Below are positions 1 through 64,000 of a stretch of DNA of 64,000 nt, in pieces. Positions within the stretch are counted from its first letter, which is position 1; every line of letters begins with the position of its first letter. Both the position numbers and the translations under genes were made by a program. The notes under the pieces were generated by a model that worked only from the letters and a program-made list of their open reading frames with translations, was not told the origin of the DNA and made no database searches. The stretch is from Kangiella shandongensis (GTDB lineage Bacteria; Pseudomonadota; Gammaproteobacteria; Enterobacterales; Kangiellaceae). The stretch spans positions 1 to 64,000 of the forward strand of contig NZ_JACNML010000001.1 of NCBI RefSeq assembly GCF_020005365.1, in the 5' to 3' direction.

Positions 1-64
1 CGCTTTCTGTAATGTGCTTGACGGCCTGAATTTTAAATTCTTCGGTATATCGCTTGGATGACAT
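1..64 (-). CDS. IS3-family transposase OrfA, N-terminal part (cut by window edge)
   Basis: Reading the minus strand from an ATG at 64-62 gives a protein starting MSSKRYTEEFKIQAVK, the typical start of the small helix-turn-helix OrfA of IS3-family elements. This subunit binds the element ends and is fused to the OrfB integrase by frameshifting. A strong ribosome binding site (AGAGGAG) lies 6-7 bases upstream of this ATG. Only about 21 codons are inside the window, so whether the element is intact cannot be seen. The element end is 38 bases further upstream. Confidence 0.8.
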   Translation of the reverse strand, partial: MSSKRYTEEFKIQAVKHITES

Positions 65-101
65 TTCATTCTCCTCTTTAGCTTCATTGTATAGCTAAAA
101 A

Positions 102-127
102 GTGTCTAGGAATATCGGGGCGATTCA
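102..127 (-). mobile_element. Terminal inverted repeat of an IS3-family element
   Basis: On the minus strand the sequence starts TGAATCGCCCCGATATTCCT and continues AGACAC. This resembles the TGAnC(C/G)CCCCG...GACAC ends of many IS3-family elements. It lies a short distance upstream of the OrfA start, as expected for the left end. The outer boundary is placed at about 127. The other end and any target duplication are outside the window. Confidence 0.65.
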
Positions 128-182
128 ACAAGATTGAAAGTTGTTGGGGTTCATGAAATCACTACAACCTACCTGCTAGGAG

Positions 183-275
183 CTTTTAGTGTTCATTTTC
201 TTTGCATGCCTAAGTGACCTAAAGGAGTCCCTTTAGGAAAAAACGAACCAAAGAGAAGTCCACCCCGGACGCTAG
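183..275 (+). repeat. Dispersed AACCAAAGAGAAG-type intergenic repeat, copy 1
   Basis: A TTTTCTTTG motif is followed by an inserted inverted repeat (CCTAAAGG at 218-225 and CCTTTAGG at 230-237), then GAACCAAAGAGAAG and a CACCCC box. The same AACCAAAGAGAAG block with a C-rich box occurs on the other strand at about 32128-32180. The layout resembles TTCTTTG...CCAAAGAA...CACCCC repeats that I recall between genes of many proteobacteria. Confidence 0.45.
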
Positions 276-523
276 GTGCTTCGCACTCCCCTCGCTCAAC
301 AAAGTTATTCACGCGCCATCAAACTCGACATCCCCTAAAGGGATTCGTTTCAGTCACCTACCCGTTTTGATTAAATTGGGCTATCTCCCTAAAGGGATTT
401 CCGTTGGTCACAACCCAATTTACGCTATACTTTGCCCCACTCGGCTAACTTTAAGGGGTAATTGAGTAAGCGTAGCCTCGAACAAACGATAGTGATATCG
501 AGGTTTAGTGCTAGATTTTTGAG

Positions 524-543
524 ATTCCCACTTCCGTGGGAAT
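524..543. repeat. REP-like hairpin
   Basis: ATTCCCAC (524-531), a TTCC loop and GTGGGAAT (536-543) form a perfect 8-bp stem, followed by GACA. The form ATTCCC-N-GGGAATGACA is a common REP-like intergenic element in proteobacteria. Only one copy is seen in this window. Confidence 0.5.
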
Positions 544-592
544 GACATGATTCTTGATGGAGTTACTTACAGTAAAATCAGAATTTTTCTTT

Positions 593-677
593 CTAGGCAC
601 GGCGTATCAAGATTTTAAATGACGAGTTTACTAGTAGTAAATGAGTCACTTTAAAATCTTGATACAACAAAGCATAG
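593..677. repeat. Long structured hairpin element, copy A
   Basis: Head CTAGGCACGGCG (593-604), then a perfect 16-bp stem: GTATCAAGATTTTAAA (604-619) pairs with 650-665. Inside it TGAC/GTCA (620-623/645-648) and a tip hairpin TTTACT-AGT-AGTAAA (627-641) continue the pairing. The tail is CAACAAAGCATAG (665-677). Head, tip and tail recur at 25055-25137, and head and tail recur at 41018-41085, with different stem sequences. It lies 16 bases beyond the purL stop and could act on the 3' end of that transcript. Confidence 0.7.
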
Positions 678-693
678 GGAGAAAAAGGCGGTT

Positions 694-3600
694 TTACCCT
701 ATGTGCTTACGGGCGTTATAGAAAATGCGCTGCCACGCCCCATCTTCACTCCACTCATCCGGTCTCCACGAGTTCTGCACCGTACGAGCAACTCGCTCTG
801 GGTGTGGCATCATAATAGTGACTCGACCATCTGTCGTAGTTAGGCCCGTAATACCGTGTACTGAGCCGTTCGGGTTAGCAGGATAAGTGTCTGCAATTTC
901 ACCGTAGTTGTTGACGTAACGTGCAGTAACCAGTCCTGACTGGTTAACCTGCTCAGCTGCTTCGTCAGACTTAAACTGTGCTCGACCTTCTCCATGCGAT
1001 ACGGCGATTGGCAGGCGTGAACCTTCCATATCTTGCATGAATAGCGATGGTGATTTAGCAACTTCGACCATGGCAAAACGTGCTTCAAACTGAGCGGATT
1101 CGTTTTTCACAAAATGTGGCCAGTGATCCGCTCCTGGAATCAATTCTTTCAGGTTCGACATCATCTGACAGCCGTTACAGATACCAAGACTGAACGTATC
1201 ACCGCGGTTAAAGAAGGCTTCGAATTCATCACGAGCGCGGCTATTAAATAAGATCGATTTAGCCCAACCTTCACCAGCACCCAGCACGTCACCGTACGAG
1301 AAGCCACCACAAGCCATGGCGCCAATAAAGTCATTCAGGCTGACACGACCGCTTAAGATGTCGCTCATGTGGACGTCAACACATTCGAAACCAGCTTTAG
1401 TCAATGCCGCTGCCATTTCGAGGTGACTGTTAACGCCCTGTTCACGCAGAACCGCTACTCTCGGACGTACACCGCCATTAATAAATGGTGCTGCAACATT
1501 TTCATGAATATCAAACGTTAGCTTTGGCTTAATTCCCGGATTACTCATATCCAGTTTCGCCTGATACTCTTCTTCGGCACACTTCGGATTATCGCGAAGC
1601 TTTTGCATGTGATAAGTCAGTTCTGACCAGATAGCGCGTAGATCTTTCATCTCACGAGAGACGATGTCGTCGCCGTCTTTAGTAATACTGAAGGTTTGTG
1701 TTTCCGCTGGTACACCGATGAAGTGGCTGAACTCATCAACCTTATGCTCTTCCAGAATTGCTTCAACTTCAGAGCGCTTGGCCGCTGGAACCTGTAGTAC
1801 CGCACCCAACTCTTCGTTGAACAGAATCTCTTCGGCAGTACCTTTCAAACCACTTAGGTCAACGCTGATACCACAATGTCCAGCAAAGCCCATCTCAACC
1901 AGGGTCGTCAATAAACCACCGTCTGAACGGTCATGATAAGCATGAACCAGATCGTCACGGTTTAATGTCTGCACTGCATCGAAGAAGTTCTTCAGATCCG
2001 CGCTTGAATCTACGTTCGCCGGTTCGCTACCCAATAGCTTATAGACCTGAGTAAAGGCGGTTGCTCCCAGACGGTTCTTACCACGGCCCAGATCAATCAA
2101 CAACAACTCTGTCTCACCTTTATTGGTGCGAAGCTGAGGCGTTAAGCTCTTGCGCACGTCAGTCACTGGTGCAAAAGCTGAAATAATCAGCGAAAGTGGT
2201 GAAGTGACACTTTTCTTTTCACCCTTGTCTTCCCATACCGTCTTCATCGACATGGAATCTTTGCCCACCGGAATGGTAATACCTAATTCTGGGCATAATT
2301 CCATACCTACTGCCTGTACGGCTTCATAAAGATTAGCATCCTCGCCCGGTGCACCGGCAGCGGCCATCCAGTTTGCTGACAGACGGATTTTACGAATATC
2401 TTCAATCTTTGCTGCGGCAATGTTAGTCAGAGACTCACCAACCGCCATACGGGCTGCAGCGGCACTGTCCAGCAATGCTGCCGGAGTACGCTCGCCCATC
2501 GACATGGCTTCGCCTGAGTAGCTGTTATGCGTTGAGGTCGTTACCGCACAGTCAGCCACAGGAACCTGCCATGGGCCAACCATCTGGTCACGCGATACCA
2601 TACCGCCAACAGTACGGTCGCCAATGGTAATTAAGAAGGTCTTATCGGCAACCGCCGGCAGGGCCAGAATACGGTCGATAGCATCATTAATATTAGCAAC
2701 CTGAGGCAGCTCCGTCGAAGGTTTGGATAACGTTTTTGCTTCGCGATGCATCTTTGGCGGCTTACCGAACAAAATATCCATTGGCAAGTCGACTGGTTTA
2801 TTCTCGAAATGCTCATCGTTCACTTCCAAGTGCAGCTCTTCAGTCGCTTCACCAACCACTGCAAACGGGCAGCGCTCGCGCGAACAGATTGCTTCGAAAC
2901 GCTCCAGACTGTCTGGCGAAACCGCCAGTACATAACGCTCCTGCGCTTCGTTACACCAGATTTCTACTGGAGCCATGCCCTTCTCGGCATTCGGTACACG
3001 GCGCAGTTCAAACTTACCGCCACGCTCGCCGTCGTGAACCAGCTCAGGGATAGCGTTAGATAAACCACCGGCACCCACATCATGGATAAATTCGATTGGG
3101 TTTCGCTCGCCCATTGACCAGCAGCGGTCAATCACTTCCTGACAGCGACGTTCCATTTCTGGATTATCACGCTGAACGGAAGCAAAATCTAAGTCTTCCT
3201 GACTGGAACCTGATGCCATGGATGAAGCAGCACCACCGCCCAGACCGATTAACATCGCAGGGCCACCGAGCACGATAACTTTATAACCCGGCTTAATTTC
3301 TTTTTTCTCAACATGCTGCTCGCGGATGTTACCCATGCCGCCAGCAATCATAATCGGCTTGTGGTAACCGCGAACTTCTTCGCCATATTCGAAGTTGAAT
3401 TTTTCCTCGAAGGTACGGAAATAACCGTTCACCGCTGGGCGACCAAATTCGTTGTTAAAGCTGGCGCCACCAATCGGGCCTTCCAGCATAATATCTAAGG
3501 CGGTCACGATACGGTCTGGCTTACCGAAATCAGTTTCCCACGGCTGCTCGTAACCTGGTACACGTAAGTTAGATACAGTAAACCCGGTTAAGCCAACTTT

Positions 3601-4590
3601 TGGCTTACCACCAATACCCGTCGCGCCTTCATCTCGAATTTCACCACCGGACCCCGTAGAAGCACCTGGGTATGGAGAAATACAGGTTGGGTGGTTGTGA
3701 GTTTCGACCTTACACAGCACATGAACCGGCTCAAGGTGATATTCGTATTCATTAGTTTCGGCATTCGAGAAGAAACGGTGCGCACTGAAACCTTCAAAAA
3801 CTGCCGCATTATCTTTATAAGCAGACAAGACACCTTCCGAATTATTGGCATAAGTGTTTTTAATCATTTTGAATAAAGACAGGTCTTTCTCAATACCGTC
3901 GATGGTCCAGGATGCATTGAAAATCTTATGACGGCAGTGCTCTGAGTTCGCCTGCGCAAACATCATCAGCTCAACATCAATCGGGTTGCGCCCCAACTGC
4001 GTAAAACTCTCGACCAGATAATCAATTTCATCATCCGCTAACGCCAGACCAATCTCAACGTTAGCGACTTCCAGCGCTTCACGACCACCTTTGAGGATAT
4101 CCACCGTGGCGTACGGCTTTGGGCTATCCTGTACAAAAAGCTGCTCAGCTTCCTGGTGCTGGCTTAAAACCGCCTGCGTCATCCGATCGTGAATAATCGG
4201 CTTTAAACGCTCGGCGACGTCCGCAGCGATTGGCTCGCCCTCAGGGTTATTGAAGTAAACAGCCACACCACGCTCGATACGGATAATTTTGTCTAAACCA
4301 CAGTTTTGCGCAATATCTGTCGCTTTCGATGACCACGGAGAAATAGTTCCCGGACGTGGTACCACGATCATGCGATGCCCAGTATGCTCACTGGCAACCC
4401 GAGCCGGGCCATACTCAAGTAAGCGGTCTAATACCTGTAGTTCATCTTCTGTCAATTCGCCACTGGTATGAACATAGTGGACAAATTCACCATAAACTTC
4501 AGCAATTCTAGGCTCTATGGCACTAGCTTCTTCAAGTAAACGTTGTTTCTGGAACTGTGAGTAGGCTGGGTTTCCGCGTAGTATGAGCAT
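694..4590 (-). CDS. purL: Phosphoribosylformylglycinamidine synthase
   Basis: Fourth step of purine synthesis: ATP-dependent conversion of FGAR and glutamine to FGAM in the cytoplasm. At 1298 residues it is the large single-chain form of gammaproteobacteria (about 1295 in E. coli). It aligns along its whole length with that protein as I remember it. An N-terminal PurS-like part is followed by two AIRS-like ATP-binding halves ([20 protein letters not shown], then [19 protein letters not shown]) and a C-terminal glutamine amidotransferase domain with nucleophile Cys1138 in GICNGCQMM and a late HPE triad. Single gene, divergent from mltF. No purine operator was recognised. Confidence 0.98.
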
Positions 4591-4765
4591 AAACTTCTCT
4601 AACTTATCTAAACTGTGTGAAGGGTGGATAGCAACAAGTGCGCAAATTTTACTCCATCTGGGACTTTTTGATAAGTCATTGGGGAAATTTAAACGCTTAA
4701 ATTTGCACTTTTTTAGTATTTACCTTCATAATGCCTGTAGTCGCTCATCAGGTAATAAATTTTTA

Positions 4766-6244
4766 ATGATAACAAGCTCCTACAAAAAACTTGGCTTATT
4801 CGCGCTATTCCTCATCGCCATTGGCAGCCTGACCTCATGCGATTACCAGCAAAAAACACAACTGGAACGCATTCAGGAACAGGGCTATATCAAGGTCTAT
4901 AGCCGCATCTCCCCCACTACCATGTCCGTCGGGGAACAGGGCTTTTCGGGCTTTGAGTACGAACTGGTCAAACTGTTCGCTGAAGATCTGGGCGTGCGGG
5001 TTGAGATCGTCACTCACAACGATATAGCCAAGATCTTAAAAGAAGTAGAGCAAGGCAAGGTGGATTTTGCCGCTGCCGGGCTGACGGTCACCAAACAACG
5101 ACAGGAGACCTTGCGTTTCGGGCCTCCTTATCAAAACATCACCAGTAAGTTGGTGTACCTTAAAGGTACCGACCGGCCACGAGATTTTTCCCAAGTTGAT
5201 GAGCAACTCACCGTCATGGCGAAAAGCTCTCACTCGGAAGACTTATACGATGTGCGTGAAGATTACCCTAATTTAAGTTGGGTTGAACGCTCGGATCTGA
5301 CGACCCAGGATCTTCTGGATCAGGTTCTCTCTGGTGAAATCACATACACTATTGTCGACTCCAATGAGCTGGACTTAATGCGCCAGGTACAACCGGAGTT
5401 AGCCGTCGCATTCAGCGTATCTGAACCAGAAGAACTGGCATGGGCCTTCAGAAAAAGCGAAGATAATAGTCTATTTATCAAAGTGATAGAGTTTTTCAGC
5501 CGGATCAGGGAAGACGGAACCCTGTCTTACTTAATCGAGCGCTACTACGGCCACCTGTCCAAGTTTGACTACGTCGGCAGTCGCGCCTTTCACCGCGCCA
5601 TAGACAGCAAACTGCCAGAGTTTAAGCCGCATTTCTACGAGGCTGCCGGGGACGATCTGGACTGGCGCTTCCTGGCAGCGATGGGCTACCAGGAATCACA
5701 CTGGAACCCCAAAGCGCGCTCACCTACGGGCGTCAGAGGTTTGATGATGCTCACGCAAGATACGGCCCGCCAACTGGGGATTAAAAACCGTATTGATGCC
5801 AAGCAGAGTATTATGGGCGGTGCAGAATATTTTCGCTTAATGAAGGATAAAATCCCTGAGCGCATTAGCGATCCCGATCGCACCTGGTTTGCGCTGGCTG
5901 GTTATAATGTGGGCTTTGGTCACTTGGAAGATGCCAGACGTCTGGCCCAAAAAGCTGGCGAAAATCCAGACAAATGGCTTGTGGTAAAAAAATTCTTACC
6001 GCTACTGCGTCAGAAAAAATGGTATTCACAGACTCGCTTTGGTTACGCGCGTGGCGATGAACCCGTGAAATATGTGAACAATATTAGGCGCTATTACCAG
6101 GTGTTAAAAAAGGTCGAGGAACCTAAAGCAGGTACCGCTGAACTGGTCGAAGAAGAGCCTTCTGAAGAAACTATTGAACCCGCAGAGGAAGTGATAGACG
6201 AAGCAATGGGTGACCAGGGTAACATCGAGGATGAAAAGCAGTAA
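4766..6244 (+). CDS. mltF: Membrane-bound lytic murein transglycosylase F
   Basis: Peptidoglycan-cleaving enzyme of the outer membrane that releases anhydromuropeptides. An N-terminal solute-binding-protein-like domain (about residues 40-270, ERIQEQGYIKVYSRISPTT) is followed by a lytic transglycosylase (SLT) domain whose catalytic Glu lies in GYQESHWNPKARSPTGVRG. A signal or lipoprotein segment ends LIAIGSLTSC, so it is probably lipid-anchored. The frame is open back to 4583, inside the start of purL, but the first 61 codons encode no recognisable signal sequence. The ATG at 4766 directly before the signal peptide is preferred. The acidic tail (EEEPSEETIEPAEE) is unusual. Purl-mltF adjacency is also known from Pseudomonas. 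Confidence 0.93.
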   Translation: MITSSYKKLGLFALFLIAIGSLTSCDYQQKTQLERIQEQGYIKVYSRISPTTMSVGEQGFSGFEYELVKLFAEDLGVRVEIVTHNDIAKILKEVEQGKVDFAAAGLTVTKQRQETLRFGPPYQNITSKLVYLKGTDRPRDFSQVDEQLTVMAKSSHSEDLYDVREDYPNLSWVERSDLTTQDLLDQVLSGEITYTIVDSNELDLMRQVQPELAVAFSVSEPEELAWAFRKSEDNSLFIKVIEFFSRIREDGTLSYLIERYYGHLSKFDYVGSRAFHRAIDSKLPEFKPHFYEAAGDDLDWRFLAAMGYQESHWNPKARSPTGVRGLMMLTQDTARQLGIKNRIDAKQSIMGGAEYFRLMKDKIPERISDPDRTWFALAGYNVGFGHLEDARRLAQKAGENPDKWLVVKKFLPLLRQKKWYSQTRFGYARGDEPVKYVNNIRRYYQVLKKVEEPKAGTAELVEEEPSEETIEPAEEVIDEAMGDQGNIEDEKQ

Positions 6245-6269
6245 CAGGCAAAACCTATTACTGCGTCAC

Positions 6270-8039
6270 CTAGTTATTGTCTTTCGGTGCGACTCGTAAC
6301 ACTTCTTCGATGGTTGTCAGACCTTGCGCCACTTTATAAGCACCACTGATGCGCAAAAGGTTCATGCCATCGTGCTGAGCCTGCTGGCGCAGTGCTTTAA
6401 TTTGTGCGTCATCATGGATCAGATCTTTTAACTCATCCGTTACCCGCATCAGTTCGTAAATCCCTTGGCGACCTTGATAGCCTGTATGACGGCAATCATC
6501 ACAACCAACAGGTTCATAAACATACTCTGGCATTTGTAGCGAACTACTGGTATGGCCGTAAGTTAACACTTGCCAGGCATCCGAATTCACCTCGGTTTTT
6601 TGTTTGCATTTTGCGCACAGGGTTCTTACCAAACGTTGTGCCATCACCCCAAGCATAGTGGCATTTAACAGATAAGGCTCCACTCCGACTTCAATCAACC
6701 GGCTGATGGCGGACGGCGCGTCGTTAGTGTGTAGCGTCGATATTACTAGGTGTCCGGTCAAAGCGGCCTGCACTGCCATTTGTGCCGTTTCCTGATCGCG
6801 GATCTCACCAATCATGATGATGTCTGGATCTTGCCGTAGTAGCGCTTTTACGCCGGCAGCGAAGTCGAGATTAATATCATGATGAACTTGCATTTGATTC
6901 AACTTCGGATCGACCATTTCAATCGGATCTTCAATCGTACAGACGTTAACTTCTGAGGTAGCTAGTAACTTCAACGATGTATACAGCGTAGTCGTTTTGC
7001 CGGAGCCCGTCGGCCCGGTTAATAAAACAATGCCCGTCGTCTGACCGATCAACTCACGCCAGGTATGTTCTGTTTCGGGCTCTAAGCCCAGTTCAGAAAA
7101 CTCACGAGTTAATACCGTCGGATCGAAAATCCGCCCAACAAATTTTTCACCGAAAGCCGTTGGTAATGTTGATAAACGCAGCTCAATTTCCTGTCCGTTT
7201 GGTGCTTTCGTTTTTACCCGACCATCTAACGGTTTGCGGCGCTCGGCCAAATCCATACGACCTAATATTTTTAAGCGAGAAATAACAGCATGAGTGATGG
7301 CGATAGGAAGCTCATAAACATTATGCAAAACCCCATCAATTCGAAATCGGATTTTGCCGACTTCACGACGTGGCTCGATATGAATATCACTGGCACGCTC
7401 TTTAAACGCATACTGCAACAGCCAGTCCACAATTTGCACGATATGCTTATCGTTAGCATCGGCTTCTTCGCCCTCTTTGAGCTCAATTAACTGCTCAAGA
7501 TTTTGAACATTGGAGTCGGCTTGCATCTTAGTGTTTTTAGCACCAGCTACCGATGCAGAGAGCTGATAGAATTCTCTTTGATAACGCTTTATTGATGCTG
7601 GATTGGCAAAAACAGGAACAATCTCCTTACTAACAATTTGTGCCAAACTTTCTTTCCACGATAAATCCTCTGGATTCATCACTGCAACTTTAACTGTCCC
7701 CTGACCTTCATCAACTTCAACCGCCAAAATGCCGTGGCGCTGTGCATAAGCGTAAGACATGACCTTCGTCACTTCATCTACTTTCACCTTAAGCGGATCA
7801 ATACGGTAATAGGGCAATTTGTAGAGCCCGGCTAAAAAGCGAGTAAGCACTTCTTCATCAATAATTTTCTGATGCTTATCGTGTCTGGTTAAAGACAACT
7901 GAGCTAGCTGCTCAATCGGGTGCAGTTTATGATCAGCGCGACGCAGGTGAATCTTGGCCGCCTCAAATTGCTCCTGAGAGATCCAGTCAGCTTTTAATAA
8001 CAGCTGCAGAATATGGATGGTCGATAATGGTGAAGTCAT
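6270..8039 (-). CDS. GspE/PilB-family secretion or pilus assembly ATPase
   Basis: Hexameric ATPase of the type II secretion/type IV pilus class. The N-terminal T2SSE-N-like domain covers about residues 1-160. The C-terminal motor has a Walker A GPTGSGKTTTLY (Lys348), an Asp box (CTIEDPIE), a Walker B stretch (ALLRQDPDIIMIGEIRDQETA), the HLVISTLHTNDA histidine box and a four-cysteine zinc motif (CAKC...CDDC), which fits GspE/PilB rather than a retraction ATPase. No other secretion or pilus gene lies nearby, so the machine it powers cannot be named. It converges on mltF with a 25-bp gap. A link between the two is only suggested by position. Confidence 0.85.
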   Translation of the reverse strand: MTSPLSTIHILQLLLKADWISQEQFEAAKIHLRRADHKLHPIEQLAQLSLTRHDKHQKIIDEEVLTRFLAGLYKLPYYRIDPLKVKVDEVTKVMSYAYAQRHGILAVEVDEGQGTVKVAVMNPEDLSWKESLAQIVSKEIVPVFANPASIKRYQREFYQLSASVAGAKNTKMQADSNVQNLEQLIELKEGEEADANDKHIVQIVDWLLQYAFKERASDIHIEPRREVGKIRFRIDGVLHNVYELPIAITHAVISRLKILGRMDLAERRKPLDGRVKTKAPNGQEIELRLSTLPTAFGEKFVGRIFDPTVLTREFSELGLEPETEHTWRELIGQTTGIVLLTGPTGSGKTTTLYTSLKLLATSEVNVCTIEDPIEMVDPKLNQMQVHHDINLDFAAGVKALLRQDPDIIMIGEIRDQETAQMAVQAALTGHLVISTLHTNDAPSAISRLIEVGVEPYLLNATMLGVMAQRLVRTLCAKCKQKTEVNSDAWQVLTYGHTSSSLQMPEYVYEPVGCDDCRHTGYQGRQGIYELMRVTDELKDLIHDDAQIKALRQQAQHDGMNLLRISGAYKVAQGLTTIEEVLRVAPKDNN

Positions 8040-8130
8040 GCGTTGTTATAGCCATTCCAGCTTATGATTTCTAGCTCCAGATTAAAGCATCTTGTTGATT
8101 TTTCAAAGAGTTAGTTAACAATAAATAGCA

Positions 8131-8154
8131 AAAATGGGGCCGAAGCCCCATTTT
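8131..8154 (-). terminator. Rho-independent terminator after the TonB receptor
   Basis: AAAATGGGGC (8131-8140) pairs with GCCCCATTTT (8145-8154) around a CGAA loop. Reading the minus strand it is followed by T-rich sequence, 20 bases past the receptor stop. The stem could work in both directions. Confidence 0.8.
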
Positions 8155-8174
8155 ATTCCGAGTTTTACTTTAGC

Positions 8175-11096
8175 TTAGAACTTCATCTTTACCGATAAGT
8201 AACTGAAGCTACCTTCCGGATCATAGACTGAAGGATCGTAGCCATTCAAAGAACAGCTATAACACGCTGGTGGGTGCGCGTTAAACGCGTTATTAACACC
8301 AACGGTTAATTCCATGTCCATTCCCTCAAGCTCTGGGAAATAACTGAACTGAAAGTCGCTGTAGGTGCGAGAGTCGAGCTTGTTGATTGATAGTGAATCA
8401 TCCGTACTGTTTGGGTTAGAGCACAGCCCAAGTGCTGTTAAGCTATCCGCGGTACCGTCCAAGAAGTCACTACAGGACTCGGTTAGCCCATCAACATGAC
8501 GCACAGTCCAGTTAAAGGCCATATTTTCATACTTCCACCCCATCGCCAGGCGCGACTTCCACTCAGGAATACCACTGTCATTACGCTCAAGACCTGCTAA
8601 ATCAACGCGTTGCCCCAGTGACTCTTCAACATACTCATCCACGAAGGTATTTACCCAGCTGATATCCAACATACCCCAGTTATACTGCGGGCTGGTGTAG
8701 TTAATTGCGATATCATAGCCAGATGTTTCGATAGCACCGATATTCACCAGGCGGTTATTAAAGCCGTTAATCGCACCGCCACTGGTACGGCTAATACCAT
8801 TACAGAACTCCGGTGATAACGTATTCACACAGAGATCAAGCTGTGCCTGTGCATCAATCGCTTCAATAGCACCTTCTAGCTCATGCTTATAATAAGTCCC
8901 TTTGACATCCAGGGTATTGATCCAGTCAATATTCCACTGTGGGCTGTAAACAAAACCAAAGGTTGTACTGTCTGAGGTTTCTGGCTGTAAGTCTGGGTTA
9001 CCACCAGTAGTGACTGAGATCTGGCTATTCAGTTGCTCGTAACCTTCGGGAATGCCTAACGCACGACAGTTTGCTTCAAACTGTGTACCGACATAATTAC
9101 TACAGCGATCGGCCAGTTCCGCGTCAAAACGCGAGCCGCTGGAGAACAACTCACCGATACTTGGCGCGCGGAAGCCTTCCGAGCTGGAACCGCGTAACAT
9201 AAAGCTATCGGTAATACGCCACAACAGACCGAACTTAGTCGTGGTTTCTGAACCGAAGGTGCTATAGTCAGAGTTTCTGGCTGCCAAAGTTAAACTCAAC
9301 TCTTCAGCAGCCGCCATATCGGCCAATAATGGCAGTTTAAACTCAGCATAGTATTCATCAACGTCATACGAGCCATTGGTTGGCGAAGATGGTACACCGT
9401 TACTGTTTCCAGCTACGACAATAGCATCCGGCTGATAAAAACCGCGATACTCTCGAGATTCGATACCTGCTGCGAATGAAGCATAACCCGCAGGCATCTC
9501 AAATAGATCGCCAGTGATGTTTGCTGAAATCGTATCAATAACGTTTTCACTCTGATCCGTCAGCACGGGTTGAATGTAATCCAACATATCCTGAGTTATG
9601 GTTCCGGAACCATCTCCCTGCCCACCGAAAACATTCAACGGCACACAACCTGCTAATGCCTCACAATCAGCCAATGGACCTAGCGCATTTTTAATATGGC
9701 GGATATTGTAGCTTCCGTAAGTGGTTTGCTTGGCTTCGTTTTTACCGTGCGTGTAGTTGAGGTCCCAATAAAAACTGCTGTCGCCAGCAAAGAAGTCGCC
9801 ATTGAAACCCAGTCCAACATAAGTCGTATCAACATTCTGCTTAAAAATACGAGGACCACCTTCAATCGGACGACGACCGATGAAAATCAGGTTATTCTCA
9901 TCCAGCGTCATACCAAACGGGTTAAATGGGTTAGTTTCATGAACACTGACCGTATCCGCCAGGCCGCCCGTACCCGCTTGAGGTCCAAGGAATAAAGGCT
10001 CTGGAGCTGCGCGGTTAGTCGACTTACGGTTGTTATACAACGCTTTAGCGTAGAAGTTCACACTATCAGAAATTTGATAATCAGCCTGACCAAAAATGGA
10101 GGTTCTCTGGCTTGGCGTCACATACATGTTGTACTCGGCGTAATTATAACGATCATTGTTGGTAAAGCCGTGGAAATCATCACCCGGCCCTCCCGGATTA
10201 TTCGGATCATAAGTTGGTATTCCAGTCACACCATCATTAATCGTTAAGTTATTAACATCAGGATCACCATCACCATCATTATCCTGACCTAAGAACAGGA
10301 AACGGCCCTGAGGTGTACCCGAACTACCACGCGTCAGGCCAGTATGTGGCTTAGGCAATGCCGATAACTCACGTTGAGTTGAGTCTACCGCGTCCTGGTT
10401 GTAATGACTCAAGCTAAAAAAGACGCGGTGCTTGTCGCCCGTTCCACCAAAAGCCAGGTCAAACTGCTCCGTTTCACCATCCCCTTCATCAAACATACCG
10501 CCATAGGCATTAAACTCCATGCCCTCAAAATCTTTACGTGTAATCACATTTACCACACCGGCAATAGCATCTGAACCGTAAATTGAAGAAGCACCATCTT
10601 CCAGAATTTCAATACGCTCGATCATAGTGATAGGAATGGTATTTAAATCCACCGAATTGGAAACACCGGATGCCGACGAGCCATTAACCCAGCGAATACC
10701 ATCGACCAGTACCAGAGTTCGTTTTGATTTCATGTGGCGCAATGATACTTGTGCCGCACCGGCACCGACACCACCACCATCCGGTGGGAAACCAAAGTTA
10801 CCGCTACTGTTGAAGCGAGTATTCAGTGCTGAGCCTGCTGCTGGTAAACGCGCCAGAATATCACCGACGGTTTTCATACCAGTTTGCTCCAGGTACTCTC
10901 GATCAAGTACTTGAACCGGGTTGGCACCTTCCGCCTGTGCCTGACGAATACGAGAACCCGTCACGACAATTCGTTCGGCTTCTGCACCAGTTTCTTCTTC
11001 AGCTGCTATGGTGGAGTTGCTAGTGCCTAATGTTGCTAATACAGCAGTGGCAACCAACAACTTCTTTACGGGTGGAAAAAAAAGATTTTTATCCAT
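8175..11096 (-). CDS. TonB-dependent outer membrane receptor
   Basis: Large gated beta-barrel importer of the outer membrane, driven by TonB-ExbBD. A signal peptide ends near STIAA. The plug domain follows (RIVVTGSRIRQAQAEG, then LVLVDGIRWVNGS and IERIEILEDGASSIYGSDAIAGVVNVITRK). The barrel ends in an aromatic residue (LSVKMKF), as outer membrane assembly requires. At about 973 residues it belongs to the long Oar/iron-receptor-like group common in marine heterotrophs; the substrate is unknown. The ATG at 11096 is preferred over 11108 because a GGGG ribosome site lies between them. It is monocistronic, with its own terminator. Confidence 0.92.
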   Translation of the reverse strand: MDKNLFFPPVKKLLVATAVLATLGTSNSTIAAEEETGAEAERIVVTGSRIRQAQAEGANPVQVLDREYLEQTGMKTVGDILARLPAAGSALNTRFNSSGNFGFPPDGGGVGAGAAQVSLRHMKSKRTLVLVDGIRWVNGSSASGVSNSVDLNTIPITMIERIEILEDGASSIYGSDAIAGVVNVITRKDFEGMEFNAYGGMFDEGDGETEQFDLAFGGTGDKHRVFFSLSHYNQDAVDSTQRELSALPKPHTGLTRGSSGTPQGRFLFLGQDNDGDGDPDVNNLTINDGVTGIPTYDPNNPGGPGDDFHGFTNNDRYNYAEYNMYVTPSQRTSIFGQADYQISDSVNFYAKALYNNRKSTNRAAPEPLFLGPQAGTGGLADTVSVHETNPFNPFGMTLDENNLIFIGRRPIEGGPRIFKQNVDTTYVGLGFNGDFFAGDSSFYWDLNYTHGKNEAKQTTYGSYNIRHIKNALGPLADCEALAGCVPLNVFGGQGDGSGTITQDMLDYIQPVLTDQSENVIDTISANITGDLFEMPAGYASFAAGIESREYRGFYQPDAIVVAGNSNGVPSSPTNGSYDVDEYYAEFKLPLLADMAAAEELSLTLAARNSDYSTFGSETTTKFGLLWRITDSFMLRGSSSEGFRAPSIGELFSSGSRFDAELADRCSNYVGTQFEANCRALGIPEGYEQLNSQISVTTGGNPDLQPETSDSTTFGFVYSPQWNIDWINTLDVKGTYYKHELEGAIEAIDAQAQLDLCVNTLSPEFCNGISRTSGGAINGFNNRLVNIGAIETSGYDIAINYTSPQYNWGMLDISWVNTFVDEYVEESLGQRVDLAGLERNDSGIPEWKSRLAMGWKYENMAFNWTVRHVDGLTESCSDFLDGTADSLTALGLCSNPNSTDDSLSINKLDSRTYSDFQFSYFPELEGMDMELTVGVNNAFNAHPPACYSCSLNGYDPSVYDPEGSFSYLSVKMKF

Positions 11097-11256
11097 GATA
11101 AACCCCATTTGTTATTTATTAGTTCATTGTATTTATAACTATTGCTGCGCAATTTTAATGAATTCAAACTCCGCGCAGCTTCAAGATTTATAGCTCAAGA
11201 AGTAAACAACAACAACCGGGATTTATCTAGAATGTGACATCATCTGACTTTATACA

Positions 11257-12054
11257 TTAGGTTACACGTAGAACCTGACGAGAATTAGCCGTGGTTTGCT
11301 CCGCAATCTGACTGGCAGTCTCCTCACGAAGTTCGACTAATGTATTGAAATTTTTGAAAATCAATAGAGGGCTATTATGATCTTTATCACAGTTAGCAGG
11401 CATCATATCCGGCGCATCGGTTTCCAAAACGATGTCTGTCAACGGTAAATTCTTAGCTAAATCTCGCAGCTTTACCGCTCTTGGATAAGTCATTGCACCA
11501 CCAAAACCTAACTTAAATCCAAGGTCGCGATAGCGCTCGGCCTGCTGCATGCTGCCATTAAAAGCATGCACGATTCCACCTTCTGTAAACTTCATGGATT
11601 TCAGGTAAAGCAACACATCTTCATGCGCTTTACGTACATGCAGAACTACTGGTAAATGACAGGACTTCGCAATGTCCAGCTGTGCTTTAAATAGACTGAT
11701 CTGTGTTTTTCGATCGAGATGTTTGTCGTAAAAGTCTAAACCAATTTCTCCGATAGCAGCCAGGGGCTTAATCCCCGCAGCAAGTTCCAGATCATGGATA
11801 TGGGACTTTTTGTGTTCTTTAAGAAACATGGGGTGCAGACCAAGAGCAACGGATACTTCCGGCCTCGTTGCGGCTAACTGGCGAATAAAGCGCCAGTTAT
11901 CTTTCTGTACCCCAGGAATCAGAATGCCCTCAATACCCACTTTACGCATCTGCTCAAAAATGACATCTCGTTCATTGTCAAAGACAGGAAAATCAAGATG
12001 GCAATGGCTGTCAAACAGCTTAATATTTGGCGTTTTAGCTTTAGGCTTAAACAT
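11257..12054 (-). CDS. TatD-family metal-dependent deoxyribonuclease (YjjV-like)
   Basis: TIM-barrel hydrolase of the TatD family (3'-5' DNA exonuclease in characterised members). Metal-binding motifs are visible in order: FDSHCHLDF near residue 15, AAIGEIGLDFY, PVVLHVRKAHEDV, GIVHAFNGS and VLETDAPDMMP. Its 265 residues match the usual length. It starts 8 bp after prfC and is probably co-transcribed with it. E. coli keeps the relative yjjV in the same neighbourhood as prfC, which favours a YjjV-type assignment over TatD itself. Confidence 0.88.
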   Translation of the reverse strand: MFKPKAKTPNIKLFDSHCHLDFPVFDNERDVIFEQMRKVGIEGILIPGVQKDNWRFIRQLAATRPEVSVALGLHPMFLKEHKKSHIHDLELAAGIKPLAAIGEIGLDFYDKHLDRKTQISLFKAQLDIAKSCHLPVVLHVRKAHEDVLLYLKSMKFTEGGIVHAFNGSMQQAERYRDLGFKLGFGGAMTYPRAVKLRDLAKNLPLTDIVLETDAPDMMPANCDKDHNSPLLIFKNFNTLVELREETASQIAEQTTANSRQVLRVT

Positions 12055-12062
12055 TCAGTTAG

Positions 12063-13640
12063 TTAGTGCTCCCGTGTTTCCAGGAAATTCACATCAGGCC
12101 AGCGCTCCATCGCCAGGTTGAGGTTAACCATGGTCGGCGCTAGATAACTCCAGTTATCACCACCATCCAGAGCTATATTATCTGCGTTCTTACGCTTAAA
12201 CTCTTCAAACATTTTCTCGTCGTCACAAGTCACCCAACGTGCCGTGGCGACGCTCACCTGATCATAGATACACTCTACTTTATATTCATTTTTCAGTCGC
12301 GCTGCAACCACGTCAAACTGTAGTACACCGACAGCCCCCAAAATTAGGTCATTTGAATTCTGTGGCCTGAAAACCTGAGTTGCGCCTTCTTCCGATAATT
12401 GAACCAGTCCTTTTAACAATGCTTTGTTCTTCATTGGATCACGCAAACGGACACGTCGGAATAACTCCGGAGCAAAGTTTGGAATACCACGGAACTTCAA
12501 CTCTTCACCTTCAGTGAAGGTATCACCGATCTGGATAGTGCCGTGATTATGCAGGCCAATAATATCGCCCGCATAGGCTTCTTCCAGATGCTCACGATCG
12601 CCAGCAAGGAAAGTCAGTGCATTATTCACCGCAATATCACGCCCCAAACGGACGTGACGCATTTTCATACCTTTCTGGTACCGACCACTGCAAATACGCA
12701 CAAACGCGATACGGTCGCGATGTTGTGGATCCATATTGGCCTGAATCTTGAAGACAAAGCCGGAGAACTTTTCTTCCGTCGCCTTAACCGCTCGTTCATC
12801 AGTTTCTCGAGGCAACGGCGATGGCGCCCATGTGGTTAAGCCATCCAGCATATGGTCCACGCCAAAGTTACCCAATGCCGTCCCGAAAAATACTGGCGTT
12901 AACTTGCCGTCCAGAAACTCCTGCAGGTCAAACTCATGACTCGCGCCCAGCACCAACTCCAGCTCGTCTCTCAAATCATCGGCCAAAGTTCCAATCGCTT
13001 CATCCAGGTCTGGATTATCCAGACCTTCAATCACACGCTCTTCCTGAATGGTATGGCCCTGCCCTGACTGATAAAGATAAACTTTATCTTCCAGCAAGTG
13101 GTAAACGCCTTTAAATTGTTTCCCCATACCTATTGGCCAGGATACTGGCGCACACTTAATCTTTAAGACTTCTTCAACTTCATCCAGAAGTTCTATCGGA
13201 TCACGGATATCGCGATCCATCTTGTTCATGAAAGTAACGATGGGTGTATCACGCAAACGACACACTTCCATCAACTTAATGGTTCTCGCCTCAACACCTT
13301 TAGCGCCATCAATTACCATCAACGCCGAATCCACGGCGGTCAGGGTCCGATAGGTGTCTTCCGAGAAGTCTTCGTGGCCCGGCGTATCCAATAAGTTAAC
13401 GGTCTTACCGCCATACGGAAACTGCATCACGGAGGTCGTTACGGAGATACCACGCTCTTTCTCCATTTCCATCCAGTCAGAAGTGGCGTGCTTACCCTTA
13501 CGTCCTTTGACCACACCGGCTTCCTGGATTTGTTTACCGAATAACAAAACCTTTTCCGTAATGGTTGTTTTACCCGCATCCGGGTGAGAAATAATCGCAA
13601 AGGTACGGCGATTTTCTATTTCAGACGTCAACTTAGACAT
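12063..13640 (-). CDS. prfC: Peptide chain release factor 3
   Basis: Translational GTPase that recycles RF1/RF2 from the ribosome. The G domain is clear: [15 protein letters not shown] (P-loop), RGISVTTSV (switch I), [14 protein letters not shown] (switch II) and NKMDRD (guanine specificity). It is followed by domain II and the RF3 C-terminal domain. The 525 residues are close to the E. coli length (529). It lies 86 bp or so after ybdG, with a GCCCGC hairpin (about 13689-13704) between the two, and is followed by tatD. Confidence 0.97.
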
Positions 13641-13726
13641 GCCACTCTCTTTTTACTCGTACAATAATTAATGGAAACGGAGCATCAGCCCGCAAAAGCG
13701 GGCATTATAAGCTATTTATGAGGCTT

Positions 13727-14992
13727 TTAGCGACCACTGAGTGTACTATCTTTGGCTTGAGCTAACTTTGAAAAGTCATGTCCTGTGGGCGACTGATGCA
13801 GACGCAAACCAAATTCCGGTAACACCGCGAAGATATGGTCAAAAATATCTGACTGAATATTCTCATATTCGGCCCACTTAGTGGTGGCGGTAAAGGCATA
13901 GACCTCCATCGGAATACCGCTCGATGACGATTGCCCCTGACGCACTAACAAGGTCATATCCTGCCGGATATCCTGACGACTCTCCAGGTAATTCAGCAGA
14001 TAAGCTCTAAAGGTACCCAAGTTCGTCATACGACGACCATTCACTAACGAACTCAAGTCAAACTCATTCTGTTCATTATACTGACTAATTTCAGTCTGCT
14101 TTTGCTCCAGATAAGGCGCCAGCAGTTTAGCTTTTTTCAGTCTGGCAATGTCGTCTTCATTTAAAAAACCAACGCTGGTAGCATCAATCAGAACCTGACG
14201 GCAAATACGTCGCCCACCCGATTGCTCCATCCCACGCCAGTTTTTAAACGAATCCGAAATCAGCGCGTAAGTTGGAACGGTGGTAATGGTTTTATCCCAG
14301 TTACGTACCTTGACCGTGGTCAGAGCAATTTCGATAACATCCCCATCAGCACCGTAGGCCGGCATTTCCAGCCAATCACCAACTTCCAACATGTTGTTTG
14401 CCGATAACTGAATGCCTGCAACAAGCCCCATAATCGGATCTTTAAAGACCAACATAATCACCGCAGTCATGGCTCCCAGACCGCTTAGAATAATCAATGG
14501 GGATTTACCAACCAGAGCTGATACCGCAAGGATAGTAATAACTACCGAAGCAATGATTTTGACACTCTGAAATAAGCCGCGTAACGGTAACCCTTTTAAT
14601 CGAGACTCGCCCTGAGACATATCGAGCAATGCATCGAGTAATGAAAATACCGTTAACAGGATATATAGCAGGATCCATAATATGGTAACCGTCTGGATCC
14701 ACTCTAAAACTACGGTATCAGGTTTAAGCCAAAGCGAAGCTTGGATATAAATGATCACGCCCTGTAGAATAAAAGCGATCCGACTGAATAACTTGCGTTC
14801 AAAGAAAACTGTTCGCCAGCGGCGGCGTGACTTCTGCGCCATGCGCTCGACAAAACGCAATACGATACGATGGAAAATGAAGTGAATTGCGATGGAGATG
14901 ACAAGGATTAGCCCTAACACTGACAGCAAAGCTGTAATGTCAGAAAACTCATACCCCTGTGCCTGTAGCCATTGACTGAATTGTTGCTGCAT
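13727..14992 (-). CDS. ybdG: MscS-family mechanosensitive channel, YbdG/MscM type
   Basis: Inner-membrane channel that opens under membrane tension and protects against osmotic downshock. About five hydrophobic segments precede the MscS core (LIILSGLGAMTAVIMLVFKDPIMGLVAGIQLSANNML), followed by the beta domain (GDWLEMPAYGADGDV, TTVKVRNWDKTITTVPTYALISDSFKNW). It matches E. coli YbdG closely, including the end FGLRLHQSPTG. The upstream TTG at 15010 gives six more residues. The ATG at 14992 with AAAAGG nine bases ahead is preferred. It lies between rimI and prfC on the same strand. Confidence 0.9.
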   Translation of the reverse strand: MQQQFSQWLQAQGYEFSDITALLSVLGLILVISIAIHFIFHRIVLRFVERMAQKSRRRWRTVFFERKLFSRIAFILQGVIIYIQASLWLKPDTVVLEWIQTVTILWILLYILLTVFSLLDALLDMSQGESRLKGLPLRGLFQSVKIIASVVITILAVSALVGKSPLIILSGLGAMTAVIMLVFKDPIMGLVAGIQLSANNMLEVGDWLEMPAYGADGDVIEIALTTVKVRNWDKTITTVPTYALISDSFKNWRGMEQSGGRRICRQVLIDATSVGFLNEDDIARLKKAKLLAPYLEQKQTEISQYNEQNEFDLSSLVNGRRMTNLGTFRAYLLNYLESRQDIRQDMTLLVRQGQSSSSGIPMEVYAFTATTKWAEYENIQSDIFDHIFAVLPEFGLRLHQSPTGHDFSKLAQAKDSTLSGR

Positions 14993-15039
14993 TCCTGATT
15001 GCCTTTTCAATCTTTAACAATTGAGCTAAGTCTAAAGCT

Positions 15040-15498
15040 TCAAGGCAATGAAGTTAAGTCTTTTCTCATCACCAAAGCCCCTTCACGACCCTCCTGTGTA
15101 GGATAGTAACCGGGGCGCTGACCAATTTCCTGAAAGCCTTCTTTGACATAAAACTGTATCGCCGGGAGATTAGACTCTCGAACTTCTAATAAGATACTTT
15201 GCATACCTTGCTGTCTGGCAACCTGGTACATGTGGTGTATCAACTGGGTGGCAAGTCCCTTACCCTGACAGTCTGGCCTGGTCGTAATATTCATAAGATG
15301 GCACTCATCATATAAATAATTATAAACCGCATACGCCACCACCTGCCCGCTAAGCTCTAAAACCTTGCTCGGATATTCTTGCTCAATACAGGAAAGGTGA
15401 ATCGACTGCTTCCATGGGTAGTCATGGGCTTGTTGTTCAATAGCAGTGATGGACTCGAGGTCAACCACCTCTAATGGGCGAATGATTATGCCTGACAT
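15040..15498 (-). CDS. rimI: Ribosomal protein S18 alanine N-acetyltransferase
   Basis: GNAT acetyltransferase that acetylates the N-terminal alanine of ribosomal protein S18. The acetyl-CoA loop is visible as TRPDCQGKGLATQLIHHM, and the end FYVKEGFQEIGQRPGYY is typical of RimI. The start at 15498 (MSGIIIRPLEV) lies 2 bp past the stop of the holD-like gene, suggesting translational coupling. A longer frame back to 15528 would overlap that gene and adds a non-conserved N terminus. The holD-rimI pair is the classical gammaproteobacterial arrangement. Confidence 0.92.
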   Translation of the reverse strand: MSGIIIRPLEVVDLESITAIEQQAHDYPWKQSIHLSCIEQEYPSKVLELSGQVVAYAVYNYLYDECHLMNITTRPDCQGKGLATQLIHHMYQVARQQGMQSILLEVRESNLPAIQFYVKEGFQEIGQRPGYYPTQEGREGALVMRKDLTSLP

Positions 15499-15500
15499 CG

Positions 15501-15977
15501 TTAATGAAGACGCTGTAACAATTGCCACCAGGCTTTTTTATCCGCTTGCTTGAAATCAAACGTTGGTGCTGAGAGAGCTGCTCGCTCTAAAGCGTTGGCC
15601 GATTGACGACAGTCAATCAGCTGACCATGAAAATCTTCGATACCGATTAAGTTATCATCTGAATCGGAAAGTGAAACCGTTTGCAGCAAGGCTGCGGGCA
15701 ATGGCTTATCCAGCCAGGCTTGCCAGGCAAACTGTATCTGTTGAAACGTTAGCAATGCTGTTTTTAAATCTTCGTCTTCTGATATAACAAATGCAAATTT
15801 TGCTCTGTTATCACCCTGCAATAGTTTGAGTTTAAGTGGTTCACGAGTCTGAGAAGCCTCAGGTTCCGGTGCCGGTCCACTCGACGCTTCTTGTTCTTTT
15901 GCGGTTTCATGAGCATTTAGAGGCACCCATACAGGTACCTCCAATGCATCCAGATAGGCTTTATTCCACTGAGACAT
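15501..15977 (-). CDS. HolD-like protein (putative DNA polymerase III psi subunit)
   Basis: The 158-residue protein starts MSQWNKAYLDALEVPVWVP, a start shared by proteins that sit upstream of rimI in Pseudomonas and relatives. In E. coli this slot is holD, the psi subunit that links the clamp loader to SSB. The low-complexity stretch at residues 22-48 (Glu/Ala/Pro) looks like a linker. The remaining domain ends KKAWWQLLQRLH. The call rests mainly on position and weak resemblance, so sequence identity to psi is not established. It starts 2 bp after leuA. Confidence 0.55.
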   Translation of the reverse strand: MSQWNKAYLDALEVPVWVPLNAHETAKEQEASSGPAPEPEASQTREPLKLKLLQGDNRAKFAFVISEDEDLKTALLTFQQIQFAWQAWLDKPLPAALLQTVSLSDSDDNLIGIEDFHGQLIDCRQSANALERAALSAPTFDFKQADKKAWWQLLQRLH

Positions 15978-15979
15978 GA

Positions 15980-17131
15980 TTAATGCTTAACGATTTTTAA
16001 TAAATCTTCATCTAAAATATCATGTTTCTCATCAGCGAGTTTTTTGAAGGCGATAAACGCTTCCTGCAGGTCATCGTGAGTTTCAAACTGCACGCCAAGT
16101 TCAGCTAAGTGACTCTTGAAGGCGTTGCGGCCTGAATGTTTACCCAAAACCATGCGGTTGTTAGCCCAACCAACGTCTTCCGCACGCATGATTTCGTATG
16201 TTTCACGATTTTTCAGTACGCCGTCCTGATGAATGCCCGACTCATGAGCGAAAGCATTATCACCAACAATCGCTTTGTTGGGTTGAACAGGAAAGCCAGT
16301 GACTTTTGAAACCAGCTGCGATGTTGGAACGATATGACGCGTATCAATGTCCACCTCAACGTCAAAGAAATCAGGACGGGTTTTAATCGCCATCACCACT
16401 TCTTCTAACGAGGCGTTACCCGCACGCTCACCCAGTCCATTAATGGTACATTCCACCTGACGCGCTCCTTTCTGTACGGCCGCCAATGAGTTGGCAACCG
16501 CTAACCCTAAATCGTTATGGCAGTGTACGGAGAAGATCGCTTTATCGGAGTTAGGAATGCGCTCGATTAACTGCTGGATGGTATTGGCGTATTGCTCTGG
16601 CATGTTATAGCCAACTGTATCCGGGATATTAATGGTACGCGCACCGGCATCAATGACTTTTTCGATAATGCGACACATAAAGTCCAGATCCGAGCGACCG
16701 GCATCTTCACATGAAAATTCAACATCGTCACACAAGCTACGTGCTAAAGACACCGACTTTACCGCCTGTTCAATAACATCATCAGGTTGCATTTGCAGTT
16801 TGTATTTCATGTGCAATGGAGAGGTTGCGATAAAGGTGTGAATACGTCCAGAGTTCGCACCTTTAAGGGCATCACCCGCCACTTCAATATCTTTCGCTAC
16901 AGCACGTGACAAGGAACAAATTGTGCTATCTTTAATATTATCAGCAACTAATTTAACCGCTTCAAAATCGCCGGGGCTCGCGACGGCGAAACCCGCTTCA
17001 ATCACATCAACTCGCATTTTTTCTAACTGTTGCGCAATCTCTAATTTTTCTTCTTTATCCATGGATGCGCCAGGACTCTGCTCGCCATCGCGCAAAGTCG
17101 TATCAAAAATCACTAATTTATCTTTTGACAT
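15980..17131 (-). CDS. leuA: 2-isopropylmalate synthase lacking the C-terminal regulatory domain
   Basis: Condenses acetyl-CoA with 2-ketoisovalerate, the first committed step of leucine synthesis. The catalytic TIM barrel is complete: [16 protein letters not shown] at the start, [12 protein letters not shown], the metal-binding [15 protein letters not shown] and [13 protein letters not shown], then [16 protein letters not shown] and [14 protein letters not shown]. The protein stops at residue 383, just after the linker ([10 protein letters not shown]). Standard LeuA runs to about 520 residues with a leucine-binding C-terminal domain. The stop is 2 bp before the next start, so this looks settled rather than a fresh truncation. 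leuB, leuC and leuD are not nearby. A related condensing enzyme with another substrate remains possible. Confidence 0.85.
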
Positions 17132-17289
17132 ATATATGGTCTCTCAGTATTTAATCGTATGTCGTATAACCTACTTGGTATATACACATATCATAAACTC
17201 AATGCTTCAGAATACCAAATATTGATGAACCAGAACATAAAGCACAGAGAGGTTCGACAAGTTATCAGGCTATTGATTTATAAAGAAAA

Positions 17290-17304
17290 GGCGCCGAAGG
17301 CGCC
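17290..17304 (-). terminator. Terminator after fadE
   Basis: GGCGCC (17290-17295), a GAA loop and GGCGCC (17299-17304) form a strong stem. On the minus strand it is followed by CTTTTCTTTA, 26 bases beyond the fadE stop. Confidence 0.75.
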
Positions 17305-17330
17305 TTAAATAAACTTAAACTGATTAAGTT

Positions 17331-19778
17331 TTAATCAGAAATAACGCCGGAAATTTGCTCATGGGCATAATCATCAACCTGAATGACATCCATCCGGGCC
17401 GTTTCAGCATCCGTCAGGATCTGTTTTTCGTCTTCATTAATGATGCCCTTTTCAATTGCTTGCTCAATTCGCTCAAGGTTAGTTAAGTTCTTATCCAACT
17501 CTTTTGCTTTCATCGCACTACGTAATTTTTGACGCACTTCATCGGCAGCCAACACCTTCTTAAAGGCAAGTTCGACACGTCCAGTAACGTCATCTTCTGT
17601 CTTACCGACATAAGCAAACTGCGTGATGCGATCCCGAAGATCACAGTCTTTCATCATTGGTTTCACCAGCTCACGCTCAAGCCGATCCGATGGTTTGCTG
17701 TAGCTTTTGCCATAAGGGAAAGCGATCAGACGTAAACCTTTTCCCACCACCTTATTCGGGAAGTTCTCAAAGAAGTCATAGAATGCTTCCTGCATCTGGT
17801 ACAGACCATACTCCATATTCCACTTAACGTAAGGCAAATCAGACAGAGGACGCTCTTGATCTTCGTAATACTTCAGTACTGTTGAACATAAGTATAAGTG
17901 ACTCAATACATCAGCCAATCTTGCTGACAGTCGCTCTTTACGCTTCAAGTCACCGCCCAGCATGCCCATGGCAACGTCAGAGGTTAACGCAAGCGCCGAA
18001 CTCATACGCGTTAACTGCTGGTAGTACTTACCAGTTTCACCAGCCACAGGTTTATCGGCGATTTTAGCGGCAGTCATACCCAAGCCTAGTGTACGGAAGA
18101 AGTTACTGACGCCATAACCAATATGACGGAACAGTAAACTATCAAAACGTCTAACGCCCTCTTCTTCATCATCCAGTTGCGCAGCCAACATTTCACGCAG
18201 TACATAAGGATGACAGCGTACCGCGCCCTGGCCAAAGATCATTAAATTACGAGTCAGAATATTCGCACCTTCTACCGTAATACCGATCGGCTGATTCATA
18301 TAACCATTCGCCAGATAGTTGCGCTCGCCCATAATAATCGCACGTCCAGCATGAACATCCATGGCGTGATTCATAATGTCACGACCCATTTCAGTCATAT
18401 GGTATTTCGCAATCGCCGATACCACCGATGGTTTTACCCCAAGGTCGACCGCGCCAGCAGTCATCACTCGGCTTGCTTCGGTACGGTAGGTTAAGCCCGC
18501 AATCTGCGCCATAGCTTCTTCCACACCTTCAAAGCGCCCAATTGGCAACTTGAACTGTTCACGGACCAGAGCATAAGCACCGGTCATTTTGTAAGACAAT
18601 TGTGCGACAGCTGTACCCATTGCCGGCAGCGAAATAGAGCGACCGGCTGCCAGACTTTCCATCAACATGCGCCAGCCCTGACCAGCATAGTCTTCACCAC
18701 CGATCAGCATGCTCATCGGAATAAAGACATCTTTACCTTTGGTGGTACCGTTCATGAAAGCCTGATTCATCGGCAAATGACGTCGGCCAATCTCAACACC
18801 GGGATGATCTGAAGGAATCAAGGCACAGGTTATGCCGTAGTCTTCCTTACCTTCATCCCCTAATAAACCATCAGGGTCGTATAATTTAAAAGCCAGCCCG
18901 ACGATAGTAGCGACCGGAGCCAACGTAATATAGCGTTTGTTCCAGGTCAGCTTAATACCCAGAGTCTCTTCACCATTAAACTCACCTTTACAGACCACAC
19001 CTTTATCCGGAATGGCACCGGCATCAGAACCAGCGACCGGTGACGTTAAAGCAAAACAAGGAATTTCCTTACCGGCTGCCAGGCGAGGCAGGTAATGATC
19101 TTTTTGTTCTTGCGTACCGTAATGCAGTAGCAGCTCACCAGGCCCTAAGGAGTTAGGAACCATTACTGTAACCGCAGCACTTGGACAACGTGTCGCCAGT
19201 TTAGTCACTACCGTTGAGTGCGCCAGCGCAGAAAAGCCTTTACCACCATATTCCTTTGGAATGATCATCCCAAGGAAGCCTTTCTCTTTAATAAAGTCCC
19301 AGACCTCAGGCGGTAAGTCTTTGCGCTTATGCACAATGTCCCAATCATCCAACATCTCACACAGCGCTTCCGTTTCGTTATCAACGAACGATTGCTCTTC
19401 TTCGGTTAACGTTGGTTTTTTATAATTTAGCAAGGTATCCCAGTCAGGCTTTCCCCGGAACAACTCGCCTTCCCACCAAACGTCCCCCGCTTCCAGAGCC
19501 GTTTTTTCGGTATCATTCATTGGCGGTAACACTTGTTGCATAAAGTGATACAGCTTACGAGAAATCCAGTCGACACGTAGATCCGGTAAGTAATAAAACA
19601 GAGAGACAACGGCGTAAACTAATAACGATAGATAGAATCCCCATGAATTATCGACCAATAACAACAATACAGCTAAAGCAACCCCATTTATGATCATTGC
19701 TTTTCTCATGACCATGCGCTGATAGGCACAAAAGCCCATAACTGCTAGCATGATTAATAGCTCAACTAACCCGATCAT
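17331..19778 (-). CDS. fadE: Acyl-CoA dehydrogenase, FadE type
   Basis: First step of fatty acid beta-oxidation: FAD-dependent oxidation of acyl-CoA to trans-2-enoyl-CoA. At 815 residues it has the FadE length (814 in E. coli), about twice a common acyl-CoA dehydrogenase. Hydrophobic N-terminal segments (residues 1-65) suggest membrane attachment. The dehydrogenase core spans about 100-530 (GFLGMIIPKEYGGKGFSALAHS, FALTSPVAGSDAGAIPD, MDVHAGRAIIMGERN), followed by the FadE-specific C-terminal domain. It starts 31 bp after psrA and is probably co-transcribed with it, so the fatty-acid-sensing repressor would govern both. Confidence 0.95.
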   Translation of the reverse strand: MIGLVELLIMLAVMGFCAYQRMVMRKAMIINGVALAVLLLLVDNSWGFYLSLLVYAVVSLFYYLPDLRVDWISRKLYHFMQQVLPPMNDTEKTALEAGDVWWEGELFRGKPDWDTLLNYKKPTLTEEEQSFVDNETEALCEMLDDWDIVHKRKDLPPEVWDFIKEKGFLGMIIPKEYGGKGFSALAHSTVVTKLATRCPSAAVTVMVPNSLGPGELLLHYGTQEQKDHYLPRLAAGKEIPCFALTSPVAGSDAGAIPDKGVVCKGEFNGEETLGIKLTWNKRYITLAPVATIVGLAFKLYDPDGLLGDEGKEDYGITCALIPSDHPGVEIGRRHLPMNQAFMNGTTKGKDVFIPMSMLIGGEDYAGQGWRMLMESLAAGRSISLPAMGTAVAQLSYKMTGAYALVREQFKLPIGRFEGVEEAMAQIAGLTYRTEASRVMTAGAVDLGVKPSVVSAIAKYHMTEMGRDIMNHAMDVHAGRAIIMGERNYLANGYMNQPIGITVEGANILTRNLMIFGQGAVRCHPYVLREMLAAQLDDEEEGVRRFDSLLFRHIGYGVSNFFRTLGLGMTAAKIADKPVAGETGKYYQQLTRMSSALALTSDVAMGMLGGDLKRKERLSARLADVLSHLYLCSTVLKYYEDQERPLSDLPYVKWNMEYGLYQMQEAFYDFFENFPNKVVGKGLRLIAFPYGKSYSKPSDRLERELVKPMMKDCDLRDRITQFAYVGKTEDDVTGRVELAFKKVLAADEVRQKLRSAMKAKELDKNLTNLERIEQAIEKGIINEDEKQILTDAETARMDVIQVDDYAHEQISGVISD

Positions 19779-19809
19779 TCTTCTTCCTCAACGATTAAGA
19801 TACTTCATA

Positions 19810-20439
19810 TTATGCTTTCATACCGGCTGCTAAAAATGGCACCATTTCCTGAATAACATCTTTAACTTCCAGACTACGATTAAAATCTGCCTCAGATATT
19901 TGACGTAAAGCGTCACTGCCAGCCAAGGTAAAAATCAAACTTCCCAACATATAATGCAGTCGCCAGAAAATTTGATCATTAGTTAAACCCGGATAGCCTT
20001 TTTGAAATAAGTGAGTAAAGCGCACCAGAACATGTCCGTAGCGCTCTGTGACGTAACGACGTAAGTGGCCCTGTGTTTCTGCATAAGCACGCCCTAACAG
20101 GCGCATAAAAATTGATACTGCATTTTTCCGTGTTTTATTCAGCGACAATAAGGGATCGATTAAAGCTCCGAGTAATACCTCGGCTTTAAGTTCACTGGCT
20201 GGCTCCTGCTCCAACTCATTCAGTCGAATGCTTAATTGCAAGGTAAAATCCTGCAAGAAGCGATCAAATACCGCCTGAATCAATGACTTCTTTGAACCAA
20301 AGTGATAGTTCACACTGGCTAAATTGACTTTGGCACGGCTGGTTATCGTTCTCAGGCTGGTTTCGGCAAAACCTCGCTCGGCGAATAAAAACTCAGCAGC
20401 ATCAAGGATTTTCGTTTGGGTTGAATCGTTTGTGCTCAT
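19810..20439 (-). CDS. psrA: TetR-family fatty acid regulator PsrA
   Basis: Transcription factor that senses long-chain fatty acids and represses beta-oxidation genes in Pseudomonas and other gammaproteobacteria. The N-terminal TetR helix-turn-helix is nearly identical to Pseudomonas PsrA as I recall it (ILDAAEFLFAERGFAETSLR, VNLASVNYHFGSKKSLIQAVFDRFL), and the ligand domain also matches (SIFMRLLGRAYAETQGHLRRY, FWRLHYMLGS, MVPFLAAGM). The ATG at 20439 is chosen; the frame is open to 20505, but those 22 residues lie over the likely operators. It is directly upstream of fadE. Confidence 0.9.
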   Translation of the reverse strand: MSTNDSTQTKILDAAEFLFAERGFAETSLRTITSRAKVNLASVNYHFGSKKSLIQAVFDRFLQDFTLQLSIRLNELEQEPASELKAEVLLGALIDPLLSLNKTRKNAVSIFMRLLGRAYAETQGHLRRYVTERYGHVLVRFTHLFQKGYPGLTNDQIFWRLHYMLGSLIFTLAGSDALRQISEADFNRSLEVKDVIQEMVPFLAAGMKA

Positions 20440-20453
20440 GATAATTTGGCCAT

Positions 20454-20488
20454 AAACAACTAAAACAGTTGTTTGAAACATACGTTCA
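20454..20488. promoter_or_regulatory. Two adjoining PsrA-type operator sites upstream of psrA
   Basis: AAAAC-AGTT-GTTTG (20462-20475) and GAAAC-ATAC-GTTC (20475-20487) fit the PsrA pattern (G/C)AAAC-N2-4-GTTT(G/C) with one mismatch each. An inverted repeat AAACAAC/GTTGTTT (20454-20460/20468-20474) overlaps the first. They lie about 20-50 bp ahead of the psrA start, as expected for autoregulation and control of psrA-fadE. Confidence 0.6.
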
Positions 20489-20645
20489 AAACAAGATTTT
20501 GTCAAGTTTGTACGCTAGTGTTGCCTGATAGACACACTAGTCAAATTAAGTCGCACATGAACTTTAGGAGAACGACACAAAGCAAACTTGAGTCGCATTG
20601 ACTAGACATTCAATGAGAACAAAATAAAAGTTAAGTTTTATTTCG

Positions 20646-20903
20646 TTAACTCAACCACTGTTCGAGTTGTTCAAAAGTAAAAGGCCAAAATAATTTTTCT
20701 TTTGTGATTTGATTTTCTAAAACCGGAATTGTTGTTCGATATTGTTCTAATGTTTTTTCATCATCAATGATATCGAACGCAATAATGTCATATTTTTTTG
20801 CCAAATTTTTTTGTTGATTTAATGTAAGAATCATTGCTTCAACTTGTTCGCATAAATGACAACCAAAAGTCGTATAAAAAATTATTTCTTGCTTATTTGG
20901 CAT
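20646..20903 (-). CDS. Glutaredoxin-like protein (DUF836 type)
   Basis: Small 85-residue thioredoxin-fold protein with a Cys-X-X-Cys active site at the first helix (TTFGCHLCEQVEAMI) and a cis-proline strand (RTTIPVLENQ). This layout is typical of the DUF836 glutaredoxin-like family. It probably exchanges thiols and disulfides in the cytoplasm; partners are unknown. The gene is clearly richer in A and T than its neighbours. It stands alone, divergent from the histone H1-like gene. Confidence 0.8.
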   Translation of the reverse strand: MPNKQEIIFYTTFGCHLCEQVEAMILTLNQQKNLAKKYDIIAFDIIDDEKTLEQYRTTIPVLENQITKEKLFWPFTFEQLEQWLS

Positions 20904-20963
20904 ACTTTTTAATAAAAAACATAAAAAAACTCTTCAATAAGGCCACTTTATCATAATTAATGT

Positions 20964-20992
20964 TTAACATTACAAAATTCTTTCCGTATAAT
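20964..20992 (+). promoter_or_regulatory. Sigma-70 promoter of the histone H1-like gene
   Basis: TTAACA (20964-20969) and TATAAT (20987-20992) are separated by exactly 17 bases, so 11 of 12 positions match consensus. The leader is about 45 bases, with an AGGGG ribosome site (21030-21034) eight bases before the ATG. This predicts strong expression. Confidence 0.8.
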
Positions 20993-21042
20993 TTGATTGA
21001 AATTTAATCAAAAACATCACGCGACAAATAGGGGAAACAATC

Positions 21043-21735
21043 ATGGCTAGAAAACCAGTGAAGTCTACTGCAAAAGCTAAATCAAAGTCTCCAACTTTGA
21101 AGCAGCTAGAAGCAGCAGCTAACAAAGCGGCAACCGCAGCAAAGAAAGCTCGTGAAGCTGCGAAAAAAGCTAACGACAAAGCTAAAGTCGCTACTAAGAA
21201 AGCAAAAGACAAACCAACCAAAACGAGTAAGGCTAGCGCAAAAAAAGCGAAAGACGCTGCTCGTAAAGCTAAAACAGCCGTTAACCAAGCTGTAAAAGCA
21301 CAAGCAAAAGCGAAAGCTGCTCTTGCCGATGGTCGCGCTGCTGCCAGGAAACAGGCAGCACTGGAAAAAGCAATTGCCAAGTTTGAAAAAGAATGGGCCG
21401 CTAAAGAAGCGAAGAAAGCCAAAGCTGCAGAAAAGAAACGCATTGCGCGTGAAAAAGCAGCTGCTAAAAAGGCCGCTGCTAAGAAAAAAGCAGCAGAGAA
21501 GAAGAAAGCTGCTAAAGCCAAAGCTAAAGCTGCCGCAGCGAAAAAGAAAGCCGCTGCTAAGAAGAAAGCACCGGCTAAAAAGAAAGCGGCTACAAAAAAG
21601 AAAGCACCAGCTAAAAAGAAAACGGCTGCCAAGAAGAAAAAGGCACCAGCCAAAAAGAAAGCTCCTGCTAAGAAAAAAGCAGCAGCTAAGAAGAAGACTC
21701 CTGCTAAAAAGCGTGTTACTCGTAAGAAGAAGTAA
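21043..21735 (+). CDS. Lys/Ala-rich histone H1-like nucleoid protein
   Basis: The 230-residue protein is almost only Lys and Ala, with Pro and Thr. The first 100 residues form long AAxKAxxAAKKA-type helix-prone runs. From about residue 135 it turns into degenerate repeats of KKKAPAKKKAA. This composition matches eukaryotic histone H1 tails and bacterial AlgP/HC1-like proteins that bind and compact DNA. No fixed fold or enzyme motif is present. It has a near-consensus promoter and its own terminator, so it is probably abundant. The repeats are likely to vary in number between strains. The long frame on the opposite strand is a shadow of this repeat. Confidence 0.88.
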   Translation: MARKPVKSTAKAKSKSPTLKQLEAAANKAATAAKKAREAAKKANDKAKVATKKAKDKPTKTSKASAKKAKDAARKAKTAVNQAVKAQAKAKAALADGRAAARKQAALEKAIAKFEKEWAAKEAKKAKAAEKKRIAREKAAAKKAAAKKKAAEKKKAAKAKAKAAAAKKKAAAKKKAPAKKKAATKKKAPAKKKTAAKKKKAPAKKKAPAKKKAAAKKKTPAKKRVTRKKK

Positions 21736-21758
21736 CCGAAAGTTTTCTTTTCTTGATA

Positions 21759-21786
21759 AAAAGCCCAGTTTTTACTGGGCTTTTTT
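21759..21786. terminator. Bidirectional terminator between the H1-like gene and rlmKL
   Basis: AAAAGCCCAGT (21759-21769) pairs with ACTGGGCTTTT (21774-21784) around a TTTT loop, with T-runs on both strands. It serves the two convergent genes. Confidence 0.9.
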
Positions 21787-21793
21787 ATAGTAT

Positions 21794-23950
21794 TTATGCC
21801 TTATGCTGAATTAGCCAACAGCGATGATGGTTACGACTATTTTTAAAGTCAGGAGGTAAAGTCTTCCCCGTAATCTCATGAATCACATACTTTTCCTTTA
21901 ATTTAGGCTCTAAAATAAACTTTTTGAAATTATTAGAAAAGTAGAGCTTTCCCTGAGGATTCAACAGCCCCATGGTTAAGTTAAGCAATTTCTCCTGATC
22001 GCGCTGCACGTCAAACGTCTGCTCCATGCGCTTAGAGTTGGAGAAAGTTGGAGGGTCAAGAAAGATTAAATCATAGTCTGCAACGGGTTCCTGCTCTTCC
22101 AGCCATTGCATACAGTCTGACTGAATAAAGTTATGCCCATAAGGTGCAATTGAATTCAAACTAAAATTCTTTTTAGCCCAATTAAGGTATGTATTAGACA
22201 TATCGACCGTGGTGGTTTTAGCTCCCCCCAGAGCCGCATAGACACTAACTGAACCTGTATAAGCAAAGAGGTTTAAAAACTTTTTGCCATCAGCTTCATT
22301 GAGGATCATTTTTCGTGTCTTACGATGATCTAAGAATAACCCAGTATCCAGATACTGGGTTAAGTTCACCTGAAACTTAAAGCCATTCTCTTCAACAATT
22401 TTAAAATCATCCTGTTGCGACTGTTTTGTATATTGCTGCTTACCTTTTTGTCGCTTACGCTGTTTTATATGTAATTCAGCTTCGGGTAACTCCAGAATAC
22501 CAGCCGTAACACGAACGATTTCATTCAAACGTTTATTACTGACCTTTTCTGGCACCTCTTTAGGCGGCATATACTCCTGAATATGGGCTTCATCACCATA
22601 CACATCAATCGCTGCCGAGTATTCAGGTAGGTCCGCATCATACAGGCGGTAACAACTGACATCATTTTGTTTCAGGTAAGACTTTAGTCGTTGCATATTC
22701 TTTCGGATACGGTTCTTCAGCATGTTGGCGCCTTCCGAAAGATTGTTTTCCCAGTTGGGGTTGAATGCCGTTGGATCGAATGGTGTGTAATAATTATCTT
22801 CGTTCACATCGAACAAATATAATTTACAGTCCAGAGCACCGTTCTTAAATTTATACTGCTTGTGCGAACGGATGCCGACCGCTTTTGCGAAACGCTCATC
22901 AGTCGTGATGAACGCAGCCTGCCATCCCTGACAGCGCACCTTGATGTAGTTACCAAAGTCACGATACAACTGAGTCACCTGCTCTTCTTCGCCCAAACGT
23001 TCAGCATAAGGCGGGTTTGACAGCAAGAGTCCTTTGTCGCTGATTAACTCCTGTTTGGGGTGGCGGATATCCTGCTCTTCGATGGAAATAAAATCGGTTA
23101 AGCCGCTCGCTCGACAGTTTTCTTCGGCTACGGGCAAACTTTTGCGAAAGCTATCACTGCCGTAAAAGTGATTAGACAGATTCTGCTTGCCTTTTTCCGC
23201 CTGCACTTTGGCGCTGGCTAATATTTCCTGCCATAACTCATCATCATGCTGTTTCCACTGCAAAAAAGCGAACTCATGATTCAGCAGTCCCGGTGCCATA
23301 TCCGTAGCCATCATGGCCGCTTCAATTAACAGGGTGCCGCTACCACACATAGGATCATGAAAGTCATATCCCTGTTTAGCCAACTCTGGCCAGCCCGCTC
23401 GAATTAATAAGGCCGCAGCCAGGTTTTCCTTAATCGGCGCTCTGCCACCATCGGCACGGTAACCTCGTTGGTGCAAACCATGGCCGCATAAGTCGATACC
23501 AACTTTTAGCTGCAAACCATTAATCAGTGCATGAACCCTGAAGTCAGGCTCATCCTTATCGACAGAAGGGCGCTGTTCGTAACGCTCCTGATAGTGATCG
23601 ACAATCGCGTCTTTAACTTTCTGTCCACCAAAACCCGAGTGTCGAATATGTTTGTTTTTTCGAGCGACGCAGGTCACGGCAAAGGTTTGCTTAAGGTCGA
23701 AATGCCAACTCCACTCGATTTGATTCACTTTCTGGTAGAGTTCCTCGACGGAATCAAAAGTATCGTCGAGTAGGCAATGGTAAATTCTGTTGGCTAAACG
23801 GGAGTGCAAACAAGCGCGATAGGCAACGGCCAAATCCCCTTCAAAGGTAACGTGTGTCGGGTGTTCTTTAATGTCTGTTGCACCGAGTGAAGTTAACTCT
23901 TCAGCTAGTAAAGACTCAACACCCTTAGGGCAAATGGCGTAAAACTGCAT
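21794..23950 (-). CDS. rlmL: 23S rRNA (guanine 2445-N2 / 2069-N7) methyltransferase RlmKL
   Basis: Two-domain enzyme that modifies two guanines of 23S rRNA. The N-terminal RlmL half has a THUMP domain (about residues 40-155) and a methyltransferase domain with DPMCGSGTLLIEAAMMA and the catalytic SNPPYAERLG motif. The C-terminal RlmK half starts near 430 and has NLFAYTGSVSVYAALGGA and LIFLDPPTFSNSKRM. The 718 residues match the fused gammaproteobacterial form. It starts 11 bp after pyrD on the same strand; pyrD-rlmL adjacency is also seen in E. coli. Confidence 0.95.
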   Translation of the reverse strand: MQFYAICPKGVESLLAEELTSLGATDIKEHPTHVTFEGDLAVAYRACLHSRLANRIYHCLLDDTFDSVEELYQKVNQIEWSWHFDLKQTFAVTCVARKNKHIRHSGFGGQKVKDAIVDHYQERYEQRPSVDKDEPDFRVHALINGLQLKVGIDLCGHGLHQRGYRADGGRAPIKENLAAALLIRAGWPELAKQGYDFHDPMCGSGTLLIEAAMMATDMAPGLLNHEFAFLQWKQHDDELWQEILASAKVQAEKGKQNLSNHFYGSDSFRKSLPVAEENCRASGLTDFISIEEQDIRHPKQELISDKGLLLSNPPYAERLGEEEQVTQLYRDFGNYIKVRCQGWQAAFITTDERFAKAVGIRSHKQYKFKNGALDCKLYLFDVNEDNYYTPFDPTAFNPNWENNLSEGANMLKNRIRKNMQRLKSYLKQNDVSCYRLYDADLPEYSAAIDVYGDEAHIQEYMPPKEVPEKVSNKRLNEIVRVTAGILELPEAELHIKQRKRQKGKQQYTKQSQQDDFKIVEENGFKFQVNLTQYLDTGLFLDHRKTRKMILNEADGKKFLNLFAYTGSVSVYAALGGAKTTTVDMSNTYLNWAKKNFSLNSIAPYGHNFIQSDCMQWLEEQEPVADYDLIFLDPPTFSNSKRMEQTFDVQRDQEKLLNLTMGLLNPQGKLYFSNNFKKFILEPKLKEKYVIHEITGKTLPPDFKNSRNHHRCWLIQHKA

Positions 23951-23961
23951 AGTGTTCTCGA

Positions 23962-24990
23962 TTACTTAGTGGCGTAATGGTGTTTAATGGCTTTAGCTAT
24001 ATCGTGTACCAGTTGAGGTCCATGATAAATAAAACCAGAATAGATTTGTACCAAACGGGCTCCGGCTTCAAGCTTTTCCAGAGCTGACTCAGCGTCATTG
24101 ATTCCGCCTACACCAATCACCGGAATTTTATCATCCATGGCATCAACCAGGCGTTTAATCACTTTGTTCGACTGGCTGGAAAGCGGCTTACCGCTTAAGC
24201 CACCCTGCTCATCAGCATTCTTCATACCTTCAACCTGGCTGCGGTCAAAGGTCGTATTGGTTGCGATCACCCCATCCATTTCGAACTGAGTAAAGGTATT
24301 AGCCAGCTCCTCAATATTATCGCTGGACAGGTCCGGCGCAATCTTAATGGCGAGCGGCTTATACGTCTTGTGCTCCTGATGCAGCTGCTGTTGTTTCTTT
24401 TTCAGATTATCCAATAAGTCTTTCAACGTATCACCGAACTGAAGATCCCGTAGCCCAGGCGTGTTAGGCGATGAAATATTTACCACCATGTAATCAGCCC
24501 TGGAATAGATTTTCTCCATGCCGATAAGATAGTCATCTACCGCTTTTTCAACCGGCGTATCAAAATTCTTACCAATATTAATCCCTAAGACACCGTCGAA
24601 TTTGGCGCTGGCGACATTCTCCAGCAACTGCTCCACACCATCATTGTTAAAGCCCATGCGGTTAATGATCGCCTCCGCTTCTTTTATCCGAAAGAGACGT
24701 GGTTTAGGGTTACCCGGTTGCGGTCTTGGAGTAACGGTCCCGACTTCGATAAAACCAAAGCCCATTTTTGCCAAGGCATCAACATATTCACCATTTTTAT
24801 CCAACCCCGCCGCTAAACCCACGCGGTTGGGGAACTTGACGCCCATGACTTCTACCGGGTCCTGAACCGCAGGTTTAGCTAACATGCCCGTTAACTTTAG
24901 CTTTTCTGCTAATTTTAGTGAGTTGAGTGATAGGTGATGTGAACGCTCAGCATCGAGCTGAAAAAGGATAGAACGAAGTAACGAGTACAT
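23962..24990 (-). CDS. pyrD: Dihydroorotate dehydrogenase (quinone), class 2
   Basis: Fourth step of pyrimidine synthesis: FMN-dependent oxidation of dihydroorotate, passing electrons to membrane quinone. The class 2 N-terminal membrane-binding helix (MYSLLRSILFQLDAERSHHL) is present. The barrel shows PVEVMGVKFPNRVGLAAGLDKN, the catalytic-loop stretch VNISSPNTPGLRDLQ and the FMN phosphate site VGGI followed by LVQIYSGFIYHGP. The ATG at 24990 matches relatives; a TTG at 25005 would add five residues. It is followed by rlmKL and preceded by a structured repeat. Confidence 0.95.
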   Translation of the reverse strand: MYSLLRSILFQLDAERSHHLSLNSLKLAEKLKLTGMLAKPAVQDPVEVMGVKFPNRVGLAAGLDKNGEYVDALAKMGFGFIEVGTVTPRPQPGNPKPRLFRIKEAEAIINRMGFNNDGVEQLLENVASAKFDGVLGINIGKNFDTPVEKAVDDYLIGMEKIYSRADYMVVNISSPNTPGLRDLQFGDTLKDLLDNLKKKQQQLHQEHKTYKPLAIKIAPDLSSDNIEELANTFTQFEMDGVIATNTTFDRSQVEGMKNADEQGGLSGKPLSSQSNKVIKRLVDAMDDKIPVIGVGGINDAESALEKLEAGARLVQIYSGFIYHGPQLVHDIAKAIKHHYATK

Positions 24991-25054
24991 GGTTTGTCCC
25001 GACAATAATTGACTTTATACCAAAGAACCGTGGTTATATCGTCACCAGCAACAG

Positions 25055-25137
25055 CTAGACGCGACGAAATCCACTTTAGAACACGAAGTTTACACTAGTA
25101 AACGAGTATTTAGAAAGTGGATTTCAACAAAGTATAG
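25055..25137. repeat. Long structured hairpin element, copy B
   Basis: Head CTAGACGCGACG (25055-25066), perfect 12-bp stem GAAATCCACTTT (25066-25077) with AAAGTGGATTTC (25114-25125), tip hairpin GTTTAC-ACTA-GTAAAC (25088-25103) and tail CAACAAAGTATAG (25125-25137). It shares head, tip and tail with copy A, while the stem is a different sequence that still pairs. It lies between the topA stop and the pyrD start. Confidence 0.7.
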
Positions 25138-25156
25138 CTAAGCGCAGTAGATATAA

Positions 25157-27787
25157 CTATTCTTTTTCCTGCCATTTGCCGTTGACATAAAACGCAGACC
25201 AGCCGCTGGCTTTACCGTCCTCTTTAACGCCGGCAACGTATTGCTGCTTGGTCTTACGACTAAACTTAACAAAAGTCCGATTGCCATCAGGATCTTTGGT
25301 CGGAGCCTCGGCCAGGAATTTGTACTTTGGATCCAGCTGGTCCTTAACCATCAAGATTTCATCAACTGCCGGTGCACGAGTCTCGCGGTTACGTGGAAAC
25401 TTACTCGCTGCCAGAAAGATACCGGCCGCGCCATCACGCAACACATAATGGTCATCCACCTTGTCACACATCAGTTCTGGCATCGGGATCGGATCGGCTT
25501 TTGGTGGCGCTGGTTCACCATTTTTCAGCAGTTTTCTCGTATTCTTGCAATCTTCGTTAGTACAGCCAAAGTATTTACCAAAACGTCCTGTTTTTAACTG
25601 CATGTCGCTGCCACACTTATCACACTCGAGTACAGGGCCATCATAACCTTTAATCTTGTACTCGCCCTTCTCGATCTCGTAACCGTCACAATCGGGATTG
25701 TTGCCACATATAAAAAGCTTGGTCTTTTCATCCACCAGGTAATCATCCATGGTTGAATTACACTTAGGACAACGCTTACGCGTATGCAAATAACGCGCTT
25801 CATCTTCATCATCAGTGGCTACAAACTCTTCACCGGGAATAAGATTGACCGTGTTTTTACAACGCTCTTTCGGCGGTAATGAATAGCCCATACAGCCCAG
25901 AAACACGCCGGTACTGGCATTTCGGATAGCCAGATGATGCTCGTTACACTTACCGCACATTAGCTCAGTCTCGACGGCCTCATTGCGGCGCATGCCACCT
26001 TCATCCTGGGTTTTATCCGCTTTCGCTAATTGTGCTGAAAACTCATCATAGAAATCGTCCAGCGTAATACGCCAGTCAGAGTGCCCTTTGGCGATCTCAT
26101 CCAGATGCTTTTCCATGGTTGCGGTAAATGAGTAATCCAATAAATCGTCAAAACTCTCGACCAGACGATCAGTCACGATTTCACCCATTTTCTGCGCATA
26201 GAAACGTTTATTCTCAAGTCGCACATAACCGCGATCCTGAATTGTCGAAATAATCGAAGCATAAGTCGAAGGACGCCCAATACCGCGCTTCTCCAACTCT
26301 TTTACCAGAGCGGCTTCCGAATAACGTGCTGGAGGCTTGGTGAAGTGTTGTTTTGGATCGAGCTTTTGCAATTTCAGCTCTTCCCCCTCTTTAACATCGG
26401 GCAGCTCCACGTCTTCTTTACCGCGACTCTGCATTGGCTGTACCTTAGTCCAACCATCAAAGCTCATGACACGACCACGCGCCTTTAATTCATAATCGCC
26501 GGCCTTAACCTTCAAGCTGGTGACATCAAATTCCGCTGGAACCATCTGACATGCAACAAACTGACGCCAGATCAGTTCATACAGGCGCTCAGCATCTTTT
26601 TCCATATTCTTTAATTGCGATACTCGGACACCAACATCGGACGGACGTATCGCTTCGTGCGCTTCCTGAGCACCCTCTTTACTCGAATAGACGTTTGGAT
26701 CTTTTGGTAAATATTTATTGCCGTAATTATCACCAATATAATCACGACAACTGGAAACCGCATCTGCACTCAGATTCGTCGAATCAGTACGCATATACGT
26801 AATATAACCCGCTTCGTACAAACGCTGCGCCATCATCATGGTCTTTTTAACACCAAAACCAAGACGGGTGCTCGCAGCCTGTTGAAGAGTCGAAGTAATA
26901 AACGGCTTTGGCGCCTTACTCTTTTGCGGCTTATCTTCACGCGAAGAAACGCTGTAAGTTTGACCTTTCAACGCCTCCAACGCCTTATTGGTATCAGCTT
27001 CATTGGTTGGCTTGAAGCTCTTACCTTGGTGCTTATTGACCATCAAGCGCAAATCTTGACTGCCCTGCGTCAGGGTATCCGCATGCACATCCCAGTATTC
27101 TTCTGGAATAAAGGCTCGAATTTCACGCTCACGCTCCACCAACAGACGTACAGCAACCGACTGCACACGTCCTGCCGATAAACCGCGAGAAATCTTGCGC
27201 CATAATAATGGTGACACCATAAAGCCAACCACGCGGTCAAGGAAGCGTCGCGCCTGCTGGGCATGAACATAGTTCATGTCCAAATGCCCCGGATGTTTAA
27301 AGGCTTCCTGGATCGCCTTCTTGGTGATTTCGTTAAAAATCACTCGCTTATAACGACTATCATCACCACCTAAAGACTCACGCAGGTGCCATGCGATAGC
27401 TTCTCCTTCTCTATCCAAATCCGTCGCGAGATAGATTTGGTCAGCATTTTTTGCCAGCTTTTTGAGTTCATTAAGAACTTTTTCTTTGCCGGGTAATACC
27501 TCATATCTGGCATCCCACCCTTTTTCAGGATTAATGCCCATACGATCAAAAAGCGCTTTCTTTTCTTTACGCGCTTTATGCTTAGCCTTCTCTTCTGGCG
27601 ATAGTTTTCGAGTCTCAGCGGCTTTACGCGCACGCTCTTTGGCATCGACCGGCTTCTTGTTACCTGAACCTGTTGGAAGGTCGCGGATATGCCCTACACT
27701 CGACTTTACGATGTAGTCATTGCCTAAATATTTATTAATGGTCTTCGCCTTAGCTGGCGACTCCACTATCACTAAGGATTTACCCAT
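25157..27787 (-). CDS. topA: DNA topoisomerase I
   Basis: Type IA topoisomerase that relaxes negative supercoils. The Toprim domain opens the protein ([34 protein letters not shown]). The active-site tyrosine is Tyr331 in [14 protein letters not shown]. Zinc-ribbon modules follow from about residue 600 ([40 protein letters not shown]), then a basic C-terminal tail. The insertion at residues 45-80, rich in Lys, Arg and Glu, is typical of gammaproteobacteria. At 876 residues it is slightly longer than E. coli TopA (865). Single gene. Confidence 0.97.
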
Positions 27788-27993
27788 AATAGAATAATCT
27801 TTTTAAAATCAACAATTTATTTGTTTTAAATACACAAAAAACAGGGCGCTTACGGTGCGATACCTGTTTCTCCTTTTTTATTAATAACAACCAAAGCCAG
27901 TCGGTGTCTAGCTTTATTTTACTTATTACGTCATTCATCGACCCGCTCAACACTATTTTGAACGGGCCGAATAAGCGAGCGATTAATTTACGA

Positions 27994-30483
27994 TCAATAC
28001 TCTCTTAACACCTGATGCGCAGGCTGATTCAGTAGATGGCGCAAGCCTAACCAACCGGTAATACCGATAAAGGCAATGCTAATCAGAGGCACCCACAACC
28101 AGAACCAGGGATGCAGCACAACATCAATTTTCATTGCTTTCCAGTACAGGATGCTGACCAGAACTTCCCCACCGATAACTCCCAGCACGCCCGAGAATAG
28201 TCCAAGCAATATCAGCTCGGCGAGAATACTCGAACGGATAAACTTTTTACGCGCACCCAAAGCTTTCAATAGAGTCGCCGATAACACTCGTTCTTCCCGA
28301 CTGACCTGGAGCACAGCATACAGTACAGCAACACCTGCCAACAACACAAACAGCATGATAAACTCTACCGCCAGTGTCACCTGTTCCAGAATTGACTGGA
28401 CCTGCGCCATGATCGCATCAAGCTCGATAATGGTGATCGTTGGCATCTGTTTCAAGATCTGGTTTAAAACATTTTTGTTTTCCAACGGCAGGTGAAAACT
28501 GGTGATATAACTCGCTGGGAAATCATCCAGAGCGCCCGGTTCAAAAATAATAAAGAAATTGGGCTGAAAAGAATCCCACTGAATAGAACGAAGGTTGCTA
28601 ATCTTGCCCTCGAGCTCTAATCCGCCAATCGAAAAGTGGATCATATCACCCAGCTCCAACGCCAAACGGTTAGCTAATTCTTCACCGATCGAGATTTCAG
28701 CGACATCATCTTGAATATCAGCTTCTGACCACCATTGCCCCTGGGTCACTTTATTGGCAGAAGGCACATCCGCCATCCAGGTTAAATTCAACTCGCGTCG
28801 TAAAGCGCCGGTACGTCGCTGCTCTTCATTCAGCGCCTCTTCCAAGGTCATATCGTTTAAACCGGTCACGCGGCCGCGCACCATGGGATAAATGCCTTCG
28901 GTTTGTACGTTATTTTGCGTCAGTAAACTTTCCAGTGGTTCGACTTCATTTTCCTGTACATTAATTAAAAAATGATTCGGCGCATCTTCCGGTAACTGAC
29001 TCTGCCACTCGCTTAATAACTCACTGCGAATAAGCACTGTCGATAACATAATAATGAAGGCTAGACCAAAAGCACTGATTTGACTGATAGTAAATGCTGG
29101 GTACTGTTTCAACTGTCCAACACCAAAGCGTACCGGCGCAGAGCCGCGCTTACCGAGCCAGATGCCAGTCTTGAAAATAAGCCAGGCAATTAAACGGATT
29201 AACAGGTAGGTTACAACCGCGACCACTAATAAAATTCCGACAAGTTGTAACGACTGACTCTGCCACCACATCAGTAGCGCCATCACACCAATAGCCAACA
29301 AATAAATCACCCAACTCGACATGGCACGCGGCAACAGCTCTTTGCGCAACACTCTAAGCGGCGGCACTTTGGCAATTTGTAAAAAGGATGGCAATGCAAA
29401 GCCTAATAGCACAACCAGGCCACTCAGTGCTCCTGATAAAACGGGAGCCACGCTTAACCCAACCATTGGCTTTGGTAAGTAATCGGCGAATTGGTTGATG
29501 ACCAAAGCCTGCAGTCCAAGCCCAAGCGCCAAACCAATTACAGAGCCGATAACGCCAATCATTAATAATTGCCACAGATATAACTTGTGAACCTGCCCAA
29601 TCTGCATGCCAAGACAGCGATAAATGGCCGAGTAATCAAAGTGACGGTGGCTATAGCGACCAGCAGCAACCGCAATCGCCACACCGGCTAGCACGACAGA
29701 AATCAAACTGGCCAGACGCAAAAACGTTTCAGCCCGATCTAGCGCTGCTTTTAAAGCTGGGGTACCTTCCTTACCGCCGGTGATTTCCTGGCTCGGATTC
29801 TTCTGTTGTTTTATCCACTGAATATAAGGCTCGCGCTGCTCAGGCTCTCCGGCAATAAACAACGTATATTCAATACGACTGCCCGGCTGAATAATATTCG
29901 CAGGCTCGACATCGGCCTGATTGATTAAAACTTTCGGCGCGACGTTAAATACTTCACTGGCCTGTCCCGGCGCCGCCACAATAACGCCATCCACAGTTAG
30001 CTGTATTGAGCCAAAATCAATTGTATCGCCGACTTCAATTCCTAAAACACCAAGGATCCGCGGCTCAACCCAGATAGTGCCGGCATCAGGTTGTGACTGC
30101 TGCACAACGCCCTGTGAGAATGGTTTATCGGCCATCTCAACCGTTCCTTTCAGCGGATATTTACCCGCTAACGCACGCACACTAACCAGCTGAAAATTAT
30201 CCCCTTGCGATAAAACCGTAGCAAACGACTGCGACTCGGTAATCTCTAAACCGGAACTTAACCCTTTATCGACCCAGCTCGGATCAATCGGCCTCGGCGA
30301 CTCGAAAGTATAATCTGCACCTAAAAACTCACTGCTTTGTTCGCCCATAGCACGATGAACGCGATCCGTGATCGAGCCAATGGCAACCATTGCCATAACA
30401 GCAACCATCAAGGCAAATAACAGGACTTTGACTTCTCCGGCCTTCCAGTCACGGCGGAAGGTTCGCATTGCCATCCTCAACAT
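27994..30483 (-). CDS. ybbP: FtsX/MacB-like ABC transporter permease YbbP
   Basis: Membrane subunit of a LolC/FtsX-like ABC system. There is one N-terminal helix (LFALMVAVMAMVAIGSI), a long periplasmic MacB-like domain (about residues 40-250) and clusters of helices near 255-500 and 700-829, giving about ten transmembrane segments in two FtsX domains. At 829 residues it fits YbbP (804 in E. coli). Its ATG overlaps the ybbA stop by one base (TAATG), so the pair is translationally coupled. The substrate is unknown in the family; a role in envelope or lipoprotein handling is assumed. Confidence 0.88.
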   Translation of the reverse strand: MLRMAMRTFRRDWKAGEVKVLLFALMVAVMAMVAIGSITDRVHRAMGEQSSEFLGADYTFESPRPIDPSWVDKGLSSGLEITESQSFATVLSQGDNFQLVSVRALAGKYPLKGTVEMADKPFSQGVVQQSQPDAGTIWVEPRILGVLGIEVGDTIDFGSIQLTVDGVIVAAPGQASEVFNVAPKVLINQADVEPANIIQPGSRIEYTLFIAGEPEQREPYIQWIKQQKNPSQEITGGKEGTPALKAALDRAETFLRLASLISVVLAGVAIAVAAGRYSHRHFDYSAIYRCLGMQIGQVHKLYLWQLLMIGVIGSVIGLALGLGLQALVINQFADYLPKPMVGLSVAPVLSGALSGLVVLLGFALPSFLQIAKVPPLRVLRKELLPRAMSSWVIYLLAIGVMALLMWWQSQSLQLVGILLVVAVVTYLLIRLIAWLIFKTGIWLGKRGSAPVRFGVGQLKQYPAFTISQISAFGLAFIIMLSTVLIRSELLSEWQSQLPEDAPNHFLINVQENEVEPLESLLTQNNVQTEGIYPMVRGRVTGLNDMTLEEALNEEQRRTGALRRELNLTWMADVPSANKVTQGQWWSEADIQDDVAEISIGEELANRLALELGDMIHFSIGGLELEGKISNLRSIQWDSFQPNFFIIFEPGALDDFPASYITSFHLPLENKNVLNQILKQMPTITIIELDAIMAQVQSILEQVTLAVEFIMLFVLLAGVAVLYAVLQVSREERVLSATLLKALGARKKFIRSSILAELILLGLFSGVLGVIGGEVLVSILYWKAMKIDVVLHPWFWLWVPLISIAFIGITGWLGLRHLLNQPAHQVLREY

Positions 30484-31187
30484 TATTCTTGCCCCATCAC
30501 CGCTGCTTGAGAGTCTGCCGATGTATCGTCACTGACGACTCGGCCAGCTTCCAGCCGAACCACCCGCTGACAACGCTCTGCCAGGCGATCATCGTGGGTA
30601 ACCAGCACCAGAGTTGTGCCAAGCTGCTGATTCAGCTCAAACAGCAGATCGCTGACTTTGTTACCATTTTTAGTATCGAGATTACCGGTCGGTTCATCAG
30701 CAAACAGAATTTTTGGTTCGCTGGCAAAGGCCCGGGCAATAGCAACACGCTGCTGCTCACCACCCGATAACTGATTAGGATAGTGATGTAAACGCTCTTT
30801 TAAACCAACTTTCTCTAACAACTCAGCAGCACGTTGCTTCGCATTGCCCTGTTCCTTTAACTCAATCGGTAACATCACATTTTCCAATGCGCTCAGTCCC
30901 GGCAACAAATGAAAAGACTGGAAGACAAAACCGACATTTTGCGCCCTTACAGCAGCTCTCTGATCCTCATCCAGCTCATGCAGAGGCTGCCCAGCAAGGT
31001 ATACCTCGCCCTTACTGGGAATATCAAGGCCTGCCAATAGAGACAGTAAGGTCGACTTACCTGAGCCAGACACGCCAACAATGGCTACCGTATCTCGTTC
31101 ATTTACGGTTAAACTAACGTCAGATAGAATGGTCAAATCTTGACCTTGTGAGTCAACAATTTTGGTTAATTCATTGGTTCGTAACAT
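30483..31187 (-). CDS. ybbA: ABC transporter ATP-binding protein YbbA
   Basis: ATPase partner of the adjoining permease. All motifs are present: Walker [19 protein letters not shown]-loop [10 protein letters not shown], signature [17 protein letters not shown], Walker [13 protein letters not shown] and H-loop [14 protein letters not shown]. The LolD/MacB subfamily is clear. It is divergent from tesA across about 50 bp, exactly as in E. coli and many relatives. Confidence 0.92.
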
Positions 31188-31241
31188 AATACTTTAAATT
31201 TCTCGGTGCGTATGATTCAGCAGATTAATAACAAACTTACC

Positions 31242-31883
31242 ATGTTTAAACAGTTTTTGGCCTGGATTTTGTTTCCAGTTGTTACAGTATTGACCTTGAG
31301 CATGGCTCCTACCACCCAAGCGCAAAGCCAAGGCACTATCTTAGTCTTGGGTGACAGCTTAAGCTCGGGCTATAACTTTAGTCCGGACAAAACATGGGTA
31401 GCATTATTAGAGCAGAAGCTAGGTGAAGAAAACATCAATTATGACGTCATAAATAGCAGCATCAGTGGCGATACCACCACTCAAGGATTAAAACGCTTAC
31501 CTAAATTACTGGAAGTTTACAGTCCTGAGCTTGTCATTATCGAACTCGGCGGTAACGATGGTTTACGCGGCTTTCCGCCCAACGTTATCAAATCAAACTT
31601 GAGCACCTTGGTAAAGCAATCTAAAAACGCTGGAGCAGAAGTATTACTGCTCGGGATCCAGATACCACCGAACTACGGTGAGAAATACGCACAGGCATTT
31701 TTCGAAAATTACCAGCAACTTGCTAATGAACACCAGATCGGCCTGGTCCCTTTTTTACTTAAAGATGTCGGCGGCAAAAACGAACTGATGCAAGATGACG
31801 GCATCCATCCCAACGAAAAAGCACAACCAACTTTGCTGAATAATGTCTGGCCGAAGGTTCAGGAAACGCTTAAAGCCAATTGA
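31242..31883 (+). CDS. tesA: Periplasmic acyl-CoA thioesterase I / arylesterase / lysophospholipase
   Basis: SGNH hydrolase acting on acyl-CoA, esters and lysophospholipids in the periplasm. A signal peptide (MFKQFLAWILFPVVTVLTLS, cleavage near TQAQS) is followed by block I GDSLSSGYN with the catalytic Ser, then ISGDTTTQGL, block III GGNDGLRG and block V DGIHPNEKAQP with the Asp/His pair. Starts at 31206 (GTG) and 31212 (ATG) are also open. The ATG at 31242 places the signal peptide first. It is divergent from ybbA, a conserved pairing. Confidence 0.9.
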   Translation: MFKQFLAWILFPVVTVLTLSMAPTTQAQSQGTILVLGDSLSSGYNFSPDKTWVALLEQKLGEENINYDVINSSISGDTTTQGLKRLPKLLEVYSPELVIIELGGNDGLRGFPPNVIKSNLSTLVKQSKNAGAEVLLLGIQIPPNYGEKYAQAFFENYQQLANEHQIGLVPFLLKDVGGKNELMQDDGIHPNEKAQPTLLNNVWPKVQETLKAN

Positions 31884-31903
31884 TACACGAGGCTCATCGA
31901 AAT

Positions 31904-31921
31904 GGTGCGTCACGACGCACC
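31904..31921. repeat. GGTGCGTC palindromic repeat
   Basis: GGTGCGTC (31904-31911) pairs with GACGCACC (31914-31921) and is followed by CTAC. The form GGTGCG...CGCACCCTAC is a frequent intergenic palindrome in proteobacteria. It starts 21 bases after the tesA stop but lacks the T-run of a terminator. Confidence 0.5.
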
Positions 31922-32127
31922 CTACAACTGCGCTCAAGCCGCGGGATGACGGAGGTGGATAGTAGCACCAATAATCCCCTTAATGTTGAGCTGAGGAACG
32001 ATTTATCCATAGCAAATCAAATCTTGGATGATTTGATTAGTGAAATTCAGGCCAAGGATGGACTGTATTTCACGATGCGTTAAATGGATAAATTGTTGTG
32101 AAGGTAGTCATTTATGACCTCAATATT

Positions 32128-32180
32128 GGGGCGTGCTTCTCTTTGGTTACTTTCTCTTGCACGCACAAGAGAAAGTAACT
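32128..32180 (-). repeat. Dispersed AACCAAAGAGAAG-type intergenic repeat, copy 2
   Basis: GTTACTTTCTCTTG (32146-32159) pairs perfectly with CAAGAGAAAGTAAC (32166-32179) around a six-base loop. On the minus strand the second arm runs into CCAAAGAGAAG and a C-rich box. The AACCAAAGAGAAG block is shared with 183-275. Confidence 0.55.
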
Positions 32181-32206
32181 CGCTGAAAAGCGAAACTTTT
32201 CCAACA

Positions 32207-32881
32207 TTAAAAACGCCAGGCAAAACCAACCATGGCAACCCATGGATCAATTTCAACCTCGACTGTTGTGGCTGTCGCACCACCTACAATGACATCTGCA
32301 TCGGTATCGATATCGACATACCAGACGCCGGTATTGATAAACCAGTTATCGCCAACCTTCCAGTCAGCTCCAATTTGTCCAGCAATACCCACTGAGTTAT
32401 CTAGCGATAATTCAACCTGTTCAGTACCAAGTGCCGCCTTTAACTCAGGCGAGGCTTCTTCATCAAAGAAATAGGTATAATTAACACCCAAACCAAAATA
32501 TGGATTAAAGGAATCGCCGCCAACATCAGGGTAGTACTGGAACGATGCCGTTGGTGGAAGATGTTTGGTCGAACCCACAGGGAGTCCCGACAAACTACCG
32601 CTGCCATCAATATCATGCTCAAAAGGCAACGCCGCTAAAACCTCAAAGCCCCAACGATCGCTCAACATCCAAGTACCGCTAAAGCCCAGGCCAGTAGCAG
32701 AATCGACTGTTACCCCATCATCGCTACCTAACACGTTAGAGCTATCGTCGTTTGGACTGACGTGAGCAGCACCCACACGAAGAATAAAGTCCCCTTCTTT
32801 ATGCGCCATGGCTTCCATCGAACCGGCAGTTAAAGCAGCCCCCACAGCAAAAGCAGTTAAATTTTTAAATAATTGTACCAT
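32207..32881 (-). CDS. ompW: OmpW-family outer membrane protein
   Basis: Small eight-stranded barrel of the outer membrane; family members (OmpW, AlkL) help hydrophobic compounds across. A signal peptide ends near SMEAMA. Mature features are EGDFILRVGAAHVSPNDDSS at the start, GTWMLSDRWGFEVLAALPF, FNPYFGLGVNYTYFFDE and a final aromatic residue (MVGFAWRF). The ATG at 32881 is preferred over a GTG at 32887 because AAGGAT lies about nine bases ahead. A perfect FNR box lies 62 bp upstream, in line with the known oxygen control of ompW in E. coli. It is convergent with tesA. Confidence 0.92.
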   Translation of the reverse strand: MVQLFKNLTAFAVGAALTAGSMEAMAHKEGDFILRVGAAHVSPNDDSSNVLGSDDGVTVDSATGLGFSGTWMLSDRWGFEVLAALPFEHDIDGSGSLSGLPVGSTKHLPPTASFQYYPDVGGDSFNPYFGLGVNYTYFFDEEASPELKAALGTEQVELSLDNSVGIAGQIGADWKVGDNWFINTGVWYVDIDTDADVIVGGATATTVEVEIDPWVAMVGFAWRF

Positions 32882-32943
32882 TATCACTATCCTTCTATTA
32901 TTAAGAATCGTGACTACATTAAAGTGCTTCGAGGTTTAAAAAG

Positions 32944-32957
32944 TTGATGCAGATCAA
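32944..32957. promoter_or_regulatory. FNR/Anr box upstream of ompW
   Basis: TTGATGCAGATCAA is a perfect match to the FNR consensus TTGAT-N4-ATCAA, 62 bp before the ompW start. It predicts control of ompW by oxygen supply. Confidence 0.8.
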
Positions 32958-32994
32958 GAATTTACTGCCTCTTGCATATGTGCATTGGATTTTC

Positions 32995-33008
32995 TTGTTT
33001 TAGATCAA
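32995..33008. promoter_or_regulatory. Possible second FNR-like box
   Basis: TTGTTTTAGATCAA matches nine of ten FNR consensus positions and lies 51 bases (centre to centre) from the perfect box. It overlaps the edge of the astC terminator, so it may be chance. Confidence 0.35.
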
Positions 33009-33036
33009 AAAAGGCCCCATTTCTGGAGCCTTTTTT
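33007..33036 (-). terminator. Terminator after astC
   Basis: AAAAAAGGC and GCCTTTTTT flank a stem with one mismatch (GGCCCC against GGAGCC). The minus strand ends in a T-run, 20 bases beyond the astC stop. Confidence 0.75.
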
Positions 33037-33055
33037 GCAATTTTGACTTAAGGAA

Positions 33056-34264
33056 TTAAGCCACTAAAGACGCTATAGCCTTATCTAATCGCGCTAGGCC
33101 ATCTTCAATGTCGGCATCCGTAATTGTCGCCGCAGGCGCTAAACGTACAACATCTGCACCCGCAACAAGACACATAACGCCATTCGCCCAACCTGCTTCA
33201 AGGAATTTACGCGCTTTACCTTTCCACTCATCAGACAATACGGCACCAAGCAACATACCTTTACCACGAACTTCAGAGAATACACCGTATTTTTCACCGA
33301 TAGTTTCTAAGCCCTTAACGATTTTCGCGCTTTGCTCTTTAACCGTTGTCATCATTTCTGGCGTATTGATTGCGTCTAAAACTGCTAGCGACACGGCACA
33401 ACCCAGCGGGTTACCGCCATAAGTACTACCATGGGTACCTGGAACAAGACTCGCCGCAATTTTAGATGTCGTAATCATGGCGCCGATTGGGAAACCACCG
33501 CCCATTGATTTAGCCGTAGTTAAAATGTCTGGCGTGACGCCCATGCCCATGTAGGCATACAAATCACCCGTACGACCAAAGCCCGTTTGAACTTCGTCAA
33601 ACACTAATAGCGCATTGTGCTTGTCACACAGTTCGCGAACTTCTTTCACAAACTCTGGATCAGCTGGAATAATACCGCCTTCACCCTGAATCGGCTCCAT
33701 AACAACCGCACAAGTTTTATCAGAGATTAACTCTTTAAAGGCGTCGATATTGTTATATTCCGTATGCAAAATACCGCCTGGCAACGGCTCAAAACCTTCC
33801 GTATATTTAGGCTGACCACCCACACAAACAGTAAATAAGGTACGACCATGGAATGATTTAGAGAACGAGATGATTTCACTCTTCTCTGGGCCAAAGTTGT
33901 CGTGTGCATAACGACGAGCTAATTTGAAAGCAGCTTCGTTAGCTTCACCACCAGAGTTAGCGAAGAATACTTTATCGGCAAAAGTCGCAGCCGTCAGTTT
34001 GTCCGCAAGCTCTAATGCCGGCTTGTTGGTAAAGACATTACTCAAGTGCCAGATTTTGTCGGCCTGATCTTTAAGCGCCTTAACCATGCCCGGGTGTTTA
34101 TGGCCTAGAATGCTGACCGCGATACCACCAGCAAAGTCTACATATTCGTTTCCATTCTGATCCCATACTCGCGAACCTTCGCCACGCTCCGGAATAATTT
34201 CCGATGGATTGTAATTAGGGACCATGACCTCATCAAAGGTCGCTCTAGTATAACTTTTCGACAT
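33056..34264 (-). CDS. astC: Succinylornithine / acetylornithine transaminase
   Basis: PLP-dependent class III aminotransferase. In the arginine succinyltransferase pathway it converts succinylornithine to succinylglutamate semialdehyde; close relatives (ArgD) act in arginine synthesis. Motifs are [64 protein letters not shown], and the PLP lysine in [15 protein letters not shown]. Its 402 residues match the family. It is divergent from astA, which with astD and astB next door argues for a catabolic AstC, although dual AstC/ArgD use is common. Confidence 0.9.
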
Positions 34265-34287
34265 AAAAACACCTTATTTTTGTCTAA

Positions 34288-34373
34288 GCTGACGATCTCA
34301 GCGTTACATATTCATCAATGATTAGCCGGACATGATCCCTGTTTTCAGTTCAAAATTCCAGTCTTCGCTGGAA
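34288..34373. promoter_or_regulatory. Divergent ast control region with two inverted repeats
   Basis: GCTGA-CGATC-TCAGC (34288-34302) and TTCCAG-TCTTCG-CTGGAA (34356-34373) lie between the divergent astC and astA starts. Neither matches the ArgR box (TGAAT-N4-ATTCA). They are candidate operator or hairpin sites only. Confidence 0.35.
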
Positions 34374-34497
34374 AAATACTACTTTTTACTTCAGAATAAC
34401 GCTTTTACTCAGGGGAACTTTTGTCTATCATCCCCTTCCCTGATTTTCAAATACTAATTTTGCATAGTACAAATTTAAGGACTTAGATCGCATAGTT

Positions 34498-35547
34498 ATG
34501 GTAATTCGCCCTGCACAAAGCACTGATTTAGAAGATATTTTAGAGTTAGCCGCCAGCGCTGGGACAGGGCTGACGACCCTGCCTAACAACCCTGAAACAA
34601 TTTCAAACAGAATCACTAATTCCCAACAGGCGCTGTCCGAAGATATTAAGCAGCCTGGCTCTGAGTGCTACTTTTTTGTGCTTGAAGATAGCCAGGAAGG
34701 AAAAGTAATTGGCACCAGTGCGTTAGTCTCAGCTGTTGGCCTGGACGATGCTTTTTTTAGTTACAAGCTCAGCACTCAAGTTAGCACCAGCCCTGATTTA
34801 GGAGTTTATAACCCTCATCAAATGCTGATTTTGGGTAATGATTACACTGGCGCGACCGAGATTGCGACACTGTTTTTAGCCGAAGAACACCGCGGCGGAA
34901 TCAACGGCCATTTATTGTCTAAGTCACGCTTTCTATTCCTTGCCGATCATCCGGAACGTTTTTCGGAGAAAATCATTGCTGAAATGCGCGGTTATTCCGA
35001 TGACAACGGTTTTTCGCCGTTCTGGGAAGCTGTCGGCAAACGTTTCTTCAAGATGGATTTCGCCAAGGCTGATGCCGTACGTGGCCTGGGAAGTAATACC
35101 TTCATTTCGGAATTGATGCCAAAATACCCTATTTATGTCGATTTACTTCCAGAAGAAGCCCGCGCAGTCATCGGCAGAGTCCATGCTGATACAGCCCCCG
35201 CATTATCGTTATTAAAGAAAGAAGGCTTCACTCACCAGAATTACGTCGATGTATTCGATGGTGGTCCAACGGTTGAAGTTCAGCGAAATGCCATCAGAAC
35301 AATAGCACACAGTCACATCGTCGAGCTGGTTGCTGGAGAAGCAGGTGACAATACCTTGCCAATCATGATTAGTAATCGTAAATTAGAAGACTATCGATGC
35401 ATCGTAGCTCAAAGCCGTATTGAGGGTGACCAAATTGTGATTCCTCAATCATTGATAGACTCACTTGGTTTGGATGCTGGCGATACAGTCAGAGCAGTAC
35501 CGCTATTTAACAAACGCAGATCTTCAGGCTCGAAGAAAACTCAATAG
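34498..35547 (+). CDS. astA: Arginine N-succinyltransferase
   Basis: First step of the Ast pathway: arginine plus succinyl-CoA to N2-succinylarginine. It has the GNAT-like start ([24 protein letters not shown]) and the conserved [54 protein letters not shown] and [13 protein letters not shown]. Its 349 residues are close to E. coli AstA (344). It lies 16 bp ahead of astD. Confidence 0.95.
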
Positions 35548-35563
35548 ATTCAGGTTTTATTAT

Positions 35564-37030
35564 ATGTTGCACAAAAATTTATTTATTAATAATCAATGGC
35601 TTGCTGGCGAAGGCTCGTCTTTCAAATCCATCAATCCAGCCGATGGCAGTACCGTTTGGGAATCCAACAGCGCGACTCCCGATCAGGTTAGCGACGCGAT
35701 TATGGCCGCACAGAAAGCAGGCTGGGAATGGAGCCAATATAGCCTTGATGATCGCATTGCCATCATTAAAAAGTTTGAGCAACTGGTTAGAGATAACAAA
35801 GAAAAGATCGCCGAGTTAATTTCTCAGGAAACAGGTAAACCTTTCTGGGAAACATTAACCGAAGCAGGCGCCATGGCTGGTAAAATTGATATTTCTATTA
35901 AAGCCTACCATGAACGCACTGGCATTAAAGAAACAGAAACAGCTACGGGTCAGACGGCGCTTCGTCATAAGCCCCACGGTGTATTAGCAGTTTTTGGGCC
36001 TTATAACTTCCCAGCACACTTACCGAATGGACACATAGTTCCGGCGCTAATCGCAGGTAACACTATTGTCTTTAAACCAAGCGAATTAACGCCTGCAATA
36101 GCAGAACTAACGATTCGCTTGTGGGAATCTGCAGGCTTACCAGCAGGCGTCATTAACCTGGTTCAGGGTGAAGTCGACACAGGCGTGGCACTGGCTAGCC
36201 ACCCTCAGGTAGACGGCATCTTATTCACGGGTAGTGAAACTGTCGGTAACATTTTACATAAACAGGTTGCCGGCCAACCCGGCAAAGTATTAGCTCTTGA
36301 AATGGGTGGTAATAACCCATTAATCGTTGGTGATATTAACGATGTTAATGGTGCGGTTTATCACACCATTCAATCTGCTTACCTATCGGCCGGACAGCGC
36401 TGTACCTGTGCGCGTCGTCTGTTTGTTCCGAAGACTAAAGAAGGCGATATCTTCTTAGACAAACTGACCGAAGCAACTGCCAATATTCGCGTCAGCCATT
36501 ACAATGATGATGAGCAACCATTTATCGGCCCTGTGGTCTCGGAAAAAGCAGCGCTTGATCTATTAGCTGCACAAGACAACTTAATCACCAAAGGTGCTAA
36601 AGCTTTAGTCAAAATGGAGCATTTAGAAAAAGGTACCGGCTTTGTCAACCCGGCCATTCTCGAAGTAAGCGACGTTGAACTTGAAGACGAAGAATACTTT
36701 GGCCCTTTATTGCAGGTTATCCGTTACGATAACTTTGAAGATGCTATTGTAGAGTCGAACAATACGCGCTTCGGCTTATCAGCAGGCTTATTAAGCGATA
36801 ACAAAGCACAATATGAAGAATTCTATACTAAAATTCGTGCGGGTATCGTTAACTGGAACAACCAAACTACGGGTGCAGCTGGCACAGCTCCGTTTGGTGG
36901 GGTAGGTAACTCAGGCAACCATCGGCCAAGTGCTTATTATGCTGCCGATTACTGCGCATATCCGGTCGCTTCGATCGAGAATAATGCATGCTTATTACCT
37001 GAAAACCTAGCTCCAGGAGTGAAACTTTAA
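35564..37030 (+). CDS. astD: Succinylglutamate-semialdehyde dehydrogenase
   Basis: NAD-dependent oxidation of succinylglutamate semialdehyde to succinylglutamate, the fourth Ast step. It is an aldehyde dehydrogenase with [24 protein letters not shown], the general-base Glu in [13 protein letters not shown] and the catalytic Cys in [13 protein letters not shown]. The ATG at 35564 ([15 protein letters not shown]) is right for the family. The open frame back to 35465 overlaps astA and encodes an unrelated stretch. The stop overlaps the astB start by one base. Confidence 0.95.
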
Positions 37031-38391
37031 TGAGCAAGAGAGCTTTTGAGTTTAACTTTGACGGTCTCGTCGGCCCAACACATAACTATGCAGGCCTGTC
37101 GCACGGTAACGTCGCTTCGACAGCAAATGCAAACCTGGTCGCTAGACCTAAAGAGGCGGCTAAGCAAGGCCTGGCAAAAATGAAGGCACTGCATGATATG
37201 GGACTTAAACAGGGTGTATTAGCGCCTATGGAACGTCCTGACGTATTTACACTGCGCAAGTTAGGCTTTACCGGCAGCGATGCTCAGGTCATCATCAAAG
37301 CTGCCAAACAGGCACCTAAGGTTTTAGCTGCCTGCAGTTCGGCGTCGAGCATGTGGACCGCAAATGCCTGTACTATGGCGCCATCTAGCGATACTGCAGA
37401 CGGCAAGGCGCACTTTACACCAGCAAATCTTGCAAACAAATTCCATCGTTCGATTGAGCATCCAACAACGGGCCGCGTTCTTAAAGCCATGTTCAACAAT
37501 GATAAGCACTTTGCACACCACCCGGCTCTGCCTATGGGCGACCACTTTGGTGACGAAGGTGCCGCAAATCATACGCGCTTTGTCGATGTCAATGCTGAGA
37601 AAGGTTATGGCAAAAAAGGCCTGCACTTTTTCGTTTATGGAAAATATGCTTTTGATAGCAGCAAGCCAGCGCCACACAAATATCCGGCTCGCCAAACTTT
37701 CGAAGCTTCCCAGGCAGTTGCCCGTTTACACATGTTGGACAGTGACAATGTAGTGTTCGCACAACAAAATCCGCATGTAATTGATAAAGGCGTGTTTCAC
37801 AATGACGTGATATCGGTCGGTAACGGTAATGTGTTATTTACCCACCAAAAAGCCTTCCTAAATCAAATGCAGGTCTACACCGAGTTAGAGCAGGCATTTG
37901 ACGGCGAAGAATTCCACGTGGTGGAAGTGGGTGCTAATGATGTTCCAGTTGAGGATGCTGTTAAGTCTTATCTCTTTAACAGCCAGCTGGTTTCGTTAGA
38001 AGACGGCAACATGGCGATTATTGCTCCGGGCGAATGTGAAACGATACCTTCAGTCAAAGAGTATCTGGACTGGTTAGTGGAGCAAGACACGCCAATCAAA
38101 GAAGTGAAAATCTTCGATGTGAAACAATCCATGCAAAACGGCGGTGGCCCGGCATGTCTGCGTCAACGTGTCGTACTTAATGAAACAGAAGTTAGCGCCA
38201 TGAACCAAAACGTGCTGATGTCTGATGACTTATTTAACCAGTTAAATACCTGGGTCGATAAGCGTTATCGCGAGACACTGGAAGAAATTGACTTGGCCGA
38301 TCCAAGCTTACTAACAGAATCGCGCACAGCATTAGACGAGTTAACTCAGATCTTAAGCTTAGGTTCGGTTTACCCGTTCCAACTTGTCTAG
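37030..38391 (+). CDS. astB: N-succinylarginine dihydrolase
   Basis: Second Ast step: succinylarginine to succinylornithine, with release of ammonia and carbon dioxide. It has the amidinotransferase-like fold with [24 protein letters not shown] at the start, [41 protein letters not shown], and the catalytic Cys near the end in [15 protein letters not shown]. Its 453 residues match the family (447 in E. coli). The locus lacks astE, which must lie elsewhere. Confidence 0.96.
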
Positions 38392-38420
38392 TTTTAAGTT
38401 TTAAAACGTAAGAGACACAA

Positions 38421-38447
38421 AAAAGCCCGCGATAAAGCGGGCTTTTT
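38421..38447. terminator. Bidirectional terminator between astB and the M56 peptidase
   Basis: AAAAGCCCGC (38421-38430) pairs with GCGGGCTTTT (38437-38446) around GATAAA, with T-runs on both strands. It serves the convergent astADB and blaI-M56 operons. Confidence 0.9.
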
Positions 38448-38460
38448 ATTAGCATGAATA

Positions 38461-40491
38461 TTAATTCTCTAAAGCAAACTTCATCTGATACAACACAGCT
38501 TTCTTGCCGTAGTCCTTTTCAGCAAAGCGCCACTTTTTAATCGCATCAATGGCTTCCTTATTAAAGATACCATTAGCACTAGAGCTTTTTACTCGAACAT
38601 TGGCCGCCTTACCTTGCCCGTTAATATCAAAAGTTAAATTCACGTAGCCTTCAATATCGTTCGCCATCGCTTCTTCAGGGTAGTTAGCACGAGGTTGCTC
38701 AAGTACCGTTAAATCATCAGCTTTCGCGCTTTTATGAGCCTTTGGAGGTTTTGGAGCTTTCGGCGCCTCAGGCATTCTTGGGGGTTGAGGGATGAACATT
38801 ATTTTCTCTTCAAACTCAGCTCGTTCCTCTGTAGTCATTTTTCTCCTCTTGCCACTCTCTTCAATAAAATACTGTCCATCATCAACTAAGTAAACCTTAT
38901 CATTATCGTTCGACAAGCGAACTACTTTACGCTTTTTACCCGAAGCGTCGGATATTACTTTGACATCAATATTCTTAGCTTCAAAAACTCTTGAAGGCTG
39001 AGGTGGAACCTTCATACCTTTAGCGCGTTGCTTTCTAATTTCAGTACGTGCTTTCTCTAGATCACGTTTAGCCCGTTCAACGTCGATACGAATTTTCTTG
39101 CGCAACTTTTCGACATTCATCTGCTTCTTTGCGCGCTCTAACTCTTTTCTCGCATGCTTCATTTCTTCTTTAGAAATTTGTCCCTTTTCGTACACTCGTA
39201 CAATTTCTTCCTGTGCCAAGGCAATTTCTTCATGAGCACGCTGCACCTCTTTTTCGGCGATTTTAATTTCATCGACATGCAATTCCAGTTCGCGATGCGC
39301 CTTTTCAATTTCTTTTTCAGCCATACGCAACTCTTCTTCAGACAAATGCAATTGTTGCTCGGCTTCTTCATGAATCTTTTCGAACTCTGCCCGCTCTGCA
39401 GCGGTCATTGCACGTTTATTGCCATTGTTTTCGATAATATAATACTTATCACCTTCTTGTGTATAAACAATACCCTCGTCATTACTAAACTTTTGAATAA
39501 CTTTTTTATGACCACTATCATCGATCATAATATTTTCACTGGTGATAACTCTTTCTTCTTTAATCTCCTTATTAGCTGCATAAACCGCACAACAACTTAA
39601 TACCAGTGCCGCGCCTAAAGACATAGCTACTTTACCGGTACGATTGATGGGTTTTGTGATATTCATAATACGCTCCTCAAGTTGGTTAAAAACCTTCCAT
39701 GAGCAGAGCAAACTGACAGAGTGAGTGGCAGAAACTGTTGAAAGCAGTGCATGACCATAATCTTTGGTTCGTGAGCTATCGGTTTTATTTAACACCAGAT
39801 AATCACAGAACAACTCCTGATCATGCCGGAAATTTTTTCGAGCAATATAAATCAGTGGATTAAACCAGCCAATACAGACCAGCACATCCCATAACAGATT
39901 GAGCCATAAGTGCTTTTGCTTAATATGCTGCTCTTCGTGCTCAATAATTAACTGGATTTGCTGGACTGATAACTTCTCCGCCACATGTAGCGGGAAATAA
40001 ATCTTGGGCTTGATAAAGCCATAAACCGCTGGTGACATGTCTTTCTGATCAACGGCTATCAGGTTATAGCGTCTTGATTTAAAGAGCTCATATCCCGTTA
40101 ACTCAGTCAACGCACGTTGGATCGTCTTCAGATCTCGTCGTAACTCAACATGCTGGATCAATAATCGTAATAATAACAGCGTTGTTCCCGACAGCCAGAT
40201 AGCGCCTAGCCACCAATAGTTTTGCAGGGTTTCGACTGGCTTAATCACCATAACCGAAACCGCCTGTCCAATGTAACTAGAGCTGGCTGAGGTAAAGTCA
40301 ATCGAAGCGATAATTTTCGCCAACAGGAATCCGGCTGGAATGGCCAACCACAACAAATACGAATTATAGCTTTTAGTCGTTTTACGGATAAAAAATCGTA
40401 CCAGCAACACCGTGAGTACGATAACGCTCAGATCGAGATTAAACTGCCAGAAGGTATCCAGCCAGCCATTAAACTGCAATTCACTTAACAT
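38461..40491 (-). CDS. BlaR1-like M56 metallopeptidase fused to coiled coil and TonB C-terminal domain
   Basis: Membrane-embedded zinc protease that probably cleaves the BlaI-type repressor encoded upstream. In order: N-terminal helices (about 18-35, 44-62, 92-112), the M56 peptidase with zinc motif HEEQH (185-189) and HDQELFCDYLVL, a helix near 285-305, a first module (328-372, KKVIQKFSNDEG...TAAERAEFE), a charged coiled coil (about 366-490), a second copy of the module (518-563, KKRKVVRLSNDND...TTEERAEFE), a Pro-rich link (567-586) and a TonB C-terminal domain (about 595-676). The ATG at 40491 overlaps blaI by 11 bp. The ligand sensed is unknown. Confidence 0.85.
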   Translation of the reverse strand: MLSELQFNGWLDTFWQFNLDLSVIVLTVLLVRFFIRKTTKSYNSYLLWLAIPAGFLLAKIIASIDFTSASSSYIGQAVSVMVIKPVETLQNYWWLGAIWLSGTTLLLLRLLIQHVELRRDLKTIQRALTELTGYELFKSRRYNLIAVDQKDMSPAVYGFIKPKIYFPLHVAEKLSVQQIQLIIEHEEQHIKQKHLWLNLLWDVLVCIGWFNPLIYIARKNFRHDQELFCDYLVLNKTDSSRTKDYGHALLSTVSATHSVSLLCSWKVFNQLEERIMNITKPINRTGKVAMSLGAALVLSCCAVYAANKEIKEERVITSENIMIDDSGHKKVIQKFSNDEGIVYTQEGDKYYIIENNGNKRAMTAAERAEFEKIHEEAEQQLHLSEEELRMAEKEIEKAHRELELHVDEIKIAEKEVQRAHEEIALAQEEIVRVYEKGQISKEEMKHARKELERAKKQMNVEKLRKKIRIDVERAKRDLEKARTEIRKQRAKGMKVPPQPSRVFEAKNIDVKVISDASGKKRKVVRLSNDNDKVYLVDDGQYFIEESGKRRKMTTEERAEFEEKIMFIPQPPRMPEAPKAPKPPKAHKSAKADDLTVLEQPRANYPEEAMANDIEGYVNLTFDINGQGKAANVRVKSSSANGIFNKEAIDAIKKWRFAEKDYGKKAVLYQMKFALEN

Positions 40492-40876
40492 CGTCACGCT
40501 CCTTGTCATCCTTATCTTCCTGATCATCAAGCAAGCTTTTCAGATAATTCAATTCGTCCTTTGATAGTTGTTTGTTCTCGACAAACGTTGCCAGTAATTC
40601 TTTCATATTGCCTTTAAAGACTTTATCCAGAAAACCTTCGCTCTCATCGGCCAGGAACTCATCTCGCTCTATGGCGGGAGAGTACAAATACCGACGACCA
40701 TCTTTCTGATACGTCACGACACCCTTTTTGACTAGTCGGTTCAAAAAGGTCTTTACCGTTTTTTCGCTCCAGTCCTGCGACTGGAGTTTTTCGACCACTT
40801 CAGTACTGGATAATGGAGATTCCTGCCACAGAATATCCATCACATTTTTTTCTGCTTCACTCACTCTGATCGTCAT
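40481..40876 (-). CDS. BlaI/MecI/CopY-family transcriptional repressor
   Basis: Winged-helix repressor of the penicillinase-repressor family. The family start is clear (VSEAEKNVMDILWQESPLSSTEVVEKLQ, KTVKTFLNRLVKKGVVTYQKDGRRYLYSPAI), with a C-terminal dimerisation helix. Its 131 residues are normal. Two TACA-N2-TGTA palindromes lie just upstream, matching how the family binds. The gene overlaps that of the M56 peptidase, so the pair forms a BlaI-BlaR1-like signalling unit; no beta-lactamase gene is nearby. The regulon is unknown. Confidence 0.9.
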   Translation of the reverse strand: MTIRVSEAEKNVMDILWQESPLSSTEVVEKLQSQDWSEKTVKTFLNRLVKKGVVTYQKDGRRYLYSPAIERDEFLADESEGFLDKVFKGNMKELLATFVENKQLSKDELNYLKSLLDDQEDKDDKERDDVK

Positions 40877-40913
40877 ACTCGACTCACATCAGTTAATTTC
40901 ATTCTATATTTAT

Positions 40914-40956
40914 GATTACAGCTGTAATCCACAACTTAAAGATTACACCTGTAATC
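40914..40956. promoter_or_regulatory. Paired BlaI/MecI-type operators
   Basis: GATTACAGCTGTAATC (40914-40929) is a perfect 16-base palindrome, and GATTACACCTGTAATC (40941-40956) differs from it at one central base. Both carry the TACA-N2-TGTA core known for BlaI/MecI repressors. Centres are 27 bp apart. They lie 38-80 bp ahead of the blaI start, predicting autorepression. Confidence 0.85.
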
Positions 40957-41017
40957 GTTGTCAGTCAAGCTTGAAGTTACTTGTTTTTCATAAGGCTTCT
41001 CTGTTGTGGCTAAAGAA

Positions 41018-41085
41018 CTAGCAATCACGGCGTGAGACTCAAGGTTTATCACCCTCAACCCGTCGCTCACAACAAAGAGTGATAG
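41018..41085. repeat. Structured hairpin element, copy C
   Basis: Head CTAGCAATCACGGCG (41018-41032), short stem GTGAG/CTCAC (41032-41036/41066-41070), and tail CAACAAAG-AGTG-ATAG (41070-41085). The extra bases at the two ends pair with each other (TCAC with GTGA) inside the CTA/TAG closure. It shares head and tail with copies A and B but has a shorter stem and a different tip. Confidence 0.55.
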
Positions 41086-41223
41086 TTTTTTAGGCACACC
41101 CTTAAGCTGAGCTTACTTTACTGCTCAGCAGTGGAGACTTATGGAGAATAAGTAGCCCCATAGATTTGCAGTTTTTTGTGCAATGACTTAGAGTTCATAA
41201 ATCTTCAACTAACGACTAAAACA

Positions 41224-42600
41224 ATGAACTTAAGCGTTAAGATTCTAATTTTCATGGTTGTGGGAGCCATTGTTGGTTTTTTATTCCTGCAATTCGGTGG
41301 CTACGACTGCTCTGGTTTTTTAACTCAAACTAAAACCATGGCACTGGACATGGACAGCTGGGCCGGCAAAAAAGCTTTATTAGCCGCTGGCGAGGCCAAC
41401 TGTAGTATTTTGCAGGAACAAAGCTGGGCTTATAACTATATGGTTGAAGGCCTGTTTAACATCGGTGGTAGCCTCTTCATCAATGCATTAAAAATGTTAA
41501 TGGTTCCATTGGTTTTAGTCTCACTGGTTTGCGGTGTTTGCTCATTGGCCGATCCATCAAAACTTGGCCGTTTGAGTTTAAAGTCTATTGGTTTGTACTT
41601 ACTTACTACGGCTATTGCGTTAACACTGGCGTTAACCTTAGCTTCTATTTTCCAGCCCGGAATTGGCATGCCAGTTGGTGATGCCACTTTTGATGCCAGC
41701 GAAAAACCGCCTCTAACCGATGTCATTATCAACATCATTCCAACCAACCCGTTCGAAGCCATGTTCAATGCCAATATGTTGCAAATTATCGTATTTGCGA
41801 TTCTGATTGGCCTGGCTATTACCTTATCTGGGGAACAGGGTAAACGCATTGGCAACTGGTTTAACGACGCCAATAAAGTCGTTATGGAACTGGTTAATAT
41901 CGTCATGCGATTTGCACCTTACGGCGTGTTTTTCCTGATCGCTAAAACCTTTGCCACCTTCCCGTTCTCCGATCTGGTAGGTTCCCTGGGCAGCTACTTT
42001 ATTCTGGTTATAGCAGGCTTGATACTACATGCAGTACTAAGCTACAGCGTACTAATTACGCTTTTTGCCCGCCTCAACCCAATTAACTTTTTCAAAGGTA
42101 TGTGGCCAGCGATGATTACTGCTTTTGGTACTTCAAGCAGTAACGCAACCTTACCCGTAACAATGCGCTGCGCCGAAATGAACCTTGGTGTTCATAAAAA
42201 CACCTTTTCTTTCACCCTGCCACTCGGTGCAACCATTAATATGGACGGCACTGCCATCATGCAAGGTATTGCTACCCTGTTTATCGCTCAGGCCTACGGT
42301 GTCGACCTAAGCATGGCGCAACTACTGACAGTAGTCTTAACAGCCACACTGGCCTCAATTGGTACAGCCGGTGTGCCGAGTGTTGGTTTGATTTTACTGG
42401 CGGGTGTACTGACTCAGGTCAACCTTCCGGTGGAGGCCATTGGTATGATCTTAGGGATTGATCGTCTGCTGGATATGACACGAACGGCAGTCAATATTAC
42501 TGGTGATGCCGCGGTTACGACGATCGTCGCAAAGTCCGAAAACGAAATTGAACTGAAAACCTTCAACGATCCGTTCAACCACAGTAATTTCGATGACTGA
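41224..42600 (+). CDS. Dicarboxylate/amino acid:cation symporter (DAACS/GltP family)
   Basis: Inner-membrane secondary carrier that imports glutamate, aspartate or C4-dicarboxylates with sodium or protons. Family signatures are the serine-rich hairpin FGTSSSNATLPVTMRCAEMNLGV, the cation-binding NMDGTAIMQGIATLFIAQ, and GTAGVPSVGLILLAGVL followed by DRLLDMTRTAVNITGDA with the substrate-binding Asp/Arg/Asn. Eight hydrophobic segments are visible. A long first extracellular loop (about residues 25-65, with two Cys) is unusual. The ATG at 41224 (MNLSVKILIF) is chosen over the open frame from 41176. Confidence 0.92.
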   Translation: MNLSVKILIFMVVGAIVGFLFLQFGGYDCSGFLTQTKTMALDMDSWAGKKALLAAGEANCSILQEQSWAYNYMVEGLFNIGGSLFINALKMLMVPLVLVSLVCGVCSLADPSKLGRLSLKSIGLYLLTTAIALTLALTLASIFQPGIGMPVGDATFDASEKPPLTDVIINIIPTNPFEAMFNANMLQIIVFAILIGLAITLSGEQGKRIGNWFNDANKVVMELVNIVMRFAPYGVFFLIAKTFATFPFSDLVGSLGSYFILVIAGLILHAVLSYSVLITLFARLNPINFFKGMWPAMITAFGTSSSNATLPVTMRCAEMNLGVHKNTFSFTLPLGATINMDGTAIMQGIATLFIAQAYGVDLSMAQLLTVVLTATLASIGTAGVPSVGLILLAGVLTQVNLPVEAIGMILGIDRLLDMTRTAVNITGDAAVTTIVAKSENEIELKTFNDPFNHSNFDD

Positions 42601-42619
42601 ACAACTGTAAAGGATAGCA

Positions 42620-43150
42620 ATGAAAAGGAATCTTTGGCCTTTATTTCTGTGCCTATTGATAGTGGGGTGCTCACACATCCCACTATCCACCATGCTCAGC
42701 ATGTCGACATTTGATGAGGAAGATTTTGTTGAGCTGGATGCTAAAGATATTCGCGCGAAAATCATCACCAATACCCCCAGGAAGTTTGTTAAGGATAGCA
42801 CTCAACTTCAATTCAAACTTTTAACCCCGAATCATAAAATAGATAAAACTCTTAGCCTGGACATCATCAGCGATGACGCAATTTCTGAAAAAAGCTGGCT
42901 TGGAAATAAAATAGTGAAGCATACCACTGTGTTTAAGCTATCAGGGCCAGCGATAAAAGAGTTCCGGGCGCTACAGCAATCACCAGCCCTGCATACACGC
43001 TCTGGCGACAATAAATTCCACTTTACAATTAGCTGGAGGTTTGAGGGAGGTCCCCCGGAGCACTTCACGATTCAGGCTGACTTAATGCTAGTTCCAGAAG
43101 ACGGCTACTTTACCTTAATTGACAACTATCAATTTTCTCAAAACGAATAA
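42620..43150 (+). CDS. Putative lipoprotein of unknown function
   Basis: Not recognised. The 176-residue protein has a lipoprotein signal (MKRNLWPLFLCLLIVGC), with Cys17 followed by Ser, predicting the outer membrane. The mature part is mixed alpha/beta with no catalytic motif seen (VELDAKDIRAKIITN, HFTISWRFEGGPPEHFTIQADLMLVP). It starts 19 bp after the symporter and is probably on the same transcript, though a functional link is not shown. Confidence 0.75.
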   Translation: MKRNLWPLFLCLLIVGCSHIPLSTMLSMSTFDEEDFVELDAKDIRAKIITNTPRKFVKDSTQLQFKLLTPNHKIDKTLSLDIISDDAISEKSWLGNKIVKHTTVFKLSGPAIKEFRALQQSPALHTRSGDNKFHFTISWRFEGGPPEHFTIQADLMLVPEDGYFTLIDNYQFSQNE

Positions 43151-43396
43151 CGGCAAAAAAGCTCATAGAAGTCTTTATTATCACTGAGTCCAACACGCCC
43201 CCTCAATTGAAGACTTTTACCAAGACACTTAAAGTCACGAAGGTTCAACTAACTAACCATAGACGAACTATATCACATCAATGTCTTCCAGGTTTGCACC
43301 ATGCTATTCAGCTCAGCAGGGGTAACGACGTCTATCTAAACCATTACGGTTCCCTTCTGTAGTATCTCCAATAAACTTAACCGAAATAATCAAAGC

Positions 43397-45313
43397 TTAT
43401 AACAAATATTGCTGATAAAAACGCAGCTCTGTATTAAACGCCTTAATGATAGTATCCGGTTTTCTAAAGCCATGGCCTTCACCTTCGAAGGTAATATACT
43501 CATAAGGTAAACCTTTAGCCTTAAGCGCCTCGACCATCGCTTCAGCCTGATTCGGTGGCACCACTTTATCCTCTACCCCCTGTAAAATAAGAATCGGACA
43601 AGATAGTTGATCAGTATAATTTACTGGGGAGCGCTCTTGATAAGTTCCTGCCTGCTCCGGGTAAGATCCTACCAGACTATCCAGGTAGCGTATTTCAAAT
43701 TTGTGACTATCCTGCGATAAAGACACCAGATCCGCCACGCCATAACGGCTCATACCGGCCTTAAAAGCATCGTGGAATGTCAGAGCACACAAGGTGGTAT
43801 AACCGCCTGCCGAGCCGCCGCGAATAGCCATGCGCTCACCATCAACCAAGCCTTGCTGCGCCAGGTAACGCCCCATGGCGATACAGTCATCGACGTCGAG
43901 CAGCCCCCACTGGCCCCGCAGCCTGTCACGATAAGCTCGGCCATAACCGGTACTGCCGCGGTAGTTGACGTCCGCAACCGCAAAGCCGCGACTGGTCCAA
44001 AACTGTATTTTTGAATCTAATCCGCTGTCTGCCATGGCAGTAGGTCCACCGTGACTCATGACGATCAGAGGCGGCTTTTCACCAGCCGGAGCCTCGTATC
44101 CACTGTTAGTTGGTGGGTAAAAGAAGCCATGTGCGATATCGCCATGCGAGGTATCAAAGCTGACATGTTGCGCCTTGGAAATGTCATCCTCAGGCGTATT
44201 TTGCTCTAATTCGGATAATACAGAATGGCTTTCAATCTGGTGCTGCTCATTAAGGGATAACTCAATAACAGACTCTGGCTGGGTTGGGTTGGCAGCGATA
44301 AAGTAAACCTTACTGCCCTGGTCGGAACGACTAACGACCATTTGCCCATTAAATGCCGTCCACTGCTCTGTCAGAAGACTTATCGAGCGCGTTTCAAGGT
44401 TAATCAGATATAACGCCTGCGATGCTTTTCGAGTACCAATCGCCAGCAGGGTGCTTGCGTCCAATTGTTGCCAGATATGACAACCAAAGACCCATTGCGG
44501 CAGGCCAAACTCGATTTCTGAAAATTGATGCAACGCTTTTTCGGCACCGAGCCGATACAGGTGCCACCAACCGTCATAGTCGGCACCAAATATTAACTGA
44601 TTGTCATGACTCCAGTCGGGCTGGTAGGCAGAAATATTCTTTTGAGCTATAACTGCCTGCGGGTTTGCTACAGCACCGCCGGTCCAGTCAGCACACCAGA
44701 TCTCGGTTTCATCCCACGGCATATTGGGGTGGTTCCAGCATAACCAGCTAATACGTTTTCCGTCAGGGCTGATGCGCGGGTTGGAGTAAAAATCATAACC
44801 TTGCGCGATAACTTCAACCGACTGAGTACCGTCCAAGGGGATCTTGACCAACTCGTTAATCACCTCATTGCTTTCGTGGCGTTCACGCACACAGACCGTA
44901 TAGTCCCCCTCCGGCGCAATACAGCCATCGTTATAGCGCCAACTTCTTTTTGTCGGCGGTTCAGGAGTCAAAGCCTCAATCGTTAGCGTCTTCAGGTCCT
45001 GTCGATAGAGCCGCTGCTCTTCATCATCGACAAATAACAGGTAGTCCTCATTGAGCCAGAAGTCTGCCCCACCGTATTCGTGTACACGAGTGCGAACGTT
45101 ATAGGGCTCCGGTGTCATATCTTCGCGCTGACCATTGATACAGCGGACAATAACACCTCGACCTTGCTCTTCTGGTCTCCCCTCAAGCCAGTACACGGCT
45201 TTTGAAGTAGCGTGAATTTGTCCAAGTCGCGTTGACTTGCTGGCCAACTGTTCAGCGCTGATGGGAGACTCCCATAGACCAAAAGATTTAACTATTTTTT
45301 GTTGTTCACTCAT
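43397..45313 (-). CDS. S9-family serine peptidase (acylaminoacyl-peptidase-like)
   Basis: Prolyl-oligopeptidase-type enzyme that trims short peptides. The N-terminal beta-propeller (about residues 40-370) has repeats such as PRISPDGKRISWLCWNHPNMPWDETEIW. The alpha/beta-hydrolase domain has nucleophile Ser501 in RGGSAGGYTTL, an Asp in LQGVEDKVVPP and His614 in EGEGHGFRKP. The oxyanion region HGGPTAMADSGLDSKIQFWTSRG is typical. No signal peptide is seen, so it is cytoplasmic. Its 638 residues are typical. It lies 11 bp after tpm. Confidence 0.92.
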   Translation of the reverse strand: MSEQQKIVKSFGLWESPISAEQLASKSTRLGQIHATSKAVYWLEGRPEEQGRGVIVRCINGQREDMTPEPYNVRTRVHEYGGADFWLNEDYLLFVDDEEQRLYRQDLKTLTIEALTPEPPTKRSWRYNDGCIAPEGDYTVCVRERHESNEVINELVKIPLDGTQSVEVIAQGYDFYSNPRISPDGKRISWLCWNHPNMPWDETEIWCADWTGGAVANPQAVIAQKNISAYQPDWSHDNQLIFGADYDGWWHLYRLGAEKALHQFSEIEFGLPQWVFGCHIWQQLDASTLLAIGTRKASQALYLINLETRSISLLTEQWTAFNGQMVVSRSDQGSKVYFIAANPTQPESVIELSLNEQHQIESHSVLSELEQNTPEDDISKAQHVSFDTSHGDIAHGFFYPPTNSGYEAPAGEKPPLIVMSHGGPTAMADSGLDSKIQFWTSRGFAVADVNYRGSTGYGRAYRDRLRGQWGLLDVDDCIAMGRYLAQQGLVDGERMAIRGGSAGGYTTLCALTFHDAFKAGMSRYGVADLVSLSQDSHKFEIRYLDSLVGSYPEQAGTYQERSPVNYTDQLSCPILILQGVEDKVVPPNQAEAMVEALKAKGLPYEYITFEGEGHGFRKPDTIIKAFNTELRFYQQYLL

Positions 45314-45324
45314 ACATCACTCAA

Positions 45325-45975
45325 TTAATTAAAACGAATTTCATACACGATCTCATCTAACCAGCTTAACTGCAGCTCCTGCCACCGAGGATGGGACTCA
45401 ATAATAGTATGACGATCCAGCTCTGTGATAGTAGCTTCGCTAAACAGCTCTTGCAGTTCGTCGAGCGACACATAAAACGGCGGTCCACTCATCTCATTCG
45501 GTTCATAATCCATGGTCACCACTAGTAACACGCCATCCGTAGTTAAGAAATTCTGCAAATGGTTAGCGTATTGTTGTCGAAGTTGCTCAGGAAGAGCAAT
45601 CAATGCCGCCCTGTCAAAGATAACGTCAAATACACCTGTATCCTTTATCGAGAGTTCAAAGAAGTCACACTGCCACAGCTCGGTGTTGCTGGCTCGGAAA
45701 TGCTTTTTCCCAGCAACATCACGAGACTCTGGCTCTAACTGATTGGCCTGCCAAAAAGATTCAACAGCTTTAGGGTTAAATTCAACGCCAACTGCATGCA
45801 TATTATTCCGAGCCAGAAAAATAAGATCCTGAGATTTTCCACACAGCGGCAGCAGAGCCTTCTTTTTACCAGCGAAGTACTGCTGATAATATCGCAATAA
45901 AAAATGGTGTGTCTGCTTTAAATGGAATGGTTGCGATGGTCGAGACCAGCAGTTATCCCAAAACTCAAAATCCAC
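45325..45975 (-). CDS. tpm: Thiopurine S-methyltransferase
   Basis: SAM-dependent methyltransferase of the TPMT family; bacterial members methylate selenium and tellurium species as well as thiopurines. The family start is present (MDFEFWDNCWSRPSQPFH), followed by LLPLCGKSQDLIFLARNNMHAVGVEFNPKAV (SAM site) and FDVIFDRAALIALPEQLRQQYANHL. Its 216 residues are normal. It is only 7 bp after sohB and 11 bp before the S9 peptidase gene, so the three are likely one transcript. Confidence 0.95.
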   Translation of the reverse strand: MDFEFWDNCWSRPSQPFHLKQTHHFLLRYYQQYFAGKKKALLPLCGKSQDLIFLARNNMHAVGVEFNPKAVESFWQANQLEPESRDVAGKKHFRASNTELWQCDFFELSIKDTGVFDVIFDRAALIALPEQLRQQYANHLQNFLTTDGVLLVVTMDYEPNEMSGPPFYVSLDELQELFSEATITELDRHTIIESHPRWQELQLSWLDEIVYEIRFN

Positions 45976-45982
45976 GCGCCAC

Positions 45983-47077
45983 CTATTTAAATAAATCTTG
46001 ACGCGAAGAACGGTGGAGCAGTCGATTAACTAAACGTTCCATTCCACGACTGAAACTGACCGATAACCGCTCACTGATCGGTTTTTTGATAGTATATTTC
46101 ACCGCATAAACATCTTTTTCTTTAAGTGCCTCGATAATCATATCGTCGCTGGTTTTCAAATGATCGACTAAGCCTAATTCTTTTGCCTGAGTGCCGTACC
46201 AGTGCTCACCTGTCGCGACTTTATCCAATTCCAGCTGTGGGCGGTTAGCATTAATAAAGGATTTAAATAACTGATGTGTTTCTTCCAGATCCTGCTTAAA
46301 TTTATCACGGCCATGAGAAGTATTTTCGCCGAACATGGTTAGTGTTCGCTTGTAATCACCAGCGGTGTGCTGCTCATAGTCAACATTCGCTTTTTTCAGC
46401 AAACGATTAAAATTAGGCAACTCTGCCACCACCCCTATCGAGCCGATGATCGCAAATGGCGCAGCGGTAATTTTATCAGCAACACAAGCCATCATATAAC
46501 CGCCGCTGGCGGCAACCTCATCAACGGCAATGGTCAGCTTATAACCTGCCTCACGCACCCGCTGTAGCTGTGAAGCAGCCAAGCCATAGGAATGAACCAT
46601 ACCGCCGGGACTTTTTAGGCGAACCATGATTTCATCACCCTCATTTGCAGCCGATAAAATGGTGGTAATCTCTTCGCGCATGGACTCCACGTCGCTGGCT
46701 TCAATATCGCCATCAAAGTCTATCACATAGACCCGAGCTCTCGTCTCAGAAGCAGTCTCACCTGAATCTACTTTTTGATCGGCCTTCTTCAAGGCTTTCA
46801 GCTGCTGCTTTTCTTCCTTCTGTTTCGCTTTCTCCTGCTCTTTGTCGCGTTTTTGAGCCTGCTTAAATTGATGCTTTGACATCACTTCATGTTGAATAAC
46901 CTGGCTCCGCTCTTTAATAGCATCGCCCAGGTTGGTTACCCTCATCTCCCCTTTTGGGATGGCCTGCTGCTGCTTTTGCCCAGCGTTAATAATCAAGCCT
47001 AAAACGAGCATGATACCAACAATGATAGTTCCAGCTTTCAGTAAGAAAAGCCCATATTCCGTAAAAAACTCAATCAT
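45983..47077 (-). CDS. sohB: SohB inner-membrane signal-peptide-peptidase-like protease
   Basis: S49-family serine protease. An N-terminal membrane helix (LFLLKAGTIIVGIMLVLGLII) is followed by a highly charged linker (about residues 60-110, rich in Lys/Glu/Gln). The SppA-like domain has VYVIDFDGDIEASDVESMREEI, RLKSPGGMVHSYG, and the catalytic Ser in VAASGGYMMACVADKI, with a Lys further on as dyad partner. Its 364 residues match SohB (349 in E. coli). Confidence 0.93.
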   Translation of the reverse strand: MIEFFTEYGLFLLKAGTIIVGIMLVLGLIINAGQKQQQAIPKGEMRVTNLGDAIKERSQVIQHEVMSKHQFKQAQKRDKEQEKAKQKEEKQQLKALKKADQKVDSGETASETRARVYVIDFDGDIEASDVESMREEITTILSAANEGDEIMVRLKSPGGMVHSYGLAASQLQRVREAGYKLTIAVDEVAASGGYMMACVADKITAAPFAIIGSIGVVAELPNFNRLLKKANVDYEQHTAGDYKRTLTMFGENTSHGRDKFKQDLEETHQLFKSFINANRPQLELDKVATGEHWYGTQAKELGLVDHLKTSDDMIIEALKEKDVYAVKYTIKKPISERLSVSFSRGMERLVNRLLHRSSRQDLFK

Positions 47078-47190
47078 AGCAACCTTATACTAATGCCCAT
47101 CAGGCGTTATCAATCAGTAAGCAGTGATTTTACTGTAAAACCTAAACAAATTGGATAAAAATCGCCATGCTATAGTTTTTAAATCACCAC

Positions 47191-47218
47191 AAAAAAAGCC
47201 CTCCTAACGAGGGCTTTT
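47191..47218 (-). terminator. Terminator after the VolA-like lipase
   Basis: AAAAGCCCTC (47194-47203) pairs with GAGGGCTTTT (47209-47218). Reading the minus strand, the arm ends in a seven-T run, 20 bases beyond the lipase stop. Confidence 0.85.
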
Positions 47219-47237
47219 CATCCTAATGGATTCCAGA

Positions 47238-49397
47238 CTACTCTTCAACGAGCGATGGGTCTGTAATTTCTACCAAAGTACCACCAGAAGCGATAAATTT
47301 GGCAATTGCGTTCTGCATTAACGTGGTCTGATTGATAAACTCTGTCGCACCATTTGGACCCGCTGGTGTCAATGGTGTAGCGTGAGTACCGGTAGAGACT
47401 TTAATTGAAGCGCGAGACGTCTGTGTTGTCTCGACGACTACTGGCAAACCTAATAATGCAGCATGTGGCGTTGAACCCGCGAGAGGGGCACCGTCGACAG
47501 TATTAGTTACTACCGTATCGCCTTGAACCTGAATCGCTAAAGTAGGTTTATTATTAGCTACTGCAATCGCTGCGTAGTTTACAGGATCCGCCGAATCAAC
47601 CACCGTTTGCGCCGCGAACAGGAATGGCGATAAGACTTCAGGAACAAACGAAGGATCATCCGTTGGCACACCGGAAGCCGCTGATAAGCCACCACGAATA
47701 ACTGGGCCGAAGGTTGGTGAACCATTCAGTAACTGCGCAATGCTGCCACTCGTAGTTGCTAACACGCCTTGCTTGGTATTGGGCGTCAAAGCCATATAAT
47801 CTGAACCGACTATACCGCCTAACGAGTGCCCCATAAAACTAATTTTCGAGCCGTCAAAGTCTGGTACCGTATCACCATCAATATCCATATTAGGAATTTC
47901 AGCCTCTAAGGCTAATAAGTCCAAAACACCCTGACGCACGTTGTCACGAGAAACTAATAGGTTTTGTAAGTTAATGAAGTGCGCTCCCGAAGAGTCAGGC
48001 TGACCATCCTGCCCCGGCTGCGTTGGACTGGAGTCGTTAACTACATAATCCACACCAAAAGTACGCTCACGGACCGAGTTTGGCGAGTACCCCTCAAAAA
48101 TTCCAATGGCGCCACCAGTGGCTTGCTGCAAACCTTGGTGAACGGGGTTATCTTCGGCAACTCCGTGTAACGGTAAATCCATCGAGACAACTGCGGTACA
48201 GGCACTGGCCATGGTGTCAGCGATACCCAGCATCGCTGTACGATCACTAGTAATTCCGTGCTGGAAGATCATCACCGGGTAAGGTTTGGGGCACTGGATA
48301 TTCTTTGGAAGAGAAACCAATAACGGTACAGACTCTTCACCCGTTCTTTGCGGTAACTTATTGGCATAAGTAATATTGGCACCAGCTAGTGGGTTAGGTA
48401 CCAAACCTTGATCGGTAGGAACCATATCGGCGCCAATCCATTGACTGTTAAGTGGTGCAGTCGGGTTTTCTAGAGAAGGTGCTGATAATAAATAAGGTAA
48501 TGTCACCGCACCCTTGTATAAATCTGCAGCACCAATGCCGGTAAATGGCGTGGTATCAGTCATTAAGCTTGAAAAGCTCGAGCTACCCGCGGTAGCTAAA
48601 GCAGAATCAAGGTAGACAGATTTTGATGCCACTAGAGAGTCAGCGACCGATTGCACCGTAAATTGATAGGCAAGAACTACACCATCACGCTCAACGCCCG
48701 CACCTTCTGCAGCTGCCAGCATCGCATTAACCAGTTGGCGTACCGGTTCTAAACCTGCTGTCGCTGAACCTTCAGGAATTGGATCCGGTGATTTAGCGAC
48801 TGCGAACTGCGGATCTTCAATCAGCGCATTGCCATTTACGTCGCTAATGCCGTCAGTAACAATCACCATATAGCTGGCTTGCGGATCGAGCGGTGTCAGC
48901 GGAACGACCGCAACTGCAGCCGGGCCATTTGGCACAGCAACAAACTCAGTGCCAGCAGCCAATTCTCTTTCAACGCCAGTCACTGGACCGGTTGGTTTTG
49001 GGATACCCGAGCCAGGCGAAGTTTCACCGCGCGCAACCGATACTTTAAACAGGCGTACCGTCTGTCCAGGCACTACGCTAGCACCATCGATAGCCCCGCG
49101 GAACTCAATATTAAATGGTGCATGTGTCGACCAACCATCTAAGCCACTGATAGCATTTTGCGGATCCGACATGTCTGCAGGATCACCGGTTGGAATATTA
49201 AGCGTTAAATCCGTTGAACCACTGAATAATAGATCGTTTGGAACAGGAATTTCCCCGTCCCCAGGAGCATATACCGGAGCAATAAATTTAGTACTACCAT
49301 CACCAGAACCTGGTATTTTAGGCTCAGCAGGCCCATCACTACACGCAGTCAGCACTAAACTGCCGATTAGCGTCACTCCGTAAAAAGCTTTCTTCAT
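47238..49397 (-). CDS. VolA-like surface lipoprotein lipase / lysophospholipase
   Basis: Alpha/beta-hydrolase lipoprotein of the bacterial virulence-factor lipase family; Vibrio cholerae VolA, the studied member, cleaves lysophosphatidylcholine at the cell surface. The lipobox is SLVLTAC (Cys19) with Ser following. The N-terminal family domain (about 38-260) starts FIAPVYAPGDGEIPVPNDLLFSGS. The hydrolase part has MIFQHGITSDRTAMLG and nucleophile Ser525 in FMGHSLGGIVGSDYM. Its 719 residues are close to VolA-type lengths. It lies 117 bp after fadR, which would suit release of fatty acids from host or environmental lipids. Substrate unproven. Confidence 0.85.
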   Translation of the reverse strand: MKKAFYGVTLIGSLVLTACSDGPAEPKIPGSGDGSTKFIAPVYAPGDGEIPVPNDLLFSGSTDLTLNIPTGDPADMSDPQNAISGLDGWSTHAPFNIEFRGAIDGASVVPGQTVRLFKVSVARGETSPGSGIPKPTGPVTGVERELAAGTEFVAVPNGPAAVAVVPLTPLDPQASYMVIVTDGISDVNGNALIEDPQFAVAKSPDPIPEGSATAGLEPVRQLVNAMLAAAEGAGVERDGVVLAYQFTVQSVADSLVASKSVYLDSALATAGSSSFSSLMTDTTPFTGIGAADLYKGAVTLPYLLSAPSLENPTAPLNSQWIGADMVPTDQGLVPNPLAGANITYANKLPQRTGEESVPLLVSLPKNIQCPKPYPVMIFQHGITSDRTAMLGIADTMASACTAVVSMDLPLHGVAEDNPVHQGLQQATGGAIGIFEGYSPNSVRERTFGVDYVVNDSSPTQPGQDGQPDSSGAHFINLQNLLVSRDNVRQGVLDLLALEAEIPNMDIDGDTVPDFDGSKISFMGHSLGGIVGSDYMALTPNTKQGVLATTSGSIAQLLNGSPTFGPVIRGGLSAASGVPTDDPSFVPEVLSPFLFAAQTVVDSADPVNYAAIAVANNKPTLAIQVQGDTVVTNTVDGAPLAGSTPHAALLGLPVVVETTQTSRASIKVSTGTHATPLTPAGPNGATEFINQTTLMQNAIAKFIASGGTLVEITDPSLVEE

Positions 49398-49514
49398 TTC
49401 TAACTCCCGTTGATCAGTGAGCGGTTTTAACCGATTTCATTATCTTTATTCAAAAATTGTTTTAATCCTACTCTGTAAGATACCCCATTGGCAAGTGGAC
49501 TTACCAGATGAAAT

Positions 49515-50234
49515 CTAGCTGATTTCACTAAAAGATGTCATTTCACCCTTGGCCTTATTCCACAACTCGCCACTCTGATGACCGTAGTCCCACAGAATCT
49601 TGTTAACCTTTTCCACATCTTTATCTTTGATAGCTTCTTCTAATTGGCGATAGTAGTTATGAGCAAGACGTCGAGTTTGTTCCCAGCCAAAGTAAAAGCG
49701 ACCTATTTTGTAATATATTGCCTCAAACCCGTTTAACATCAATGTATAGATAGGGTTACCACAGGCTCGGGTCGCTGAGTGATGAAAATGCCAATCAAAG
49801 TCAATATAACCTTCAGCAGTGTTTGGAACCTTATCCAAATCGGCGAGGACTTCTAGTAGCTTCTCAGGCTCTTTTTTTACCGCATCACGCATGAAGATAC
49901 TGACAATGGATGTGCGTGCTCTTAACAGGTTATCCGCCAGCGTCATGGAACCGGCATCGTCCAAAGTCACCAATGTATCTAAGACATTAAGTGTGGCTGA
50001 CTGCCAGATATCATTCACTTTAGTCGGTTTGCCGTGTTGAATGGTTAACCAACCGTCACGAGCTAAACGCTGTAATACTTCACGCAACGTGGTTCGAGTT
50101 ACTCCAATAATTTCAGCAAGCTCACGCTCCGCAGGTAAAATAGTTCCTGCTGGAAATTTGCCATTCCAAATCGATTCAACAATGTACTGCTCAGCAAATG
50201 CTGCTGGCGTTAATGCTTTAGCTGTAGAAGCCAT
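49515..50234 (-). CDS. fadR: Fatty acid metabolism regulator FadR
   Basis: GntR-family switch that represses fatty acid degradation and activates unsaturated fatty acid synthesis; long-chain acyl-CoA releases it from DNA. The DNA-binding half is almost the E. coli protein as remembered (AEQYIVESIWNGKFPAGTIL, PAERELAEIIGVTRTTLREV, LQRLARDGWLTIQHGKPTKV), and the acyl-CoA domain keeps CGNPIYTLMLNGFEAIYYKIGRFYF and YGHQSGELW. Its 239 residues are the same as E. coli FadR. A FadR-like site lies 33 bp upstream. Confidence 0.96.
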   Translation of the reverse strand: MASTAKALTPAAFAEQYIVESIWNGKFPAGTILPAERELAEIIGVTRTTLREVLQRLARDGWLTIQHGKPTKVNDIWQSATLNVLDTLVTLDDAGSMTLADNLLRARTSIVSIFMRDAVKKEPEKLLEVLADLDKVPNTAEGYIDFDWHFHHSATRACGNPIYTLMLNGFEAIYYKIGRFYFGWEQTRRLAHNYYRQLEEAIKDKDVEKVNKILWDYGHQSGELWNKAKGEMTSFSEIS

Positions 50235-50266
50235 CAGCTATCCCCGCTTATTTAGTAATGTTATAT

Positions 50267-50283
50267 AACTGGTAAGAGGTCAA
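50267..50283. promoter_or_regulatory. Candidate FadR operator upstream of fadR
   Basis: AACTGGTAAGAGGTCAA keeps the left half-site AACTGGT of the FadR consensus (AACTGGTCNGACCAGTT) exactly. The right half is degenerate. Its place 33 bp before the fadR start would suit autoregulation. Confidence 0.45.
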
Positions 50284-50490
50284 CCCTCACCTCGTTTTTT
50301 AGCATATAGTCGGGATCATTTCCAGCTGTAACACAAACACCCTTAGGAAATAACCCAAAGTTCAGATCAGGCTTAGCGCCTAATTATCAGATTTAGTATC
50401 GTTATGCATCGCAGTAAAATACCCTAAAACCCTGAAAAGATAAACCTCGCCGGTCAAGGGTATTGTATTCCAGCAAGGTTAGTACCCCAC

Positions 50491-50517
50491 AAAAAGAAAC
50501 CGGCAAAAGCCGGCTTC
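50491..50517 (-). terminator. Terminator of the Mrp-like operon
   Basis: CCGGC (50500-50504) and GCCGG (50509-50513), extended by GAAA/TTC, form a stem. The minus strand continues TTTCTTTTTG. It lies 24 bases past the last operon stop. Confidence 0.8.
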
Positions 50518-50540
50518 TCTCATCACAATAACCATTTTAG

Positions 50541-52232
50541 CTACCAAAAGCTTAGTATCAGGTAAACCGCTAATACAATGGTGACCCAAACCACCATACT
50601 GCCAGATAGCTGGGTTCGTGACAGAATACCGTCAGGCTCGTGGCGTGAGATCATATCTAATAGGCCGTTAACCCCACGCATAAAGACACGACGAACGGCT
50701 CTATCAATGGCCCAAAAGGTGCTGAAAAATGGTGTTAGTATCGCCGGGAACAGTCGACGGTAAATCCAGTCAATATCCAGATTCACCGATGGTAACTCAG
50801 GTGGGTACATACCTCTCAAGTTTAACCAGACGAAGGCCAACGCGGAGAAGAACAGTAACTGAGTTTGTGTTAATACGTGCGTAGCATCATATGGATTATA
50901 TCCGGTATCGAATGGCAACAAGCTATATAACGCCTGTGGATAGACACCTATCGCAATACATAATACTGCGGCGATACTCATGGCCATCAGCATATTTTTC
51001 GGCGGCTCACTGGTTCGAATCCCCGAGTCGTGTGCGAAGAAGGCAAAGTAAGGAATTTTAATACCCGCATGGTGGAACACACCCGCTGCCGAGAACAGCA
51101 ACAAAGCCCATGCCCAGCCATAACCATTATTCAATGCGGCTGACATCACCATCGACTTACTGACGAAACCGCTGAACAGCGGGAAAGCCGAAATCGACGC
51201 GGCTCCAACCATACATAAAATGGCGGTTTTCGGCATCGTCTTATAGAGACCACCCAGGCGGGAACCATCGATCTTACCTGTCATGTGCAGGACGGCGCCC
51301 ATCGACATGAATAACAATCCCTTAAATAGGATATCGTTAAAGGCGTGAGAAACGGCACCATTGACAGCCAGCGCCGTACCGATACCGATACCCACTACCA
51401 TAAAGCCGATCTGGTTAATCATACTGTAAGCCAGTACACGTCTCAGGTCATTTTCAATCACAGCAAAGAAAATTGGGAAGCAGGCCATGATAACGCCAAT
51501 ATAAATCAGCAGCTCGGTACCCGGATAAGCACGAGCCAGAGCGTATACCGCTACTTTTGTGGTGAAAGCACTCAGGAACACGGTCCCTGTTGGCGTTGCC
51601 TCAGGGTAAGCATCCGTCAGCCAATTGTGCAGCATCGGGAAGGCACACTTAATACCGAAGGCGATGAAAATAAGCCAGCTGGCAGTATCGCCAAGGCCGA
51701 TAAACTCAAAATCAATGGACTGGTTCTTATAGGCATAGAAAATAATACCAACCAGCAGGATTACTCCAGACAGAACCTGAATGATCAAATAACGCAAACC
51801 AGCAATATAGGAGCGCTCTGTGCGACGCGCCCAGATCAGGAAGACTGATGTTACCGCCAGCAATTCCCAAAAGATAAACAAGGTGATTAAGTCACCTGCA
51901 AAGACAGCACCGATAGCGCTGCCAGCATATAACAGGCCACTGACCTGCTGAAGTGTATCTTTAACGTGTAGCGCAAAGAGCATGCAGATAAAGGCTGCTA
52001 TATGGAAAATATAACCGAATAACAGGCTTAGTTTATCAACTTCAAAAACTTGTAACTGGAAGCTCAGGAAGTCAAAGCTCAGTATGGTTCCCACCGGTAC
52101 GGTAAGTAAGTGCAAACCACTCAGTACCGGCGTGATTAATAGAATGGCCTGACGTACTTTGCCGCTGGTAACAAGAGCAAGTACCGCACCAATGAAAAAA
52201 GGGACGAAAGCTGGTAACTCAGGCATCCACAT
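50541..52232 (-). CDS. Third antiporter-like (NuoL/MrpD-type) membrane subunit
   Basis: Proton/sodium-conducting membrane subunit related to NuoL/M/N and MrpA/D. About 14 hydrophobic helices are visible. The channel residues of the family are kept: Glu in LITLFIFWELLAVTSV, Lys in FGIKCAFPMLHNWLTDAYPEATPTG, Lys in AFTTKVAVYALAR, and Lys in FSGFVSKSMVMSAAL. A C-terminal extension (about 485-560, VNLDIDWIYRRLFPAIL...MRGVNGLLDMISRHEPDG) ends in one more helix. The ATG at 52232 with AGGGGG ahead is chosen; it overlaps the previous gene by 14 bp. It is the last gene of the antiporter operon. Confidence 0.88.
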   Translation of the reverse strand: MWMPELPAFVPFFIGAVLALVTSGKVRQAILLITPVLSGLHLLTVPVGTILSFDFLSFQLQVFEVDKLSLLFGYIFHIAAFICMLFALHVKDTLQQVSGLLYAGSAIGAVFAGDLITLFIFWELLAVTSVFLIWARRTERSYIAGLRYLIIQVLSGVILLVGIIFYAYKNQSIDFEFIGLGDTASWLIFIAFGIKCAFPMLHNWLTDAYPEATPTGTVFLSAFTTKVAVYALARAYPGTELLIYIGVIMACFPIFFAVIENDLRRVLAYSMINQIGFMVVGIGIGTALAVNGAVSHAFNDILFKGLLFMSMGAVLHMTGKIDGSRLGGLYKTMPKTAILCMVGAASISAFPLFSGFVSKSMVMSAALNNGYGWAWALLLFSAAGVFHHAGIKIPYFAFFAHDSGIRTSEPPKNMLMAMSIAAVLCIAIGVYPQALYSLLPFDTGYNPYDATHVLTQTQLLFFSALAFVWLNLRGMYPPELPSVNLDIDWIYRRLFPAILTPFFSTFWAIDRAVRRVFMRGVNGLLDMISRHEPDGILSRTQLSGSMVVWVTIVLAVYLILSFW

Positions 52233-52569
52233 CGCTGCCCCCTTTCGAGTCTTTCGTTGATTCGCTAGATGTCTCAGCATCTGTCTTTAGCTGATGCTGC
52301 TTCTGTTCAAGCTTGTCGTAATAGTCTTCATCACGCATTAAAAAAGTTCTCATCCACTTTGCAATCAGTACCAAAAGCACACAGCCGATAAAGCCGTAGA
52401 TGGGGTAAAAGCCAAAAAGCTCTTCCCATGAGTGATAGATATGGCGGTGGATCACAAACTCCAACAGCACTAAGGCAATACAGCAGCTATACAAACCATA
52501 GAGTAAACGCTTAACGTTTTTTGGTTTATCGAACAAGTACTTTTTTTCGCTATTATTATTCTCAGCCAT
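52219..52569 (-). CDS. Small membrane protein of the antiporter operon, unknown family
   Basis: Not recognised from a named family. The 116-residue protein has two hydrophobic helices (about 22-42, LYGLYSCCIALVLLEFVIH, and 56-70, YGFIGCVLLVLIAKWM) joined by the aromatic loop RHIYHSWEELFGFYPI. The tail is charged and disordered (from MRDEDYYDKLEQK to the end). It overlaps the genes on both sides (8 and 14 bp), so it is co-translated with two antiporter-like subunits and is probably an accessory subunit of the complex. Confidence 0.8.
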   Translation of the reverse strand: MAENNNSEKKYLFDKPKNVKRLLYGLYSCCIALVLLEFVIHRHIYHSWEELFGFYPIYGFIGCVLLVLIAKWMRTFLMRDEDYYDKLEQKQHQLKTDAETSSESTKDSKGGSDVDA

Positions 52570-54052
52570 TTGTACCTCCAGCGACGCCAGCCAATGTTTC
52601 TGCTAGTCCGTAAAAGACCTGTGGCCAGAAAAAGAAGACAATGGTCATGATGGCAGTAATGCTCAGTGCCAACAAACTCGGCCAGGGTGCTTCTTTAATC
52701 TCACCTCGATTAATGGAAACGACGCTTCTCTTACCGTCAAAAAAGGCGCGAATTGGAATCGGCAGTAAGTAAGCAATGTTCAAAAGAGAACTGATCATCA
52801 ATACAATCATCACAGCCCACTGCTCAGCTTCCAGGGTCCCCATCAACAGATACCACTTACTCCACATGCCCATCGCGGGCGGTAAGCCGATAATACTTAA
52901 GCTACCGATAAAGAAAGCGATCATGGTAACCGGCATAGTTTTGCCAAGTCCGCGCATATCACTGATTTCAGTCTTATGCGCTGCCACCATAATGGCGCCG
53001 GCGCAGAAGAACAGCGTAATCTTACCGAAAGCATGCGCCACAATGTGCAGTGCTCCCCCGAGTACTCCCGCCTGGGTTGCCAATAAGGCACCAATGGTAA
53101 TATACCCCAGCTGACTGACGGTGGAGTAAGCTAAACGTTTTTTCAGGTTATCCTGACGCATGGCGACCAGCGATGCTAACAGAACCGATGCGGTGGCTAC
53201 ATACAGCAACCAGTCAGTGATGGTTAGCTCATTAAGCAGGTCAATGCCAAATACATAGACACAGACCTTAAGAATGGAGAAAACACCCGCCTTTACAACT
53301 GCTACGGCATGTAACAGAGCACTCACTGGCGTTGGCGCGACCATGGCTGCCGGTAACCAGCGATGGAATGGCATCACCGCAGCTTTACCGATACCAAAAA
53401 CAAACAGCACCAATAGAACTCCTGCTACTACAGGCGAAACCGAGTCGTCAAAAATGCCGCCTTCGGCAAAGGTCAGGGTATCAGTCACGCTCCAAGTGCC
53501 GATAATGCCAAACAACAGGAACAGTATCGAAGTGGTCAGTAATATTGATAAATAGACTCGACCACCGTGACGCGCCTTATCAGTTCCTGCATGTGTCACC
53601 AGTGGATAGGTTGACAGGGTCAAGACCTCATAAAACACGAACAAGGTGAACAGGTTATCGGCAAACGCCAACCCCATCACGGCCGAAATCGCGACCGCGA
53701 AGCAGGCATAAAAGCGCGTCTGATTAGCCTCGTTATGGCCACGCATATAGCCAATGGCGTAAATTGAAGTCACTAACCACAATGAACCTGCAACTAACGT
53801 GAACAGTACTCCCAGTGGCTCAGCCCGAAATGCAATATCCAAACCAGGCATCAACTCCCACCAATGGATATAAGGCGCATTACCAGCGTCAAAGCCCTGA
53901 TAGAAAGCTACCACAGCAACCAATAGCAAAGCACCAGCGATTAAAGTGATCGCTTCGCGTAGATTCGGTTGCTTATGGAACAATAAGATCCCAGGGATTG
54001 CTAATAGTGGCAGTATGATGATCCACTGCATTAATAACTCTTGCTCCATCAT
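52562..54052 (-). CDS. Second MrpD/NuoM-like antiporter subunit
   Basis: Antiporter-like membrane subunit with about 14 helices. It is the most NuoL/MrpA-like of the three in the key region, with FHRWLPAAMVAPTPVSALLHAVAVVKAGVF. The conserved Glu (TLFVFYEVLTLSTY) and the Lys residues (GIGKAAVMP, VVKAGVFS, MWSKWYLLMG) are kept. It overlaps mrpD by 4 bp (ATGA). It may replace the N-terminal NuoL-like part of canonical MrpA, which this operon lacks. Confidence 0.88.
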   Translation of the reverse strand: MMEQELLMQWIIILPLLAIPGILLFHKQPNLREAITLIAGALLLVAVVAFYQGFDAGNAPYIHWWELMPGLDIAFRAEPLGVLFTLVAGSLWLVTSIYAIGYMRGHNEANQTRFYACFAVAISAVMGLAFADNLFTLFVFYEVLTLSTYPLVTHAGTDKARHGGRVYLSILLTTSILFLLFGIIGTWSVTDTLTFAEGGIFDDSVSPVVAGVLLVLFVFGIGKAAVMPFHRWLPAAMVAPTPVSALLHAVAVVKAGVFSILKVCVYVFGIDLLNELTITDWLLYVATASVLLASLVAMRQDNLKKRLAYSTVSQLGYITIGALLATQAGVLGGALHIVAHAFGKITLFFCAGAIMVAAHKTEISDMRGLGKTMPVTMIAFFIGSLSIIGLPPAMGMWSKWYLLMGTLEAEQWAVMIVLMISSLLNIAYLLPIPIRAFFDGKRSVVSINRGEIKEAPWPSLLALSITAIMTIVFFFWPQVFYGLAETLAGVAGGTNG

Positions 54053-55527
54053 TTCACCACCCCAAACAATAATTCCGCCGTCCTTTCTGATAAACCGGCT
54101 GTGAAACTGGTATCAATACCGAAGTAGAAATTTGCAATAACAAAAATCCAGGCCGGGATAAGAATTGCCGGCGGCGCTTCCTTATGCGACTGGTTATTTT
54201 GCAATGGTGCTTTAAAGTAAGCCACTTCAACGATGCGCCAGATATAAGCGATGGCAAGCAAGGAGCCGACCAAAACCAATACCGCAATGGGCCACCAGCC
54301 ATTTTCCAGCAATGCTAAAACCAGATACCACTTACTGACAAAGCCAACCGTCAACGGCACGCCTATTAAGCTTAAGCCACCAATCACGATCGCAGCCATG
54401 GTCCAGGGCATCTGACGCCCTAATCCAGCGAAGTTTTTTATATTAACGTTACCTATTCGATAAACCACACCAGCTAACGCAAGGAAAATAGCACTTTTCA
54501 TTAACGCGTGATTGAACAAGTGTAACAGTGTCGCTGTAAGGCCCGTTTTGTTGCCAATACCCAGTCCCAGGATCATATAACCAATTTGACTGACACTGGA
54601 GTAAGCAAATAGTCGCTTCACATTGGTCTGATAGATGGCAACGATAGAAGCGGCAATAATACCCACTAACCCCAGACTCACCAGTATTTCAGTCAACGGC
54701 AGATGTGAGAATGAAAACTCAAAGCCGTACACGGAGAAAATAAAGCGCAACAAGATATAGATAGCCACCTTGGTCGCCGTAGCTGCCAGAAAGACGGTAG
54801 CGATAGAGGGCGCATAAGCATAAGCGTTCGGCAACCATAAGTGCAGCGGGAATAAAGCCAGCTTCAAACACACACCGACCAGAAAGAACGCGAATGCTGT
54901 AAAGACTGTTTTAGTCTGCTCCACTTCAACCAGTCGCTCGGCCAGGTCGTGCATATTAAGCGTACCGGTCATCATGTACATCAAACCAATACCAATCAGG
55001 ATAAAGGTCGCACCGATGGTCCCCATGATCAAATACTGGTAGGAAGCCCAAAGTGAGCGACGATCATTACCCATGGCAATCATGGTATAAGAAGCTAATG
55101 ACGAAATTTCGAGGAAAACGAAGACGTTAAACGCATCGCCTGTCGCTAAAATGCCCAACAACCCAGTCAAACACAACATATAGGCTATATAAAAGTAGGT
55201 CTGCTTACTCTCTTTCATCTCCTTGTTCAGACTGGAACCAGCAGCCATCAAAGTAACGGTGCTGATGGAAGTGACCAGAATCAGCAAGTAAGCATTTAAC
55301 TCATCAATCCGGTACTCAATACCAATAGGTGCTTCCCAGCCACCCAAAGTATAGACCAGGGTGCCGTGAACATTGACCTGCTGCAATAGCATGATACTGA
55401 CGACAAAAGCCATAATATTGGCCAGCAGCACGAACCAGCGAACAAGCTTCGCTTCACGCAAAATAAAACATATCGGTGCTGCAAGTAATGGAATAATTAC
55501 CTGCAAAATCGGTAAATGTTGAATCAC
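54049..55527 (-). CDS. mrpD: Na+/H+ antiporter subunit MrpD
   Basis: Antiporter-like core subunit of Mrp complexes. Its 492 residues match MrpD. About 14 helices are visible, with the conserved Glu in VFVFLEISSLASY, Lys in CLKLALFPLHLWLPNAYAYAPSIATVF, Lys in ATKVAIYILLRF, and Lys in GFVSKWYLVLALL. It follows mrpC with a 4-bp overlap, as in most Mrp operons. Confidence 0.92.
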   Translation of the reverse strand: MIQHLPILQVIIPLLAAPICFILREAKLVRWFVLLANIMAFVVSIMLLQQVNVHGTLVYTLGGWEAPIGIEYRIDELNAYLLILVTSISTVTLMAAGSSLNKEMKESKQTYFYIAYMLCLTGLLGILATGDAFNVFVFLEISSLASYTMIAMGNDRRSLWASYQYLIMGTIGATFILIGIGLMYMMTGTLNMHDLAERLVEVEQTKTVFTAFAFFLVGVCLKLALFPLHLWLPNAYAYAPSIATVFLAATATKVAIYILLRFIFSVYGFEFSFSHLPLTEILVSLGLVGIIAASIVAIYQTNVKRLFAYSSVSQIGYMILGLGIGNKTGLTATLLHLFNHALMKSAIFLALAGVVYRIGNVNIKNFAGLGRQMPWTMAAIVIGGLSLIGVPLTVGFVSKWYLVLALLENGWWPIAVLVLVGSLLAIAYIWRIVEVAYFKAPLQNNQSHKEAPPAILIPAWIFVIANFYFGIDTSFTAGLSERTAELLFGVVK

Positions 55528-55892
55528 TCTGTAGAACCCTCTTGCTGCAAGTCTTTTTCTTGAATAACGTCTTCTTCTACAGTGCCGTATGCTTCTTTAA
55601 TGCGCACAGCCAGAGCAAGGCCCAGAGCTGTTGTCGCCACACCAACGACAATCGCCGTCAGAATAAGCACGTGAGGCAAAGGGTTTGTGTAGACTTCATA
55701 TTGATCATCGAGAATGGGCGCAGTGCCACCGATAACCTTACTGATACTGATGTATAAGATGAAGACTGAAGTCTGAAAAATGGTCAACCCCATTAACTTT
55801 TTGACCAAATTACCGTGGGCGATAACAATATAAAACCCACTCATCATTAGTAATATTACAATCCAGTAATTGTACTGTTCGAGAAAATTCAT
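55524..55892 (-). CDS. mrpC: Na+/H+ antiporter subunit MrpC (NuoK-like)
   Basis: Small three-helix subunit homologous to NuoK of complex I. Helices lie at about 10-27, 32-52 and 75-97. The signature is NLVKKLMGLTIFQTSVFILYISISKV and PLPHVLILTAIVVGVATTALGLALAVRI. The 122 residues are normal. The end is acidic and hydrophilic. It overlaps the genes on both sides by 4 bp. Confidence 0.93.
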   Translation of the reverse strand: MNFLEQYNYWIVILLMMSGFYIVIAHGNLVKKLMGLTIFQTSVFILYISISKVIGGTAPILDDQYEVYTNPLPHVLILTAIVVGVATTALGLALAVRIKEAYGTVEEDVIQEKDLQQEGSTE

Positions 55893-56878
55893 GCCGTCTC
55901 CTCTTCAGTTTTGCCAATTCTTCTGGCAAAGGTTAAGAAGATCAAAATCATTGCCGTTGCAACAGTGATACCAACGCCCAGCTCAATCACGATAATGCCA
56001 ATATGCTGGCCAGTTACATCGTTCTCGGCTAATACGCTGTAATTCAGATAGGTGCCGCCATTCAACATACTGGCGATACCCACGCTGCCATAAATCAGTA
56101 CGCCCAAAGCCGAAAGCACTTTAACCACAGGCACAGAAACAGCTTTTCGAGTCTGCTCGATACCAAACAACATGGCGTAAAGAATAATGCTCGAAGCAAA
56201 AATCACACCCGCCTGGAATCCTCCACCGGGACTATATTCGCCGTGAAACTGTACGTATAAGGCGAACAGCATAATCGGTGGAATCAAAATCTTGCTGACG
56301 ATACGTAAGATCTTATGCTGCAACATTGGGACGGGCTTTTCACTGTCTGCACGCTCGACGCGAGCAAACTCAAGCAATGCCAGAACACCGATAACAGCAG
56401 TGAATACCACCACTACTTCACCAAAGGTATCGAAACCACGATAACTGGCTAACACCGAAGTAACGATATTGGGAATATCAATATCCTGTGCCGACTGCTG
56501 AATATAGTAAGGGGCGACATGGGTTTGTGCCGGTGCCGATGGCGAACCGAAAGCCGGCATATCCACCGTACCCATGACGAGCATAATGCCCGTCACAATA
56601 ACCACGCTGAGGGCTATCTTGGGATGGTGTAGCTTTCTATTTTCAAAGCGCCCGGTCATGGTCAGGGTCGTCAACATCAGAATCGTTGAAATACCGGCGC
56701 CAACCGCAGCTTCAGTAAAAGCAACGTCAACCGCATCCATTAAAACAAAGAACCCAGCCGATAACAGGCTGTAAATCCCCGTTAGCATGACTGAAGCAAA
56801 CAGGTCCTTAGTGAAGGCTAAGGACAGAGCTGTCATCGCTAAGAACGCCAACAATATGACATTAATTAAAATTTCTAT
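55889..56878 (-). CDS. mrpB: Fused MrpA C-terminal/MrpB subunit (MbhD-MbhE-MbhF-like), apparent ATA start
   Basis: One protein joins three units: a DUF4040/MbhD-like part (ASVMLTGIYSLLSAGFFVLMD, DVAFTEAAVGAGIST), an MbhE-like part (VTSVLASYRGFDTFGEVVVVF) and MrpB/MbhF (QFHGEYSPGGGFQAGVIFASS). In canonical Mrp the first two are the tail of MrpA. The annotated-style start would be a TTG at 56854 with no ribosome site. Upstream the frame stays open to ATA at 56878-56876, 7 bases after AAGGAG, giving (M)EILINVILLAF, the usual family start. I use 56878. Confidence 0.85.
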   Translation of the reverse strand: MEILINVILLAFLAMTALSLAFTKDLFASVMLTGIYSLLSAGFFVLMDAVDVAFTEAAVGAGISTILMLTTLTMTGRFENRKLHHPKIALSVVIVTGIMLVMGTVDMPAFGSPSAPAQTHVAPYYIQQSAQDIDIPNIVTSVLASYRGFDTFGEVVVVFTAVIGVLALLEFARVERADSEKPVPMLQHKILRIVSKILIPPIMLFALYVQFHGEYSPGGGFQAGVIFASSIILYAMLFGIEQTRKAVSVPVVKVLSALGVLIYGSVGIASMLNGGTYLNYSVLAENDVTGQHIGIIVIELGVGITVATAMILIFLTFARRIGKTEEETA

Positions 56879-56886
56879 GACTCGAC

Positions 56887-56892
56887 TCCTTA
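56887..56892 (-). promoter_or_regulatory. Ribosome binding site pointing to an ATA start
   Basis: AAGGAG on the minus strand lies between the mrpG stop and the mrpB coding frame, seven bases ahead of ATA (56878). No ATG, GTG or TTG sits at usable spacing. Confidence 0.65.
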
Positions 56893-57267
56893 TTATTGTT
56901 CATCATCAGACGTATTTTGACGTCCGAACTTGTTCAATACATCTTCCTTATCGTTTTTATGGCTTCCTTGCATTGGACGAAGACCACCATGCAGTGCAGC
57001 TTTTGCTAGCGCATGACTGGCCGTCGGACTGGTAATTAAGATAAACAGCAAAATCAATATTAACTTAACCAGGACAATGACCTCGCCTCCGGTTTGAAGC
57101 ATTAATCCAATCAGGATTAAGCCACTGCCTAAAGTATCCGTCACGCTTGCTGCGTGCATGCGACTAAAGAATTCAGGAAAACGATGAATTCCAATCGCAC
57201 CGGAAAAGCAAATAAAGCCGCCAATGATGAGTAGCGCCCAGCTTAAACCATCGATAAAGAAGCTCAT
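56893..57267 (-). CDS. mrpG: Na+/H+ antiporter subunit MrpG
   Basis: Small membrane subunit with three helices (about 8-26, 45-62, 64-82). The family signature is GAIGIHRFPEFFSRMHAASVTDTLGSGLILIG, then ITSPTASHALAKAALHGGL. The 124 residues are normal. The hydrophilic tail is slightly longer than usual. It overlaps mrpF by 4 bp. Confidence 0.92.
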   Translation of the reverse strand: MSFFIDGLSWALLIIGGFICFSGAIGIHRFPEFFSRMHAASVTDTLGSGLILIGLMLQTGGEVIVLVKLILILLFILITSPTASHALAKAALHGGLRPMQGSHKNDKEDVLNKFGRQNTSDDEQ

Positions 57268-57536
57268 TTAACCTCCTCTTCTGGATCAGCTTTTTTGTAC
57301 TCAAAAAAGCGTAATACGCCAATGATGGCGATAAAGTTGATCAGGGCATAAACAAGTGCCACATCCAGAAAGTCCGGGCGCCCCATCAAATACCCTAAAA
57401 TCGCAATGAATAAAACGGTTTTGGTACCGAACATATTAACGGCCAATATGCGGTCATATAGCGTTGGCCCTATAAAAGCGCGCACTAAAGCCAACGCCAT
57501 GGCTACCAAAATGGCAATTATAGCGGCTAGAAACAT
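57264..57536 (-). CDS. mrpF: Na+/H+ antiporter subunit MrpF
   Basis: Three-helix subunit of 90 residues. The signature is RAFIGPTLYDRILAVNMFGTKTVLFIAILGYLMGRPDFLDVALVYALINFIAIIGVLRF. It is placed directly between mrpE and mrpG, with overlaps of 1 and 4 bp. Confidence 0.93.
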   Translation of the reverse strand: MFLAAIIAILVAMALALVRAFIGPTLYDRILAVNMFGTKTVLFIAILGYLMGRPDFLDVALVYALINFIAIIGVLRFFEYKKADPEEEVK

Positions 57537-58024
57537 TATTCCTCCAAACGCTTAACACGACGATCCATATCTCCGCCTTGAAGATATTCAATCGCATCAT
57601 AGGACAGTGCGTACACAATCATTGTGTCGCCTTCAATATCAAGAGTCGTAGTTCCGGGGGTTAACGTAATGGAGTTAGCATAAATAGTTTTCCCCATATC
57701 CGTTTCTTGGCTCATCGGGAGTCGCGCAACAACAGGATCCAGAGACTTTGGACCTTTCCAAATACGTTTTATAACAGAGAGGTTGGATTCCACCAGGGCT
57801 TTCAGTAACCACAACCAGTAAACAATGATTCGACGGCTGACCTGTAATGGCTGAGATTCTTCATCCAGAATATTCAAACGGAAAGCCATAAAAACCACAA
57901 AAGCCACCGACACAGCACCTAGCGATAATAGCAAACCATTAAAGAAACCTGAGTTACCAATCCAGATGAGTGATAACACAACAATTAGACTGATGATATA
58001 GCGAAGATTTGTTTTTTTCTTCAT
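57536..58024 (-). CDS. mrpE: Na+/H+ antiporter subunit MrpE
   Basis: First gene of the operon. Two to three N-terminal helices are followed by a cytoplasmic domain with the MrpE pattern LLKALVESNLSVIKRIWKGPKSLDPVVARLPM, then GKTIYANSITLTPGTTTLDIEGDTMIVYALSYDA. The 162 residues are normal. The 382-base region upstream should hold the promoter. Confidence 0.93.
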   Translation of the reverse strand: MKKKTNLRYIISLIVVLSLIWIGNSGFFNGLLLSLGAVSVAFVVFMAFRLNILDEESQPLQVSRRIIVYWLWLLKALVESNLSVIKRIWKGPKSLDPVVARLPMSQETDMGKTIYANSITLTPGTTTLDIEGDTMIVYALSYDAIEYLQGGDMDRRVKRLEE

Positions 58025-58406
58025 GTAGTTTTATAGCACCTTATTCGCAGCGACTGCCAAGCCCCAAAATCCCGCATGGCTTGTAGCCGATGTTATGCAA
58101 TTACCAACAAAGTCAAAAGATTGTAGCAACCCCCCAAATACCGCGCAAGCACCGCACTGAGCAGTAATTAGACAAAAATCACTCCCGAATAACTACATAA
58201 ATAAGCTGTCTATAAAAGTAACTTTTTTTTACTTTTTATGTTCGGGTAAAACAAATCGACGGTTTCGGACAAAAGATATTAAGCCGTCCCATCAATTGGT
58301 TTGTTAGAGCGTTACGAATCAATACTGTATGGCTTTTACGCATAGCGGCTCCGATTTAGCTTCAGGTGCTCAGTCGTGAGAGACTAATCAGTACACACTT
58401 ATGCGG
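58025..58406. other. Intergenic region between dnaQ and mrpE
   Basis: No gene, clear terminator or strong repeat is seen in this 382-base gap. It must hold the promoter of the antiporter operon. The part near 58190-58250 is AT-rich. No operator was recognised. Confidence 0.5.
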
Positions 58407-59102
58407 TCATAAATCACTCCATAGCGCGTTATCCATACTGTTAATTTTTCCTTGATGTGCTTTAAGTTCGTCGTTTGTGGCCTTAATTACCTTTAAAGCA
58501 GGTCGATCTTTCGATAACTTCCTTACTTTTAATTCGCTGCCATCATTGCTGGATGTCGTTTGTTGACCTAAAGTCAGATTGGTTTGACCGCCTGTCATGC
58601 GCAGATAAACGTCTGCTAAAATCTCCGAGTCAAGCAAAGCGCCATGGAGATCACGGTGACTGTTATCAATATCGTAACGCTTACAGAGTGCGTCCAGACT
58701 GTTGCGTTGACCAGGGTGCATCTGCCTTGCCAGAACTAAAGTATCCAGTACAGTACAGTAATCGGTCGTCTTACCCTTACTGGGATCATAAAGTTTTAGC
58801 TCATGGTCAATAAATCCCACGTCGAACGGCGCGTTATGAATGACGAGCTCTGCCCCGTCAATATATTCTAAGAACTGCCCGGCAACCTCATCGAACGTCG
58901 GCTTATCGGCAAGGAATTCATTGGTAATGCCGTGCACTTCGATTGCCCCCTCGTCGATTTCACGATCGGGCTTGATGTATTGATGATAATGATTCCCCGT
59001 CAACTTACGGTTAACCATCTCGACACAACCAATTTCAATAATACGATGCCCATCGGATGGTTCTAAACCGGTGGTTTCTGTATCCAGTACAATCTGTCTC
59101 AT
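58407..59102 (-). CDS. dnaQ: DNA polymerase III epsilon subunit (3'-5' proofreading exonuclease)
   Basis: Proofreading subunit of the replicative polymerase. The DEDDh exonuclease motifs are present: Exo[22 protein letters not shown], Exo[16 protein letters not shown] and Exo[22 protein letters not shown]. The C-terminal tail (from about 185) would bind the alpha subunit. Its 231 residues are near the E. coli length (243). Its ATG overlaps the rnhA stop by 4 bp, so here the two genes run in the same direction, unlike the divergent E. coli pair. Confidence 0.96.
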
Positions 59103-59551
59103 GGTTCTTTCTGCTCACTTAATACTTTCTCAACACCCAAATTGGCTAATTCATCGGCAATTTCATTCTCAGGATGACCACTATGGCCTTTCACCCAGTG
59201 CCAGTTAATCCGATGCTTTGCCACCTGCTCATCCAATGCCTGCCACAAGTCTTTGTTTTTCACAGGCTTCTTGCTGGCCGTTTTCCAACCTTTAGCTTTC
59301 CATCCCTCTAACCATTGGTTGATACCATTTTTTACATACACCGAGTCAGTAGTTAATTCGACCTGACAGGAACGTTTTAACGCTTTCAGCGCTTCGATTG
59401 CGGCTGTCAGCTCCATACGGTTATTAGTAGTTTCAAGTTCCCCGCCATACAAGCGCTTTTCGTGGTCGCCGTAACGGAGTAAAGCTCCCCAGCCGCCAGG
59501 GCCCGGGTTTCCCTTGCAGGCACCATCAGTATAAATTTCAATTTTTTTCAC
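59099..59551 (-). CDS. rnhA: Ribonuclease HI
   Basis: Cleaves RNA in RNA-DNA hybrids. Active-site acids are in [20 protein letters not shown] (Asp), [14 protein letters not shown] (Glu), [15 protein letters not shown] (Asp) and [12 protein letters not shown] (Asp). The basic protrusion [19 protein letters not shown] is present, as in E. coli. Its 150 residues are typical. It lies 37 bp after the methyltransferase gene. Confidence 0.96.
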
Positions 59552-59588
59552 AGTGTCTCTTATCGTTATTGTTCACAATGTTGCGAGT

Positions 59589-60281
59589 TTAAACATTTGC
59601 CAGCTTACCGCCTAACGCAATGGCTTCCCGTTGCTCAAGTGGCGAAACCGGGGTCATGGTTGAGACCTTCTTCTCCGCTTTCACCATATAGGCAATAGGA
59701 GCAGACAACCAGGCCTTAGACATCTCCGACTTCTTCTCAAATTCTTTAAATCCACGCCACCAGGGGCAACCAATCGCCTCAATTTCCAGCGTTTTGAAAC
59801 CAAGTAAATTTAGCCATTCCTGATAACGTCGAATACCTATCGGTTGCAAAGGTAAGCTTTTTTTGCGGCGATTCAGATGCATTCTGGCTTTCATCATCCA
59901 AGGATTCATCGGCGCATATAGTAACACATAGAGCAGGCCTTGAGGTGCTAATGCTCGGTGCACCTCACCTAAAAGAACACCAGGGTTATTTCCGTATTCG
60001 AGAGCATGGCTTAAGATGACCGCCTGCATAGAATCAGTCATAATAGGCAATTGATCCGGCCTGGCCTCAATACAATGTCCGAGACCATCCCCTAGCCGGA
60101 TATGGTACTCGAACACGTTATCTGGCAAGCTCAAACTTTGAGTCAGGCTATCCAGACTCAACAGGTAACCACCATGGTATTCCTCAAGATGCTGTTGCAA
60201 CCATTCCTGCCATAGGTAACGAATGCGGTTTCCCGCTGGCATCGTTGGCCAACTGAGCTCAAATAATCGTTCCATTCCCAT
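59589..60281 (-). CDS. SAM-dependent methyltransferase, YafS-like
   Basis: Class I methyltransferase of about 230 residues whose SAM loop is weakly conserved. Visible pieces are QAVILSHALEYGNNPGVLLGEVHRALAPQGLLYVLLYAPMNPWMM and the end pattern RRYQEWLNLLGFKTLEIEAIGCPWWRG. Its place between gloB and rnhA is the same as yafS in E. coli. Target unknown. It is divergent from gloB over 89 bp. Confidence 0.8.
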   Translation of the reverse strand: MGMERLFELSWPTMPAGNRIRYLWQEWLQQHLEEYHGGYLLSLDSLTQSLSLPDNVFEYHIRLGDGLGHCIEARPDQLPIMTDSMQAVILSHALEYGNNPGVLLGEVHRALAPQGLLYVLLYAPMNPWMMKARMHLNRRKKSLPLQPIGIRRYQEWLNLLGFKTLEIEAIGCPWWRGFKEFEKKSEMSKAWLSAPIAYMVKAEKKVSTMTPVSPLEQREAIALGGKLANV

Positions 60282-60370
60282 CCATCAGTTGCTAGGCTTA
60301 AACCAGTCTTGTACAGTAAGGTCATGCTAACCCGAGACCCTATAGCACGCAAACACTCTACAGTATAATT

Positions 60371-61141
60371 ATGAAAGTCATCCCACTTGAAGCCTTTAGC
60401 GATAACTATATCTGGGTTATTAAAGCCCCAAATGGCTCTGCCGTGGCAGTCGTTGATCCCGGTGATGCCAACCCGGTTATCGAATACCTGGAGCGTCATC
60501 AGCTAAGCCTGGAAACCATTTTAATCACCCACCACCACCCCGATCATGTCGGTGGCGTCAATGCGCTCAAAGAGCGCTATTCATGCCGCGTGTTTGCCCC
60601 ACTCCACGACCAGCAGCCGTTCTCTGATCAGGACTTAACAGAGGGCGACCAGATCTCCATACTCAATGGCAACTACCACTTTGGGGTTATTGAAGTACCA
60701 GGCCACACCATGGGCCATATCGCTTTCTACGGTCACGGAGCCTTGTTCTGTGGCGATACCCTGTTTAAAGCAGGCTGTGGTCGCATGTTTGAAGGAACAC
60801 CGCCAGTGTTTTACCAATCCCTGCAAAAACTAGCACAGTTACCGACTGACACTAAAGTTTATTGTACCCACGAGTATACCCTGGCTAATTTACGCTTTGC
60901 CCAATCCGTGGAACCCGACAATACGGCAATAACCGAAGCTATTAAGCACTCAGAGAAACTCAGGGCAGAGGGGAAGCCTACCCTGCCATCCACAATTGGC
61001 GAAGAATTAAGCTTTAATCCTTTTCTTCGTTGTGATCAAAAAACTCTTCAGGAAGTGGCCGGCCACGCGAGCATGGAAAAAACTTTCTCTGATCCTGTCC
61101 GAACTTTTGCTACAATCCGCCAACTAAAAGATAATTTTTAA
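60371..61141 (+). CDS. gloB: Hydroxyacylglutathione hydrolase (glyoxalase II)
   Basis: Second step of methylglyoxal detoxification: hydrolysis of S-lactoylglutathione. It is a metallo-beta-lactamase fold protein with the two-metal motif THHHPDHVGG, further ligands in PGHTMGHIAFYG and CGDTLFKAGCGRMFEG, then CTHEYTLANLRFA. The C-terminal substrate domain ends with the conserved NPFLRCDQ. Its 256 residues are normal. It is followed by mltD after 14 bp. Confidence 0.96.
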   Translation: MKVIPLEAFSDNYIWVIKAPNGSAVAVVDPGDANPVIEYLERHQLSLETILITHHHPDHVGGVNALKERYSCRVFAPLHDQQPFSDQDLTEGDQISILNGNYHFGVIEVPGHTMGHIAFYGHGALFCGDTLFKAGCGRMFEGTPPVFYQSLQKLAQLPTDTKVYCTHEYTLANLRFAQSVEPDNTAITEAIKHSEKLRAEGKPTLPSTIGEELSFNPFLRCDQKTLQEVAGHASMEKTFSDPVRTFATIRQLKDNF

Positions 61142-61155
61142 CTAAAATAACGTTT

Positions 61156-62697
61156 ATGAAGCGCATTGCATTATTATCACTGCTGGTTTTAACGGCCTGC
61201 AGTACATTAAAAAAAGAATCACCGAACGACATTAGCAATAGTAAAAAAGCTAAGGAAAATCAACCACTCCCAGCACCGGACCTGGAACAGGGAGAGCGTT
61301 CACCCGAAGTCGAACTGGTGACGAAAGATCTAAAACCCGAAGCGCCTGAAAATTTATGGGACGTTTTAAGTGCAGAACAAAGCTTAACCAGTCTTTCCAA
61401 TAGCCGAATCACTCAACACAAAAAGCGCTTTTTAAGACATAAGGACTTGCTGGTCAAGCGTGCTAACAAAGCCGCGCCCTATTTGCATTATATTATCAAC
61501 GAATTACACAAACGCGATATGCCCGTTGAGTTGGCCTTCACTCCAATGGTGGAAAGTAATTTTGACCCTCTCGCTCACTCAGTAGTGCAGGCAGCTGGGC
61601 TGTGGCAGTTTATGCCACGCACGGCCAGAGGCTTCGGTCTTCAAATCGATCAGTGGTACGACGGCCGACGCGATGTGGTGGCCTCTACTCAGGCAGCATT
61701 AGACTATTACGAATACCTTAATGACATGTTTGATGGCGACTGGTTACTGACCGTAGCGGCTTACAACGTGGGACAAGGTAATGTCCTTAAAGCCATCAAG
61801 CGCAACCGACGCCAGGGCAAACCAACCGATTATTGGTCATTACGCTTGCCCCGGGAAACCATGCGCCATGTCCCCAAATGGATCGCTTTATCTAAAATTT
61901 TCCTCAATCCGCAGGACTATAACGTTGACCTGCCTTTTATCGAAAATACGCCTGCATTCACAGAAGTAACCGTTGATGCGCCAGCGAATCTGATGGAGCT
62001 GGCCAAAATTGCCCATATCAATAAATCTGAGTTTTATCGGTTAAATCCAGCATATAACAAGTTATTTATTCCGGAAGAACATGGCCAGGCGACCATACTG
62101 GTACCAACCAAAAATATTCAATTATTCCAAAAAGGTTTAATGAATATAAACCCTGGGCAAAGCCTGGGTTTACTCACCTATACCGTAAAGTCTGGTGATA
62201 ACCTGAGTCTTATCGCCAAAAAACATAAAACTTCCGTTCCAACTTTAAAGAGTATTAATAAGCTCAAATCAGATTTCTTACAAGTTGGACAGGTTCTAAA
62301 AATGCCTGGCTTTGCTAATGCTTCTGAGCACGAACTGAATTTCATGGCCACTCTCGATAAAAACCGTCAACGTCGGCGTTACCAGACCTACCGGGTACGC
62401 AGTGGTGATAATTTGTGGAGTATCGGAAAACGCTTCGGGGTCAGCTCTTCGAAAATAGCACGTTGGAATAATATCAGTAAAAACAGTACCTTACGCATAG
62501 GTCAAAAACTCAAAGTCTGGTCCAAACGCTATGCCAGTTACGCCTCAGCGAAAACCTCATACCGTGTAAAATCCGGTGATTCACTATCAACCATTGCTCG
62601 TAAGTTTAAAGTAAAAGTCAGCCAGCTCACCAAATGGAACCGTCTGTCGCGGAATAGCATCATTCGACCGGGGCAAACACTGACGATTTACCGTTAA
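61156..62697 (+). CDS. mltD: Membrane-bound lytic murein transglycosylase D
   Basis: Outer-membrane lipoprotein that cuts peptidoglycan. The lipobox is LLVLTAC. The transglycosylase domain (about 100-240) has the catalytic Glu in PMVESNFDPLAHS, then GLWQFMPRTARGFGL and VAAYNVGQGNV. Three LysM sugar-binding domains follow: YTVKSGDNLSLIAKKH (about 342), YRVRSGDNLWSIGKRF (about 414) and YRVKSGDSLSTIARKF (about 470). Its 513 residues are longer than E. coli MltD (452, two LysM), which fits the third LysM. Confidence 0.95.
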   Translation: MKRIALLSLLVLTACSTLKKESPNDISNSKKAKENQPLPAPDLEQGERSPEVELVTKDLKPEAPENLWDVLSAEQSLTSLSNSRITQHKKRFLRHKDLLVKRANKAAPYLHYIINELHKRDMPVELAFTPMVESNFDPLAHSVVQAAGLWQFMPRTARGFGLQIDQWYDGRRDVVASTQAALDYYEYLNDMFDGDWLLTVAAYNVGQGNVLKAIKRNRRQGKPTDYWSLRLPRETMRHVPKWIALSKIFLNPQDYNVDLPFIENTPAFTEVTVDAPANLMELAKIAHINKSEFYRLNPAYNKLFIPEEHGQATILVPTKNIQLFQKGLMNINPGQSLGLLTYTVKSGDNLSLIAKKHKTSVPTLKSINKLKSDFLQVGQVLKMPGFANASEHELNFMATLDKNRQRRRYQTYRVRSGDNLWSIGKRFGVSSSKIARWNNISKNSTLRIGQKLKVWSKRYASYASAKTSYRVKSGDSLSTIARKFKVKVSQLTKWNRLSRNSIIRPGQTLTIYR

Positions 62698-62705
62698 TTC
62701 TCCAA

Positions 62706-62735
62706 TAAAAAAGGGCCCGTTCAGGCCCTTTTTTA
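62706..62735. terminator. Bidirectional terminator between mltD and natB
   Basis: AAAAAAGGGCC and GGCCCTTTTTT flank a CGTTCA loop, giving T-runs on both strands. It lies between the convergent gloB-mltD and natAB operons. Confidence 0.9.
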
Positions 62736-62751
62736 TTGCTCGAACAGTAAC

Positions 62752-63948
62752 TTAACTTCTGAAAAGTACTTTTTCTTTCTTAAAGAACTGTGTCGTGAAA
62801 TACAGCAAACCACCAGCAATCACCACAGTGGATGCCAAGAGCACCCCTATCATGCCGTAATCAACGGTTCCTTTAATTAGATCCTTCATCGCCAACGCCA
62901 CATTGGTGATCGGTATCATTGCCGTTTTCACATCCAGCTCCATACCAGGAACAAAAGCAACAATCACCGGCATAAAGCCCAGCATAAAGATTGGCGACAT
63001 ATAAGCTTGTGCTTCTTTCATGTTCTTTGCATAGATCGAAGCACTGAGCATGATGGAAGCGAAGATACTGGTCAATGGCACCAACAAAACGGCAACTAAC
63101 AATAAGTCTAGACCAGAGATGTTAGACAAGAAGTCCAGACCGCCCATTTTTCCACCCATGGTAAAGATATAAGTCCATATAAAGTAACTGAGCAGTGTTA
63201 CAATAACGGTAAAGAAACTGGCAGTAAAAATCACCGCGAACTTCGCTAATACGATACGCCCTTTGCTCATTGGCGTTAGCAGCAAAGTTTCCAAAGTACC
63301 GCGCTCCTTTTCACCCACACCCAGCTCTAAAGCTGGATACATAGCGCCCGATACAGCAAGCGCAATCAGGATATAAGCAATTAATGGCCCAGCAAACTCT
63401 CCCATCCGCTCACGCTCAGAGGCAAAGTTTTTGTTTTCAATCGATATCGGGGTATTAAAAGCTTTGACATTATCAGTTGTCAGATTGAACTTCTCACCTA
63501 AAGCTAAACGTTGTGTATTGTTATACAGCTCAATAATATCTTTCACACGCTTGCTGGAAATATTATCCAGTTTCGATGAACCCTTGAAATAAAGGTTAAT
63601 CATCTCTTGCTTGGTACTGCTGGAAGGCATTGAAGCTGTTTCAGGAACCTCAATAATAAAGTCTACATTATCATCCAGAATCTCATTTTTATAATCACTG
63701 CTTTCAATAGTGACTTTTTTGAAATACTTTTCAGCAGTAAAAAGGTCGGTTAACCCTTCAAAGGTATCGCCATTGATAAATGCGATTTTTAGCTCTTTTG
63801 TTTCCGCTTCTTCTGTTTTGCTCTGGGTAAACTTACCAATCCCAAAAAACAATACCGGAAAAATGATTGTGGGTAATAAAATTGAAAATATTAATGTTTT
63901 CTTGTCCCTTAAAATCTCTAACAATTCTTTTTTATAGACCAGCCACAT
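62752..63948 (-). CDS. ABC-2 type permease, NatB-like
   Basis: Membrane half of a NatAB-type exporter; NatB of Bacillus takes part in sodium efflux. The typical start is MWLVYKKELLEILRDKKTLIFSILLPTIIFPVLFFG. A periplasmic loop of about 150 residues follows (45-195), then five to six helices from about 200, including GVGEKERGTLETLLLTPMSKGRIVLAKF, the ABC-2 signature. Its 398 residues are normal. It follows the ATPase gene by one base. The substrate is inferred from the family only. Confidence 0.85.
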   Translation of the reverse strand: MWLVYKKELLEILRDKKTLIFSILLPTIIFPVLFFGIGKFTQSKTEEAETKELKIAFINGDTFEGLTDLFTAEKYFKKVTIESSDYKNEILDDNVDFIIEVPETASMPSSSTKQEMINLYFKGSSKLDNISSKRVKDIIELYNNTQRLALGEKFNLTTDNVKAFNTPISIENKNFASERERMGEFAGPLIAYILIALAVSGAMYPALELGVGEKERGTLETLLLTPMSKGRIVLAKFAVIFTASFFTVIVTLLSYFIWTYIFTMGGKMGGLDFLSNISGLDLLLVAVLLVPLTSIFASIMLSASIYAKNMKEAQAYMSPIFMLGFMPVIVAFVPGMELDVKTAMIPITNVALAMKDLIKGTVDYGMIGVLLASTVVIAGGLLYFTTQFFKKEKVLFRS

Positions 63949-63949
63949 A

Positions 63950-64000
63950 TTAAGCTACCTCTATTTCTTTATTATCAACATTATGTAAGAAGGCATCGTA
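63950..64000 (-). CDS. ABC transporter ATP-binding protein (NatA-like), C-terminal end only
   Basis: The last 16 codons of a gene that continues beyond the window, ending YDAFLHNVDNKEIEVA and a TAA one base ahead of the natB start. Such tight coupling to an ABC-2 permease, together with the NatA-NatB order, makes this the ATPase. The motifs themselves are outside the window. Confidence 0.6.
   Translation of the reverse strand, partial: YDAFLHNVDNKEIEVA

Follow-up and report, generated by a model that had tools for sequence, protein, structure and literature searches.

The window, a 64,000-nucleotide stretch from Kangiella shandongensis, carries nine minus-strand genes between positions 50541 and 58024 in the order E-F-G-A'B-C-D1-D2-S-D3, as identified from open reading frames (ORFs) with Pfam and NCBIfam matches (Table 1). 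This confirms the order proposed in a preliminary description, including the A'B fusion and the small protein ahead of the last large subunit. That description had also called the nine genes overlapping, which holds for seven of the eight junctions (1, 4, 4, 4, 4, 8 and 14 nt); the exception is G/A'B, with a gap of 38 nt to a TTG start or 14 nt to an ATA at 56878. The 16 promoter-like sites match the background level (17.2 expected), and the 16 terminator-like sites slightly exceed it (10.5 expected, sd 3.6). The cluster is flanked by fadR, with no nuo genes among its neighbors in the window.

Table 1 Features of the nine-gene cluster in the window.
Feature	Coordinates	Strand	Description
MrpE-like subunit	57536..58024	-	162 aa; PF01899 82.6 bits; MrpE-loop Pro kept
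MrpF-like subunit	57264..57536	-	90 aa; PF04066 65.6 bits; canonical Asp35 position is Asn34
MrpG-like subunit	56893..57267	-	124 aa; PF03334 96.1 bits; TIGR01300 over cut-off
Shine-Dalgarno AAGGAG ahead of A'B	56886..56891	-	7 nt before ATA; from sequence
A'-B fusion (MbhD+MbhE+MnhB)	55889..56878	-	PF13244, PF20501, PF04039; NF009161 440.8 bits (cut-off 272)
MrpC/NuoK-like subunit	55524..55892	-	122 aa; PF00420 76.3 bits; NF005624 and NF005621 over cut-off
D1	54049..55527	-	PF00361 215 bits; MrpD/NuoN/MbhH side of tree
D2	52562..54052	-	PF00361 201.3 bits; own clade 100/100; first gene of D2-S-D3 cassette
S, conserved small membrane protein	52219..52569	-	116 aa; accompanies D3
D3	50541..52232	-	NF009310 750 bits (cut-off 564); own clade 100/100

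The Pfam families of the smaller subunits are MNHE (E), MrpF_PhaF (F), PhaG_MnhG (G) and Oxidored_q2 (C), and A'B unites its MbhD, MbhE and MnhB parts within one ORF. Counted from the ATA at 56878-56876, A'B comprises 329 codons; counted from the TTG at 56854, it comprises 321 aa. A' apparently starts at an AUA or AUC codon, a usage that looks new. The start-codon control says nothing for E and S, both of which have variable N-termini: a standard start lay near in 54 of 99 E and 99 of 112 S sequences. A loss of histidines in MrpC was also considered as a special feature and was set aside, their absence being shared by several other MrpC sequences. The genome holds six PF00361 genes; three lie in the cluster, and the other three, on contig C23, fall with NuoL, NuoM and NuoN. 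MbhD and MbhE are absent from all the PF00361 proteins of the cluster, which bears out the earlier statement that full-length MrpA is absent.

D1, D2 and D3 are all Proton_antipo_M proteins, and the expected channel residues are present in each: E140, K222, K253 and K399 in D1; E142, K223, K254 and K399 in D2; and E139, K211, K242 and K375 in D3. The D3 positions follow the longest ORF (579 aa, starting at 52280), although its start is most likely the ATG at 52232, giving 563 aa. Gaps aside, these residues are invariant in 106 D1, 111 D2 and 115 D3 homologues, which are not independent of one another, with the sole exception of the TM7 lysine of D3 (104 K, 11 N). The channel glutamates and lysines reported at first sight in all three large subunits are thus confirmed. 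A phylogeny of the kind the preliminary description had called for places D1, D2 and D3 in three separate clades, with D1 on the MrpD/NuoN/MbhH side and both D2 and D3 outside the MrpD clade. A recent tandem duplication was disfavored, as a single clade of the three gave an AU p of 0.0128. D2 was also considered as the N-terminal portion lost from MrpA, a reading that is neither established nor dismissed: the group of D2, MrpA and NuoL (together with HyfD and the last subunit of L175) reached only 66/87, and the best PDB matches of D2 are presumably NdhF, MbsH and MrpA. An AlphaFold2 model of D3 (pLDDT 85) ends in helices at 450-472, 487-530 and 542-562, the middle one being a 44-residue helix between the last two hydrophobic helices. 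Its best Foldseek matches include MrpA and NuoL chains, and an MrpA-like and a NuoL-like nature are not separated by them.

This Mrp relative is widespread and not a local oddity. The nine-gene order is no chance arrangement, being kept at all 57 named D3 loci whose upstream sequence extends for 6.5 kb or more, a count in which the B profile missed in four cases and A' gave an extra match in three; loci L041 and L086 lie on the same contig. In three further genomes of the class (G096, G119 and G217) the cluster is split between B and C, so that C-D1-D2-S-D3 stay together, with E-F-G-A'-B located at another place or not detected next to them. D1-D2-S-D3 are contiguous at 57 of 57 complete named loci. 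The preliminary description had considered that the last two large subunits might be dispensable and separately transcribed; by their contiguity with D1 and, in the split genomes, with C, they are no loose additions.

In the accounts given by PMC8415708 and PMC7784846, Group 3 Mrp systems without mrpA and a NuoM/NuoL-like pair after mrpD are already known. Group 3 is defined there by the lack of mrpA, with mrpD sometimes present in multiple copies (PMC8415708). With mrpA absent and E, F, G, B and C each over the Pfam cut-off, the sequence of the nine-gene cluster fits Group 3 as published; the match to mrpD is less clear, as D1 lies on the MrpD/NuoN/MbhH side of the tree and D2 and D3 outside the MrpD clade. 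The cluster is therefore in part the well-described Mrp subgroup that the preliminary description had named as an outcome that would count against it, the two NuoM/NuoL-like genes after mrpD having been noted as well (PMC7784846). The stand-alone Mrp of P. furiosus (mrpEFGBB'CD), as outlined in PMC8415708, likewise has the order E-F-G-A'-B-C-D and no mrpA, but contains one antiporter subunit, to which the window adds D2, S and D3; in addition, the lineage of the window has A' and B as one fused gene. Candidatus Nitrospira alkalitolerans also has NuoM- and NuoL-like genes directly after mrpD of its Group 3 Mrp, while the description of that cluster in PMC7784846 mentions neither a small gene between them nor wider conservation nor a link to complex I. 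Canonical Mrp (Groups 1 and 2) shares E, F, G, B, C, an MrpD-side subunit and most of the cation-path residues tested, whereas the window has no MrpA with fused A', three rather than two antiporter-like subunits, and Asn in place of MrpF Asp35. With Pyrococcus Mbh and Mbs (PDB 6cfw and 6u8y) the cluster shares the A'/B domain make-up and the position of D1 on the tree side of MbhH and MbsH, but it has no hydrogenase or sulfane reductase subunits. The proposal of a distinct Mrp subclass is upheld in its Mbh-like order, its three intact antiporter-like subunits and its missing MrpA; its three ion paths are predicted.

The Mbh-like order, and the fact that D2-S-D3 belongs to a true redox complex in rhizobia, would also suit a redox complex that has its membrane arm here and the genes of its electron-transfer module at another place. 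The genome, however, has one NuoD-type 49-kDa gene (PF00346) and one NuoH, both among the nuo genes on contig C23, and no match to PF00374, the NiFe hydrogenase large subunit, and so has no such redox module to spare. The cluster has no NuoH or NuoD-type subunit of its own, and the genome's complex I comes with three antiporter-like subunits that belong to it. Among the families checked, no recurrent membrane redox gene was found in the upstream flanks (62 loci, up to ~4 kb; one reaching 4.5 kb, five below 1 kb) or the downstream flanks (81 loci, up to 4.5 kb; 54 reaching 4.5 kb, 11 below 1 kb). The ten commonest types of neighbor checked include two soluble oxidoreductases, a nitroreductase (8 loci) and Ldh_2 (7 loci), both downstream and in one lineage group, which we do not read as partners. 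These results speak against the redox partner suggested earlier, and we regard such an arm as highly improbable; a partner of another kind is conceivable.

The residues of the cation path offer a different view of what the complex might transport. According to PMC7419157, this path includes E706, D792 and E796 of the C-terminal part of MrpA, H42 and P86 of MrpG, and MrpF Asp35, which is essential in one Mrp. Most of these are retained: A'B keeps E48 (aligned with MbhD E69), D142 and E146 as the equivalents of E69/E706, D792 and E796, each conserved in 45 of the 46 long ORFs of A' or A'B; G keeps H38 in 103 of 103 and P81 in 101 of 103; and the MrpE-loop proline is present in 101 of 101. At the Asp35 position of MrpF, in contrast, the window has Asn, as do 99 of 101 homologues (the other two have Gly), a replacement that looks new and through which the cation route may differ. 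Among sixteen further MrpF sequences read by motif match, Asn stands in three, those of L175 and the two haloarchaeal clusters, and an acidic residue in 13. With Asn at this place, the same architecture might move K+, Ca2+ or another ion, or run in the direction of proton export, and K+ or Ca2+ transport is among the activities that PMC5703873 reports for other Mrp complexes. We consider this quite unlikely, given the acidic residues kept in A'B and the statement in section 8 of PMC7419157 that E or N at this MrpF position is not so harmful in B. subtilis.

The small protein S was found with D3 in all 49 genomes of the class that pass the D3 cut-off. No S was detected in two haloarchaeal clusters, nor in G251 (L071) or G140. 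No Pfam or NCBIfam family fits it, it has no sequence relative in the PDB, and its structure model is weak (pLDDT 70, pTM 0.34). This conservation alongside D3, without a named family, looks new. In the green complex I of rhizobia, for which PMC9040806 describes two MrpD-like subunits replacing NuoL, the order is NuoJ-NuoK-D2-S-D3-NuoM-NuoN, so that a cassette of the same order and clades sits in NuoL's place; its partners in that case are nuo genes, whereas in the window it adjoins the Mrp genes E-F-G-A'B-C-D1 and fadR. D2-S-D3 also occurs alone (L224) in G345, a genome 93% complete with 2% contamination that carries two nine-gene clusters as well, one cut by a contig start, and S-D3 pairs occur without D2 and the other genes in G116; therefore the cassette may work by itself. 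In G025, the partner of E-F-G-A'-B-C-D1 is a NuoL-like subunit and not D2-S-D3. The portability of D2-S-D3, in complex I or alone, looks new. With even chances, in our estimate, D2-S-D3 would be a portable proton-channel cassette and its dedicated S a new membrane-protein family, joined to Mrp, to complex I or to neither, adding proton channels and changing the ion stoichiometry.

The separate occurrences in G345, G116 and G025 would also suit two machines in one operon, namely a seven-subunit E-F-G-A'-B-C-D1 antiporter, with the set known from the stand-alone Mrp of P. furiosus, and a proton-conducting D2-S-D3 complex that is only co-expressed. Against this stand the overlap of the genes, their contiguity at all 57 named loci, the retention of C and D1 with D2-S-D3 in the three split genomes, and the replacement of an integral subunit by the cassette in green complex I, and we hold such a division to be unlikely. 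Rather, the operon probably encodes a Group 3-type Mrp cation/proton antiporter that is driven by the proton motive force (pmf) and has a three-subunit proton arm in series. The basis for this in the sequences is the nine-gene unit, the three channel-competent subunits in separate clades, the kept order, the joint occurrence of S and D3, and the cassette in the place of NuoL in another complex. D1 would adjoin the cation-handling E-F-G-A'B-C block, followed by D2 and then by D3 as the distal subunit, for which its lateral-type helix at the C-terminus may act as a brace; S would bind D3 and perhaps D2. If each of the three channels passes one proton per cycle, about three H+ would be moved instead of two, which would strengthen the drive to expel cations when the pmf is low or the salt concentration high.

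The number of ions that a machine of the complex I type moves in each cycle, and the reach of coupling along a chain of antiporter-like subunits, are open questions. The cluster points to a small subunit, S, without a name in the family databases checked, and to an Mrp subclass that carries another residue in place of one acid in the proposed cation path. It also offers a natural comparison, in which the same two-channel cassette is joined to an antiporter powered by the pmf in one case and to a complex I powered by redox chemistry in the other.

The nine minus-strand genes, in the order E, F, G, A'B, C, D1, D2, S, D3, form a widespread Group 3-type Mrp antiporter cluster with three channel subunits (D1, D2 and D3), which carries a portable cassette, D2-S-D3. 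Pfam recognizes MNHE, MrpF_PhaF, PhaG, MbhD, MbhE and MnhB (these last three in a single protein, A'B), Oxidored_q2 and three Proton_antipo_M proteins; the small protein S reached no curated Pfam cut-off. The parts are already known as antiporter subunits, since A'B (NF009161, 440.8 bits, cut-off 272) and D3 (NF009310, 750.3 bits, cut-off 564) exceed NCBIfam cut-offs. The preliminary description had all nine genes overlapping, which holds for seven of the eight junctions (1-14 nt) and fails for one. E is 382 nt away from its upstream neighbour, and fadR lies downstream of the cluster, likewise on the minus strand. The nearest named relatives belong to Kangiella, with D3 identities of 84-92%.

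Features of the cluster with coordinates in the window
Feature	Position	Strand	Description	Basis
Nine-gene cluster	58024 to 50541	minus
A'B putative start	56878-56876	minus	ATA; Shine-Dalgarno AAGGAG seven bases before; site 56876-56891	sequence

That the cluster has no full-length MrpA, as first described, is borne out for the whole genome: of its six PF00361 genes, three belong to the cluster, and the others, on contig C23, fall with NuoL, NuoM and NuoN. The channel residues are likewise kept: D1, D2 and D3 each have the Glu of TM5 and the Lys of TM7, TM8 and TM12, helix labels that we assume by analogy. Gaps aside, these positions are invariant in 106 (D1), 111 (D2) and 115 (D3) homologues, some of which depend on one another (L041 and L086, for example, are one and the same contig), except for the TM7 Lys of D3, where the alignment holds K in 104 and N in 11. 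Three proton channels in series would drive cation extrusion. Group 3 Mrp systems are described as having no mrpA and at times several copies of mrpD (PMC8415708). Other reports cover irregular mrp gene orders (PMC5703873), MrpBCDEFG in Gemmatimonadota (PMC9426454), and Ca. N. alkalitolerans, where two NuoM/NuoL-like genes after mrpD were taken as extra mrpA- or mrpD-like genes (PMC7784846).

Searching named genomes with D3 yielded 178 stretches encoding a relative, of which only the best 80 were kept, so this sample is biased to close kin. Within it, the order E-F-G-A'-(B)-C-D1-D2-S-D3 is found in all 57 loci whose sequence extends 6.5 kb or more upstream of D3 (B profile missed in 4, additional A' match in 3). 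Where both scored, 25 loci have A' and B as one fused gene and 28 have them as two, and S is present at 79 of the 80, the remaining contig starting inside D3. Complete clusters, with all nine labels and B optional, number 61; the 60 with an assigned phylum span ten phyla, 44 being in Pseudomonadota and the individual assignments elsewhere being uncertain because the genomes are mostly metagenome-assembled. Among 274 genomes drawn from the window's class, Gammaproteobacteria, D3 exceeds its cut-off in 49, A'/B matches strongly (our own threshold, about 130 bits) in 54, and both do so in 48. A'/B occurs with no D3 over the cut-off in G011, G038, G043, G153, G215 and G251; a contig end falls inside the cluster in G043 and G153, and D3 relatives below the cut-off are present in G215 (390 bits) and G251 (499 bits). 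Genome G116 has D3 over the cut-off without a strong A'/B. Exceptions to the order are split clusters: in G119 (L073, L189; G119:C6) about 190 kb of a single contig separates E-F-G-A'-B from C-D1-D2-S-D3, and in G096 (L191) and G217 (L190) C-D1-D2-S-D3 and A'/B are on different contigs, E-F-G-A'-B not being found beside the former. The break falls between B and C each time, and C-D1-D2-S-D3 remain joined.

The small protein S combines a conserved core with a charged motif at its C terminus. AlphaFold2 places helices, at low confidence, at 16-42, 54-77 and 83-106; the first two look membrane-like by eye. S had no relative in the PDB, and Pfam and NCBIfam families each matched at most 3 of 36 members, the best hit being DUF7670 in a single member (E 1e-4). 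It occurs in 50 of the 274 class genomes, namely all 49 with D3 over the cut-off plus G038, where the match is close to a contig end, and at 50 of the 53 S places in these genomes D3 follows directly downstream, within 300 bases. S was not detected at L071 (G251) despite D3, in both clusters on two haloarchaeal plasmids (E-F-G-A'-B-C-D1-D2-D3), and in G140, G195 and G215, where D3 matches are weaker.

The cassette also occurs outside the nine-gene cluster. The best plasmid relatives of D3 come from Sinorhizobium, where two annotated records run NuoJ, NuoK, D2-like, 'hypothetical protein', D3-like, NuoM, NuoN, NuoA and on. Profile scores in these records and in an unannotated pSymA stretch are 647-650 for D2, 59-65 for S (the hypothetical protein) and 667-673 for D3; S is thus weaker here than in Mrp clusters. 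This nuo operon with D2-like, S-like and D3-like genes corresponds to green complex I, in which, as others describe it, a pair of MrpD-like subunits replaces NuoL (PMC9040806). The S alignment alone recovers three green complex I operons (E 7.5e-16 to 2.8e-13). S was found in 22 of 398 genomes drawn from the phylum, Pseudomonadota; of 17 stretches from 15 of these 22, 12 are nine-gene Mrp clusters, one of which breaks off before E, 3 are green complex I operons, and the last two are a lone D2-S-D3 and a contig fragment. G211, which belongs to the window's class (completeness 86%, contamination 4%), has two S-D3 loci: L194 (G211:C66), which reads NuoJ-NuoK-D2-S-D3 and is of the green complex I type, and a D3 locus of the nine-gene type. 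Neither S nor a D2-S-D3 unit common to Mrp and complex I appears in the titles and abstract openings listed, a survey in which subscription literature is little covered, and either may be in print.

Several loci show other arrangements. The lone D2-S-D3 (L224, 8751-12316 of G345:C27) lies between ORFs judged by eye to resemble flagellar and regulatory genes, in a genome also carrying two nine-gene clusters. G116 (L174/L185, G116:C244) has two S-D3 pairs on a contig without D2; neither D2 nor any subunit of Mrp or nuo type turned up within 20 kb of them, and a 1759-aa ORF is close by. In G140 (L173/L187, G140:C5), a remote relative of D3 (351 bits) comes after MrpA-B-C-D-E-F-G, S not being detected. 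L178 (G264:C3) and L179 (G218:C43) combine Mrp-like E, F, G, A', B and C with a single long antiporter-like ORF in last place (1152 and 1044 aa, starts uncertain), which groups with MbsH' in the tree. L175 (G025:C1:76000-87000), a second cluster in a genome with the nine-gene type, runs E-F-G-A'-B-C-D1 and then a 674-aa NuoL-like protein.

In a tree of 91 sequences (seven of them PDB chain segments; some rows long or of odd composition, chiefly L173_D3x), D1 (99/96), D2 (100/100) and D3 (100/100) each form one group, separate from MrpA, MrpD, NuoL, NuoM, NuoN and Hyf/Hyc. The haloarchaeal and green complex I proteins fall within the D2 and D3 groups. D1 lies on the same side as MrpD, NuoN, MbhH and MbsH (95/98); how D2 and D3 branch with respect to NuoL and MrpA is not settled by the tree. 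A single clade of D1, D2 and D3 was disfavoured (AU p 0.0128). The AlphaFold2 model of D3 (pLDDT 85.0, pTM 0.82; low confidence at 349-355, 480-485 and 534-541) ends in a helix at 450-472, a 44-residue helix at 487-530 and a helix at 542-562, predicted features that would fit, as expected, a distal subunit with a lateral helix. Its best Foldseek matches include MrpA, MrpD and NuoL chains.

The alternative first proposed, that the cluster is a membrane arm whose redox partner is encoded elsewhere, is not supported: the genome holds a single 49-kDa gene (one ORF in two pieces) and a single NuoH, no NiFe hydrogenase large subunit was found in it, and no membrane redox subunit appeared among the ten neighbour representatives searched in Pfam. 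These matched thymidine kinase, YicC, nitroreductase, GntR regulator, histidine kinase, Ldh_2, protein kinase, ABC ATPase and response regulator, with one lacking a match. They derive from 62 flanks upstream, of which 1 extends to 4.5 kb and 5 are shorter than 1 kb, and 81 downstream, of which 54 extend to 4.5 kb and 11 are shorter than 1 kb; the commonest neighbour family is present in 9 loci.

The antiporter's proposed cation path, as outlined in PMC7419157, is largely recognizable in columns matched by motif. Among 46 long A' or A'B ORFs, 45 retain residues corresponding to E706, D792 and E796, E48 of A'B aligns with MbhD E69, and equivalents of His42 (103/103) and Pro86 (101/103) in G and Pro114 (101/101) in E are retained. 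MrpF Asp35 was found in the same source to be essential in one Mrp, and E or N there to be less harmful in B. subtilis (PMC7419157). Its place is taken by Asn34 in the window; among 101 homologues, 99 have N there and 2 have G, and 16 further MrpF sequences comprise 13 acidic and 3 N (both haloarchaeal clusters and L175). Judged from these residues, the pattern suggests changed cation handling in the nine-gene Mrp. L175 has its Asn without D2-S-D3, so Asn does not follow the cassette strictly.

A'B seems to start at the ATA that follows a strong Shine-Dalgarno; its open frame contains no ATG, GTG or TTG until a TTG eight codons after this ATA. Across 103 A'B loci, a standard start lies at the ATA site or at most two codons before it in 53; the open frame has no upstream standard start and the codon is ATC (25) or ATA (8) in 33; in another 11, which have ATC or ATA as well, standard starts are confined to positions farther upstream (three codons away in two); and the rest have other codons (3) or gaps (3). 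With a wider window (-8 to +4 codons), 60 of the 103 have a standard start, and 39 of the other 43 show ATC (28) or ATA (11). The identical test found standard starts for F (100/100), G (100/101), C (103/103), D1 (103/105), D2 (105/109) and D3 (108/114); F, G, C and D1 differ from A'B in this respect. Where A'B has no near standard start (40 loci), 4 or more bases match the Shine-Dalgarno sequence at the site in 37 and at the next standard codon in 3. These sequence patterns point to putative AUA/AUC initiation of A'B. Recurrent initiation of this kind is unusual and may point to control of the A'B subunit at the level of translation.
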